Shown here piece after piece: positions 1-45,712 of a DNA stretch of 45,712 nt. The stretch's first letter is position 1; each line of letters begins with the position of its first letter. Position numbers and translations under genes: made by a program. Below the pieces are notes generated by a model, which ran no database searches, was not told the DNA's origin, and saw only the letters and a program-made list of their open reading frames with translations. Source of the DNA: Levilactobacillus humaensis (GTDB lineage: Bacteria > Bacillota > Bacilli > Lactobacillales > Lactobacillaceae); the NCBI RefSeq assembly GCF_024345185.1, contig NZ_BROB01000021.1, forward strand, positions 1 through 45,712, given 5' to 3'.

Positions 1-102
1 TTGGCGTACACCATTAGAGGTCTTCTGGGAACAGATGAGGTTCTAATAAGTGTTCGGATAATTCTTGCAATCTCCCACTTCAATTAATTAAGTCGGCTAA
101 TT

Positions 103-744
103 TTAGTACCAGCCGTTTGCTTGCCAGAATGACTTGGCAGCGGACCATGAACCGTAACGGGAGGTTACGTAGTTGTTGGCAACCTTTTCTTGGTTAGCAG
201 CAGAGTAATCCCCATTTAACAGCGACTTCGTCAATTGGTACTTACCGTAGTAATTCCCGTTTGAAGCCGTGTAAGAGCCGCCGGATTCCTTGTTGGCAAT
301 CCAAGACTTAGCGGATGAACTGTTACCAGAAGTTGACGTAGACGTCGTTGAAGCAGAGCTGGTCGTCCCAGTAGAAGTGGATTGACTGCTGTAGTTGCTA
401 GTGCCACTGTAGTTGGCAGAATTGTTTGTGTTAGTCGTGGTGGTAGAAGTCGTGGTTTGGCTAGGCGTTGAAGCTTGGCTGCTAGTCGTAGTCGTGCTGG
501 TTGAAGCTGCTGATGGCACAACCAGAGATTCACCCACGTAGATGACGTTAACATTCTTTAAGTTGTTAGCTTTTTCGATTGATGACACGCTGGAGTTGTA
601 TTGGTTAGCAATCTTGGAAACCGTGTCTCCGGACTTAACCGACACCCGGACGTCGGCGTTAGCGGAAGTGGTGCTGGCAAAGAACCCGGCACCTAAAACT
701 GCGGCAGTACCTAATGTAGAAACTAAAGCTTTTTTGATATTCAT
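103..744 (-). CDS. Apf-like secreted LysM protein (copy 1)
   Basis: Secreted cell-wall protein of 213 residues. A signal peptide covers residues 1-30 (KK, hydrophobic stretch, ending ANA). One LysM domain follows at about 32-76 (SGDTVSKIANQY core), which in this family binds peptidoglycan. A Ser/Thr-rich linker runs to about 145. The C-terminal 67 residues contain KESGG (Glu153) and end in FWQANGWY, as in lactobacillal aggregation-promoting factors and related lysozyme-fold proteins. The start is an ATG behind an AGGAGG. Family knowledge suggests a role in cell shape or wall turnover; muralytic activity is inferred. A close paralogue lies directly upstream (1371-1967), and the two were probably made by tandem duplication. 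The linkers differ most and the ends are nearly identical. Confidence 0.9.
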   Translation of the reverse strand: MNIKKALVSTLGTAAVLGAGFFASTTSANADVRVSVKSGDTVSKIANQYNSSVSSIEKANNLKNVNVIYVGESLVVPSAASTSTTTTSSQASTPSQTTTSTTTTNTNNSANYSGTSNYSSQSTSTGTTSSASTTSTSTSGNSSSAKSWIANKESGGSYTASNGNYYGKYQLTKSLLNGDYSAANQEKVANNYVTSRYGSWSAAKSFWQANGWY

Positions 745-1304
745 AAAATGAATGTCCTCCTTTGATTAGTGAAGCGGTCTGTGTCTCAATTACTTAACGA
801 GACCTATCATAACCTGTGGACGTTACACGGTGGTTGATACTGAGTTACACACTGGTTAAGAAAAATTGCCTTACATGACAAACCGTAACATGGTTAACCA
901 CACCGCAACATACGGGGGTATTCCGGGGCTTATGTTGCTGCGGTGTGACGGTTTGGCGAGAAAAAGTGGGGATCCGGCGGTCATCTTCGATGTTGTTTTC
1001 CGCAACATTCCGCGATCTTTCGCCAAAAAATTGGGAATTTTGGTGCTTTTTGACCATTTCGCAGAACGTTTCTTCCTAATATAGGTAAAAATCAGTGTGC
1101 CAAGTCAGTCCTGGCGAAAGAAAAATGGCCGCCATCCGGTCTTTTCAGGGATAAGCTTTCGCCAATCTATCAGGTACGTTAGCTACAAGATCACTTATCT
1201 CGAAAAGTTATTAGCGATGGCCCATTTTCACGCAACGTTCTGTGTTCAACTCTATTGGCTTTCAAAAAGCTATCCCATCTCTATCTATGGTATTTTCAGC
1301 GCAC
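745..1304. other. Gene-free, hairpin-rich spacer between the two Apf-like genes
   Basis: No convincing gene is seen. The part next to 744 is the leader of copy 1, with an AGGAGG and a candidate regulatory motif near 870-893. A 13-bp stem (900-912 with 931-946, 3-nt bulge) and an outer stem TTTGGCGA/TCGCCAAA (952-959 with 1019-1026) make the middle strongly foldable. Neither stem carries a T-run. Short open frames across the region have no ribosome site or protein-like composition. Confidence 0.5.
868..895 (-). promoter_or_regulatory. Candidate WalR-like or cell-wall regulatory motif upstream of Apf copy 1
   Basis: On the minus strand it reads TGTTACGGTTTGTCATGTAA. The same arrangement, TTACGG-N2-TGTCAT followed by TGTAA, lies upstream of copy 2. 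Hexamers of the TGTWAH type resemble WalR (YycF) half-sites, but they are spaced 10 bp apart rather than the canonical 11. The motif sits about 130 bp before the start codon. Conservation between the two paralogues is seen; the regulator is inferred. Confidence 0.35.
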
Positions 1305-1339
1305 CAAAAAAGCACAGCGGACCTGCATCCACTGTGCTT
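1305..1339 (-). terminator. Terminator of Apf copy 2
   Basis: The stem AAGCACAG/CTGTGCTT is followed on the minus strand by a T-run. It lies 30 bp past the stop codon of the 1371-1967 gene. Confidence 0.7.
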
Positions 1340-1370
1340 ACTTGAATTTAAACGTTAAATGAGCTGAGTT

Positions 1371-1967
1371 TTAGTACCAGCCGTTTGCTTGCCAGAATGA
1401 TTGGGCAGCAGACCATGAACCGTAACGGGAAGCAACGTAGCTGTTGGCAACCTTTTCTTGGTTAGCAGCAGAGTAGTCACCGTTCAAGTAAGAAGCACTC
1501 AATTGGTACTTCCCAACGTATTGACCGTTACGTGCTGAGTAAGAACCGCCAGATTCTTTACCAGCAATCCAAGCCTTGGCACTGGCTTCTGAACCAGACA
1601 CACCAGTAGAAGCAGACGTGTTGCTGCTAGTCGTGGTTTGTTGTTGGGTAGAAGTCGTGTTTTGCGTTTGGCTAGCGGTGTTGTAGTTTTGGCTAGCAAC
1701 GTTAGCTGAACTAGTCGAAGTCGTTTGCGTGCTGTTTGGCACGTTCAACTTTTGGCCAACAAAGATCAAGCTGCTGTTAGCCAGGCTGTTTGCCTTTTCG
1801 ATAGCATTTACAGATGAGTCATACTTGTTAGCTAATGACCAAACAGAATCCCCCTGCTTGACCGTAACCTTAACATCGGCATTTGCCGTGTCGCTAGTGG
1901 CGAAGAAACCGGCACCGACAACGGCAACCGTTCCAAGAGTCGTAACTAAAGCTTTTTTGATATTCAT
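1371..1967 (-). CDS. Apf-like secreted LysM protein (copy 2)
   Basis: 198-residue secreted protein with the same plan as copy 1: signal peptide to about residue 30 (ANA), LysM domain about 32-76, Ser/Thr/Gln linker, and a 67-residue C-terminal domain (Glu138 in KESGG, ending FWQANGWY). It begins with MNIKKALVTTLGT, nearly the same as copy 1, and sits behind AGGAGG. Its own terminator separates it from copy 1, so each gene is probably a single transcript. Tandem apf pairs are known in several lactobacilli, where the products are surface associated. Enzymatic activity is not shown by the sequence. Confidence 0.9.
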   Translation of the reverse strand: MNIKKALVTTLGTVAVVGAGFFATSDTANADVKVTVKQGDSVWSLANKYDSSVNAIEKANSLANSSLIFVGQKLNVPNSTQTTSTSSANVASQNYNTASQTQNTTSTQQQTTTSSNTSASTGVSGSEASAKAWIAGKESGGSYSARNGQYVGKYQLSASYLNGDYSAANQEKVANSYVASRYGSWSAAQSFWQANGWY

Positions 1968-2061
1968 AATAAATGAATGTCCTCCTTTGTTTGCTTAACG
2001 GCTATTAGAATAACTGATGGTTATGTCAGTGAGATTGGTGTTAGGTTACACCAGCGTTAAG

Positions 2062-2094
2062 AAAAATATTACAGTATGACATTCCGTAATATTT
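2062..2094 (-). promoter_or_regulatory. Copy of the Apf upstream motif
   Basis: Minus strand: TATTACGGAATGTCAT, then TGTAAT. It matches the element upstream of the first Apf gene and lies about 100-125 bp before this start codon. It is a candidate binding site for a shared cell-envelope regulator (WalR-like half-sites, imperfect spacing). Confidence 0.35.
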
Positions 2095-2099
2095 GTTAC

Positions 2100-2595
2100 T
2101 CTGTTGTCACATAAACCGCTTTAATCGCCCAATTTTTACCCATTTTAGCCAAAAAGGTCCCCTTTTTCCCGTGTCTTTTGCACCGAAAAATCGAAAAAAA
2201 TTGTCATTTTTCATGATAATTTGATGAAATTCTGACTCTTTCGCGCCAATTTCACTCAAAATCACTCAAATTTCACGTTCAATCACCCCTATTTTTGTCA
2301 AAATTAGGGGGGCGGAGCCCTCGTTTTTTTATAAAATTGCTTGTTTTTAAGCCGTCATCCCCAAAATAAGCCCTCCGCAACAAACTCCGAACAGCGACTC
2401 ACCCATTCATTGGGATGTTAACTTCTAGCGGTTATTAATATAGTAGAAAACCGATCCATTTGGGGACAATATCACTTAGAAAACGGCTATCCTGTCGACA
2501 TCTAGCAACAATTTCCATTAACCCTCTCGGCATGTTGACTACAAACCTCATCCCAACCATCGGCTACCGCTACACTATTTCATGGCAACCCACGA
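2100..2595. other. Gene-free AT-rich spacer
   Basis: About 500 bp without a credible gene. It contains T- and A-runs, short TCACTCAAA-like reiterations near 2250-2285, and a small GGGC/GCCC stem with a T-run near 2311-2331. The only sizeable open frame (2460-2645) runs into the structured repeat and has no ribosome site. Confidence 0.5.
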
Positions 2596-2600
2596 CCGTA

Positions 2601-2787
2601 GCCGGAGGAGGCCAAGGGTGGAGCCAGCCGTGGCGGTGGTGTTAGACCGAGTGGGCTTCTCGGCCTTACATCACGGGCGACTTTGAAGACCCGCGTTTCT
2701 TAGCGGGGCTTCAAATCGAGCGAGAAGCCTGGTCCCCAGGCTGAAGCGTCCCCACAGCAGGCGTAACCCCTGGCAGCCGCAGGCGGC
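2601..2787 (+). repeat. Structured interspersed repeat, copy A
   Basis: About 187 bp and one of five related elements in this window. It starts GCCGGAGGAGGCC and ends CCGCAGGCGGC. Its ends pair with each other, and inside are the hairpins GTGGTGT/ACATCAC with CCGAG/CTCGG, TTTGAAG/CTTCAAA with CCCGC/GCGGG, and AGCCTGG/CCAGGCT. It lies between adhE and the Apf pair, in antisense orientation to both. No open frame is conserved among all copies. It could be a structured RNA or a palindromic mobile element; a match to a named family is not claimed. Confidence 0.8.
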
Positions 2788-2824
2788 CCTTTTGGGCCTA
2801 TTTCCAAATCAAAAGGAAAGCATA

Positions 2825-2856
2825 GAAAAAGGCGGTACCCTCGCTGGAGTACCGCC
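2825..2856 (-). terminator. adhE terminator
   Basis: The stem GGCGGTAC/GTACCGCC is followed on the minus strand by TTTTTC, 10 bp past the adhE stop codon. Confidence 0.85.
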
Positions 2857-2865
2857 CGGTGTTGC

Positions 2866-5484
2866 CTATTCTTCGACGTTCTTGCCGTCGTATTCATCAA
2901 TCATAATTTGCTTCAGTTCAGACACGAGTGGTTCCCGTGGGTTGGCCGTCGTACATTGGTCCTGGAAGGCCAATTCAGCTAATTTGTCCACGGTCCGGTC
3001 GAAGTGTGCCTTGTCCACGCCGTTAGCCTTCAAGCTCAAGGTCACGTCAACTGAGTGTGCCAAGTCAATGACTTTGGCGACGAGGGCTTCCTTCAATTCT
3101 TCCTTAGTCGTCCCAGCTAACCCGAGGTAACGAGCAATCTGAGCGTAGTCTTCATCGGCTCTGAAGGTTTCGTACTTAGGCCACATTGCCAGCTTCGTTG
3201 GTTCCTGGAAGTTGTACCGGATAACGTGTGGCAAAGTGATAGCGATAGCCAAACCATGAGGTAAGCCGAATTCCCCACCTAATTTGTGGGCAATCGAGTG
3301 GTCAACCCCGAGGAAGGCGTTGGCAAAGGCCATCCCGGCTAACGTTGAGGCATTGTGCATTTCCTCTTTGGCCGTGACATCCCCATTGTAGGAAGCCGTC
3401 AGATTTTCCATCACCAACTTGATGGCTTGCAGCGACCATGGTCGCGTGTAATCGGAAGCCATGGCGGAAACGTAGGATTCGATGGCGTGGGTTAACACGT
3501 CTAATCCGGAGTAAGCCACCGTCTTCTTGGGCACCGTTTGGATAAACTGTGAATCCACAATGGCCACGTCAGGCGTCAAAGCATAGTCGGCCAGTGGGTA
3601 CTTCACGTGCGTCTTGGAATCGGTAATGACGGAGAATGGCGTCACTTCTGAACCAGTCCCAGACGTCGTTGGAATGGCCACGAATTGGGCCTTGTGTGGC
3701 TTGTGGAACTTGTAAGTCCGCTTCCGAATGTCCAAGAACTTCTGCTTAGCCCCGAAGAAGCTAGCGTTAGGGTCTTCGTAGAATAACCACATGTTCTTAG
3801 CGGCATCGATTGGTGACCCCCCACCTAAGGCGATAATGGTATCTGGCTTAAAGGTCCGCATCTGCGCAACCCCACGTTCAACCGTATCGGTGGTTGGGTC
3901 GGGTTCCACGTCAGAGAACAGGGAGTATTCGATCCCATTTGGTTGACGCTTCAATTCATTTAAGACGGTGTCGATGTAACCCAGTTCAACCATTGATGGG
4001 CTGGTAACCAGGAAGACCCGCTTGATGCCAGGCATGTCGTCGAGGTAACGAACGGACGTCTTTTCAAAGTAAACGCGAGGTAATTTAATCCACTGCATGT
4101 TATTTCGCCGCTTTGCAATAGTTTTGATGTTCAACAGGTCAAATGAGGAAACGTTATGAGATACGGAGTTCTTACCCCATGAACCGGTTCCCAACGTCAA
4201 TGAAGGAATCATTTCATTATAGAGGTTTCCAATCCCACCGATAGCGGAAGGCGTGTTGACGAGGACCCGGCTGGCCTTCATCTTAATCCCAAATTCCGTG
4301 GCGAGCTCGTCGTTGGTCGTGTGGATACCAGCCGTGTGACCCAACCCACCGAAGTGAAGGAGGTCATCACAGATTTGGAAGGCATCCGCTTTGTCTTTCG
4401 CCTTGTAAACGGAAATCACTGGCGATAACTTTTCTTGAGAGAGTGGGAACTTAGGTCCGACACCCTTCAATTCAGCTGCCAAGACCTTGGTGTTAGCGGG
4501 AACTTCAATCCCAGCCAATGCCGCAATCTTAACCGCAGCCATCCCGGCGATTGGGCCCTTGACGCCACCCTCTGGTCGGAACATCGCATCAGCCAGAGCC
4601 TTTTCGTCGGCCTTCTTAATGAAGAAGACACCACGATCTTGCATCTCTTGTTTAACAGTGGCATAGATTTCTTGGTCAATGACGGCACTGTTTTCAGAAG
4701 CACAGACCATCCCGTTATCAAACGTCTTGGAAAGCACGATGTCATAGACGGCCCGCTTGATCTTCGCCGTTTTTTCAATGTAAGCTGGACCATTACCAGG
4801 ACCAACCCCTAAGGCTGGCTTCCCAGTCGAGTAAGCCGCTTTAACCATGCCGGGACCACCGGTGGCCAAGACACTGGCAACCATTGGGTGATTCATCAGT
4901 GCCGTCGTGGCATCCAGACTAGGCTTATCGATCCACTGGATCACGCCTTCTGGCGCACCGGCAGCGATCGCAGCATCGCGAACAACCTTAGCAGCCATCA
5001 CGGAAGACTTCTGGGCCTGTGGGTGAAAGGCAAAGATGATGGGGTTCCGGGTCTTCACGGCAATCAATGACTTGAAGAGCGTCGTTGACGTTGGGTTCGT
5101 TACAGGCGTAACCCCGGCCAAAATCCCTAAAGGTTCGGCAACGGTAATCAATTGACGTTCACGGTCATCCTTGATGATGCCGACGGTCTTGTCATGCTTG
5201 ATTGAATGCCAAATTTCTTCGGTAGCAAACATGTTCTTAATGGCCTTGTCTTCCATGACCCCACGGCCAGTTTCTTCGAAGGCCGCCTTGGCCAACGTCA
5301 TGTTTTGGTCGAGACCGGCAATCGCCATCTGGTGGACGATGTGGTCGACCTTTTCTTGCGTAAAGTCGTCCATGGCACACAGGGCGTCGTGGGCTTTAGC
5401 CGTTAACCGGTCGATCATCTGGTCAACGGTTTCGGTTTTTTCAGTTGATTTTAATTTTGGATTTTCTTTCACGTTCTTTAACAT
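2866..5484 (-). CDS. adhE: Bifunctional acetaldehyde-CoA/alcohol dehydrogenase
   Basis: 872 residues, the usual AdhE length. It reduces acetyl-CoA to acetaldehyde and then ethanol, reoxidising two NADH, which is the main electron sink when heterofermenters use hexoses. The N-terminal aldehyde dehydrogenase half has the catalytic Cys261 in GMVCASENS. The C-terminal iron-dependent alcohol dehydrogenase half has the GGGSPIDAAKN cofactor motif and the metal-binding motifs HAIESYVS and DHSIAHKLGGEFGLPHG. The ATG follows a GGAGG. It is a single-gene unit with its own terminator. A candidate Rex box and a cre-like site lie upstream, fitting NADH and carbon control. Confidence 0.97.
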   Translation of the reverse strand: MLKNVKENPKLKSTEKTETVDQMIDRLTAKAHDALCAMDDFTQEKVDHIVHQMAIAGLDQNMTLAKAAFEETGRGVMEDKAIKNMFATEEIWHSIKHDKTVGIIKDDRERQLITVAEPLGILAGVTPVTNPTSTTLFKSLIAVKTRNPIIFAFHPQAQKSSVMAAKVVRDAAIAAGAPEGVIQWIDKPSLDATTALMNHPMVASVLATGGPGMVKAAYSTGKPALGVGPGNGPAYIEKTAKIKRAVYDIVLSKTFDNGMVCASENSAVIDQEIYATVKQEMQDRGVFFIKKADEKALADAMFRPEGGVKGPIAGMAAVKIAALAGIEVPANTKVLAAELKGVGPKFPLSQEKLSPVISVYKAKDKADAFQICDDLLHFGGLGHTAGIHTTNDELATEFGIKMKASRVLVNTPSAIGGIGNLYNEMIPSLTLGTGSWGKNSVSHNVSSFDLLNIKTIAKRRNNMQWIKLPRVYFEKTSVRYLDDMPGIKRVFLVTSPSMVELGYIDTVLNELKRQPNGIEYSLFSDVEPDPTTDTVERGVAQMRTFKPDTIIALGGGSPIDAAKNMWLFYEDPNASFFGAKQKFLDIRKRTYKFHKPHKAQFVAIPTTSGTGSEVTPFSVITDSKTHVKYPLADYALTPDVAIVDSQFIQTVPKKTVAYSGLDVLTHAIESYVSAMASDYTRPWSLQAIKLVMENLTASYNGDVTAKEEMHNASTLAGMAFANAFLGVDHSIAHKLGGEFGLPHGLAIAITLPHVIRYNFQEPTKLAMWPKYETFRADEDYAQIARYLGLAGTTKEELKEALVAKVIDLAHSVDVTLSLKANGVDKAHFDRTVDKLAELAFQDQCTTANPREPLVSELKQIMIDEYDGKNVEE

Positions 5485-5535
5485 GCTTATGCCTCCGTTT
5501 TTGAAAACAGTCTTGTTAAGTTCTTCACGAGTTAT

Positions 5536-5563
5536 ATCTTAGCACGTCTCAAAAATTCTGCAA
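5536..5563 (-). promoter_or_regulatory. Candidate adhE promoter
   Basis: Minus-strand TTGCAG, 16-bp spacer, TAAGAT, about 50 bp before the adhE start codon. The elements are moderate matches to the housekeeping consensus. Confidence 0.45.
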
Positions 5564-5642
5564 GACCATATGTTAAAAAAATCACAAAAAAGTTTTGGAA
5601 CTTATCAAACGTTGATTTATCAAGATCCGCCTCACAAGCACA

Positions 5643-5656
5643 TGTAAGCGCATACA
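5643..5656. promoter_or_regulatory. cre-like (CcpA) site upstream of adhE
   Basis: TGTAAGCGCATACA matches the cre consensus TGWNANCGNTNWCA except at one position. It lies about 100 bp upstream of the candidate adhE -10, and could also serve the divergent gene at 5874. Confidence 0.5.
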
Positions 5657-5687
5657 TATAAACCATCTCATCTGATTAATTTTATTT

Positions 5688-5705
5688 GTGTGAATGTCAT
5701 CACTT
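5688..5705. promoter_or_regulatory. Candidate Rex box
   Basis: GTGTGA-N6-TCACTT fits the Rex operator form TTGTGA-N6-TCACAA with changes only at the outer bases. Rex senses the NADH/NAD+ ratio and commonly represses adhE in Firmicutes. The distance to the candidate promoter (about 125 bp) is long, so the assignment is inference. Confidence 0.4.
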
Positions 5706-5873
5706 TCAGGCTGTTACATTTTCACATGCTGTTTCGTTTCTTTTCAATAGCCTTGGCGTGGCTTCATTTTTTCTAAGATATTTCAGTGATCCCCCTAATT
5801 CTTCAAATATTCCGAGAGACTCTATGCTAAAGTAAAGATATCAAAACAATTTTAGGGGAGAAGGATTGATCCC

Positions 5874-7667
5874 ATGCGACCTTGGGCCTTTTGGCGGGAA
5901 GCCACCCACCACTTTTTCAATCACTGGGGCAGCTATGTCACCCTGGTCTTCATGACAAATGTTGTCGTGAGTTATCTCGCTGTTCCAGCCTTTACCTGGC
6001 TGACGGCCGAGCTCATGCGCTGGCAACACGTGCCATATATTTCTTATACCAATATCGGATCACTCGTCATTAGTCACCCACTGGCCCTCGTTGGCCTGGC
6101 TTTGATTCTACTGGCGATTATCACGCTGGTTTACTGGCAATTTGCCTACCTGCTACTCGGGGTCACCAACATTCGCCATGGGCGGCCACAGAGCTCCCTA
6201 GCGGTCTTAGGCGACACCGTCCGCAGCATTGCCGGCGCCTCACCCAGCACCTTTCTTTTCTTTATTGGCTACTTCATCGTGATTATTCCCTTTGGAAGTG
6301 AACTCTTCTCGACACCCCTCCTCAGCAAAGCCAAGATCCCGGCATTTATTGTCAGTTATCTCATGGAAAAGCCGATCATGGCCGTGGCCTTAGGACTCTT
6401 CTATGTTGGGGCCGCCTACCTCGGCATTCGCCTGATCAGCGTGTTGCCTTTGATGATTCTCGACCAGCAGCACAGCCGTCAGGCCATCCGGCTAAGTTGG
6501 CAACGCACTCGCGGCCACTTCTGGACCTATCTTAGCCGCATCCTGATTACCTTAGTGTTAGTGACCGCCACCGTCTGGGTCATCTATGCCGCGATCTATC
6601 TCGCCCAGTTGGGGGCTGACCGTACACACTTCGGGCTAGCTGCGGCCACGATTAACCTGCTCATCATGGAAATTATCACGGAGTTTATTGTCTGCTATAG
6701 CACGGTGATCTTCATGATGGTGATTCTCAGTAGCCATGAGGGTCAGCGTCTGACGCCCACGACCCTCCTGCGGTTCCACGAGCCCGCCAAAACCAAGCTG
6801 CGGACGCGACTGCTCATTACGGGTGGGGTCATCTTCATTTCCGGCTTACTGGTAACCTTCAACCTGGTTTACCTCAACGGCTTTGCCATGAGTCGTCCCC
6901 TGACGATTGCCCACCGGGGAGTCGACCATGGCAACGGGGTTCAGAACACCATTCCCGCCATGGTCAAGACCAGTCGGGAACATCCCGATTACGTCGAAAT
7001 GGATATTCGCGAAACCAAGGATCATCAGTTTGTGGTCATGCATGACGGTAATCTCAAGGCCTTAGCCGGCTTAAACCGCAACGTTTCCAAGATGACGTTG
7101 AAACAACTCACCGCAGTGACCGTCACCGAGAATGGCTACCAGGCGAAGATTCCCAGCTTCGAGGCCTACCTCAATTCAGCGATCAAGCACAAACAAAAAC
7201 TCCTGATTGAGATCAAAACCAGTCGCCGGGACTCCAAGAATTTGCCGGCACTGTTCTATCGCCAATTTGGGCAACGAATCATGGCCAATCATGATGAGGT
7301 CCATACGTTGAGCTACGGGGTCATGAATACCTTGAAGACGGACTATCCGAAACTCTTCGTTAGCTACATCATGCCATATAACCTTACCTTCCCCCACACC
7401 AAGGCCAACGCCTACACGATGGAGTCAACGACACTGAACGACACCTTCATCGATCAGGCTGAGAAGCTTCATAAGCGCGTCTACGCCTGGGATATCGACG
7501 ATGTCACCCAGACGGACCAGATGATGTTCTTAGGCGTCAACGGCGTCATTACCAATAACCTCAGTACCATTCAACAGGAAATCAAAGACAATACGGATCA
7601 CCCGAGCTACGCCAACCTCTTGTTAACCTTCATGAACGACTTATCCTTAGAGTCACAGACCCAATAG
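5874..7667 (+). CDS. Membrane-anchored glycerophosphodiester phosphodiesterase
   Basis: 597 residues. The first ~340 residues form a multi-span membrane domain with about seven to eight hydrophobic segments, of the type fused to GDPD in Firmicutes. The C-terminal ~250 residues are a GDPD TIM barrel: His347 in IAHRG, QNTIPA, EMDIRETKD and the second catalytic His in VMHD. The family hydrolyses glycerophosphodiesters to glycerol 3-phosphate and an alcohol. With the catalytic domain following the last span, lipid head groups or lipoteichoic-acid-like polymers are plausible substrates, but this is inferred. The ATG follows GGGGAGAAGG. It is monocistronic, with a shared terminator after it. Confidence 0.9.
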   Translation: MRPWAFWREATHHFFNHWGSYVTLVFMTNVVVSYLAVPAFTWLTAELMRWQHVPYISYTNIGSLVISHPLALVGLALILLAIITLVYWQFAYLLLGVTNIRHGRPQSSLAVLGDTVRSIAGASPSTFLFFIGYFIVIIPFGSELFSTPLLSKAKIPAFIVSYLMEKPIMAVALGLFYVGAAYLGIRLISVLPLMILDQQHSRQAIRLSWQRTRGHFWTYLSRILITLVLVTATVWVIYAAIYLAQLGADRTHFGLAAATINLLIMEIITEFIVCYSTVIFMMVILSSHEGQRLTPTTLLRFHEPAKTKLRTRLLITGGVIFISGLLVTFNLVYLNGFAMSRPLTIAHRGVDHGNGVQNTIPAMVKTSREHPDYVEMDIRETKDHQFVVMHDGNLKALAGLNRNVSKMTLKQLTAVTVTENGYQAKIPSFEAYLNSAIKHKQKLLIEIKTSRRDSKNLPALFYRQFGQRIMANHDEVHTLSYGVMNTLKTDYPKLFVSYIMPYNLTFPHTKANAYTMESTTLNDTFIDQAEKLHKRVYAWDIDDVTQTDQMMFLGVNGVITNNLSTIQQEIKDNTDHPSYANLLLTFMNDLSLESQTQ

Positions 7668-7674
7668 TCAAAGA

Positions 7675-7718
7675 AAGGCACCGCAACGATTCCCAGTGGG
7701 AAAAGTCGCGGTGCCTTT
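7675..7718. terminator. Bidirectional terminator
   Basis: AAAGGCACCGC pairs with GCGGTGCCTTT. It lies between the convergent GDPD and DUF1836 genes and can serve both. Confidence 0.85.
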
Positions 7719-7728
7719 GTGTGATCAC

Positions 7729-8253
7729 TTATTTCTTTTCAATTTTACGAATTGGTCGTTTGATGAGGTGCAGGAGCTTCTCGGACTGAAGTCGGGAAAC
7801 AACGGCATCGATGGCCACCTGCATCAGCTTCTCATTTAAATCCTTGGCGGCCGGCTGAACCTGTTCTTCACCCAAATGGTGTAGACGATCTTCCAACTGG
7901 CTAATGAAGTTGTCATAAGCCTGCTTCGGATAGTCCCCCGCCGTAATCTGGTCGATGCCAGAACGGACCGTGTCCGTCTGGAACATTGGCTTTAGGAGAC
8001 TAATCATCAAGATATCCGTGAGTTGCATGGTCTGATACTTCTTCTTGACCGGAGCCAAGATCACGTGGTGTTTAACATAGTTGTTAATCATCGCTGGGGT
8101 AATGGTATCAATACCCAAGGGTCCGAGAATATCGTTAATTAACGCTGTTACCTGGTCCATGTAAAGGTCAAACTTAGGGAGATCGTCCCATCGTGGCAGT
8201 TTAACGCCGTGCATCTGGTGTTCCCACCGCGTGTATTGATTGAAGTCAGCCAT
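7729..8253 (-). CDS. DUF1836 family protein
   Basis: 174 residues, soluble. It resembles the DUF1836 family of Firmicutes: an N-terminal helical region with a possible helix-turn-helix (ITPAMINNYVKHHVI) followed by KKYQTMQLTDILMISLLK. No catalytic motif is seen. The family function is unknown; a DNA-binding role is only suggested by the resemblance to MerR-like recognition helices. The ATG lies 12-15 bp after a weak GGAAAG-type site. It is a single gene that shares the terminator at 7675-7718. Confidence 0.75.
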   Translation of the reverse strand: MADFNQYTRWEHQMHGVKLPRWDDLPKFDLYMDQVTALINDILGPLGIDTITPAMINNYVKHHVILAPVKKKYQTMQLTDILMISLLKPMFQTDTVRSGIDQITAGDYPKQAYDNFISQLEDRLHHLGEEQVQPAAKDLNEKLMQVAIDAVVSRLQSEKLLHLIKRPIRKIEKK

Positions 8254-8344
8254 GTCTCTTTCCTACCCTTCCGGTTCTTACAGGCAATTATAACATATTA
8301 CCTAGTTTTAATGACTAGATAAGCATTAATTGTTTGGTTTTCAG

Positions 8345-10687
8345 CTAGCGCCAACGTATGCGACTCAGAATTCGTTTTCCTAAGACCTCCTGAACCACCA
8401 GGAAGATGGGTTGAACACTGATCATCAACGGAATATAAATCAAGGCCAGCTGCCAATTCAGTAAGTTAACCAGAGAGAAGATTGACCCAAAGAAGAGGAA
8501 GACAACGGCGAACAGTCCCGCCATCAACGCCACCAAAGCAATCTTGAAGCGGTTGAGGGGCCGGGCCACGCGAAGTAAGGCGTTCAGGCTGATGAGCCCC
8601 GTCATGAGGACACTCAGTGTCGAAGTCGTCGCGAAGTCGAGGTGAAACTGCGTGCCCAAGGCCAGGATAACCAGAATGTACCCCACCACACAGACCGCGG
8701 CCGGCGCCGCAATCTCCATAACCTGTTGCATAAACCGCCCCTGAATGCGGGCGTAGTTGGGTTGGAGGGCCAGGAAGAAGGTAGGAATTCCCACCATGAG
8801 CGATGAAATTGGGGTTAATTGAATGGGTTCAAACGGATAGCTTCGACTCATAAAGATAAAAATCAACGTCAGGACGACTGAGTACATGGTCTTGATCAGG
8901 TAAAGTGAAGCCACTCGCTCAATATTGTTAATGACTCGGCGTCCTTCGTTGAGAACATTGATCATGGCATCAAAATTAGAGTCCACCAGCACGAAATCCG
9001 CCAGACTCTTGGTGGCTTCACTGCCGGAGGCCATGGCGATACTACAGTCTGCCTGGCGTAGCGCCAACAGATCGTTGACCCCATCCCCGGTCATGGCCAC
9101 GGTGTGCCCCGCGTCCTGATAGGCCTGAATCAGGCTCTGCTTCTGACTGGGGGTCACGCGACCAAAGACATTGTAGTCTTCAATCAACTTCGCGTAATCG
9201 GGCGTGGCACCCACCTGACTCATATCGACGAGCTGGTCAGCCCCGGCAATCCCGGCGCGTTTAGCAATACTGGCCACGGTCACAGGGTTATCTCCAGAGA
9301 TGACCTTGAGGGCCACCTCCTGAGTCGCAAAATAACCAAAGGTATCCTTGGCGCGCGGCCGCAGTTCATCCGTGATACACAACAAACCAAGTGCCTGTGG
9401 TGCCGTGGGTTGTGGCGTCGTCAGCTGATCAACTTGGGCCAACACGAGCACCCGATAACCAGCCGCAGCCAAATATGTGATCCGGTGCTTGATCTCGATG
9501 GGAACCGTCGCGAAGATAAACTCTGGTGCGCCCAACACATAGGCCTGACCACTAGCTAACCGGGCCCCACTCCATTTTCTCCCGGACGAGAACGGCAAGA
9601 CCTCGCTAGCGGCTACGGTTGGTGTCCCTAAGGCAGTCTTCACCGCCTGAGCGGTCTCGTTATCATCACCCGTCGCCGCGACTACCTGAGCCAGCGTCGT
9701 TTGTAAGGCTTCTACTGACTGGTCACCCACCGGTTCAATCCGATCAAATTGTAATTGGCCGTTGGTAATCGTCCCGGTCTTATCCAGACACAGCACATCG
9801 ACCCGGGCCAAGGCCTCGATCGCCGGCAACTCCCGCACCAACACGTTGCGTCGACCCAAGGTAAAGGCCCCAGCTGCCAAAGCCACAGAGGTCAACAGGA
9901 CCAGTCCCTCGGGAATCATCCCCACCACGGCCGCCACCGTGCCTAGAATGGCGCGGTTCTGCGCCTGTCCCCGTAAGAGCGAGGAGACGAAGAGTGCTAC
10001 CCCCAACGGGATAATGGTAAACGTCAACACTTTGATAATTCGATTGATAATGGTGAGGAGTTCGCTGGCACCCCGTTTTTTTTCTTTAGCGGAATTCGCC
10101 AACTTCTTCACGAAACTCCCATGGCCAACCGTGGTAGCCTGGACGGTCGCGCGGCCCCCTAAAATGACACTCCCGGAAATGAGATCATCTCCGGTTGCCT
10201 TCATAATGGGCGTCGACTCCCCGGTAATCTGGGACTCATCGACTTCAATGCCAGTTGTCTCTCTGACGCGGCCATCCACGGGTAGCTGGTCCCCACGGCC
10301 TAAAATCATCAGGTCGTCGACCACCAAGTCATCCTGGGAATGTGCCGCCACTTGGCCGCTACGACGAACATTAATTTTACTTTCCGAAAGTAACGCCAGT
10401 TTGTCGACTTGGCGTTTCGATCTGATTTCTTGAAAAATACCGATCCCCGTATTGAAGACCACGACACCGATGAACAGGAGATTTTTATAACTCCCCGTCA
10501 GGAGCACTAGGCCCCCTAAAAGAAGGTTGATCAGGTTGAATAGCGTTAGCAGGTTATCCCGAAAGATTTGTTTGACGCTTCTGGTCAGTGGGGGTAACGG
10601 ATCGTTCTGTTGGCCCGCTGCAATCCGCTGACGAACCGCCGCATCATCTAAGCCTTGATCCAGTAAAGGTAACTCACGTTCTGGCAT
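8345..10687 (-). CDS. Cation-translocating P-type ATPase (CtpE/PacL-like)
   Basis: 780 residues. It has the actuator motif TGES, the phosphorylation site Asp302 in DKTGT, and the hinge motif TGDGVNDLLALRQADCSIAMASGSEA. Ten hydrophobic spans are expected, with four before or around the A domain and a C-terminal bundle. There is no N-terminal heavy-metal domain and no CPC motif, so it is a P2-like pump rather than a P1B metal exporter. The hinge region resembles actinobacterial CtpE, for which calcium uptake has been proposed; the substrate here is unknown. The ATG follows GGAGG. No partner gene is adjacent, and a structured repeat (copy B) lies upstream. Confidence 0.9.
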   Translation of the reverse strand: MPERELPLLDQGLDDAAVRQRIAAGQQNDPLPPLTRSVKQIFRDNLLTLFNLINLLLGGLVLLTGSYKNLLFIGVVVFNTGIGIFQEIRSKRQVDKLALLSESKINVRRSGQVAAHSQDDLVVDDLMILGRGDQLPVDGRVRETTGIEVDESQITGESTPIMKATGDDLISGSVILGGRATVQATTVGHGSFVKKLANSAKEKKRGASELLTIINRIIKVLTFTIIPLGVALFVSSLLRGQAQNRAILGTVAAVVGMIPEGLVLLTSVALAAGAFTLGRRNVLVRELPAIEALARVDVLCLDKTGTITNGQLQFDRIEPVGDQSVEALQTTLAQVVAATGDDNETAQAVKTALGTPTVAASEVLPFSSGRKWSGARLASGQAYVLGAPEFIFATVPIEIKHRITYLAAAGYRVLVLAQVDQLTTPQPTAPQALGLLCITDELRPRAKDTFGYFATQEVALKVISGDNPVTVASIAKRAGIAGADQLVDMSQVGATPDYAKLIEDYNVFGRVTPSQKQSLIQAYQDAGHTVAMTGDGVNDLLALRQADCSIAMASGSEATKSLADFVLVDSNFDAMINVLNEGRRVINNIERVASLYLIKTMYSVVLTLIFIFMSRSYPFEPIQLTPISSLMVGIPTFFLALQPNYARIQGRFMQQVMEIAAPAAVCVVGYILVILALGTQFHLDFATTSTLSVLMTGLISLNALLRVARPLNRFKIALVALMAGLFAVVFLFFGSIFSLVNLLNWQLALIYIPLMISVQPIFLVVQEVLGKRILSRIRWR

Positions 10688-10847
10688 CGCCGATTCCTCC
10701 TTTTACGGGTTCTTTAACCACCATTGTACTCGATAATCCGCTTTCAATCCTGTAATCACGCGACATTTTCAGGAACTTTAAAAATTCGGTAATAGTTCAC
10801 AGGACCTCCGCAGAGTGGTTAAATGGAAGTATGGGGCTGTGGAAGGG

Positions 10848-11030
10848 GTCGCCTGCGGCTGCCAGGGATTACACCTGCTGTGGGGACGCTTCAGCCCCTT
10901 GGGCTTCTCGCTCGCTTTGAAGCCCCGTCAGGAACACGGGTCTTCAAAGTCGCCCGGACTGTAAGGCCGAGTAAAGCCTCTCGGTCTAACAGTCCCACCA
11001 CGGCCGGCTCCATCCCTGGCCTCCTCCGGC
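10848..11030 (-). repeat. Structured interspersed repeat, copy B
   Basis: Same family as copies A and C in the opposite orientation. On the minus strand it starts GCCGGAGGAGGCCAGGGAT and ends with CCGCAGGCGAC. Helices seen: CCAGGGA/TCCCTGG, GGACTGT/ACAGTCC, CCGAG/CTCGG, TTTGAAG/CTTCAAA, CCCGT/ACGGG, AGCCC/GGGCT. Two of these differ from copies A and C by paired changes. It fills the gap upstream of the P-type ATPase gene. Confidence 0.8.
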
Positions 11031-11213
11031 TTAGATCGACCCTTTCCGCAATGAAACTATCGCCCCACCTTTTTTAATTTTACGAACTGAGACGTATCAA
11101 AATGACGTCTTGGTCTGCCAAATTTTCAAGTGATTTCCGACATAATCATTGTGACCGGCAACCATTTAACCGGTCATGAGTCTCATGCTTCACTACATAA
11201 AGGAGGAATCATC

Positions 11214-11375
11214 ATGAATCACAAGTCGTCATCAGTTATTCTGTTTATCCTCTATATTGTCCTCTTCGGGTGTATGTTAGCCCATAAGGATATGTTGGCC
11301 ATGTGGCTAATGACCTTCGGCATGTTAATCGAAGCCTCAATCAACCTGTACGACCAATTCAAACGACCACGCTAA
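11214..11375 (+). CDS. Small membrane protein, 53 residues
   Basis: Starts at the ATG placed 8 bp after AAAGGAGG; a longer open frame begins 84 bp upstream but lacks a ribosome site. The 53-residue product has two hydrophobic stretches (VILFILYIVLFGCMLA and MWLMTFGMLIEASINLY) separated by HKDM, so it is probably a two-span hairpin in the membrane with a basic C-terminus (KRPR). I do not recognise a family. It ends 18 bp before the aldo/keto reductase start and is probably cotranscribed with it. Confidence 0.7.
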   Translation: MNHKSSSVILFILYIVLFGCMLAHKDMLAMWLMTFGMLIEASINLYDQFKRPR

Positions 11376-11393
11376 TCAAAGGAGACGATAGTC

Positions 11394-12242
11394 ATGACCA
11401 TTAAAAATCTTGCTTCAACCCGCCCACTGGCAGATGGTAACGCCATCCCCGGCATGGGATTTGGGACCTACTTATTGAGCGACCAGGAGACCATGGACGC
11501 CACGATTAAAACCGCTTGGGATGCCGGATATCGGCTCTTCGATACGGCAATGCTCTACCGTAACGAAGATATCCTCGGGACCACCCTACAGAACCTGCAG
11601 ATACCCCGTCAGGAGCTCTTTCTGACCAGTAAGGTCGCCGAGGTGGCCCAAGGTTACGATGAAACCTTACAGGCCGTCACCGGCTCTTTAAAGCGGCTTC
11701 AGACCGATTACCTAGACCTCCTGTTGATTCACTGGCCCGTCCGCGAACATTTCTTTGATACCTGGCGCGCCCTCGAACAACTCAAGGCCAATGGTCAGGT
11801 GAAGTCAATTGGGGTGTCCAACTATACCGTGGCTCACCTAGAATTGCTGGCGACCAAGGCCAAAGAAATGCCCGTCATCAACCAAGTTGAATATCATCCC
11901 TACCTGAATCAGCAAGCCTTAAACGACTTCGATACGGCCAACCACATCATCACCGAGGCTTGGAGTCCCCTGGGTCGTCGCGTGGACTTGGCGGACCCGA
12001 TGATCGCTAAGATTGCCGGGCACCATAACAAATCAGTTGCCCAAACCATTCTGCGCTGGGAACTGCAACACGACATCTTGCCAATTCCAAAATCGCAACA
12101 CGCCGAACGGATTCGTCAGAACGCCGAGGTCTTTGACTTCACCCTCAGCGAAGATGAAATGACGATGATCGACCTACTGAATAAGAATCAGCGAAATGGC
12201 AATGAACCCGAGATCGTTTACGAAACCGGGAAACAGTATTAA
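11394..12242 (+). CDS. Aldo/keto reductase (AKR5-like)
   Basis: 282 residues, standard for the family: an NADPH-dependent oxidoreductase reducing aldehydes or ketones. The catalytic tetrad is visible as Asp50, Tyr55, Lys80 and His113 (DTAMLYRNE, LTSKV, LLIHWPV). The cofactor end has IPKSQHAERIRQNAEVFDF. It resembles 2,5-diketo-gluconate or glyoxal/methylglyoxal reductases of Firmicutes; the substrate cannot be read from the sequence. It has a ribosome site AAAGGAG and follows the 53-residue membrane gene by 18 bp. A strong terminator closes the unit. Confidence 0.92.
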   Translation: MTIKNLASTRPLADGNAIPGMGFGTYLLSDQETMDATIKTAWDAGYRLFDTAMLYRNEDILGTTLQNLQIPRQELFLTSKVAEVAQGYDETLQAVTGSLKRLQTDYLDLLLIHWPVREHFFDTWRALEQLKANGQVKSIGVSNYTVAHLELLATKAKEMPVINQVEYHPYLNQQALNDFDTANHIITEAWSPLGRRVDLADPMIAKIAGHHNKSVAQTILRWELQHDILPIPKSQHAERIRQNAEVFDFTLSEDEMTMIDLLNKNQRNGNEPEIVYETGKQY

Positions 12243-12254
12243 TTAGCACATCAA

Positions 12255-12310
12255 TAAAAATAAGGCGTCGGATCTCTTATCTTGAAGATAGAGACCCGAC
12301 GCCTTACTTC
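12255..12310. terminator. Long bidirectional terminator
   Basis: The stem AAGGCGTCGG/CCGACGCCTT encloses a further TCTC..ATCTT/AAGAT..AGA stem. It lies between convergent aldo/keto reductase and Hsp20 genes. Confidence 0.85.
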
Positions 12311-12380
12311 TTTGTTTCCTGAAGGTTTTTAAGAAACACAATCACATTTTTGAAGCCGCGAAACGAAAGACTACTCGCTG

Positions 12381-12806
12381 TTAGTCAATACTAATTTCGT
12401 GGTTATTGTCAACTTCGGCTTGCTTTGGCAAGGTCAGTGTCAACACACCATCCTTGAACTCGGCCTTGACCTGCTTCAAATCGATGTTTGGCAGATAGAA
12501 GGAACGGGCCACGTTTTGGCTGTGGCGTTCTTGCCGTAAGATCCGACCGTCGTCATCCTTAGTGGATTCACTGACGTCTGACTTACCGGAGATCCGCAAG
12601 GTTTCATCACGATAGTCGATGTGAATGTCATCCTTCTTGAAGCCTGGCAATTCGGCGGTAACCACATAGTCCTTGTCGTGTTCAACGACATCCGTCTTCA
12701 TAGCTGCGTCGCCACTAAACATATCGTGACCTAAGTTGCCCACTTCATTGAAGAAATTCATTGGATCAAAGAAATCATAATTCCGGTTCATTAAATCATT
12801 AGCCAT
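12381..12806 (-). CDS. Hsp20 family small heat-shock chaperone
   Basis: 141 residues from the ATG at 12806; a TTG two codons earlier (12812) is closer to the GGGG site and cannot be excluded. It has an alpha-crystallin domain from about residue 38, with AELPGFKKDDIHIDYRDETLRISG and the C-terminal FKDGVLTLTLPK motif. Small heat-shock proteins hold unfolding proteins in ATP-independent oligomers. The CIRCE element upstream points to HrcA control. It is monocistronic. Confidence 0.95.
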   Translation of the reverse strand: MANDLMNRNYDFFDPMNFFNEVGNLGHDMFSGDAAMKTDVVEHDKDYVVTAELPGFKKDDIHIDYRDETLRISGKSDVSESTKDDDGRILRQERHSQNVARSFYLPNIDLKQVKAEFKDGVLTLTLPKQAEVDNNHEISID

Positions 12807-12847
12807 AATCAATTAACCCCTTTCTGCTTTGCTTGATTACATTTTCT

Positions 12848-12876
12848 ATAATAGTCAGCATTGGTCAGAAATGCAA
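12848..12876 (-). promoter_or_regulatory. Hsp20 promoter
   Basis: Minus-strand TTGCAT, 17-bp spacer, TATTAT; the -10 ends about 40 bp before the start codon. Confidence 0.6.
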
Positions 12877-12880
12877 ATAA

Positions 12881-12907
12881 TTAGCACTCATCTTGCTAAA
12901 GTGCTAA
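12881..12907. promoter_or_regulatory. CIRCE element (HrcA operator)
   Basis: TTAGCACTC, 9 bp, AAGTGCTAA: the canonical inverted repeat TTAGCACTC-N9-GAGTGCTAA with one mismatch. It lies directly upstream of the -35, not between promoter and gene as at groESL or hrcA operons. Confidence 0.9.
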
Positions 12908-13001
12908 TTTCAGACGCTAAGTCCCTGCTAATACTGATCTATTAGGATGGCTATTCTAGATCGACCTGTGGCTATTTTCAATTATTTTATCTAAAGGTCA
13001 A

Positions 13002-13038
13002 AAAAGGTAAGTAATCCTCCACAGATTGCTTACCTTTT
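13002..13038 (-). terminator. Terminator of the AAA+ unit
   Basis: AAAAGGTAAG.AATC pairs with GATT.CTTACCTTTT; on the minus strand it is followed by a T-run. It lies 12 bp past the stop codon of the AAA+ gene. Confidence 0.8.
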
Positions 13039-13050
13039 AGCATGACCAAA

Positions 13051-15564
13051 TTAACGCGCCGTTTCAATCACGACGTCGTCTGGAATAGCCGTGACATCTT
13101 CCACGGTCTCCAGGTTGGCAACTAACCAATTTTTATCATTTTGAATGAGTTTGTCCGTAAAGTTCCGAGCCCAACGGCCGTTAGACTTTTCTTCGGCCGG
13201 TAAGCTGGCATACTTGTTGGCAACCAGATGTTGCAAGAGCGATTCATTGACGTGCCACTTCTTGCGAAGGGTCCGACAAACAATCTCCCCAATCTCGTCC
13301 GGCGTGTAGTCCGCGAAGTTCAACGTCAACGGAATCCGCGAACGCAGTCCAGGGTTAGCCCCCAAGAACTCGTCCATCTGGTCGGTATACCCGGCGAAGA
13401 TGGCGATAAACTTATCGCGGTTATTTTCCAGTTGCGTGATCAACGCTTCGACGGCTTGCTTTCCAAAATCATTACTACCATTGCCGCTGGCAGTTAATTG
13501 ATAGGCTTCATCGACGAAGAGCACCCCGCCCATGGCATCACGAACAGCGTTGGTGGTCTTCTGCTCCGTCTGACCGATGTACTGGCCAACGAGGTCGGCC
13601 CGACCAACTTCCATGACCGTCTTTTTCTCTAGAATACCGAGATTGTAGAAGAGCTGCGCGAGAATCCGCGCAACAGTGGTCTTACCCGTCCCAGGATTTC
13701 CAGCAAAGACCATGTGGTAAGTGGGTTTCTGGTCATCTGGCAAGGCGTCCTTCAACTTCCGGTCACCGGCGACGCGGTCTACCAGCTTGTGGACGAAGTC
13801 TTTGACCTCGTCCAAGCCAACCAACTGATCGATCTGCGTCAGGAGTTCCTGAACCTTGGCTTCCTTTTCTTGTTCGTCGCCACCGACGAGTTCGTTCAGG
13901 TCACTGTCTAGGATCGCCGTCACATCACGGTCGGGATCCTCGATACAATTGTTGGCAACAATCCGGACCAATTTTTCGTTAAAGTTCCGGACCCAACGGC
14001 CGTTACTGTTTTCAATATTGGTCTTGTAGGCATCTTCGATCGTCTGGGTGTAAAGGTCGCGATTAAAGGTGAATTGCTGGTCGTCCAGCAATTTCATCCC
14101 AATCTCGGCCACTTCTTCACCGGTGTAGTCCTGGAAGTCAAAGATGTTCGGCGCCCGTGAGATTAAGCCCGGGTTCATGTGCATGAAGTCCTTCATTTCC
14201 TTGGTGTACCCGGCAAAAATGATCATGAGATCGTCACGGTGGTCTTCCATAAATTTCAGAATGGTATCGACCGCTTCTTGACCCCAGTTCACCGATCCAC
14301 CTTCCTGATACAGGGTGTAGGCTTCATCGATAAAGAGTACGCCGCCAAGCGCCTTCTCTAGGACTTTCTTGGTCTGAATGGCCGTGCCCCCGACGTTCTG
14401 GGAGACCAGATCTTGGCGGGAAACTTCGACGTAGTTATCTTTAGGCAAGATGCCCTCTTCAAACATAATCTTACCGACTAACCGAGCAACCGTGGTCTTC
14501 CCAGTTCCTGGGTTCCCTAAATACAGGGAGTGATAAGACTGCGCCACGCCCTTCAGACCCTGCTCCTTACGCTTTTGATTGAAGATAGCGAGTCGAATGA
14601 ATTGGGTCACGGCTTCCTTAACCTTATCCAACCCAATCATCGCATTGAGTTCATCTAGCGCTGATTTTTCAGGCTCAGCTTCGGTTTCCGCAACCTTTTC
14701 CTCTGGTTTCTTGGTTTCAGCCACTGGTGCTGGCTTTTTCTCTTCCGGTTTCGGTTCTGGCTCGACAGGGGTACTGCTGACACCTTCCAGACGGACCTCT
14801 GCACCCTCAACTTCGGCTGAGGACTGTTCATCCATCGAGACGATAAGCCAAGTCAGGTCACTCAGGTTATTACTGTCAGCCTTCAAAAGCGCGTGCGTCA
14901 ATGACGCGGACGTTTGTGGGTAATCAAAATTCAAGGCATCCACCACGAACTGCGATCCCGAACGCAAGGTAATCATGTTATCCCCGTCAGCAGGACCACT
15001 AAAGTAAACGTCACTCCCCTTATACTGGGAGTTGTCAACGCCACCTAAATCCCGCAGAATTTGCGTGGTCTGCAAATCAACGACTGCACCATCCCTGGCC
15101 CAAATTCCTTGGACGACGGACTTGTTGAGGAAAACATTTGCACCCTTCCTACAATTCAGACCTTCCCCGCTGTTCTGGCGAATCTCAGAGTTAGTCAGCG
15201 TCACATTACCACCCTCGGTCCACAAAGCAGGATAGCTTTCCACCGTATGACTGTCTAGGATGGCACGATTCAAAACGACCGTCCCATTTCTCTTATTAGA
15301 AATAATATTGTATTCCGATGAATAGATCGTCAGATTTTCAACTTCTAAGTAGCCATTTTCCTTCATGGAAAAATGCGAGTCAATCACCACATCTCCTGGT
15401 TGTTGGCCGTTTCCGCGTAGGCGTAAATTCCCCACGTCAAAACCGTTGGGAAAGGTGTAAGTTCCCGGATCAATGACCACAACATCCCCGACGTGAGCCG
15501 CCTTAATGCCTTCATCAAAGGCCTTTTTCCCAAAGCCTTTACCAACTGAAATTGCTTTCTTCAA
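13051..15564 (-). CDS. Beta-helix protein with two CbbX/SpoVK-type AAA+ domains
   Basis: 837 residues. Residues ~1-245 look like a right-handed parallel beta-helix (short strands with periodic GNLRLRGN, GYLEVENLTIYSS, GNVTLTNSEI, GANVFLNKSVV rungs). A Pro/Glu/Lys linker (~268-300) follows. Then come two AAA+ ATPase domains of the CbxX/CfqX family. In domain 1, Walker A is GNPGTGKT 350-357 and Walker B is LFIDEA (Asp413, Glu414). In domain 2, Walker A is 622-629 and Walker B is LFVDEA (Asp685, Glu686). Arg-containing sensor segments NGRWVRNF and NGRWARNF are also present, so both sites look active. The family remodels protein complexes (CbbX, SpoVK, EccA of type VII secretion); the target here is unknown. 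It follows a membrane-protein gene by 25 bp and is probably in an operon with it. Confidence 0.88.
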   Translation of the reverse strand: MKKAISVGKGFGKKAFDEGIKAAHVGDVVVIDPGTYTFPNGFDVGNLRLRGNGQQPGDVVIDSHFSMKENGYLEVENLTIYSSEYNIISNKRNGTVVLNRAILDSHTVESYPALWTEGGNVTLTNSEIRQNSGEGLNCRKGANVFLNKSVVQGIWARDGAVVDLQTTQILRDLGGVDNSQYKGSDVYFSGPADGDNMITLRSGSQFVVDALNFDYPQTSASLTHALLKADSNNLSDLTWLIVSMDEQSSAEVEGAEVRLEGVSSTPVEPEPKPEEKKPAPVAETKKPEEKVAETEAEPEKSALDELNAMIGLDKVKEAVTQFIRLAIFNQKRKEQGLKGVAQSYHSLYLGNPGTGKTTVARLVGKIMFEEGILPKDNYVEVSRQDLVSQNVGGTAIQTKKVLEKALGGVLFIDEAYTLYQEGGSVNWGQEAVDTILKFMEDHRDDLMIIFAGYTKEMKDFMHMNPGLISRAPNIFDFQDYTGEEVAEIGMKLLDDQQFTFNRDLYTQTIEDAYKTNIENSNGRWVRNFNEKLVRIVANNCIEDPDRDVTAILDSDLNELVGGDEQEKEAKVQELLTQIDQLVGLDEVKDFVHKLVDRVAGDRKLKDALPDDQKPTYHMVFAGNPGTGKTTVARILAQLFYNLGILEKKTVMEVGRADLVGQYIGQTEQKTTNAVRDAMGGVLFVDEAYQLTASGNGSNDFGKQAVEALITQLENNRDKFIAIFAGYTDQMDEFLGANPGLRSRIPLTLNFADYTPDEIGEIVCRTLRKKWHVNESLLQHLVANKYASLPAEEKSNGRWARNFTDKLIQNDKNWLVANLETVEDVTAIPDDVVIETAR

Positions 15565-15589
15565 CTCGCCATCTCCTTACGCGACCAAC

Positions 15590-16180
15590 TTAAATGTGCA
15601 TTTTCTTCGCTTGATTGTTCATGTAGATTAGCCCAATGGCTCCCAGAATAAATCCCAGACCCCAACGGACGAAGAAGAGCACGACTTGGCTTAACCACAC
15701 GACGGGTGCCATAATGCCGCCCCAACCGAGGCGCTTAAAGTCCCCTAAGAGGAAGAAGGTTACATTCCGCAGACTGCTTGGAAAATTTTCAATCGCGTTA
15801 TCGGCCTCAAGCATAATCGTCGTCGCAACCGGATAGAGCACCAGGTTCAGCAACAGCCACAGCGGCTCTAACGGCACATTGATTGATGAATCCCAGACTA
15901 AGACACACGCAATAATCGAAAAAATATACTGCTTAACCCAAAATTTCGTGGGTTGTAAGGCATAAATTCGTTGAAAGAAATTAGATTCCTGCTCGGTCGT
16001 TGCCCCGGCCGCCTGCGTGCCAAATTTAGGGGCTGTCTTGGCCGTGGGCTGTTCTTCTGGTGCTGCGGCCTGAGTCCCGAACTTAGGCGCTTCACTCGCT
16101 TCTGGCTGAGTCTCAGTCGGTTGTTCTTGTTCGTCTGGTGCACTATTGACCCCAAACTTAGGCTTGTTTCCGTCATCCAT
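15590..16180 (-). CDS. Membrane protein with PKFG repeats, partner of the AAA+ gene
   Basis: 196 residues; family not recognised. The N-terminal ~70 residues are acidic, Gln/Pro/Ala rich and probably disordered, with three PKFG motifs at 7-10, 32-35 and 51-54. The rest has three to four hydrophobic spans (FWVKQYIFSIIACVLVW, LWLLLNLVLYPVATTIML, GGIMAPVVWLSQVVLFFV, GLGFILGAIGLIYM). It starts with an ATG behind TAGGAGG and is first in a two-gene unit with the beta-helix/AAA+ protein. An attractive idea is that the repeated tail is a docking or substrate segment for that ATPase; this is inference only. Confidence 0.75.
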   Translation of the reverse strand: MDDGNKPKFGVNSAPDEQEQPTETQPEASEAPKFGTQAAAPEEQPTAKTAPKFGTQAAGATTEQESNFFQRIYALQPTKFWVKQYIFSIIACVLVWDSSINVPLEPLWLLLNLVLYPVATTIMLEADNAIENFPSSLRNVTFFLLGDFKRLGWGGIMAPVVWLSQVVLFFVRWGLGFILGAIGLIYMNNQAKKMHI

Positions 16181-16195
16181 GTTAATTCCTCCTAA

Positions 16196-16641
16196 ATATA
16201 GGTCAGATTATCTGTCATCCTATCCAAATCTAGCCACTGAAAAAAGCGCTGATGCACTGGCTAACTGGTCTCAAAAACTATGTATAGCACCCAATAGCGT
16301 GCTCAAAATGATTATATCACAAGGGTTTACCCGTCAACAGGCCCAATCCCATCGCTTTTCGCCAACTTGACGACACCTGACTTCACAACCCTAAAGGTCA
16401 TCCCGGACCGCCTACTTATACTAACGAAATCCGGCTAACATTTTTCGCAAGTTTTGAAAAATTAACTATTAAAATGGTAATTTATTGGCGGCAATTTCGC
16501 GAAAAAGTTGGATGGCACCAGGGTGTTTCGTGCAAACATCAGCCACTGTTACTAAATAATTGGATTGTCAAACTGCTAAATTCTCTCGACAATGACGACA
16601 AATCCGAGGACCAATATGTGTTGCGGCAACGCTCAATCCTA
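16196..16641. other. Gene-free spacer upstream of the PKFG/AAA+ unit
   Basis: About 450 bp with no credible gene or RNA. It presumably carries the promoter of the minus-strand unit; I see no clear consensus hexamers. Open frames here have no ribosome sites. Confidence 0.4.
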
Positions 16642-16823
16642 GCCGGAGGAGGCCAGGGATGGCGCCGGCCGTGGCGGTAGCGTTAGACCGAGTGACTTTC
16701 TCGGACTTACGCTACGGGCGACTTTGAAGACTCGTGTTCTTAGCGGGGCTTCAAATCGAGCGAGAAGGCCACGGGGCTGAAGCGTCCCCACAGCAGGCGG
16801 AATCCCTGGCAGCCGCAGGCGGC
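16642..16823 (+). repeat. Structured interspersed repeat, copy C
   Basis: Same family as copies A and B. GCCGGAGGAGGCCAGGGAT at the start pairs with TCCCTGGCAGCCGCAGGCGGC at its end in part (CCAGGGA/TCCCTGG). Inside are GTAGCGT/ACGCTAC with CCGAG/CTCGG and TTTGAAG/CTTCAAA. The helix GTAGCGT/ACGCTAC replaces GTGGTGT/ACATCAC of copy A, so pairing is kept while sequence changes. Confidence 0.8.
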
Positions 16824-16849
16824 CATCTTTCACACAACATTAAACAACC

Positions 16850-16884
16850 TAAAAAGAGGCACCCAGAACAAGTCCGAGTGCCTC
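16850..16884 (-). terminator. Terminator of the acidic protein gene
   Basis: GAGGCAC pairs with GTGCCTC and is followed on the minus strand by TTTTT, just past the stop at 16902. Confidence 0.8.
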
Positions 16885-16901
16885 TAAATTAACTAATAAT
16901 T

Positions 16902-17270
16902 TTAGTAAGTTTCTTGGTCTTCAACTGGCTTAGGCTTAACAATCTTTTCGCCTAAAGCATCCGCCAAGTCCTGCAATGCGGCTTCACGGGTTGGAATAAC
17001 GTCCATATTGAAGATGATGGAGTCGATGTCCCCACCAGCAAAATCAAATTGTTCGAAGTAAACGTATGGGTCATGTTCGTCGTCATGATTCAAGAAATGA
17101 TCTGTAACGGCTTCTGAAAGTGCGGTTGCCCAAGATAAGTCTTTCATCTTTGGTAGATCGTGCTTCGTCACATACCCCGGTTCCAACAACAATTTAGCTG
17201 CCTTATCCACGTCTTCCGTTGGAATTTGAACAGCTTCTTTTTCTGTGTCTTCCTTTGGTGTATCTGCCAT
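16902..17270 (-). CDS. Small acidic cytosolic protein, unknown function
   Basis: 122 residues from the ATG at 17270, which follows AAAGGAG; the open frame extends 23 codons further upstream without a ribosome site. The product is acidic, with segments MADTPKEDTEKEAVQIPTED and HDDEHDPYVYFEQFDFAGGD, and has no signal peptide or membrane span. I do not recognise a family. It is a single gene with its own terminator. Confidence 0.7.
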   Translation of the reverse strand: MADTPKEDTEKEAVQIPTEDVDKAAKLLLEPGYVTKHDLPKMKDLSWATALSEAVTDHFLNHDDEHDPYVYFEQFDFAGGDIDSIIFNMDVIPTREAALQDLADALGEKIVKPKPVEDQETY

Positions 17271-17485
17271 AATCAAAATCTCCTTTGATGTTACTAATTT
17301 CAGTCTAATCCTTTTTCGCGGAAACGTTAAGTATGTCATTGATAAACGATAATCGAGTGTTCTTACGCTGTTCGGTTGCCAGGCGCGTGAAAAACAGGTA
17401 CAATTTTGGTCAATTCACCTACTATAAAAAGGCACGGAGACGCGCTATAATAGGGGGATAGAAATAACGAAATGAGGAATGATGT

Positions 17486-18856
17486 GTGGATAGCGGTCAG
17501 ATAGTTGTGAACTTAATTATTATTTTAATTACTTTTCTCTTTGCAGCTTTCTTTGTTGCCTGCGAGTTTGCCTTAGTTCAGACGCGGCCTAGTGCCCTCG
17601 AAGAAAAGATCGAGGCACAAGACAAACCGTCGACGAAGCTTAATCGGGCTTTGAAAATGGTCACCAATTTAAATGAATATTTATCAACAACTCAGGTTGG
17701 GGTTTCCCTAGCCGGAATCATCTTAGGGTGGATCGGGGAAACGTTCTTCGTGGACATTCTCCTCGCCGGGATTGCCCCGGCCCACATTAACAGCGCCACA
17801 GCTCACACGGTCAGTGTGATCATCGGGGTTCTCCTGTTAACCTACCTAGAAGTGGTCTTTACCGAAATTGTGCCAAAGAACATTTCCATCGATATGCCAA
17901 TGCGGGTTCTGATGCTAGTCGTCACGCCTTTACACTATTGTCACGTGATCTTCTACCCCTTCGTTTGGTTGCTGAACTCCAGTGCGTCTGGTGTGGTCAA
18001 GCTGATGGGCTTGAAGGTTGCCAATGAAAGTGACGAAGTCTTCTCTCAAGCTGAAATTCTGAACCTCTCACGGAGTGCCGTGGAAGGTGGGGAACTCGAA
18101 AAAAATGACCTGGTTTACATGCAACGGGCCTTCGAACTCAACGATAAAGTTGCCAAAGATATCATGATCGACCGGACCCAATTAATCGTGATCGACATTA
18201 CGTCGACGGTTAAGAGTGCCCTCAATGTTTATCTGCAAGAACGTTTTAGCCGCCTCCCCGTCGTTGCGGATGGTGACAAGGATAAGATCCTGGGTTACGT
18301 CTACAACTATGACCTGATTCGCCAACAACAGGTGGATCCTAAGGTCAGAGTCGACAAGTTGATTCGAGACATTTCTACGACGCCAGAAACGACGCCAATT
18401 ACGGAAGTTCTCCAACAGATGATTAAGAAACGGACGCCAATCGTCGTCGTTGTCGATGAATACGGGGGAACCTCGGGTATTATCACCGATAAGGATATCT
18501 ATGAAGAGTTATTTGGAACCGTTCGTGATGAGATCGACGATGCCAACGACCAGTACATCTTCAAACAACCAAATGGGACCTTCCAAGTTAACGGGAAGAT
18601 GACCACCTACGACTTTGAACGGTACTTTAACACCGACATCAAGGGCTTCGAGACGACGGAAATCGTCACGATGGCCGGTTACATCATCGACAATTATCCA
18701 GATGTCAAAGTGAACGACGTCGTTCACTTACAGAACTTCGATTTGAAGGTCTTGGACTACGAGAACTCCTTCATTAACTGGTTTGAAGTCACGGTTAAAC
18801 CGCAACTACCAGCCGTTAATCCAGATGACTCGGATGATGACGATTCAGACAAGTAA
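17486..18856 (+). CDS. CNNM/CBS-pair membrane protein (HlyC/CorC family)
   Basis: 456 residues, starting at a GTG 8 bp after GAGGA. The N-terminal CNNM-type membrane domain (~1-190) has four hydrophobic segments and the family signature ISTTQVGVSLAGI-like (LSTTQVGVSLAGIILG). Two CBS domains follow (~205-335; MIDRTQLIVIDI, RLPVVADGDKDKILGYV, TPIVVVVDEYGGTSGIIT). The C-terminal CorC_HlyC domain is at ~350-430, followed by an acidic tail (DDSDDDDSDK). Characterised relatives export Mg2+ or help resist high magnesium; the name hemolysin is historical. It is monocistronic with a good terminator, and has a TATAAT at 17446-17451 without a clear -35. Confidence 0.93.
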   Translation: MDSGQIVVNLIIILITFLFAAFFVACEFALVQTRPSALEEKIEAQDKPSTKLNRALKMVTNLNEYLSTTQVGVSLAGIILGWIGETFFVDILLAGIAPAHINSATAHTVSVIIGVLLLTYLEVVFTEIVPKNISIDMPMRVLMLVVTPLHYCHVIFYPFVWLLNSSASGVVKLMGLKVANESDEVFSQAEILNLSRSAVEGGELEKNDLVYMQRAFELNDKVAKDIMIDRTQLIVIDITSTVKSALNVYLQERFSRLPVVADGDKDKILGYVYNYDLIRQQQVDPKVRVDKLIRDISTTPETTPITEVLQQMIKKRTPIVVVVDEYGGTSGIITDKDIYEELFGTVRDEIDDANDQYIFKQPNGTFQVNGKMTTYDFERYFNTDIKGFETTEIVTMAGYIIDNYPDVKVNDVVHLQNFDLKVLDYENSFINWFEVTVKPQLPAVNPDDSDDDDSDK

Positions 18857-18867
18857 AGTGCTACTGC

Positions 18868-18904
18868 AAAACAGCCGTTGGGGCCAATCCCCAACGGCTG
18901 TTTT
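18868..18904 (+). terminator. Terminator of the CNNM/CBS gene
   Basis: AAAACAGCCGTTGGGG pairs with CCCCAACGGCTGTTTT. Confidence 0.9.
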
Positions 18905-19012
18905 CGTGTGCAATGGGCTCCGTGAACGGGTGCGCTGCCGATTTACCGTTGACAACCTTCCCACGCCACGACCATAATGAACGGTATGCCCATTTAGAAA
19001 GGAAGCCGCGTC

Positions 19013-19930
19013 GTGGCTATCGCACAATTAACCAATCAAATTATCCTGATGTTTCTGCTAATGGCCGTGGGCCTGCTGATTAACAAGCTTGGTTTCATGC
19101 GCGCCCAAACCGCCAGTGACCTCACCAACATCCTGCTCTACGTGGTGTCGCCCTGCCTGATCATCAAGGCCTTCGAGCAACACTTTTCGGCGACTCGCCT
19201 GCGAAGTCTCGGGCTCGTCATGCTCGGGATCATCCTCACCTACCTGGTGATGGTGCTCATCACCCAGGTGGCCTTTCGATCGGTCAAGGATCCCAATCTC
19301 CAGCGCATCATGCGCTTCGGTGCCGTCTATTCCAACGCCGGCTTCATGGGAATTCCCTTGGCCAGCGCGCTCTTTGGCAACAATGGGGTCTTCTTCGCAG
19401 TGGCCTCATTGGCTGGCTTCAACCTTTTCTGTTGGACCCATGGTATCGCCCTCTTTCGATCCCACTCCGGTGATCGCAACTGGCGCGCGATCCTTTTGAA
19501 CCCAAACATCATCGCTATCGCCTTTGGTCTACTGCTCTTCGTGAGTCCACTCCATTTACCTAGCCTATTAAACCAAACGGTCACGGCGGTCAGTTCCATT
19601 AACACCCCACTCTCCATGATCGTCATCGGGAATAGTTTGGCGGCGGTTCGGCTGAATCGTCAAGCCTTGAACTACCGATTGTTGTGGGCTCTGGTCTGTC
19701 GTAACCTGCTATTTCCAATCATCGATATTCTTTTATTACGACTCTTGGGTGTCACGGGAATTCCGTTCTACACCACCGTGCTCATGGCAGCCTGTCCGGT
19801 AGCCGGCAACGTGGTGTTGTTCACTCTTCAGGCTCACGGCGATACCACACCTGCCGTAACGTTAATGAGTGTCTCGACAATCTGTAGCCTCGTAACGATT
19901 CCATTGGTCTTTGCCTTAGGCAGCCTATAA
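19013..19930 (+). CDS. AEC (auxin efflux carrier) family transporter
   Basis: 305 residues from a GTG behind GAAAGGAAG. There are about ten hydrophobic spans in two five-helix halves, with the family features NAGFMGIPLA in the first half and ACPVAGNVVLF in the second, where crossover helices form the substrate site. Bacterial members move organic acids such as malate; the substrate here is unknown. It is a single-gene transcript ending at a bidirectional terminator. Confidence 0.9.
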   Translation: MAIAQLTNQIILMFLLMAVGLLINKLGFMRAQTASDLTNILLYVVSPCLIIKAFEQHFSATRLRSLGLVMLGIILTYLVMVLITQVAFRSVKDPNLQRIMRFGAVYSNAGFMGIPLASALFGNNGVFFAVASLAGFNLFCWTHGIALFRSHSGDRNWRAILLNPNIIAIAFGLLLFVSPLHLPSLLNQTVTAVSSINTPLSMIVIGNSLAAVRLNRQALNYRLLWALVCRNLLFPIIDILLLRLLGVTGIPFYTTVLMAACPVAGNVVLFTLQAHGDTTPAVTLMSVSTICSLVTIPLVFALGSL

Positions 19931-19937
19931 AAATATA

Positions 19938-19985
19938 AAACGACCGTTCACCAGGGTATTCTTCCTGATGAACGGTCGTTTTTAG
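19938..19985. terminator. Bidirectional terminator
   Basis: AAACGACCGTTCA pairs with TGAACGGTCGTTT, between convergent genes. Confidence 0.9.
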
Positions 19986-19992
19986 TTTAATC

Positions 19993-20934
19993 TCAGTTTT
20001 CTTGATCCGGTGCCACTTGCCGTCGGTTCGCGAAGAAACCACTCACCATTGGGGCGACCTTCTTGTAACCATAGGCCATCCCCAACAACAGGCAGGAAGC
20101 CAAAACCGCTGCAATTGGCAGGGTATGGAACATGCCAGCTGGTAAGACCAAGGCTAGTGGTGGAAAAGCGTAGGCTGCGGGCAACTTGATCCGTAAGAGC
20201 TGTAGGAGCAAGAAGACCAGTGGCAGGCTAATCAATGTCGTCAGTAACCACGAAGCAATCAGGACGTGCACCACGACCCCAATCGTCGCGGCCCCACTGA
20301 GCGCGATGATCTGTTTGATGGCCATTTTTCCCGCGTACTTGGGCTTCTGAATCACTTCGAAGAGGACCACGAAGACTGGGGGAATACCGGCCATCTGTGG
20401 ATGCCCAGACAGCCAGACGGCCGCCACCCAAATCACTGCGGCAATGGCAAACAGCACCATGTGTTTGAGTTGAATAGGTTCTGGCGTGGGTTGGCCCTTC
20501 TGGAGACCCGCAATTAACACCCCTGCCATAAGAATCAGTGTAAAGGCAAAGATTGCCACGATAAAGGACATGTGCGTGGCATTGACGATGATTGGCAACA
20601 GCCCCGTCGCAAATGACGGTGCCAAGACCGAACGCAAGCCCTTCAGTAGCATCAGTACAAATAGTAGGGTTAATAGGATCTTTTCCGGATAGTTAATTGG
20701 CAACTGGTTCACGACGAACCCAATCACGGCCGTCCCCGATGGCGCCAAGAATATCTTCAAGGGTTGGCTAACCCAGTCGCTCTTGTGGTAAATCCACGTT
20801 CCGGTGGTCAGGGCAGCAATCTCAGGGAGAATGATTTCGTAGTCATTTAACCAGGTCGCTACGCCAACCATTGCCAACACGAAAACAAATCCTATTAGAT
20901 AATCTCGACTCTCACGTTTACTCAAATGCATCAC
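19993..20934 (-). CDS. HPP-like integral membrane protein
   Basis: 313 residues with nine to ten hydrophobic segments. It starts at a GTG (20934) 10 bp after AGGAGG; the next codon is an ATG and could be used instead. Motifs such as FLAPSGTAVIGFVVNQ and LAPSFATGLLPIIVNATH resemble the HPP membrane-protein family, whose members include nitrite transporters of plant chloroplasts and cyanobacteria; the match is by eye and weak. Function unknown. It is a single gene, convergent with the AEC transporter. Confidence 0.65.
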   Translation of the reverse strand: MMHLSKRESRDYLIGFVFVLAMVGVATWLNDYEIILPEIAALTTGTWIYHKSDWVSQPLKIFLAPSGTAVIGFVVNQLPINYPEKILLTLLFVLMLLKGLRSVLAPSFATGLLPIIVNATHMSFIVAIFAFTLILMAGVLIAGLQKGQPTPEPIQLKHMVLFAIAAVIWVAAVWLSGHPQMAGIPPVFVVLFEVIQKPKYAGKMAIKQIIALSGAATIGVVVHVLIASWLLTTLISLPLVFLLLQLLRIKLPAAYAFPPLALVLPAGMFHTLPIAAVLASCLLLGMAYGYKKVAPMVSGFFANRRQVAPDQEN

Positions 20935-21082
20935 GCTCTTTGATCCTCCTAACTGTCATTCAATGGTATACAATTCGTTCATTAACAAAGTATTTTCGAT
21001 TATAGCACAATAGGACGTGATATTCAGGTCAGATCACCCTTTCTGTGACACGAACGCTTGCCCAATCTTTTCTGAAAACAGC

Positions 21083-21112
21083 AAAAGAACCCCGGCTAAT
21101 CGGCCGAGGTTC
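21083..21112 (-). terminator. Terminator of the DHA2 transporter gene
   Basis: Minus-strand GAACCTCGGC pairs with GCCGGGGTTC, followed by TTTT. Confidence 0.8.
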
Positions 21113-21130
21113 ACCAAGATTAAATTTAAA

Positions 21131-22555
21131 TTACTGCTCCTGCTTAGGTAAACGGAGTGCTAAGAGGAAACCGACAAAAGCCATGATAAACGTAAAGTAG
21201 AAGCCATAGTGTGCCCCGTTAACGAAGGCCGCAGCCCGACTACCGGCACCGTAAGCAACTTGCCCTATGCCTAACAGACTCGTGGCGATCGCCGTCGAAA
21301 TGGCCCCAACAATTTGTTGGAAGGTATTCATAATTGCACTACCATCAGCCGCAAGCGGCCCCGTTAAGGCGTTCAACCCATGGGTTTGCGATGGCGACAT
21401 GGCCAAGGGTGCCCCAATCATCAAGATAACGTGGGCCAAGATAATGTACCAGATGGCACTGCTGGTCGTAGTAAGGGCCAACAAGACGGCCCCAGCCATT
21501 GAGATGATGAATCCCAAACGAACTGGCATCCGTGCCCCTACCCGGTCGTACAAACGCCCAGCAGCGGCGGAGACGATGGCATTCACAATCCCACCTGGAA
21601 ACATAATGATCCCGGTCAAGGCCACGGGAATCAAGACCCCTTTTTGAATGTACATAGGTAATAAATACATCGCGGAAAGAATAATTCCAAAATTAATCAT
21701 AACCAGGCTAGCTCCAATTCGGAAACCAGGAATGGCAAAGGCCCGTAAGTTTAGAATCGGCTTTTCCATGTTTAATTGCCGATGCGTGTACCAGGCCAGA
21801 ACAACGAGCCCAACGAGCAGACTCCCGATAACAGGTAATGAGACCCAACCGTTGTCACTGGCCAGACTAACTCCCATAACCAGGCTCCCAAATCCAATCG
21901 TGGATAACACGATTGAGAGGAAATCAACCTTGGGCCGGGTAACTGGCGCGATATTCTTCAGTGAAGTTACGGCAAAGATGAAGGCAATGACCAGAAATGG
22001 CACAAACAACCAGAAGATCCACCGCCAAGAAGCAATCCCGAGGACCAGACCAGCTAGCGTTGGCCCAACAGCGGGGGCAAACATGACAACCAGACTGACC
22101 ATCCCCATGGCAGCCCCTAACTTATATGGCGGAAAGATCTGCATGGCCACCGTAAACATCAGTGGCAGGATCAACCCATTGGCGACCCCTTGAATCATCC
22201 GTCCGAAAAGTAACACGCCAAAACCCGGCGCGGAGGCCGAAATGACGGCCCCAACAGCAAAGGCCACTAACGCAAACAGGATAACCTGCCGAGTCGTGAA
22301 CCATTTCGTAATAATACTGGATAGTGGCAAAACCACACCAACCATTAACATATAACCGGTAACCAACCATTGAATCGTTGCGGTGGACACGTTAAGCTGG
22401 GTCATCAGTTGGGGTAAAGCAATATTCAAGGATGTTTCAGAAAACATCCCAACAAATCCTCCAATGAGCATCCCCATCATGGCAAGCGTTGGATGCGCCA
22501 CTGGCACTCGGGCCTGTTGCACCTCATTAGCTTGGCTATTTTGTACTGAATCCAT
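21131..22555 (-). CDS. MFS multidrug exporter, DHA2 (EmrB/QacA) family
   Basis: 474 residues with about 14 hydrophobic spans, the DHA2 arrangement. Motif A-like GLVL..LSSIITKWF (loop 2-3) and the motif C glycine/proline pattern in span 5 (GMVSLVVMFAPAVGPTLAGLVLG) are visible, as is NIALPQLMTQLNVSTATIQWLVTGYML in span 1, typical of proton-driven drug exporters. The ATG follows GAAAGAG. No regulator gene is adjacent. The substrate cannot be predicted. Confidence 0.92.
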   Translation of the reverse strand: MDSVQNSQANEVQQARVPVAHPTLAMMGMLIGGFVGMFSETSLNIALPQLMTQLNVSTATIQWLVTGYMLMVGVVLPLSSIITKWFTTRQVILFALVAFAVGAVISASAPGFGVLLFGRMIQGVANGLILPLMFTVAMQIFPPYKLGAAMGMVSLVVMFAPAVGPTLAGLVLGIASWRWIFWLFVPFLVIAFIFAVTSLKNIAPVTRPKVDFLSIVLSTIGFGSLVMGVSLASDNGWVSLPVIGSLLVGLVVLAWYTHRQLNMEKPILNLRAFAIPGFRIGASLVMINFGIILSAMYLLPMYIQKGVLIPVALTGIIMFPGGIVNAIVSAAAGRLYDRVGARMPVRLGFIISMAGAVLLALTTTSSAIWYIILAHVILMIGAPLAMSPSQTHGLNALTGPLAADGSAIMNTFQQIVGAISTAIATSLLGIGQVAYGAGSRAAAFVNGAHYGFYFTFIMAFVGFLLALRLPKQEQ

Positions 22556-22604
22556 TTGTTTTCACACTCTCTTTCAAATATTCACACAATGGATTACTCT
22601 ACCA

Positions 22605-22647
22605 GAAAAAAAGAAACTTCGTAAGCGATCCCGCTCAAAAAGTTTCT
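22605..22647 (-). terminator. ABC-F gene terminator
   Basis: Minus-strand AGAAACTT..GAGCG pairs with CGCTT..GAAGTTTCT, followed by a long T-run. It lies 43 bp past the ABC-F stop. Confidence 0.8.
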
Positions 22648-22689
22648 AAAAAAGAATTATTCTCATTTTTTTCCTTGTAACTGCCGAAA

Positions 22690-24204
22690 TTAGTCCCGCT
22701 TGGCTGCCGCAATCTGGTCGCGCAGTTCCCGCAACCGTTTCGTATCTAATTCCGGTGCCATCATCAACTGATCATATTCAAACTGCAGTCGGGGCAAATC
22801 CGAAACTGGAACACCCTTGGCGCTGTGCGCAGGATCCTGTAGCTCTTGATCCTGCAGAACCACCGTGCGCGTAGCCACCTTCTGGCGAAAGGCCTGGTCG
22901 TGAGCCACGAAGAGGACGGTTCCCGGATAACCCACAAGAAAGTCTTCCAGTGCTTGTAGGGCCGGTAAATCCAGATAATTCGTGGGTTCGTCTAGAACCA
23001 AGAGATTGCTGGCACTCACCAGAATTCCCAGGAGCTGTAACTTCACCCGCTCGCCGCCACTGAGATCGCCGATCGGCCGGTCATAGAACGTCGCCGTCAG
23101 ACCAAACGCCCCCATGATCTGCCGAGTACGGTTACGATCGAGCGTTGTAGCCCGACTGAGAAATCCCCAGACCGTTTGATCGGCGGGTAACGCCGTCATG
23201 TCCTGATGGAAGTAACCCACCCGAGCACTGGGCGCTAGACGTGTCTGATCGGCGTGGTTCAACACCGCGGTAATCAGGGTCGTCTTGCCACTGCCGTTAG
23301 GCCCACTCAGGGCGACCCGTTCGCCGGGCTTAATCCGCAACCGAACGTGGTTAGCCAGGTCATGCTTACCATGGGTCAGATGCAGGTCATCCACGGTAAT
23401 CAGGTACTTTCCGGTTACTGGTGGCAAGTCGGTCGCTAGTAATTTAATCGGTGCGGCCTCATGGGGCTTAACCGTCGTCGTTTGGCGATCGGCGCGGTCC
23501 TGTAAGGCCCGGGCACCACGCTCCATCTTGCCGGCATTCTGTTCCCGAATCGAACGCGTGTTACTCCGTTCGGCTGGCGTCAACCGACGACCGCCCTTGC
23601 GCACCCGGGCGGCCTTCTCGTGGCGCGATTGGACCGCCTGTTGGAGCTCACGGCGTTCTCGTTGTTCCCGATGATACTGCGACAGGGTATTGTCCCGTGT
23701 CTGTTGCCGGGCACTCATGAAATGGGTGTAATCCCCGTTGTATTGCGTATATTGCTGGTTTTCGAGCGACCAGATCTGCGTCGCCACCGTTGTTAATAGG
23801 TCCCGGTCATGAGAAATCACAATCAGGAGGCCCGGATAGTGTAGGAGCTGTTGTTGTAGCCAGTCCTGATGACGGTCATCCAAGTTAGCCGAAGGTTCAT
23901 CCAAAATCAGAATGGCTCGGTGCTGGCTCAGCGCACGACGAACTCGATCGAGCATGCTTTGCCCCCCAGATCGGCCGACGACCGGCGCAATCTGGGGCAC
24001 TAATTGAACACTCTCGCTCACGGCGCGAGTCCCCTCAAAGTCAGTATCAACGCCTGCGATGATGCGCGCCAAGGTGGTTTTCCCACCACCATTAGCCCCG
24101 ATAATGCCGACGCGATCGCCAGTTTGTGCCGTTAATCGTTCTGCCGTGAAAAGCGTTTCACCAGCAACTATTTTCGTTAAATTTGTTAAGGTTATTTGTG
24201 TCAA
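22690..24204 (-). CDS. ABC-F family ATPase (ribosome-protection or translation factor type)
   Basis: 504 residues from a TTG at 24204 placed 8-9 bp after AAAGGGGGA; the frame stays open 57 codons upstream, but that stretch forms the attenuator leader. It has two ABC domains without membrane spans. Domain 1 has Walker A GANGGGKT and Walker B LILDEPSAN; domain 2 has GPNGSGKT, signature LSGGE and LLVLDEPTNYLD. A charged linker of about 90 residues (arginine rich, ~170-265) corresponds to the P-site tRNA interaction region. ABC-F proteins rescue ribosomes from antibiotics or modulate translation. The attenuator upstream favours an antibiotic-induced resistance type, but the class is not assignable by eye. 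Confidence 0.88.
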   Translation of the reverse strand: MTQITLTNLTKIVAGETLFTAERLTAQTGDRVGIIGANGGGKTTLARIIAGVDTDFEGTRAVSESVQLVPQIAPVVGRSGGQSMLDRVRRALSQHRAILILDEPSANLDDRHQDWLQQQLLHYPGLLIVISHDRDLLTTVATQIWSLENQQYTQYNGDYTHFMSARQQTRDNTLSQYHREQRERRELQQAVQSRHEKAARVRKGGRRLTPAERSNTRSIREQNAGKMERGARALQDRADRQTTTVKPHEAAPIKLLATDLPPVTGKYLITVDDLHLTHGKHDLANHVRLRIKPGERVALSGPNGSGKTTLITAVLNHADQTRLAPSARVGYFHQDMTALPADQTVWGFLSRATTLDRNRTRQIMGAFGLTATFYDRPIGDLSGGERVKLQLLGILVSASNLLVLDEPTNYLDLPALQALEDFLVGYPGTVLFVAHDQAFRQKVATRTVVLQDQELQDPAHSAKGVPVSDLPRLQFEYDQLMMAPELDTKRLRELRDQIAAAKRD

Positions 24205-24247
24205 AAGATCGTCCCCCTTTTGAAAGCAGGGATTGATGGCACCGCAC

Positions 24248-24288
24248 AAAAAAAGTGGTCGCGTTTCCCAATTGGAAACGGCGCCCAC
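24248..24288 (-). terminator. Leader attenuator of the ABC-F gene
   Basis: Minus-strand GTGGGCGCCGTTTCC pairs with GGGAAACGCGACCAC and is followed by TTTTTTT. It lies about 44 bp before the ABC-F start codon, inside the leader, so it stops transcription unless prevented from folding. An outer stem, GGGATTGATGG/CCATCAATCCC, encloses it (24230-24240 with 24320-24330). Confidence 0.75.
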
Positions 24289-24390
24289 CGGTTGCTTTGG
24301 CAACTCAGTCGGCGTAACCATCAATCCCAAATGCAGGCCCACTCCACCCCTAGACTCGTGGGATGGTGCTGACAAACAGTTGAGAATTGA

Positions 24391-24402
24391 TTAGTTACGC
24401 AT
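24391..24402 (-). CDS. Three-codon upstream ORF (Met-Arg-Asn-stop) in the ABC-F leader
   Basis: ATG CGT AAC TAA, 10 bp after GAGG in GAACGAGGTATTC. It precedes the attenuator hairpin. Very short upstream ORFs sense stalled ribosomes in the leaders of other ABC-F resistance genes, where stalling lets the antiterminator form. Translation here is not demonstrated; the position and ribosome site are what is seen. Confidence 0.4.
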   Translation of the reverse strand: MRN

Positions 24403-24573
24403 CGGCTGAATACCTCGTTCTTTCTTAAAGTAGCCCTAGAATAGCATATTGGCCGAATTTTGACAAGTTTCCTCCCAGATGTCAGGAATTAACGAGTCAT
24501 TCTTAGGAGCATTTCACCCGCGATCCGAGTACACTGATAGTAATTGTAAATTTTGAAAGCGGAGGGAAATTTT

Positions 24574-25047
24574 ATGCAGCCATTACGCGTTTTATACATT
24601 TCAATTGAGGGTAACACCCGGAACTTTGTTGAAAATCTCACGGCCTTCGCCGCCAAACAACACGAAAGCGACTCAGAATTACCAACGATTACGGCCACAG
24701 AAATCAGCGAAGCCAGTGACTTTGTCGACGAAACCCAGCCCTACTTCTGTTTCGTCCCCACCTATCTTGATGGCGGGAATGGGATCGACAACGGCGTCAA
24801 GGAACTCATGACCAATGTCATGGGGGAATATATTGCCTACGACCAGAACGCCCAGCACCTGATTGGGGTCGTGGGGAGTGGCAACCGGAACTTCAATGAG
24901 CAATACTGTCTGACCGCGAAGCGTTACGCTAAAAAATTTGACGCGCCCTTCATTGCCAACTATGAACTTCGCGGGGTTCCCCGCGACGAACAACGGGTTT
25001 ACGACGCCCTCGTCACCCGCATGAAGGCGGTGGTGGCCAATGACTAA
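24574..25047 (+). CDS. nrdI: Ribonucleotide reductase assembly flavodoxin NrdI
   Basis: 157 residues from the ATG at 24574 behind GGAGGG. It has the flavodoxin-like FMN phosphate loop ISIEGNTRNF, FVPTYLDGG and the family segment VVGSGNRNFNEQYC. NrdI helps build the manganese-tyrosyl radical cofactor of class Ib ribonucleotide reductase (NrdF). No nrdE, nrdF or nrdH is in the window, so it is separate from the reductase genes. It overlaps the nitroreductase gene by 8 bp, which implies translational coupling. Confidence 0.93.
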   Translation: MQPLRVLYISIEGNTRNFVENLTAFAAKQHESDSELPTITATEISEASDFVDETQPYFCFVPTYLDGGNGIDNGVKELMTNVMGEYIAYDQNAQHLIGVVGSGNRNFNEQYCLTAKRYAKKFDAPFIANYELRGVPRDEQRVYDALVTRMKAVVAND

Positions 25048-25801
25048 TCCAACAATTGCCACCCTAATGGCGCACCGCAGTATTCGCCACTTCACCTCAG
25101 AAAAACTGACGACCACAGAGATTGCGACCCTGATTACGGCGGCTCAACACGCGGCCACCAGCACCTTTTCCCAACAGGTCAGCATTATTAGTGTGACCGA
25201 TCCCGCCAAGTTGGCCGTTCTCGGTGAAATCACCGGTCACCATTGGCTCGAAAAAGCTGGCCACTACTTTCTCTTCATCGCCGACCAAGCGCGTAATGCC
25301 AAACTGGCAGGGGACTCGGCTACGACACAGACGAACCTTCACAGTACCGACAAACTGCTGGCGGGAATTTTCGACGCGACGATTGCCATCGAGGCGGTCG
25401 TCACGGCTGGTGAAAGTCTGGGACTCGGGAGCACCATCATGGGGAGTGTCCTCAACGACGTCCCGCGTCTCATCCAGACCTTCGATCTGCCCTACCTCAC
25501 CTTTCCAGTGCTGGGCTTGGCCATCGGCCACCCAGCGGAACAACCTGAGCAGAAGCCACGGTTGCCCCAAAAACTCATGCATTTTACCAATACCTACCAG
25601 CCTTTAGATCCCACCGATCCACAACTAGCAGCTTATGATCGCACTATTACCAGCTACTACCAGCAACGGGGTAGCCATCAACGTGAAGAAACCTACACCC
25701 ACCACATTCTCACGGAATTTTCTCGTGATCCGCAGCAACGGGCCGGCATCACGGCGGCACTCAAACAACAAGGATTTCTCACTGATGTCCCCACGGAATA
25801 A
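25040..25801 (+). CDS. NADPH-dependent FMN nitroreductase (NfsA/Frp family)
   Basis: 253 residues. The N-terminus MAHRSIRHFTSEKL is the FMN-phosphate-binding motif of the nitroreductase fold. LGLGSTIMGSV and FDLPYLTFPVLGLAIGHP fit the NfsA/Frp group, which reduces flavins, quinones or nitro compounds with NADPH. Its start lies inside the end of nrdI (8-bp overlap), so the two are a coupled pair. A role as electron donor for NrdI is possible but inferred. A terminator follows at once. Confidence 0.9.
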   Translation: MTNPTIATLMAHRSIRHFTSEKLTTTEIATLITAAQHAATSTFSQQVSIISVTDPAKLAVLGEITGHHWLEKAGHYFLFIADQARNAKLAGDSATTQTNLHSTDKLLAGIFDATIAIEAVVTAGESLGLGSTIMGSVLNDVPRLIQTFDLPYLTFPVLGLAIGHPAEQPEQKPRLPQKLMHFTNTYQPLDPTDPQLAAYDRTITSYYQQRGSHQREETYTHHILTEFSRDPQQRAGITAALKQQGFLTDVPTE

Positions 25802-25805
25802 AACC

Positions 25806-25843
25806 CATGACGACCTGGAAGACCAATCTTCCGGGTCATTTTT
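25806..25843 (+). terminator. Terminator of the nrdI-nitroreductase unit
   Basis: ATGAC.CC.GGAAGA pairs with TCTTCC.GG.GTCAT, then TTTTT. Confidence 0.8.
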
Positions 25844-25864
25844 GACTGCTGGACGCCAAGCCAA

Positions 25865-25905
25865 AAAAATCCCCCGAACTGGTTCAGCACCAATTCAGGG
25901 GAATC
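25865..25905 (-). terminator. Terminator of the DHA1-like transporter gene
   Basis: CCCC.GAA and TTC.GGGG pair around CTGGT/ACCAA; on the minus strand a T-run follows. Confidence 0.6.
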
Positions 25906-25912
25906 TATCAAT

Positions 25913-27091
25913 TTATTTATTCTGTTCCTTACGTAACCGCATTTGATTATGCCGGTTCCGTAGCATGACGGCGGCCAATGCCACCAACATCACGACCGTT
26001 ACGGAGAGGAAGAGGGAGTGGTAACTCCCATATTCGATAATCAACCCACCATATAACGGGCCGACCGCTCGGCCAAAGGAAATGGCCATGTTATAGATTC
26101 CTTGGAACTTCCCTTTTTCGTTGTCACCGGCAAGCTTGTCGATCCACGCAGGAATACCCGGGAACCCGGTCATTTCACCCAACGTTAAGACGATCATGGT
26201 GACGACGAACATCGCATAGGTCTTAGCAAATACCAGCATTAAGAACGACATGATGAAGACGAACGTGCCGACCCCAATCTGTGAACTCATCTTGAAATAA
26301 GTCCCGATTCGGTTGGCTAGTGGTTGCCCAAAGACAATGAGAATCCCATTTAACGTCCAGAGCAAACTATACTTTTCAAAGGAGATCCCGAGGCTGGTCA
26401 TGTGCACGGAAATCACACTTTCCCAGAGGGAGTACCCCACGTATAGACAGAACACTAAGGCACTGATCATCCAGATCAGCTTCAACTGAGCTGGTTTGGC
26501 TGGACCCTTGGCATGTTTATGCGTCTTAGTCACGATATCCATCCGGAAGTCCGCCACGAAGATAATCAGCAACGCCGTATAACAGATGCTGGCAGCCATG
26601 AAGACCAGGGTCACCCCATGATCCATCAGGTACCCCACCATCAGCGTCCCCAATACCACCCCTAAGTTCATCCCAATATAGAGGTAATTAAAGACCCGGC
26701 GACTACCAATCGATTGAACGTTGGCCGCGTAAGAGTTCACCACGGTCATCACGATTCCGTCACCCAGGCCAATGAAGAGTAGCATAATCCCGAAGATGGG
26801 CCAGCCATGGAAAAAGATCAGCAGGAGCATCGGAACGAACGAAATCAACGTTCCCGAGAGCCCTGTCTTAAATGGGGACCAGTTATCAAACAACCAGCCA
26901 CCCAGCCAATTTCCCAAAATCATACACAGCGACATTCCCAACAGCGCGATCCCTGCGAGCGTCAGAGTTTGATGTAACTCATCATGCATATACACAGTCG
27001 TTAATGGCCACATACACGCCGCAGCCGCATTAAGTAACAGGGTTGCTGAGAGGATCCCTGCTAGACTGACTTCCTTGTTGCTTTTCGACAT
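25913..27091 (-). CDS. MFS transporter (DHA1-like)
   Basis: 392 residues with 12 hydrophobic spans. The loop 2-3 motif GNWLGGWLFDNWSPFK matches MFS motif A (GxxxDxxxRK-like). The C-terminal half contains GEMTGFPGIPAWIDKLAGDNEKGKFQGIYNMAISFGRAVGP, typical of DHA1-type exporters. It is a predicted proton-driven exporter of small molecules with unknown substrate. It diverges from the CopZ-like gene, and an Flp/FNR-type box lies in the shared upstream region, nearer the other gene. Confidence 0.88.
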   Translation of the reverse strand: MSKSNKEVSLAGILSATLLLNAAAACMWPLTTVYMHDELHQTLTLAGIALLGMSLCMILGNWLGGWLFDNWSPFKTGLSGTLISFVPMLLLIFFHGWPIFGIMLLFIGLGDGIVMTVVNSYAANVQSIGSRRVFNYLYIGMNLGVVLGTLMVGYLMDHGVTLVFMAASICYTALLIIFVADFRMDIVTKTHKHAKGPAKPAQLKLIWMISALVFCLYVGYSLWESVISVHMTSLGISFEKYSLLWTLNGILIVFGQPLANRIGTYFKMSSQIGVGTFVFIMSFLMLVFAKTYAMFVVTMIVLTLGEMTGFPGIPAWIDKLAGDNEKGKFQGIYNMAISFGRAVGPLYGGLIIEYGSYHSLFLSVTVVMLVALAAVMLRNRHNQMRLRKEQNK

Positions 27092-27238
27092 TTACTTTCC
27101 CTCACTTATTTTGTCTCATTAATCCTATTGTCTCATACTCATAGATAAACCGAAACTACAACGCTTCAAAATCGCCTTTAAACCGCCCTTTTTCACGATT
27201 TTTGACCACTTTTAAGAGATTTTGAAATATTTGCGCAA

Positions 27239-27281
27239 CTTGATCTGAGTCAAGTATTTTCAAATTACGGCCCTCTATACT
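27239..27281 (+). promoter_or_regulatory. Flp/FNR-type box and promoter of the CopZ-Dps unit
   Basis: CTTGATCTGAGTCAAG (27239-27254) is a near-perfect inverted repeat of the FNR/CRP-family form TTGAT-N4-ATCAA. TATACT (27276-27281) serves as -10. The box centre lies 34.5 bp before the end of the -10, which places it near -41.5, the class II activator position. No good -35 is present, as expected for an activated promoter. Lactobacillales Flp regulators bind this kind of site. Confidence 0.6.
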
Positions 27282-27328
27282 AGGTTATGTAATCAAGACA
27301 AACGAAAAACCTAAGGAGGTTTTTATTT

Positions 27329-27556
27329 ATGAGTAAAGTAACCATGAAATTAGACGACCTGACCTGCCCCTCTTGCATGACCAAGATCGAAGGCGCCCTT
27401 AGTAAGAAAGACGGCGTGAAGAACGTCAAGGTGCTCTTCAATGCCAGCAAGATTAAGGCTGAGTTCGATGACGCCACCGTCACCGCTGAAAGCCTAGCCG
27501 ACACCGTCACCGACCTCGGCTACACCGTGAAGAGTTCTAAAGTTAAGGCACTCTAA
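27329..27556 (+). CDS. CopZ-like heavy-metal-associated (HMA) domain protein
   Basis: 75 residues, a lone ferredoxin-like HMA domain. The metal-binding motif is C13-P-S-C16 in LTCPSCMTKIEGAL, with PSC replacing the usual GxC found in many copper chaperones. The C-terminal LADTVTDLGYTVKSSKV is typical of the family. It probably binds a soft metal and hands it to a pump; the metal is unknown. The ATG follows TAAGGAGG. The Dps-like gene starts 29 bp later and is likely cotranscribed. Confidence 0.9.
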   Translation: MSKVTMKLDDLTCPSCMTKIEGALSKKDGVKNVKVLFNASKIKAEFDDATVTAESLADTVTDLGYTVKSSKVKAL

Positions 27557-27585
27557 TCCCCTAAATTTGAAAGGAAGTTCATCTA

Positions 27586-28149
27586 ATGACCACAACGACT
27601 ATGAGTATTGAAGACCGCTACGCTGCCGAACAAGCCCAAACCGAACACGATCACCACGTCCCAACGGCTGGGGCCATGACCAATCACATCCTGGCTAACC
27701 TCCACATTTCCATCGTGAAATTTCACCAGGTGCGCTGGTCCGTCAAGGGACCGCTGGCACTCAGCGTTCGCCAGTTACTCAGTGACTACATTGCCACCTA
27801 CCGGACACAATTCGACGCCTTAGGTGAACTCCTCTTGGATGAGGGCGAGATTGTCTCGACCACCACAAAAGAATTCCACGATTACAACATGCTGCAAGAG
27901 AGTGGCGATAAGAAGTATCTGGCCGCCGAAGACCAAGTCAGTGAACTGGTCCACGATGCCGATACCCACAACCTCTTCATTGATCGGGCTATCAAGCTCG
28001 CCGAGAAGGAAGAACGCCCAGCCTTAGCCAGCTTCCTAACCGATCTGCGTGGGACCAACAACCACATCATCCGTGAACTCCAAGCCTTGCTGGGCAACGA
28101 TGCCCGCGACGGTCTGGACGAAGAAGACGATGATGATGACGAAGACTAA
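27586..28149 (+). CDS. Dps/ferritin-like protein with altered ferroxidase residues
   Basis: 187 residues of the Dps family: a four-helix core with W51-SVKG, an Asp77/Glu81 pair in FDALGE, and a C-terminal acidic tail (DEEDDDDDED). Dps proteins store iron as 12-mers and protect DNA from peroxide. When aligned by eye with the classical HW..H...D...D...E ferroxidase set, the two His and first Asp positions are Arg50, Arg62 and Ser66, while Asp77 and Glu81 remain. Iron oxidation may therefore be lost or use other ligands. It lies in one unit with the CopZ-like gene under an Flp-type box. Ribosome site AAAGGAAG. Confidence 0.88.
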   Translation: MTTTTMSIEDRYAAEQAQTEHDHHVPTAGAMTNHILANLHISIVKFHQVRWSVKGPLALSVRQLLSDYIATYRTQFDALGELLLDEGEIVSTTTKEFHDYNMLQESGDKKYLAAEDQVSELVHDADTHNLFIDRAIKLAEKEERPALASFLTDLRGTNNHIIRELQALLGNDARDGLDEEDDDDDED

Positions 28150-28162
28150 TCTGTAAATTCTA

Positions 28163-28209
28163 AACAGGATCGCTTACACACTGCGAGGTGTTAGCGATCC
28201 TGTTTTTTT
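28163..28209 (+). terminator. Terminator of the CopZ-Dps unit
   Basis: AACAGGATCGCT pairs with AGCGATCCTGTT, then TTTTT. Confidence 0.9.
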
Positions 28210-28212
28210 GAC

Positions 28213-28244
28213 AAAAAACCTCGCAATCTTCGTTGATTGCGGGG
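28213..28244 (-). terminator. Terminator of the LacI-family gene
   Basis: Minus-strand CCCCGCAATC pairs with GATTGCGAGG, then TTTTTT. Confidence 0.85.
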
Positions 28245-28251
28245 CTTTCCT

Positions 28252-29229
28252 TTATTTTTCCAATTGTTTAACACTGCCACGTTTATCAATCTTAACTGGG
28301 ACAAACGTCTCCACGTCGTGCCCCATGACCTGGTCGACGCTCCGACTCCCGATACGATAGAAGTCCTGCGTCACACTGGTCAGACCCGGCGTCGTGATAT
28401 TACAAATGATCGTCCCGTCAATGCTCACCAACGACAGGTCTTCCGGAACCCGAATGCCTACCTCTTGGGCGGCATTCAGGATCCCTGCCGCGATCATGTC
28501 ACTAGCCGTGATGATGGCGGTCACCTTGAGTGGGAGAAATTCCTGCAAGAGTTTGCGGCCGGACTCATAACTGTAGTCCCCATACTTGATGCACGAGGTC
28601 GTGATGCCATGAGCCTTCAAGCCCGCTTCATACCCGGTAATCCGTTGCGTCCCGGTGTGGTACCCATCGATCCCGGCTAAAGCAATCGCCGTGTGCCCCT
28701 GTTCGACCAGGTAGTCCACGGCTTGCGACGTGATACTTTCATTATTTGAACTGACCGATAAAATCTTTGGTTGATTTAAGTAGAGGGAAACGAAGCAAAA
28801 TGGAATTCCCGAGTCCTTTAATAGGGTGAGATCCGCATCATCCGGTTCGATGGCGGTCAACAGAATCCCGGAAACAGTCCGCTCCAACGCCGTCACAATG
28901 GCCTTGTGGAGCATCTGGTCATCCCGGTTCCCCGCATACAGGATGATGACCCCCTGCCCCAATTCACTCGCCCGTTTTTGAATGCCATCGATAACCCCCG
29001 TCGAAAAGTTCGTCGGGGTTGCGTTCAAAATCACGGCGATCACTGCTGATCGTTTCTTCACTAACTCGACCGCTGCCGTATTTTTTCGGTAGCCGAGTTC
29101 TTTTGCAATTCGTAAAATTTTGGCCTGGGTCTTTTCGCTGTAAGTGCCGGTTTTCTGGCTCAGCACTCGTGAAACTGTCGCAATTGAGACGCCGGATCTG
29201 GCCGCAATATCTTTAATTGTTGGCTTCAT
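28252..29229 (-). CDS. LacI-family sugar-responsive repressor
   Basis: 325 residues from the ATG at 29229, which follows GTGGGGG; an upstream in-frame start is less likely. The N-terminal helix-turn-helix is MKPTIKDIAARSGVSIATVSRVLSQ. The periplasmic-binding-like core (~60-325) contains SAVIAVILNATPTNFSTGVIDGIQ and DLSLVSIDG. It diverges from a sugar transporter and a GH31 alpha-glucosidase, and two GTAAACGTTTAC operators lie between them. It most likely represses both until an alpha-glucoside or its product binds. Confidence 0.93.
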   Translation of the reverse strand: MKPTIKDIAARSGVSIATVSRVLSQKTGTYSEKTQAKILRIAKELGYRKNTAAVELVKKRSAVIAVILNATPTNFSTGVIDGIQKRASELGQGVIILYAGNRDDQMLHKAIVTALERTVSGILLTAIEPDDADLTLLKDSGIPFCFVSLYLNQPKILSVSSNNESITSQAVDYLVEQGHTAIALAGIDGYHTGTQRITGYEAGLKAHGITTSCIKYGDYSYESGRKLLQEFLPLKVTAIITASDMIAAGILNAAQEVGIRVPEDLSLVSIDGTIICNITTPGLTSVTQDFYRIGSRSVDQVMGHDVETFVPVKIDKRGSVKQLEK

Positions 29230-29298
29230 CACAACCCCCACTTTCGTTTAGGATATGTCCATTATAGTCTAAATTTGCCAACTTTAACAGCTCATAGC

Positions 29299-29310
29299 GT
29301 AAACGTTTAC
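29299..29310. promoter_or_regulatory. LacI-family/CcpA-type operator 1
   Basis: Perfect palindrome GTAAACGTTTAC, 32 bp (about three helical turns) from an identical second copy. It could bind the divergent LacI-family regulator, CcpA, or both. Confidence 0.75.
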
Positions 29311-29328
29311 CTTGGCGTTAATAGGGTA

Positions 29329-29357
29329 TTGTAAACGTTTACGTAAAGTGCTACGAT
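29329..29357 (+). promoter_or_regulatory. Operator 2 overlapping the transporter promoter
   Basis: The palindrome GTAAACGTTTAC occupies 29331-29342. It overlaps a candidate promoter, TTGTAA (29329-29334), 17-bp spacer, TACGAT (29352-29357). Binding here would block RNA polymerase. Confidence 0.65.
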
Positions 29358-29411
29358 GATCTTGTCAAAAGGATTTCTGAAATTATACATACCAAGGGGA
29401 TGCAATTATTT

Positions 29412-30842
29412 ATGAAACAACAAACAGCACCTGCAGCTAACCCAGTAGGAGATCACAAAGTCACGGCCGATACCGGCAATAAGACCGCTTCACTTTCTAA
29501 CTCACTACCGAATTTACCGTGGAAGACCCTCTTCGCCATCACATTTGGTTTCTGTGGTGTCAACATGGCCTTCTCATTACAATCGTCTCAAATGAGTCGG
29601 ATTTTCCAAACCATCGGTGCCGACCCGAATAGCTTAGGCTTCTTCTTCATCTTGCCGCCATTGGCTGGATTAATCGTCCAACCACTTGTTGGGAAGTATT
29701 CCGACCGGACCTGGAACCGTTTTGGTCGGCGGATGCCTTACCTCTTGTTCAGTGCCCCTGTTGCCGCACTGGTCATGATTCTCTTGCCTAACGCCGGATC
29801 ATTTGGTTTCGGTTACGGATCCATGGCCGCCTTGCTCTTCGGGGCTATCGCCATTGCCTTCATGGACCTGTCCAGCAACATCTGTATGCAACCATTCCGG
29901 ATGATTATCGGGGACATGGTCAACGAAAGCCAGAAGGATAAAGCTTGGTCTTGGCAACAAGCCTTCAGTAACCTTGGTGGGGTGCTTGCCACCTTACTCC
30001 CATTCGTTTTAACCTTCTTCGGAGTTGCCAACGTTGCTAAGAAGGGTGTCGTGCCATTATCTGTACGTTTAGCCTTCTACATTGGTGCCGCTATTCTGTT
30101 AGGGATTTCTGCTTACACGATCCACACTGTTAAGGAATACGATCCTGAAACGTTTGCGATGTATCACCACATCGATCCAGAATCACACAAGAACACCAAG
30201 CCACTCTGGCAGTTAATCAAGGAAGCCCCAAAGGCTCTCTGGGAAGTTGCCGTTGTTCAAATGTTCGCTTGGATTGGGATTCAATACATGTGGACTTACA
30301 CCACTGGTGCCATCGCTCAAAACGTTTGGAACACCACCAACGCCACTTCTGCCGGTTATCAAGCCGCTGGGAACTGGTACGGGATTTTAACTTTCGTTCA
30401 ATCCATGGCTGCCGTTTTATACGGGTTCCTGGTCTTATCTCACACCAACCCATTCAAGCGTAAGTTCTGGTACCGTTTCGGTATTGGGAGCTTCGCCGTT
30501 GGATTAATCTGGGTCTTCTTCATTCACAACCAGTACTTATTAATCCTGCCATTCATCTTAATCGGGATTGGCTTCTTCACGGTCCACGTTGAACCCTTCA
30601 ACATTTTCACTTCATCATTGGATGGGTCTAATGAAGGGTCTTACATTGGGATCTTTAACGGAACAATTTGTTTACCACAAATCATTGCGTCAGTTGCTAG
30701 TTTCTTCGTCTTCAAGTTGGTCGGCAAGTCCATGCCTGGCATGATGTTAGTCGCCGGGATCTCCATGTTAATTGCCGTATTGACGATCAGCGTTATCAAG
30801 CAAGACAAGCCACAAAAGGACTTATCTGACGACGCTGCCTAA
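29412..30842 (+). CDS. MFS/GPH-like sugar transporter
   Basis: 476 residues from the ATG at 29412, spaced properly from AAGGGG; an ATG at 29400 touches that site and is unlikely. It has twelve hydrophobic spans. Segments FGFCGVNMAFSLQSSQMSRIFQ, QPLVGKYSDRTWNRFGRRMPY and MDLSSNICMQPFRMIIGDMVNE place it with the sucrose/maltose-type cation symporters. Directly downstream (31 bp) is a GH31 alpha-glucosidase, so an alpha-linked oligosaccharide such as maltose, isomaltose or a maltodextrin is the likely cargo. The two genes form an operon under the LacI-family regulator. Confidence 0.9.
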   Translation: MKQQTAPAANPVGDHKVTADTGNKTASLSNSLPNLPWKTLFAITFGFCGVNMAFSLQSSQMSRIFQTIGADPNSLGFFFILPPLAGLIVQPLVGKYSDRTWNRFGRRMPYLLFSAPVAALVMILLPNAGSFGFGYGSMAALLFGAIAIAFMDLSSNICMQPFRMIIGDMVNESQKDKAWSWQQAFSNLGGVLATLLPFVLTFFGVANVAKKGVVPLSVRLAFYIGAAILLGISAYTIHTVKEYDPETFAMYHHIDPESHKNTKPLWQLIKEAPKALWEVAVVQMFAWIGIQYMWTYTTGAIAQNVWNTTNATSAGYQAAGNWYGILTFVQSMAAVLYGFLVLSHTNPFKRKFWYRFGIGSFAVGLIWVFFIHNQYLLILPFILIGIGFFTVHVEPFNIFTSSLDGSNEGSYIGIFNGTICLPQIIASVASFFVFKLVGKSMPGMMLVAGISMLIAVLTISVIKQDKPQKDLSDDAA

Positions 30843-30873
30843 CGGATTTTTAAAGGAAGAGGAGCGAATTTCT

Positions 30874-33183
30874 ATGTCTGAATTACCACAATATAAACAA
30901 GCTAATCAAACCGTGACCTTTGACTATCCAGAGCATCCTTTACAAGTAACGGTGCTCACCGATGCCATCGTTCGGATCTTCGAAGACCGCGGTGAAAAGG
31001 GTCAATCCTATGCCATTGAAGGCAATAAGGAAACCAAGGCGGCTTACACCGTCACAGATGCCGGTGACCACTACGAAGTCAAGACAGCGGCCCTGACCAT
31101 TAAGTTAGATGCCGACCGTCACGTCGACGCCTATGACCAGGACGGTAACGCCCTCGTCACAGACTATCGTGGCAAGCGCCAATTGCTCGATAAGGGAATC
31201 GACAAGGTTCACGAACGCCTAGTTAAGGCCGAGGGTCACTCCGTTTCCAAGTCCACCGTCAGCTCTGACACTGGCTTCTTCGAACTGATCAAGTCTTTGG
31301 CTCCCGACGAACACCTCTATGGGCTCGGTGATAAGACCGGGTACCTGGACAAGCGTGGCTTCGAATACGACAACTGGAACGCCGACAATCCGCAACCACA
31401 ACTGGAACACTTTAAGAACCTGTACAAGTCCATCCCAGTTATGTTGGGCTTGAAGAATGGTCACCCATTCGGTTTATTCTTCGACAACACCTACAAGGCC
31501 CACTTCGATATGGGTAAGGAAAACCCTAATTACTACTTCTACTCAGCCGTTGAAGGTAACCTAGACTACTACATCTTAGGTGGTTCTAGCTTGAAGGATG
31601 TCGTCACCAACTACACTTACTTAACTGGTCGCGTGCCTTTACCACAAAAGTGGACACTGGGTTACCAACAATCACGTTGGGGTTACAGTGCCAGCCAGAA
31701 GCAAGTTCAAGACATTGCCGATGGTTTAAAGAAGTACGACTTACCATGCGATGCCATTCACTTCGACGTCGACTACATGGATGGTTACCGGGTCTTCACT
31801 TGGGACAAGAACAAGTTCGAGGGTGACCCTAAGGCCTTCGTTGCTAAATTAAAGAAGCGTGGTATCAAGGTTATTCCAATCATCGATCCCGGTGTTAAGA
31901 AGGATCCTGACTACAAGACCTACGCCGAAGGGGTTAAGCACGATTACTTCGTCAAGACACCAGACAACAAGGTTTATATCAATAAAGTTTGGCCTGGTGA
32001 CTCCGCCTTCCCTGACTTCGGTCGTCCCGAAGTTCGCAAGTGGTGGGCTAACAACAATAAGTTCTTAACTGACAACGGTGTTGGTGGTGTCTGGATCGAC
32101 ATGAATGAACCCGCAAGCTTCGAGGGTGACATCCCCGACGATACGGTCTTCAGTGACCAAGAAACCCCATCAACTCATAAGAAGATGCACAACGTCTATG
32201 GTCACAACATGGCCAAGGCAACCTACACTGGTTTAAAGGAACAACAAGGTCGTCGCCCTTACGTTATCACGCGGGCAGCCTATGCTGGGACTCAAAAGTA
32301 TGCCACTGTTTGGACAGGTGATAACCGCAGTATCTGGCCACATATCCAAATGATGATCCCTCAAATCTGTAACTTAGGGATGAGTGGTTTCAGCTTCGTC
32401 GGCACCGATATTGGGGGCTTTGCCTCAGATACCAACGCCGAACTGTTGACACGGTGGATTGAAGCCGCTATCTTCAGTCCCCTGTTGCGAAACCACGCGG
32501 CCATGGGTACTCGGCACCAAGAACCTTGGAGCTTCGGTGAACCAACCTTGTCGATTTACCGGAAATACCTGAAGTTGCGTTACCACTTCATTCCATACCT
32601 GTACGACCTGTTCGCTCAGGAGAGTCAAAATGGTCTGCCAATCATGCGGCCATTAGTCTTGAACTACGATGACGACCCACGGACACGCGACTTAAACGAC
32701 GAATTCATGGTCGGTGATGACATTCTCGTCGCCCCTATCGTTGAAAAGTCCAAGATCAAGCGGTTGGTCTACCTGCCAGCCGGCAAGTGGATTGACTTCT
32801 GGAACAACCGCGAATACGATGGCCAACAAGACATCGTCGTGGATGCCCCACTCGACAAGTTGCCACTGTTCATCAAGGCTAACACCCTCTTACCATGGGG
32901 TCCTAGCGTCGACCACATCAGTGAAGAACCTGATAAGGCCATGACGTTCAAACTCTTCGGTAACGAAGGCACCTATGAACACTACCAAGACGATGGCTTA
33001 GACTTCAATTACCAAAACGGCGAATTTAACCGTTATGAAGTGACCGTCAAGGATGGTGAAGTTGCGGTTAACCTGTTACACCACGGCTTCGAACCAGCCT
33101 ACCAGACGATTACCGTCGACTTGCCTGACAGCTCTGTTACCTTACATTACGACACAGCTAGCGATGGCTACGTCCTCAAATAA
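30874..33183 (+). CDS. Glycoside hydrolase family 31 alpha-glucosidase
   Basis: 769 residues. The GH31 nucleophile is Asp409 in GVWIDMNEPASF and the acid/base is Asp483 in VWTGDNRSIW. IHFDVDYMDGYRVFTWD, ending in the substrate-binding region, is also present. The N-terminal beta-sandwich has the typical FYGLGDKTG-like segment (HLYGLGDKTGYLDKRG) and the C-terminal beta domains carry PLFIKANTLLPWG. There is no signal peptide, so it acts in the cytoplasm on imported alpha-glucosides (maltose- or isomaltose-type). Ribosome site GGAAGAGGAG. Codons are strongly biased toward preferred ones, like the transporter, suggesting high expression. Confidence 0.95.
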   Translation: MSELPQYKQANQTVTFDYPEHPLQVTVLTDAIVRIFEDRGEKGQSYAIEGNKETKAAYTVTDAGDHYEVKTAALTIKLDADRHVDAYDQDGNALVTDYRGKRQLLDKGIDKVHERLVKAEGHSVSKSTVSSDTGFFELIKSLAPDEHLYGLGDKTGYLDKRGFEYDNWNADNPQPQLEHFKNLYKSIPVMLGLKNGHPFGLFFDNTYKAHFDMGKENPNYYFYSAVEGNLDYYILGGSSLKDVVTNYTYLTGRVPLPQKWTLGYQQSRWGYSASQKQVQDIADGLKKYDLPCDAIHFDVDYMDGYRVFTWDKNKFEGDPKAFVAKLKKRGIKVIPIIDPGVKKDPDYKTYAEGVKHDYFVKTPDNKVYINKVWPGDSAFPDFGRPEVRKWWANNNKFLTDNGVGGVWIDMNEPASFEGDIPDDTVFSDQETPSTHKKMHNVYGHNMAKATYTGLKEQQGRRPYVITRAAYAGTQKYATVWTGDNRSIWPHIQMMIPQICNLGMSGFSFVGTDIGGFASDTNAELLTRWIEAAIFSPLLRNHAAMGTRHQEPWSFGEPTLSIYRKYLKLRYHFIPYLYDLFAQESQNGLPIMRPLVLNYDDDPRTRDLNDEFMVGDDILVAPIVEKSKIKRLVYLPAGKWIDFWNNREYDGQQDIVVDAPLDKLPLFIKANTLLPWGPSVDHISEEPDKAMTFKLFGNEGTYEHYQDDGLDFNYQNGEFNRYEVTVKDGEVAVNLLHHGFEPAYQTITVDLPDSSVTLHYDTASDGYVLK

Positions 33184-33195
33184 GCTAACCTCATT

Positions 33196-33236
33196 ACCCG
33201 CCACAAACCTGTTATTGGTTTGCGGCGGGTTTTATT
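33196..33236 (+). terminator. Terminator of the sugar operon
   Basis: ACCCGCC.CAAACC pairs with GGTTTG.GGCGGGT, then TTTTATT. Confidence 0.9.
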
Positions 33237-33274
33237 GTGTCCTGAAGTTGGTTCATGGATTAGTTCGTGGGTTG

Positions 33275-33454
33275 GTCCGCCTACGGCGGGCGGGTGCTCC
33301 CAGCCTATGGGGCACGGTTGAAGCCAAAGGCCGGTCTTCAACCTCGTCCTCAAGCCCCTAGGATCGGGGTCTCGAAGACGTCCCGTGGTGTAAGGCCGGA
33401 AGCCCACCGCCCTAACACCACCGACACAGGCTTCCGCACCCGCCCGCCGAAGGC
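33275..33454 (-). repeat. Structured interspersed repeat, copy D
   Basis: Divergent subfamily, minus orientation. The end helix is perfect over 13 bp (GGCGGGCGGGTGC/GCACCCGCCCGCC). Others: AGCCTGTG/CATAGGCT, GTGGTGT/ACACCAC, GTCTTCGAG/CTTGAGGAC, CCCC/GGGG, GTTGAAG/CTTCAAC. The order of helices equals that of copies A-C while the sequence is largely different. Confidence 0.8.
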
Positions 33455-33697
33455 TAAGATTGTCGACCAAATTCAACTAACATCAAACATATTCAGCGCT
33501 TAATTCAATTCTCCATATAACTGAATGGCCCCTATCTGTATCTTATGGATAGGGATAGCATTCGTTTAACAGTCTCGCCTGACGAATGTTTGTCATTTCT
33601 AGCCACTGCCTAGCCTAATTCAATACAAGTTTCATTCCCCGAATGGAAAACCAGAAAGTTTGTAACAACTTTCTTAATCTCAGCCGTTGTCGCCATA
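33455..33697. other. Spacer between two opposed repeat copies
   Basis: No gene is seen. It contains a stem CCCTATC/GGATAGGG (about 33529-33554) and CATTCG/CGAATG (about 33560-33591). It is flanked by repeat copies D and E pointing away from each other. Confidence 0.45.
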
Positions 33698-33878
33698 GCC
33701 GGAGGTGACCAGGGGCGTAGTCCTGTGTCGGGGCTGTTTGACCGGTGAATTTCCGGTCTTACAGCCCGGGACGCCTTTAAGACTCACGGCTTTAGTGAGG
33801 CTTAAAGCGAGGGTGAAGACCGCTCTTCGGCTTCACCCGTGCCCCACAGGACGAAACTCCTGGTCACCGCAGGCGACC
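33698..33878 (+). repeat. Structured interspersed repeat, copy E
   Basis: Plus orientation and closest to copy D. Helices: GGTGACCAGG/CCTGGTCACC, GTCCTGTG/CACAGGAC, GGGCTGT/ACAGCCC with GACCGG/CCGGTC, CTTTAAG/CTTAAAG with CTCAC/GTGAG, and GGTGAAG/CTTCACC. Every helix of copies A-C has a counterpart here, mostly with different base pairs. Confidence 0.8.
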
Positions 33879-33907
33879 CAAACAAAATGATAAATTAAAT
33901 TCGCCAA

Positions 33908-33950
33908 CTTGATTCACATCAAGTTAATCATCCCCCGTCGCAGGCATAAT
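33908..33950 (+). promoter_or_regulatory. Flp/FNR-type box and promoter of the P1B ATPase gene
   Basis: CTTGATTCACATCAAG (33908-33923) contains a perfect TTGAT-N4-ATCAA. CATAAT (33945-33950) is the -10. The box centre is 34.5 bp before the end of the -10, exactly as at the CopZ-Dps promoter. No -35 consensus is visible. Confidence 0.65.
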
Positions 33951-34010
33951 AGAGACATAAACAAGGACGAAACAATTTAATCACTTAGTTAAAGAAAGGA
34001 TCGCTCACTT

Positions 34011-35912
34011 ATGGCATTTCAACGTTATATCTACTCTCACACGAATCCAATTACCTTCTGGTCGGCCGGGCTCATCATTCTCGGCTTCCTAAACACCTGG
34101 TTCACCCACGTCCCTTATGTAACCGATACGGCGTGGATCATTGCCTCTATCATCGCCGCAGCCCCCATTGTTCTCCGGACCATCAGTGCCCTGCGTGCCA
34201 AGGTTTTCAGCATTGAACTTCTAGTCGGCATCGCCGTTATCGGGGCCTTCGCCATCGGTGAATTTGAGGAATCGGCCATCGTGACGTTCCTCTTTCTCTT
34301 CGGGTCCTACCTCGAACAAAAGACGTTGGCCAAGACGCGTGGCGCTATCCAGTCCCTCACTGAAATGGCCCCAACCACGGCACTTCTGGTCAGTAACGAC
34401 GGTGCAACTGAAGAAGTTGATGTCGATGACCTCGAGGAAGGTAACGTCGTTTTAGTTAAGGCCGGTGGCCAAGTGCCCGTCGATGGGAAAATCGTTGATG
34501 GTTCTGGCTATGTGAATGAATCCTCCATCACCGGTGAATCTCGCCCCTTAAATAAGCACAACGGGGATAGCGTCTACTCCGGCGCCATTGTTGAAAGTGG
34601 CACGTTGCAGGTCGAGGCCACCCAAGTCGGGGATGAAACAACCTTCTCTAAGATTATCGAACTGGTCGAAGAAGCCCAAGACACCAAGTCCCCTGCCGAA
34701 AAATTTATTGATAAATTTGCCCAGTACTACACGCCAGCTGTCCTGGTAATTGCCATTCTGGTCTTTGCCTTCTCCCAAAACCTCCGGCTCGCCATCACGG
34801 TGCTGGTTCTCGGATGTCCTGGTGCCTTGGTTATCGGTGCCCCCGTTTCCAACGTTGCCGGGATTGGTAACGGCGCGAAAAATGGGATCCTCATCAAGGG
34901 TGGAGACGTCGTGGACAGCCTAGCCAAGGTCGATACATTAGTCTTTGACAAAACTGGTACTCTGACAACTGGCAAGATGGACGTCGCTAGCCTCAAGCGT
35001 TACACCGATGACGACCAGCTCTTAGGTGCCGTCGCGCAGGTCGAACAGACCTCCGATCACCCCTTAGCCACCGCCATTAGCCAGCACTTAGCCGCTCACG
35101 TCGCTGCAAACGCTGGTAAGATGACCACTGAAACTATCAAGGGTCGCGGGATGGTTGGGCAGTGGCACAATACCCCCCTTTACGTCGGAAATGCTGCCCT
35201 CTTAAAGGACAACGGAATTGACTTAACTGCCGCTCAACTCACTGACCTCCATACCCTGCAAGACGACGGCCAATCAACGGTCCTCGTCGGTTACCAAGGC
35301 CAATTAGCCGCGATTCTCGGTGTCGCTGACACGGTTCGTCCAGAGGTGCCAGCCGCTCTGGCTGCCCTCAAGCGTCAGGGGATCAAGCGCCTCGTGATGT
35401 TAACCGGTGACAACCAAGCCACGGCTCAGGCCGTCGCTGAATCCCTAGGAATCGATGAAGTTCACGCCGACCTCCTGCCAAGTGACAAGGTCACCTTCGT
35501 CAAGAAGTTCCAAGATATGGGTCGTAACGTCGCCTTCGTTGGGGATGGGATTAACGACAGTCCTTCCTTAGCCACCGCCAACATCGGAATTGCCATGGGT
35601 GGTGGGACCGATGTCGCCATCGAAACAGCCGATGTGGTCCTGATGCAGTCCAGCTTCACCGCGTTGAACCATGCGATTGGCTTAGCCAAGAAGACCTCGG
35701 CCAACACCAAGGAGAACATCTTCATCGCGATTGCCACAGTGGTCTTCCTGTTAATCGGATTAGTCTATGGCTACATCTACATGGCCAGTGGAATGTTCGT
35801 TCACGAAGCCTCAATCCTCGTCGTTATCTTCAACGCCATGCGGCTGATTGGTTACCGGCCACGGTTAAACAAACCGACCCCGGAACCCGTTCAACAACTC
35901 GCCACTAACTAA
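34011..35912 (+). CDS. P1B-type heavy-metal-transporting ATPase
   Basis: 633 residues. Motifs: TGES, phosphorylation Asp313 in DKTGTLTTGK, GDGINDSPSLATANIGIAMGGGTDVAIETADVVL, and the P1B His-Pro pair in SDHPLATAI. The transmembrane metal site reads Cys269-Pro-Gly where zinc, cadmium, lead or copper pumps usually have CPC. No N-terminal HMA or His-rich domain is present; the N-terminus starts directly with membrane spans. It is thus an exporter of an undetermined metal. It is monocistronic with an Flp-type box upstream, like the CopZ-like chaperone gene, which could be its partner. Confidence 0.92.
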   Translation: MAFQRYIYSHTNPITFWSAGLIILGFLNTWFTHVPYVTDTAWIIASIIAAAPIVLRTISALRAKVFSIELLVGIAVIGAFAIGEFEESAIVTFLFLFGSYLEQKTLAKTRGAIQSLTEMAPTTALLVSNDGATEEVDVDDLEEGNVVLVKAGGQVPVDGKIVDGSGYVNESSITGESRPLNKHNGDSVYSGAIVESGTLQVEATQVGDETTFSKIIELVEEAQDTKSPAEKFIDKFAQYYTPAVLVIAILVFAFSQNLRLAITVLVLGCPGALVIGAPVSNVAGIGNGAKNGILIKGGDVVDSLAKVDTLVFDKTGTLTTGKMDVASLKRYTDDDQLLGAVAQVEQTSDHPLATAISQHLAAHVAANAGKMTTETIKGRGMVGQWHNTPLYVGNAALLKDNGIDLTAAQLTDLHTLQDDGQSTVLVGYQGQLAAILGVADTVRPEVPAALAALKRQGIKRLVMLTGDNQATAQAVAESLGIDEVHADLLPSDKVTFVKKFQDMGRNVAFVGDGINDSPSLATANIGIAMGGGTDVAIETADVVLMQSSFTALNHAIGLAKKTSANTKENIFIAIATVVFLLIGLVYGYIYMASGMFVHEASILVVIFNAMRLIGYRPRLNKPTPEPVQQLATN

Positions 35913-35925
35913 AACCATGCAACTC

Positions 35926-35966
35926 AAAAATGACCGCTCATCATCACTGACGAGCGGTCATTTTAT
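35926..35966. terminator. Bidirectional terminator
   Basis: AAAATGACCGCTC pairs with GAGCGGTCATTTT, between the P1B ATPase and the convergent secreted protein gene. Confidence 0.9.
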
Positions 35967-35996
35967 TATTAGCTATTTTATAAGAACGGAGGTTGT

Positions 35997-36803
35997 TTAC
36001 TTCTTAGCAAACGTCCACTTAGCAGCTGGTGCAACGCCGGCCTTAGTGGAGATAACCTTGTTCTTAGCGTTAACGATCTTGAACTTCTTAGCAGAAGTGA
36101 ACCGTAAGTAAACGGTCTTCTTGCTCTTAGAGTTCTTAGGTGCGTAAGTAATCTTCCAGAACGTTGGGGTCTTAGCAGAAACACTGTAAGTTGCGTAAGA
36201 CGTTAAGGTCTTAACTTTCTTACCATTCTTGTAAAGGTATTGGTTTAAACCAGTCTTTTGGCTAAACTTCCAAACTTGAGAATACTTGTTAGCCGTGTTG
36301 GACTTCCAAGTACCCGTTGGGGTCTTAACCGTAAACTTAGCGGCACTCTTCTTAGCCGTCGTGGTCTTCTTGGCAGTCGTCTTCTTAGTCGTCGTAGTCT
36401 TCTTAGCAGTGGTCTTCTTCGTTGTGGTTGCAGCAGCCTTCTTGGCTTCAACGCGGATGATCCGGTAGAAGGACGTCTTGGACTTCGTTGCGTAGACGTA
36501 AACGTTACTGTTCTTCTTCAAAGACTTGGCTAACTTAACCGTGTACTTACCGGTCTTGCTAGAAGCCTTAGCGCTACCTAAGTTCTTCTTGGCATTCTTA
36601 GTTGCCTTGATGGTAATCTTAGAGCCCTTTGTGGCCTTCCCCGTTACCTTCTTGGAAGAACTGTAAATTGCGTTGACACTCAAACTAGGTCCAACATGTG
36701 CGGCATGTGCCGTCACAACAGAGTTAACTGCCGTAGCTGGAACAACGGCCCCTACTGTTGCCAATGTTACTAACCCAGTCAAAGCCACCATAAATTTTTT
36801 CAT
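35997..36803 (-). CDS. Secreted Lys/Thr-rich cell-surface protein
   Basis: 268 residues. The signal peptide (MKKFMVALTGLVTLATVGAV..) ends near residue 34 (AHA). An Ig-like or adhesion-type domain (~40-120; GKATKGSKITIKATKNAKK, GKYTVKLAKSLKKN) is followed by a low-complexity linker of KKTT/AKK units (~122-152) and a C-terminal domain (~153-268; GTWKSNTANKYSQVWKFSQKTG). No LPXTG, LysM or other anchor is seen, and the high lysine content may hold it to the anionic wall. Function unknown. The ATG follows AAGGGG. It is convergent with the P1B ATPase. Confidence 0.8.
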   Translation of the reverse strand: MKKFMVALTGLVTLATVGAVVPATAVNSVVTAHAAHVGPSLSVNAIYSSSKKVTGKATKGSKITIKATKNAKKNLGSAKASSKTGKYTVKLAKSLKKNSNVYVYATKSKTSFYRIIRVEAKKAAATTTKKTTAKKTTTTKKTTAKKTTTAKKSAAKFTVKTPTGTWKSNTANKYSQVWKFSQKTGLNQYLYKNGKKVKTLTSYATYSVSAKTPTFWKITYAPKNSKSKKTVYLRFTSAKKFKIVNAKNKVISTKAGVAPAAKWTFAKK

Positions 36804-37224
36804 TGTTTTCCTGACCCCTTAGTTGTCCGACGGAAGCCCGCCAGAACAGTATTTTCTAACCGACTGTTAGTATACCAGAAATCCCTGGAAACGGTTCAGA
36901 TCCGCCATCAAATTTATCGTTTTTTAATAACACTTAAAATTAACCTTATATAAAATTTTCAATAGCCAACGTTACCCCCGTTTGCGGGCCCGATTAGCGA
37001 GTCATTCTTCGTTACTTCTAATGATGATTCTGCTAAACTGTCCGTGACAGCGATTTCATTGACCGAGACCTGCGAAACCTGTTTTCATGATCAATTCGAC
37101 CAAATCATTTCATTTTCATAAAATGTGAAAGCTGCTGTAAACGTTGTTTTCACTGTATTGCAACCGGTTGTCTTTATTTTAATTTCTTGCTTTAAAAACG
37201 GTCGCGTTTCACTGAAAACTAGCG
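36804..37224. other. Gene-free spacer between the secreted protein gene and zwf
   Basis: About 420 bp, AT-rich, no gene seen. It includes a weak cre-like TGTAAACGTTGTTT near 37136 and the upstream regions of the two divergent genes. Confidence 0.4.
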
Positions 37225-37375
37225 TATAATGAGCTTCAGAAGTGTTCTAGACACACCGTCTGGACAAATCACGGATCCCGGCACCGGCACTGACCCGGGA
37301 GAGCAACGCGTGCACCGCCGATTTTCTTTGACAGACACACTAACGGATTTTATAAATTTAAGGAGTGACGATCTC
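37225..37375 (+). promoter_or_regulatory. zwf -10 and long leader
   Basis: TATAAT at 37225-37230 starts a leader of about 145 nt. The leader is much richer in G+C than the surrounding spacer and foldable (CCCGG/CCGGG and AGAC/GTCT stems). A good-looking TTGACA-N17-TATAAA at 37328-37356 would start transcription inside the ribosome site, so it is probably fortuitous or minor. No known riboswitch is recognised. Confidence 0.35.
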
Positions 37376-38863
37376 TTGGCAACTGAACGCAAAGCTGTAT
37401 TCTTATTCTTCGGGGGTACCGGTGACTTAGCTTACCGGAAACTCTATCCAAGTCTCTTTAACCTGTACCGTAAAGGTAACTTACGGTCTCATTTCGCTGT
37501 AATTGGGACTTCACGGCAAAAAATGGACGACGAAAAGTTCCGCGAAGCCATCAAAAAGTCTTTAGCGGATAGTGGTAATCGGACTGACTCCAAAGAAGCC
37601 ACCGATTTCGTTTCCCACTTCTACTACCAAGACCATGATGTGACCAACGCAGCCCACTACTCCGTCTTGAAGGAACTTATCGAAAAACTCGATAAGAAGT
37701 ACAAGGCAGAAGGCCACCGGATTTTCTACCTATCAATGGCCCCTCAATTCTTCGGTACGATTGCCCAAGACTTAAAGACCCAAGGCTTGTTGTCAGATGG
37801 CCCAGATGTCTTCAACCGTCTGGTCATCGAAAAGCCATTCGGCCGCGACTACGATTCCGCAAAACAATTAAACGATGCCCTGAGCCAATCCTTTGATGAA
37901 AACCAAATCTTCCGAATTGACCACTACTTGGGTAAGGAAATGATTCAAAACATCGAAGCCCTGCGCTTCGGTAACACCTTAGTTGAATCCCTCTGGAACA
38001 ACCGGTACATCGACAACATCCAAGTGACGCTGTCCGAAAAGCTGGGGGTTGAAGAACGGGCCAACTACTACGACAACAGTGGGGCCTTACGTGACATGGT
38101 TCAGAACCATATCATGCAAATCGTTTCCCTGTTAGCCATGGAACAACCTGTTGCCTTCACGGATACCGATATCCGAGCTGAAAAGGTCAAGGCTTTACGG
38201 AGTCTGCGTGTTTACAACGTTGCCGACGCCGCAACCAACTTCGTTCGTGGCCAATACGGTGCCATCAACGACCAAGCCGACTACCGTCACGAAGACAACG
38301 TGCCTCACGACTCAACGACTGAAACTTTCGTTGCCGGGAAGCTCCTCTTTGACAACTACCGTTGGTCAGGGACCCCATTCTACATCCGGACTGGTAAGAT
38401 GTTAGCCGACAAGTTTACCCGTGTTGACGTTGTCTTCAAGCGTCCACTCGTCGACATCTTTGCCTTCCCACAGAGTAAGAACACGCCACTGGCTGCCAAC
38501 GTTTTGACGATCTTCGTTGAACCACACGCTGGGTTCTCCTTACAATTGAACGCCAAGACCAATGACACTGGCTTCTCTACGGAACCAATCAAGTTGGACT
38601 ATCTGGTTGATGCCGAAAAGTCTAAGGAAACGCCAGAACCTTACGAGCGTCTGTTACACGACGTCTTGAAGGGTGACGGGACCAACTTCTCCAGCTGGCC
38701 AGAAGTTTCTTACGCCTGGAAGTTCGTGGACCAAATCCGTCGTGTTTGGGACTTACAAGAACCACAATTCCCTAACTACACCCCACATTCAATGGGACCA
38801 GCCGCCGCTGAAGAACTCATTCAACGCGACCACCGTGAATGGATCTACCGTTTAAATAACTAG
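37376..38863 (+). CDS. zwf: Glucose-6-phosphate 1-dehydrogenase
   Basis: 495 residues from a TTG at 37376 placed 10 bp after AAGGAG; an in-frame upstream extension of 49 codons covers the leader and is not protein-like. It has the NADP-binding LFFGGTGDLAYRKLYPSLF, the catalytic RIDHYLGKE (His of the substrate site) and VIEKPFG. It oxidises glucose 6-phosphate to 6-phosphogluconolactone, the first step of the oxidative branch feeding the phosphoketolase pathway. gnd, the next dehydrogenase, lies 1.1 kb downstream. Confidence 0.95.
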   Translation: MATERKAVFLFFGGTGDLAYRKLYPSLFNLYRKGNLRSHFAVIGTSRQKMDDEKFREAIKKSLADSGNRTDSKEATDFVSHFYYQDHDVTNAAHYSVLKELIEKLDKKYKAEGHRIFYLSMAPQFFGTIAQDLKTQGLLSDGPDVFNRLVIEKPFGRDYDSAKQLNDALSQSFDENQIFRIDHYLGKEMIQNIEALRFGNTLVESLWNNRYIDNIQVTLSEKLGVEERANYYDNSGALRDMVQNHIMQIVSLLAMEQPVAFTDTDIRAEKVKALRSLRVYNVADAATNFVRGQYGAINDQADYRHEDNVPHDSTTETFVAGKLLFDNYRWSGTPFYIRTGKMLADKFTRVDVVFKRPLVDIFAFPQSKNTPLAANVLTIFVEPHAGFSLQLNAKTNDTGFSTEPIKLDYLVDAEKSKETPEPYERLLHDVLKGDGTNFSSWPEVSYAWKFVDQIRRVWDLQEPQFPNYTPHSMGPAAAEELIQRDHREWIYRLNN

Positions 38864-38873
38864 TTTTCTAACC

Positions 38874-38907
38874 GACAGGATTGGCCAATTGGTCAATCCT
38901 GTTTTTA
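38874..38907 (+). terminator. zwf terminator
   Basis: ACAGGATTG pairs with CAATCCTGT, then TTTTAT. It may serve the convergent GNAT gene too. Confidence 0.8.
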
Positions 38908-39354
38908 TTTGCTCAAAGGCGCTTTATCCATCCGAATGTGAGGACTCCCATGAAAATCAAATACCGGTCCCTGGGCGACATAACCAAACTTCTCATAAAA
39001 ACCTTGCTTGTCAATCTGGGCTTCGATCTGAATCACGTACCCAGAAAAATCATGGCGAATCTCTGCCTCAATCTGAGTCATCAATTGTCGACCAAGTCCC
39101 TGACCGCGAACTTCAGGGATTGTCAGAACTCGGCCAAAGGTCACGTGGTCACCTTCACGGAATACCCGAGCATAAGCCACCAGCCTTTCGCCCTGCATCC
39201 CCAAGATATGGTGGGCTACTGGATCAATCTCATCGATCTCTTGGTAAGGCCGGGTCTGTGCAACAACAAACGTCCTAATACGTTCATATGAAGTCTTATA
39301 AAGTTCTGAAGCCGATAACCCTTCAAGGGTAGAACCGCGCCATTTAATCATCAT
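38905..39354 (-). CDS. GNAT-family N-acetyltransferase
   Basis: 149 residues. The acetyl-CoA loop is visible in VLTIPEVRGQGLGRQLMTQIEAEI (Q/RxxGxG/A motif), and GFYEKFGYVAQGPVFDFHGSPHIRMDK resembles the ElaA/phosphinothricin-type GNAT C-terminus. The substrate is unknown. The ATG (two in a row, 39352 and 39349) follows AAGGTGATAA. It is divergent from the MarR-family gene, sharing an 80-bp promoter region, so the MarR protein may regulate it. Confidence 0.88.
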   Translation of the reverse strand: MMIKWRGSTLEGLSASELYKTSYERIRTFVVAQTRPYQEIDEIDPVAHHILGMQGERLVAYARVFREGDHVTFGRVLTIPEVRGQGLGRQLMTQIEAEIRHDFSGYVIQIEAQIDKQGFYEKFGYVAQGPVFDFHGSPHIRMDKAPLSK

Positions 39355-39434
39355 TTATCACCTTTTCGTGTGTTATAATATAGGGACCATCATCCCACTT
39401 TTTAATTTCATATGCAACTATATCAGGAGGAAAA

Positions 39435-39860
39435 ATGCCAAATTCATTTCGAAGTATCGGTCTCATCGCCCGGGCAACCTCGGACGTCGGTAATCATCTT
39501 TTTCAGAAGGATGATCTGCAAAACAGCCAGTTCATCTATCTGATGCGAATCAATGAACACCCCGGGATCACACAAACCGAACTGGCCAGTCAACTCCACG
39601 TGGACCCTTCAACCTGCCTGCGCGTTGTTCGCCGGCTCATCACCCACGATTACGTTGCGCGCCAGACGGACAGTACCAATAAAAAGGCGCGTCCCCTTGT
39701 GGTCACTGCCAAGGGTCGTGCCATCTATTCGGAACTAGAAGCCTATGAACAACAAATCCTCGCCATCGGTACAGCCGGACTTTCAGACGGAGAAAAACTC
39801 ATTCTAGAAGAACTTTTAGCCAAGGTTGCCCACAACATTCGGAACTATCAGACCGAGTAA
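39435..39860 (+). CDS. MarR-family transcriptional regulator
   Basis: 141 residues. Winged helix-turn-helix with HPGITQTELASQLHVDPSTCLRVVRRLITHDYVARQTDSTNKKARPLVVTAKG (recognition helix and wing). Members repress efflux, stress or catabolic genes and release DNA on binding phenolic or oxidant ligands. The ligand here is unknown. Ribosome site TCAGGAGG. Divergent from the GNAT gene. Confidence 0.92.
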   Translation: MPNSFRSIGLIARATSDVGNHLFQKDDLQNSQFIYLMRINEHPGITQTELASQLHVDPSTCLRVVRRLITHDYVARQTDSTNKKARPLVVTAKGRAIYSELEAYEQQILAIGTAGLSDGEKLILEELLAKVAHNIRNYQTE

Positions 39861-40012
39861 GCGTTTACTAATGCTGATAAAAGAAATTTTTTTACAAAAA
39901 TAAATATTTTTTGAAAAAAAGTAGTCAAAATAGTTTAATTTCCTATTGTTCAATGCTACACTAGGAGATGGAAAATTCGAATCTAATTTCAATCAGAAAA
40001 GGAAGGTTTCTA

Positions 40013-41452
40013 ATGGCAGAAAAAGCTAACATTGGTGTTGTTGGTATGGCAGTTATGGGTAAGAACCTTGCCCTTAACATCGAAAGTCGCGGCTACACAG
40101 TCGGGATCTTCAACCGTTCCGAAAGCAAGACTAAACAAGTCATGCAAGACCACAGTGAAAAGAAATTAATCCCTAGTTACAATGTAGAAGACTTCGTTAA
40201 GTCTTTGGAAACACCTCGTCGGATTCTTTTGATGGTTAAGGCTGGTAAGCCAACCGATGCCGTCATTCAAGAACTCTTACCCCTGCTTGACAAGGGTGAC
40301 GTGTTAATCGATGGTGGGAACACGAACTTCCACGACACGATTGCACGGAATGCTGAACTGGACAAGTCCGGTATCAACTTCATCGGGATGGGTGTTTCCG
40401 GTGGTGAACTGGGTGCCTTACAAGGACCTTCCTTGATGCCTGGTGGCCAAAAGGAAGCCTACGACTTAGTTGCCCCAATCTTGGAACAAATCTCTGCTAA
40501 GGCAGAACAAGATGGCAAGCCATGTGTTACCTACATCGGGCCTAACGGTGCCGGTCACTACGTAAAGATGGTCCACAACGGTATCGAATACGGTGATGAA
40601 GAGCTGATCGATGAAGCTTACAACATCATGCGTAACGTTGCTGGTATTTCAGTTGATGATATGGCTGACATCTTCAAAGACTGGAACAAGGGCGAACTTG
40701 ACAGTTACTTGATCGAAATCACCGCTGACATCTTGACTCGTAAAGATGACTTAGGCGACGACAAGAGCAAGCCTATTGTTGACATGATCTTAGACCGTGG
40801 GAACAACAAGGGTACTGGTAAGTGGAGTTCAGAAGATGCTTTGAACATTCAAGTACCTCAATCTGTTATCACTGAATCCGTCTACGCTCGTTACATCTCA
40901 ATGATGAAGGACGAACGTGTGAAGGCTTCTAAGGCCTTACCAGCTGCTGCAAAGCAAGGTAACGCTGACTTCGGTGACAAGACTGAATTCATCGAAAAGG
41001 TTCGTCAAGCCCTCTTCTTCGGTAAGTTGATGAGCTATGCTCAAGGTTTCGAACAACTCCGGATCGCTTCAGAATCTTACGATTGGGATCTCCAATTTGG
41101 TCAATTAGCACAAATCTGGCGTGGCGGCTGCATTATCCGGGCCCAATTCCTCCAGAACATTACGGATGCTTTTGACAAGGATCCTAAGTTGACCAACTTG
41201 CTGTTCGATGACTACTTCAAGGACATCGCCACTAAGTACCAAGAATCAATCCGCGACGTTGTCTCTGTAGCCGTTCAAGCTGGGATTCCAGTACCAGGTC
41301 TGTCTGCTTCAATTACCTACTACGACAGCTTCCGTGCTGAAGTCTTGCCAGCTAACTTGCTGCAAGCACAACGGGACTACTTCGGTGCTCACACGTACGA
41401 ACGTACTGACCGCCCAGGTAACTTCCACTACTCATGGTACGAAGAACAATAA
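40013..41452 (+). CDS. gnd: 6-phosphogluconate dehydrogenase, decarboxylating
   Basis: 479 residues from the ATG at 40013 behind AAAGGAAG; a longer reading frame from 39968 lacks a ribosome site. The NADP-binding motif is [20 protein letters not shown]. The substrate region has GGNTNFHDT, the signature [20 protein letters not shown] (Lys/Asn active site) and [13 protein letters not shown]. It converts 6-phosphogluconate to ribulose 5-phosphate and CO2 with NADP+ reduction, completing the oxidative branch begun by zwf. It is monocistronic with strong codon bias, so probably highly expressed. Confidence 0.97.
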
Positions 41453-41464
41453 ATCTTTAAACCT

Positions 41465-41493
41465 AAAAAAGACGCCCTCGCGACGTCTTTTTT
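41465..41493 (+). terminator. gnd terminator
   Basis: AAAAAAGACG pairs with CGTCTTTTTT. Confidence 0.85.
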
Positions 41494-41522
41494 CGTTCAT
41501 TTAATTCGGCGTTAATCCCTGT

Positions 41523-41786
41523 TTATTGGCGCGTATGGCCCCCGTAAGTTCGACCGGTGAGTTTATCTGTTAAGGACATTTGTAGGGCGTGGAGGCTTTC
41601 CCAGTGGTCAATTTCGCTGGCTAAACCAGCTTCCCACGCTGACTTCTCACGACTCTTGGCAATGAAGTGATCCCAATTGGAATCGGCCGTATCGCGGTCT
41701 TTCATCTGCCGCCAATGAGACCACTCATTGAGGTGGTCGGCTAGCACTTGCAGGTCCTTCGGATCTAAGAGTAGTTTTTCAGTCAT
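41523..41786 (-). CDS. Small conserved-looking protein, unknown
   Basis: 87 residues with ATG behind AGGAGG (spacing 8). The product is Trp/His/Asp rich (HLNEWSHWRQMKDRDTADSNWDHF) and predicted helical and cytosolic. I do not recognise a family. It is a stand-alone gene between gnd and 42042, in the opposite direction to both. Confidence 0.65.
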   Translation of the reverse strand: MTEKLLLDPKDLQVLADHLNEWSHWRQMKDRDTADSNWDHFIAKSREKSAWEAGLASEIDHWESLHALQMSLTDKLTGRTYGGHTRQ

Positions 41787-42041
41787 TGGAAGTTCCTCCT
41801 TTTTTTAGATAAAGCTAATAGTCATCAGTTGATTTTGTTTATAGATATAGTGTAACAAAGTTAACACCCTATGACAATAGTTTTCAGAAAAAAGTTGTGA
41901 CTCACCAGCGAAATCCCAGCCGCACCGAAAAAATTTCACCAGTTTACTTTACCCGTGTGTAAAGTGTGCCATAATAAAGGTAGCGCACCGATCGACATGA
42001 CCGATACCAATTGAAACTTAGACTTTGAGGAGGTCACCATT

Positions 42042-42389
42042 TTGCAAAACCCAGATTTATCAATCACTGACCTGGATGAACACGCTCAGTCAACCGCATT
42101 GACCGACTTCGTCCACTTTTACATTGCGCACTACCGCAAGAACGACTTGGAAATCTTGTCTCAGTATAAGGTGGACTACGTGATGAACGACGTTAACCAG
42201 TACCTGTACGCTAACCAGTCGTTCAGCCCAGAACAACTCGCTGCTGGGGTGTTGCAGTATAAGCAATCGTCATTCATTGAGATTTTAAAGACTATCGGTT
42301 TATCATTTACCGACAATGGTGCCCTGAAGGATAACACTTGGGAAGGCTGGTACACCCAGCAATACGCCAAGGTACAACAAGGGATCTAA
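42042..42389 (+). CDS. Small cytosolic protein, unknown
   Basis: 115 residues from a TTG placed 8 bp after GAGGAGG. The sequence is helical and soluble, with LSQYKVDYVMNDVNQYLYANQ and FSPEQLAAGVLQYKQSSFIEILK segments. No family or catalytic motif is recognised. It is monocistronic with a strong terminator. Confidence 0.7.
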   Translation: MQNPDLSITDLDEHAQSTALTDFVHFYIAHYRKNDLEILSQYKVDYVMNDVNQYLYANQSFSPEQLAAGVLQYKQSSFIEILKTIGLSFTDNGALKDNTWEGWYTQQYAKVQQGI

Positions 42390-42420
42390 CTGAGAAGTCC
42401 GGTTTGTTTACCGGCCTAAA

Positions 42421-42460
42421 TAAGGGAGGCCCACCGATTAGCGGTGAGCCTCCCTTGCTG
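42421..42460. terminator. Bidirectional terminator
   Basis: AAGGGAGGC.CACCG pairs with CGGTG.GCCTCCCTT. It lies between convergent genes. Confidence 0.9.
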
Positions 42461-42477
42461 TATACTCATGTCAAATT

Positions 42478-43041
42478 TTAAAGTTTACCCACGAGATCGG
42501 TCCCTGGCTTCAGGGTACTTTCACCGGGATGCCAGTTGGCGGGACAGACGCGATCGCCGTGTTCGGCTACGAATTGGGCGGCCGTCAACGTCCGGAGAAT
42601 CTCCTCGGCGTTGCGACCAACCCCCATGTCATTGACGGTATAGGAACGAACACGCCCCTCCTCATCGAGGATGAAGACCCCACGGTAAGCTTGACCCGCC
42701 TGTTCGTCCAACACTTCGTAGTGTCGGGCAAGAACACCAGCTGGATCGGCAATCATCGGATAATCCACCTTACCAACCTCAGGACTCTGCGCGTGCCAAG
42801 CCTGGTGAACGAACTCCGTGTCCTCTGAAATACTGTAGATTTCAGCATTTAACTTCTGGAAGGCCGCATAATGATCGGCCAAGTCCCCCAATTCGGTCGG
42901 ACAGACAAAGGAAAAGTCCGCCGGATAGAAGAACAGAACCGACCAGTGATGCTGCAGGGTTGCCGGTGTGACCGGAATCACCTCGCCTGCTTGAAACGCG
43001 TTAACTTGAAAGTCGGGTAATGCAGTGCCAATAAAGTTCAT
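42478..43041 (-). CDS. ahpC: Peroxiredoxin (AhpC type)
   Basis: 187 residues from the ATG at 43041 behind GAGGGGAG. The peroxidatic Cys47 is in FVCPTEL and the resolving Cys166 in VCPANWHPG, so it is a typical 2-Cys AhpC reducing H2O2 and organic peroxides. No ahpF follows in the window; its reductase must be encoded elsewhere. A candidate PerR box overlaps the -35 region upstream. Confidence 0.95.
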   Translation of the reverse strand: MNFIGTALPDFQVNAFQAGEVIPVTPATLQHHWSVLFFYPADFSFVCPTELGDLADHYAAFQKLNAEIYSISEDTEFVHQAWHAQSPEVGKVDYPMIADPAGVLARHYEVLDEQAGQAYRGVFILDEEGRVRSYTVNDMGVGRNAEEILRTLTAAQFVAEHGDRVCPANWHPGESTLKPGTDLVGKL

Positions 43042-43083
43042 AATATTTGCTCCCCTCATTCTAAATAGTCATGGTTCACCCTC

Positions 43084-43124
43084 AGGATAACCGCTCACGG
43101 ACAACTAGTCAAGAATCATTCTAA
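43084..43124 (-). promoter_or_regulatory. ahpC promoter with PerR-like box
   Basis: Minus-strand TTGACT (43107-43112), 17-bp spacer, TATCCT (43084-43089). TTAGAATGATTCTTG (43110-43124) overlaps the -35 and matches the Per box TTATAATNATTATAA at most positions. PerR would repress until peroxide oxidises it. Confidence 0.6.
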
Positions 43125-43198
43125 ATTAAGTCAAATTTTATAAATATATTTTTAGTTCGTTATTATAATAATCATTCGATTTTCATTAAGCTAAAGGG

Positions 43199-43227
43199 TT
43201 GCAATTGCCATGAAAATCAGTTAAACT
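43199..43227 (+). promoter_or_regulatory. Promoter of the M-box transcript
   Basis: TTGCAA, 17-bp spacer, TAAACT, about 20 bp before the riboswitch. Confidence 0.5.
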
Positions 43228-43246
43228 GAACTTGTAAGATAAATTA

Positions 43247-43403
43247 GAAGCTGTTAGGTGAGGCTCCTATACGGAAAATGCTACTGCTCAGAAACGTCGA
43301 GAAACGCCAATGAGTCAGCTGTGCAGGTCAAATTAAGGCCTGTTCTAATGTAGCTGTTATGAATCTTTAACTACGCCGTATAGTGCTAAAACTCAACGAC
43401 TGG
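43247..43403 (+). promoter_or_regulatory. M-box (ykoK) magnesium riboswitch
   Basis: The core M-box segments appear in order: GTTAGGTGAGGCTCCTATAC, GCTACTGCTCAGAAACGTC, AACGCCAATGAGTCAG, and the closing CCGTATAGTGCTAAAACTC. In M-box RNAs Mg2+ stabilises the compact form and favours a downstream terminator. The usual targets are Mg2+ transporters (mgtE, corA, mgtA), but none lies downstream here. Confidence 0.9.
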
Positions 43404-43435
43404 CAAATTCTGTACACAAATTGCTTTTTAATTGT

Positions 43436-43470
43436 GCGCTTAGCCGGTCGCGGCTAAGCGCTTTTAATTT
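43436..43470 (+). terminator. M-box expression-platform terminator
   Basis: GCGCTTAGCC pairs with GGCTAAGCGC, then TTTTAATTT. The adjacent GCAAATT/AATTGC-type segments can form the competing antiterminator. Confidence 0.75.
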
Positions 43471-43512
43471 ATTACAGTTGTCACTGTCGTTTACTTTAGG
43501 AGGTGATTGAAC

Positions 43513-43605
43513 ATGACAACGCCACATATTGATGATCCTGGAGCGAGTTATTACTCGCCGGTGGGAAAGTTATTGCCAGTTCACACCTCTTGGTTGACGC
43601 TTTGA
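43513..43605 (+). CDS. 30-codon ORF under the M-box, possible leader peptide
   Basis: Perfect ribosome site TTTAGGAGGTGATTGAAC before an ATG. The ORF encodes MTTPHIDDPGASYYSP, then VGKLLPVHTSWLTL, and stops. It contains an Asp-Asp-Pro near the N-terminus and several further prolines. Peptides with acidic-proline runs (EPDP in enterobacterial MgtL) destabilise ribosomes at low Mg2+. It contains no membrane span and matches no family I know. Codons 11-16 coincide with a GCGAGT/ACTCGC hairpin. Confidence 0.5.
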   Translation: MTTPHIDDPGASYYSPVGKLLPVHTSWLTL

Positions 43606-44104
43606 GGAGACCTGTTCTCTAGCTTTCCCGTGCCCGGACTCCGTAGCTTGATGCGGAGGTTCGACCACTAGACTTTGAACGGAATCGATTAGCTGCCTTT
43701 ATTCAGCCGTCGTTGGTGTTGCAACCAACTGTATGGCGACTGGACTTCTCTGAACTCGTTTGGAGCTAATCGGATTCGGCCACTTAATGGATAACGCAAG
43801 CTAGAGTTACATCGTTTTTCTCGGCACTATTCCACTATGATGCACTGACGTGTTAGTCCGAATAGCGTTACAACAACCGTAACCTGCTCTGCCCCTGGGG
43901 GAACCCTGAGGTGAGAAGAACTTCCCGTAACTGACGCCGTTTCAACTAGGTTGGTTTTTAATCTCTGACGGTCGATACGACTAACAACCACAATTCTAAA
44001 TTTATCTGATTACTAGCCGGTCGCCGTGACCCATGGGCTGATGGGAATCACCCCGCAAGCGCGGCAAGCCACTATTAATCGGTTATAGCTATTATCAATG
44101 TAAA
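43540..44104 (+). ncRNA. Candidate large structured RNA controlled by the M-box
   Basis: About 560 nt without a credible protein frame in any of six frames. Many local helices are seen: GCGAGT/ACTCGC (43543-43558), GGGAAAG/CTTTCCC (43563-43569 with 43623-43629), CTCCG/CGGAG (43639-43658), a 13-bp helix with one bulge (43682-43694 with 43764-43777) enclosing GTTGG/CCAAC, GTTAC/GTAAC (43867-43883), and GTGA-CCCAT/ATGGG-TCAC (44026-44051). It is bounded by the M-box terminator and a final strong terminator. Sequence family not recognised; large ornate RNAs (ROOL, GOLLD and similar) are comparators only. Confidence 0.5.
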
Positions 44105-44145
44105 AAATCCCCACAATTCTAGCCAGAATTGTGGGGATTTTTTTG
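44102..44145. terminator. Strong bidirectional terminator
   Basis: AAAAAATCCCCACAATTCT pairs with AGAATTGTGGGGATTTTTT. It ends both the M-box transcript and the convergent symporter gene. Confidence 0.95.
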
Positions 44146-44150
44146 CTTAT

Positions 44151-45437
44151 TTATTTGGCACTAGCCTCTCGTAATTTCGCAAGATAGGCCTGGCTCTTTT
44201 CTTCGCTAAATTCGTGTTCAGATTTACCAATGATAACCGTGGCTAGTGAGTTACCGACCACGTTAACGGCCGTCCGACCCATGTCGACCAACCGGTCAAT
44301 TCCGGCAATGAAGGTCAATCCGCTCATTGGCACGCCAATAGTGGAGACCGTTGCCAACAGAACCACGAAAGAGGCCCCTGGGACGCCCGCCATGCCCTTA
44401 CTGGTAATCATGAGGACCACGAGGAGGGTAATCTGTTGACCAAGGCTCAGGTGGATATGATAAGCCTGAGCGAGGAAGAGTGCCGCCAGTGATTGATAGA
44501 TCGCGGACCCATCCAGGTTAAACGTGTAACCGGTTGGAATCACAAACGACACAATCCCTTGACTCACCCCGAACTTGTCCATCTTGTCGATCAGACGGGG
44601 TAAGGCGGCTTCAGAACTCGCCGTCGAGAAGGCAAGAACAGCCTCATCCTTAATGACATAGAGTAAATCCTTCAGATGAAAGCCAAACATCCGAGCAGCA
44701 AGGCCCATGAAAACCACGATGAACAGTGCCATTGTGCCATACGCTAACACAATAAAGTAGCCCAGTGGCGCTAGGGCCGACAGTCCCATTTGTGCGATGG
44801 TAACCCCAATTAAGGCACACACCCCAATTGGTGCAGTATGCATGACCCAGTTAGTTACCCGGAACATGACTTGAGAAACAGCATCCAGGAAGTCGATGAT
44901 GACCTGGCCCTGCTTCCCAATAGCGGCAGTCCCCAGTCCAAAGAAGACGGAGAAGAAAATAATCGGCATCATGTCACCCTCAGAGAGTGACTTGAAGAAG
45001 TTGGTGGGAATAATTCCCATCAGTGTGGCCCAGATGCCAGAATCCTTAGCTGATTTTGCCGATGAGACGTATTGACTGATATCGGTACTATGTAGTTGAT
45101 GAATGTCGATAAAGTCCCCTGGGTGGAAGATATTGCCGACCAACAGCCCTAAGGCAATTGCGATGGTCGTCATAATTTCAAAGTACAGAATAGTCTTCCC
45201 ACCGACCCGGCCAAGCTTCTTGATGTCGCCCATATTGGCAATTCCAACGGTTAGACAAGACACCACGATTGGTAAAACAATCATCTGGATTAACCCGATA
45301 AACATGTTCCCAATATTCTGCATGGCCGTGATAGCAATCTTATTTTGATAGAAAATTGAACCCAGCACAATGCCGAGTACCAACCCAATCAAGATCTGCC
45401 ACCCCAAACTCAGGCGGTAGCTACGATACGTCTTCAT
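44151..45437 (-). CDS. Dicarboxylate/amino acid:cation symporter (GltP/DctA family)
   Basis: 428 residues from the ATG at 45437, spaced 7-8 bp from GGGTGG; a GTG four codons upstream is less likely. It has eight spans plus two hairpin loops. Family motifs: serine-rich FSTASSEAALP (hairpin 1), GYTFNLDGSAIYQSLAALF (span 7, NMDGT-like motif as NLDGS), SKGMAGVPGASFVVL (hairpin 2) and GIDRLVDMGRTAVNVVGN (substrate-binding span 8). It takes up glutamate, aspartate or C4-dicarboxylates with H+ or Na+. RTAVNVVGN with Arg in place of some dicarboxylate-type residues favours an acidic amino acid; inference. Confidence 0.92.
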   Translation of the reverse strand: MKTYRSYRLSLGWQILIGLVLGIVLGSIFYQNKIAITAMQNIGNMFIGLIQMIVLPIVVSCLTVGIANMGDIKKLGRVGGKTILYFEIMTTIAIALGLLVGNIFHPGDFIDIHQLHSTDISQYVSSAKSAKDSGIWATLMGIIPTNFFKSLSEGDMMPIIFFSVFFGLGTAAIGKQGQVIIDFLDAVSQVMFRVTNWVMHTAPIGVCALIGVTIAQMGLSALAPLGYFIVLAYGTMALFIVVFMGLAARMFGFHLKDLLYVIKDEAVLAFSTASSEAALPRLIDKMDKFGVSQGIVSFVIPTGYTFNLDGSAIYQSLAALFLAQAYHIHLSLGQQITLLVVLMITSKGMAGVPGASFVVLLATVSTIGVPMSGLTFIAGIDRLVDMGRTAVNVVGNSLATVIIGKSEHEFSEEKSQAYLAKLREASAK

Positions 45438-45601
45438 AATATTTTCCACCCATTTCCAAGATAGTTTGTTTTTAGGTTCTGTTTTGTTACTAAACTAACG
45501 ACAAGTACCAGCATAGCACAATGCTCTGGCCCGACCAAGGGCCCAGCATGACAACTAGAGTTAGCCCTTTACTAATTAACTCGGTCGCAAATTTAGCTTA
45601 T

Positions 45602-45632
45602 AAAAAAAGTGGAACCCATCTCTGGATTCCAC
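45602..45632 (-). terminator. rRNA operon terminator
   Basis: GTGGAA.CCA pairs with TGG.TTCCAC, followed on the minus strand by TTTTTTT, directly after the 5S gene. Confidence 0.85.
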
Positions 45633-45637
45633 AAGTC

Positions 45638-45712
45638 GCGTGGCAACGTCCTATCCTCGCAGGGGGCGATCCCCCAACTACTATCAGCGTGCTGAAGCTT
45701 AACTTCCGTGTT
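45638..45712 (-). rRNA. rrf: 5S ribosomal RNA (3' part, cut by window end)
   Basis: Minus-strand sequence AACACGGAAGTTAAGCTTC, then GTAGTTGGGGGATCGCCCCC and GGACGTTGCCACGC, is the conserved 3' two thirds of a Firmicutes 5S rRNA. The 5' end lies beyond the window. Confidence 0.95.

Follow-up and report, generated by a model that had tools for sequence, protein, structure and literature searches.

The window, by which we mean the whole 45,712-nucleotide stretch of DNA analysed here, carries on its + strand an M-box riboswitch, a mini-ORF and a long sequence without a protein-like frame, followed by a final terminator and a convergent gene (Table 1). The RF00380 covariance model recovers the M-box aptamer over its full length with 130.9 bits (E 2.7e-29), the gathering threshold being 44 bits. 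Upstream we recognise by eye a probable promoter; its hexamers show 8 of 12 consensus matches counted by hand, are absent from the output of a consensus scan, and have similar counterparts at the same position in several + strand relatives.

Table 1. Features of the M-box locus, in coordinates of the window
Feature	Position	Strand	Remarks
Probable promoter, TTGCAA-17 nt-TAAACT	43199..43227	+	by eye
M-box (Mg2+) riboswitch aptamer, RF00380	43243..43411	+	130.9 bits
Predicted antiterminator: CGACUGGC 43397-43404 (aptamer end) with GCCGGUCG 43443-43450 (terminator 5' arm)	43397..43450	+	
Riboswitch intrinsic terminator stem, then TTTT	43436..43461	+	
Shine-Dalgarno GGAGGTGA	43499..43506	+	
Mini-ORF, 30 aa, MTTPHIDDPGASYYSPVGKLLPVHTSWLTL	43513..43605	+	ATG at 43513, stop ends at 43605
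S1, within the ORF (GUGGGAAAGUUA)	43561..43572	+	
S2 (CUCUAGCUUUCCC)	43617..43629	+	can pair with S1 or S3
Three-helix arm	43686..43772	+	best covariation in the genus; helices 4-6 of the ten-helix model
S3, core 5' strand (AAGCUAGAGUUAC..UUUCUC)	43798..43822	+	helices 7 and 8 of the ten-helix model
Core domain common to seven genera	43802..43931	+	R2 match, 59.2 bits
S4, core 3' strand	43913..43932	+	helices 7 and 8 of the ten-helix model
Nearly invariant 3' motif CCCAUGGGCUGAUGGGAAUCACCCCGCAAG	44030..44059	+	
Final terminator, 19-pair stem	44102..44143	+	

The aptamer's 3' end is complementary to the 5' arm of the riboswitch terminator, with which it can form an antiterminator. Among 28 Levilactobacillus sequences this antiterminator is paired in 98.0% of cells (seven pairs counted) and has double changes in 2 pairs, where shuffles give 1.0 pairs and 40 of 500 reach 2. 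The terminator itself is paired in 98.2% of cells, with double changes in 5 of 10 pairs (Levilactobacillus). The expression platform of the M-box is thus predicted to consist of a mutually exclusive antiterminator and terminator.

Downstream of the mini-ORF we found no + strand ORF of at least 25 aa between 43605 and 44145, and the longest ORF of the - strand in this region has 54 aa (43827-43991). The sequence 43490-44145 folds with -215.9 kcal/mol, compared with -184.8 +/- 8.1 for 20 shuffles (z -3.8), and is more stable than every one of them. The Shine-Dalgarno sequence GGAGGUGA can pair with AAUCACCCC at 44046-44054; in 29 sequences this pairing has 3 G-U cells and 1 broken cell and is so nearly invariant that it gives no covariation either way. 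The conserved RNA body stops near 44060, and 44060-44100 is variable. Taken together, the locus may represent one transcript of about 0.9 kb.

An earlier note, made from the sequence alone, had described a well-conserved M-box with its terminator, a Shine-Dalgarno sequence with a 30-codon ORF, base-paired sequence lacking a protein-like frame, and a final terminator before the convergent gene. All of these elements stand: Rfam returns RF00380, exactly as had been expected; the two terminator stems, the Shine-Dalgarno sequence and the ORF lie where Table 1 places them; and the base-paired stretch has both an unusually stable fold and covariation in helix-level tests (see below). A conserved long protein frame, which the note took as speaking against its reading, was looked for and not seen.

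Distribution and covariation of the RNA

Rfam holds models for OLE, ROOL, GOLLD and HEARO, four large RNAs against which the locus was to be checked. Run on 43100-44200 with E up to 10, cmscan returned 18 matches, none of which was to any of the four. Besides the M-box no family reaches its threshold, and the sub-threshold matches lie mostly around the final terminator. A match to SpF66_sRNA (31.8 bits, gathering 42) was rejected.

By blastn, the RNA that follows the M-box has matches in 33 of 35 Levilactobacillus genomes. Identity is 96-99% in three of them and 65-80% in the rest. The matches span the first 560 nt or more in 29 of these 33 genomes and are partial in the rest. The two genomes without the RNA, G006 (72% complete) and G029 (99%), also lack a match to the M-box. 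An M-box lies directly 5' of the RNA in 33/33 genomes that have it, and in 32/33 it is the sole M-box found; part of the low-magnesium response would therefore be run by an RNA, not by transport. The exception, G015, has a second M-box before a 580-aa protein.

A covariance model of the core (R1) was searched in 397 Lactobacillaceae genomes of 40 genera and matched 85 genomes in 8 genera, or 7 once the genus g6 is set aside. These seven are Levilactobacillus, Lentilactobacillus, Secundilactobacillus, Apilactobacillus, the genus of Lactobacillus sp. Sy-1, g49 and g59. The g6 matches (3 genomes, E 3e-4 to 9e-4) were rejected, the two that were fetched both lying inside the same 347-codon frame, which we take to encode TsaD; the third genome, G154, was set aside along with them. 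Several of the 16 matches in the Apilactobacillus group (g23) are as weak as those of g6, and all 8 that were inspected are real. A second model, R2, built from all seven genera, was searched in 395 genomes of the order; the 16 that it matched belong to four of the seven genera. Moreover, a scan of named genomes for the ORF pattern gave 70 loci, of which 63 are from lactobacilli, and M-box and core were present in 19/19 of those tested and likewise in L057. The other seven (Frankia, Demequina and five metagenome bins) lack a core and are chance matches.

An M-box was found in the Levilactobacillus, Lentilactobacillus and Secundilactobacillus loci examined, and none in a scan of 12 loci of the four other genera (absent in 12/12). 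The riboswitch therefore looks like an add-on to the RNA family. The comparative data support the earlier picture of an M-box before a mini-ORF and a large structured RNA, with no transporter, and refine it in that the RNA occurs without an M-box in other genera. We regard it as nearly certain that there is a conserved family of structured RNAs, absent from Rfam, which has a mini-ORF whose start is, on evolutionary evidence, translated, and which stands behind an M-box in three genera.

For base-pairing we used alignments of 29 (A1) and 28 (A5) of the 33 Levilactobacillus loci, the omitted ones being close relatives of kept rows, and of 21 of the 23 Lentilactobacillus loci (A2), the remaining two having been found later. 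A 59-pair, ten-helix model is 97.7% paired in the 29 Levilactobacillus sequences, with double changes in 27 pairs and 107 cells (28.3 in shuffles, at most 24 when slid), and in the core 15 of 18 pairs have double changes across 61 distinct sequences from seven genera, with 158 double-changed cells (54.5 in shuffles, at most 46 when slid); the pair counts lean towards the structure both in alignment A6, which had been fitted to that of R2, and for the helices of A1, which derive from its own consensus. By eye, the core consists of UUUCUCGG, a hairpin with a UGACGU-type loop, GCUUCACC, a GNRA hairpin and the 3' strand GGGGAG. In two loci of the Apilactobacillus group (L117 and L121) the core seems to contain the hairpin with the GUGA-type loop more than once (AACAGUGAAAUGUU units), which looks like an ongoing addition of copies.

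Tree-based nulls were also applied at the level of helices. The arm at 43686-43772 has 7, 5 and 4 co-substitutions, the maximum over 40 tree-based null alignments being 3. Three helices exceed all 40 null alignments in Levilactobacillus (A1; next E 0.175) and five exceed every null in Lentilactobacillus (A2; next E 0.275); one of the five is the terminator, and another, at columns 13-16/84-87 with one pair, is probably above the null by chance. A stricter all-pairs test with a tree-based null gave 0 significant pairs in A1 and 1 in A2, in the terminator. The covariation check proposed at the outset is thus positive in helix-level tests, the all-pairs test being nearly empty.

Neighbouring genes and the transporter question

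The convergent gene (44151-45449) encodes a sodium:dicarboxylate symporter family protein (PF00375). The gene occurs in 63 of the 78 loci examined (a set with some truncated loci and one species represented twice), as would be expected if the RNA controlled the symporter in cis as an antisense through overlapping 3' ends. We think this very unlikely, given that the spacing between RNA and symporter is variable and that another gene, presumably coding for CsbD, intervenes in the Secundilactobacillus oryzae locus; moreover, vertical inheritance explains the neighbourhood. On the other side, two Apilactobacillus loci and g49 have a 6-phosphogluconate dehydrogenase gene 124-129 bases upstream of the ORF; in the window it is found about 2 kb upstream. 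We take 45612-45712 to be a 5S rRNA gene cut at the contig end, which Rfam did not call; among 20 loci of relatives, 6 have a 5S rRNA.

It is the custom of M-boxes, if not a strict rule, to precede a Mg2+ transport gene, and no such gene lies downstream in the window. Since other genera have an M-box and a leader ORF before a full or truncated P-type ATPase-like gene, the RNA could be the remnant of such a leader with a decayed magnesium transporter gene. A decaying gene would not be expected to show the covariation and near-invariant motifs of this RNA. Moreover, when 68 RNA sequences were searched by tblastn with nine proteins whose genes follow M-boxes elsewhere (by Pfam or by eye, mostly P-type ATPases or portions of such enzymes), 11 matches resulted, the best at E 0.15 over 17 aa. 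We regard such an origin as extremely improbable, in agreement with the argument already made against a decayed transporter. The window's genome has no MgtE match and one CorA, and its P-type ATPases have 31% identity at best to an MgtA-like query.

Four loci (L038, L039, L040 and L046, from g11, g12, g13 and g25) have an M-box ahead of a protein of 220-312 aa. The Pfam P-type ATPase family PF00122 matches that of L040 above the cut-off and those of L039 and L046 below it, with no match in L038. An SD-led short ORF precedes the protein in L038-L040, and the L040 leader has CCAGGAGCGACG in common with Lentilactobacillus leaders. These proteins are possibly MgtA remnants under Mg2+ control.

The mini-ORF and the strands S1 to S4

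The mini-ORF is present in 33/33 Levilactobacillus loci. Over codons 2-14 its dN/dS is 0.52 in Levilactobacillus and 0.27 in Lentilactobacillus, compared with 1.35 to 4.1 in the other two frames (1.55 and 1.35 in Levilactobacillus). For the second half the values are 0.87 and 0.82, respectively, about the same as in the other frames. Judged by these ratios, protein-level selection is confined to codons 2-14 and is absent from the 3' half, and the evolutionary evidence says that the N-terminal half is translated, which sharpens an earlier suggestion that the locus perhaps makes a peptide. An SD-led short ORF with [DE]PG[AS] is found in 18/18 accepted loci, these being 18 of 20 fetched through the core model, with ORFs listed by SD and length and not by motif. 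Distinct indel runs are a multiple of three in 2/2 cases (A1) and 3/8 cases (A2) inside the ORF and in 14/68 (A1) and 9/54 (A2) outside it, a pattern that weakly favours a coding ORF. The second half of the ORF supplies the strand GGGAAA (codons Gly-Lys), which is able to pair with UUUCCC 3' of the ORF.

The Shine-Dalgarno sequence and the N-terminal constraint would also suit a transcript that is mainly the mRNA of a small regulatory peptide, its structured part serving as an extended 3' UTR, either to stabilise the mRNA or to mask the Shine-Dalgarno sequence by pairing it with the 3' end. The complementarity of that sequence to the nearly invariant 3' motif in Levilactobacillus points the same way, as does a case from Mycobacterium in which an M-box controls the conserved uORF rv1805A (PMC12810186). 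We consider this unlikely: the C-terminal half varies in sequence and length with no protein-level constraint, and the core lies far from the ORF and is conserved in seven genera, which is more than a stabilising UTR seems to need.

In a trp-type attenuator the ORF overlaps strand 1, the pairings 1:2 and 3:4 exclude 2:3, and 3:4 is a terminator before structural genes. The ORF of the family described here likewise overlaps its strand 1, and S1:S2 with S3:S4 can form in several genera as an alternative to S2:S3; unlike in the attenuator, 3:4 encloses a folded core and is not a terminator, and no gene lies behind it.

Within Levilactobacillus, S1 reads GGGAAAG in 32/33 loci and five S1:S2 pairs (GGGAA/UUCCC), helix 2 of the ten-helix model, are kept in 29/29 sequences. 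The ten-pair S1:S2 helix scores no better than its own shuffles, in part owing to 7 rows that are aligned out of register. The S2:S3 helix (CUCUAGCUU/AAGCUAGAG) has at least 9 bp in 22 of 33 loci, at least 7 bp in 27 and at most 6 bp in 6; it is paired in 79.7% of cells with 0 double changes, and is thus only weakly supported. Without covariation, and short in some loci, it makes a switch less certain in the window itself.

In Lentilactobacillus (21 sequences) S1:S2, S2:S3 and S3:S4 are paired in 96.3%, 98.7% and 92.8% of cells. Double-changed cells number 11 for S1:S2 and 9 for S2:S3, against 4.6 and 3.2 in shuffles (0/500 as high), while the number of double-changed pairs is near that of the shuffles and not above it; for S3:S4 double changes are not significant against shuffles. 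Column 140 co-changes with column 290 (UA to CG, 7 sequences), and its pair with column 78 stays GU or GC. In this genus S1 resembles S3, so that an S2 complementary to either of them will to some extent be complementary to the other as well. Eight Apilactobacillus sequences are paired in 96.9% (S1:S2) and 94.6% (S2:S3) of cells, with covariation near that of shuffles.

Duplex energies below z -2 were found for S1:S2, S2:S3 and S3:S4, respectively, in 0, 1 and 10 of 23 Levilactobacillus sequences, in 16, 18 and 14 of 18 from Lentilactobacillus, in 3, 5 and 4 of 9 from Secundilactobacillus, and in 7/7 from Apilactobacillus for each helix. All three helices pass in g55 (2/2), g59 (1/1) and g49 (1/1). 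Exclusive helices of the trp type thus find support in Lentilactobacillus, Apilactobacillus, g49, g55 and g59, and weak support in Levilactobacillus.

The weak S2:S3 helix of Levilactobacillus is what one would expect of an RNA that acts in trans by base-pairing or protein binding and has no attenuator-like switching, its mini-ORF only clearing or protecting the 5' end. The riboswitch-controlled EutX and Rli55, as outlined in PMC7602753, are precedents. The conservation of exclusive helices in Lentilactobacillus and Apilactobacillus makes this, to our mind, rather improbable.

Proposed mechanism and relation to known systems

We favour an account in which the transcript is gated by Mg2+, perhaps twice, the folding of the core is coupled to the ORF, and the product is an RNA acting in trans; taken whole, we give it an even chance of being right. 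At low Mg2+ the aptamer would open and its 3' strand form the antiterminator, so that transcription continues; with ample Mg2+ the terminator would end it. This first step draws on sequence and covariation in the present analysis and on the function established for other M-boxes. In a second step, suggested by the anatomy, the mini-ORF would monitor translation. If ribosomes faltered or dropped off at [DE]PG at low Mg2+, as at the EPDP of MgtL, S1 would be free, S1:S2 and S3:S4 could form and the core would fold; ribosomes reaching the stop codon would cover S1 and free S2, which would pair with S3 and spoil the core. Drop-off at a single [DE]P, which is less than EPDP, is a guess. We hypothesise such ribosome-gated folding from anatomy that is good in several genera and gives weak support in the window's own. 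Lastly, we infer that the folded RNA is the product and would work in trans in the response to low Mg2+, with a regulatory or a scaffolding role. Where a genus lacks the M-box, the ORF-coupled step alone would remain.

Parts of this arrangement have counterparts elsewhere. The M-box of Mycobacterium tuberculosis pe20, according to the outline in PMC12810186, directly controls the uORF Rv1805A, whose N-terminus is conserved; most peptides of this type have proline at position 7, and a homologue independent of an M-box exists. The likeness lies in the direct control of a small ORF with a conserved N-terminus. As outlined there, however, the pe20 M-box has a protein operon downstream and a translational platform with Rho, whereas the window has an intrinsic-terminator platform and a structured RNA without a gene. 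The vitamin B12 riboswitch sRNAs EutX and Rli55 (PMC7602753) share with the window the control of a noncoding RNA by premature termination; here, too, the riboswitch is predicted to gate a transcript without a long protein frame. The window RNA differs from them in ligand, size, mini-ORF and conserved complex core. RNAs of the EutX/Rli55 type sequester a regulator by means of ANTAR sites. MgtL of mgtA, as sketched in PMC11282234, resembles the window in having a short ORF with an acidic-proline motif near its start in a low-Mg2+ leader and, as far as our proposal for the window goes, in the switching of RNA folds; its EPDP governs a Rho site before mgtA. The window ORF, in contrast, has [DE]PG, with a single [DE]P and not EPDP, and no downstream gene. 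OLE RNA, from Gram-positive bacteria, is likewise large (about 600 nt) and structured, and is linked to Mg2+ stress; the window RNA has no OLE match in Rfam at E up to 10. We know of no M-box control of OLE RNA.

Among the papers listed by searches of the open PMC literature on M-boxes and on Lactobacillus and Levilactobacillus noncoding RNAs, no title or abstract opening describes this RNA. A long noncoding RNA of L. salivarius (PMC5643018) was set aside by its megaplasmid location and not by sequence. It is a tentative conclusion, to which we give somewhat less than an even chance, that this is a new class of structured RNA of heterofermentative lactobacilli, whose folding would be gated by translation of its own mini-ORF and which would be M-box-controlled in three genera; by our searches it would be the first large M-box-controlled noncoding RNA, with one Mg2+ sensor stacked on another. 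Within the family, related genera that have this RNA with a riboswitch can be compared with others that have it without one, and the mini-ORF appears selected as protein in its first half while its second half would belong to an RNA helix. One can thereby test whether a noncoding RNA can have its folding gated by translation that is sensitive to Mg2+.

A further locus, L043 (genome G050, g17), has an M-box, a terminator, a 32-aa ORF (MTDTSNPSSSSNDIPNQRK..) and, ahead of another terminator, some 300 nt that contain no long frame. It has no R2 match, and may hold a second, diverged M-box-controlled RNA.
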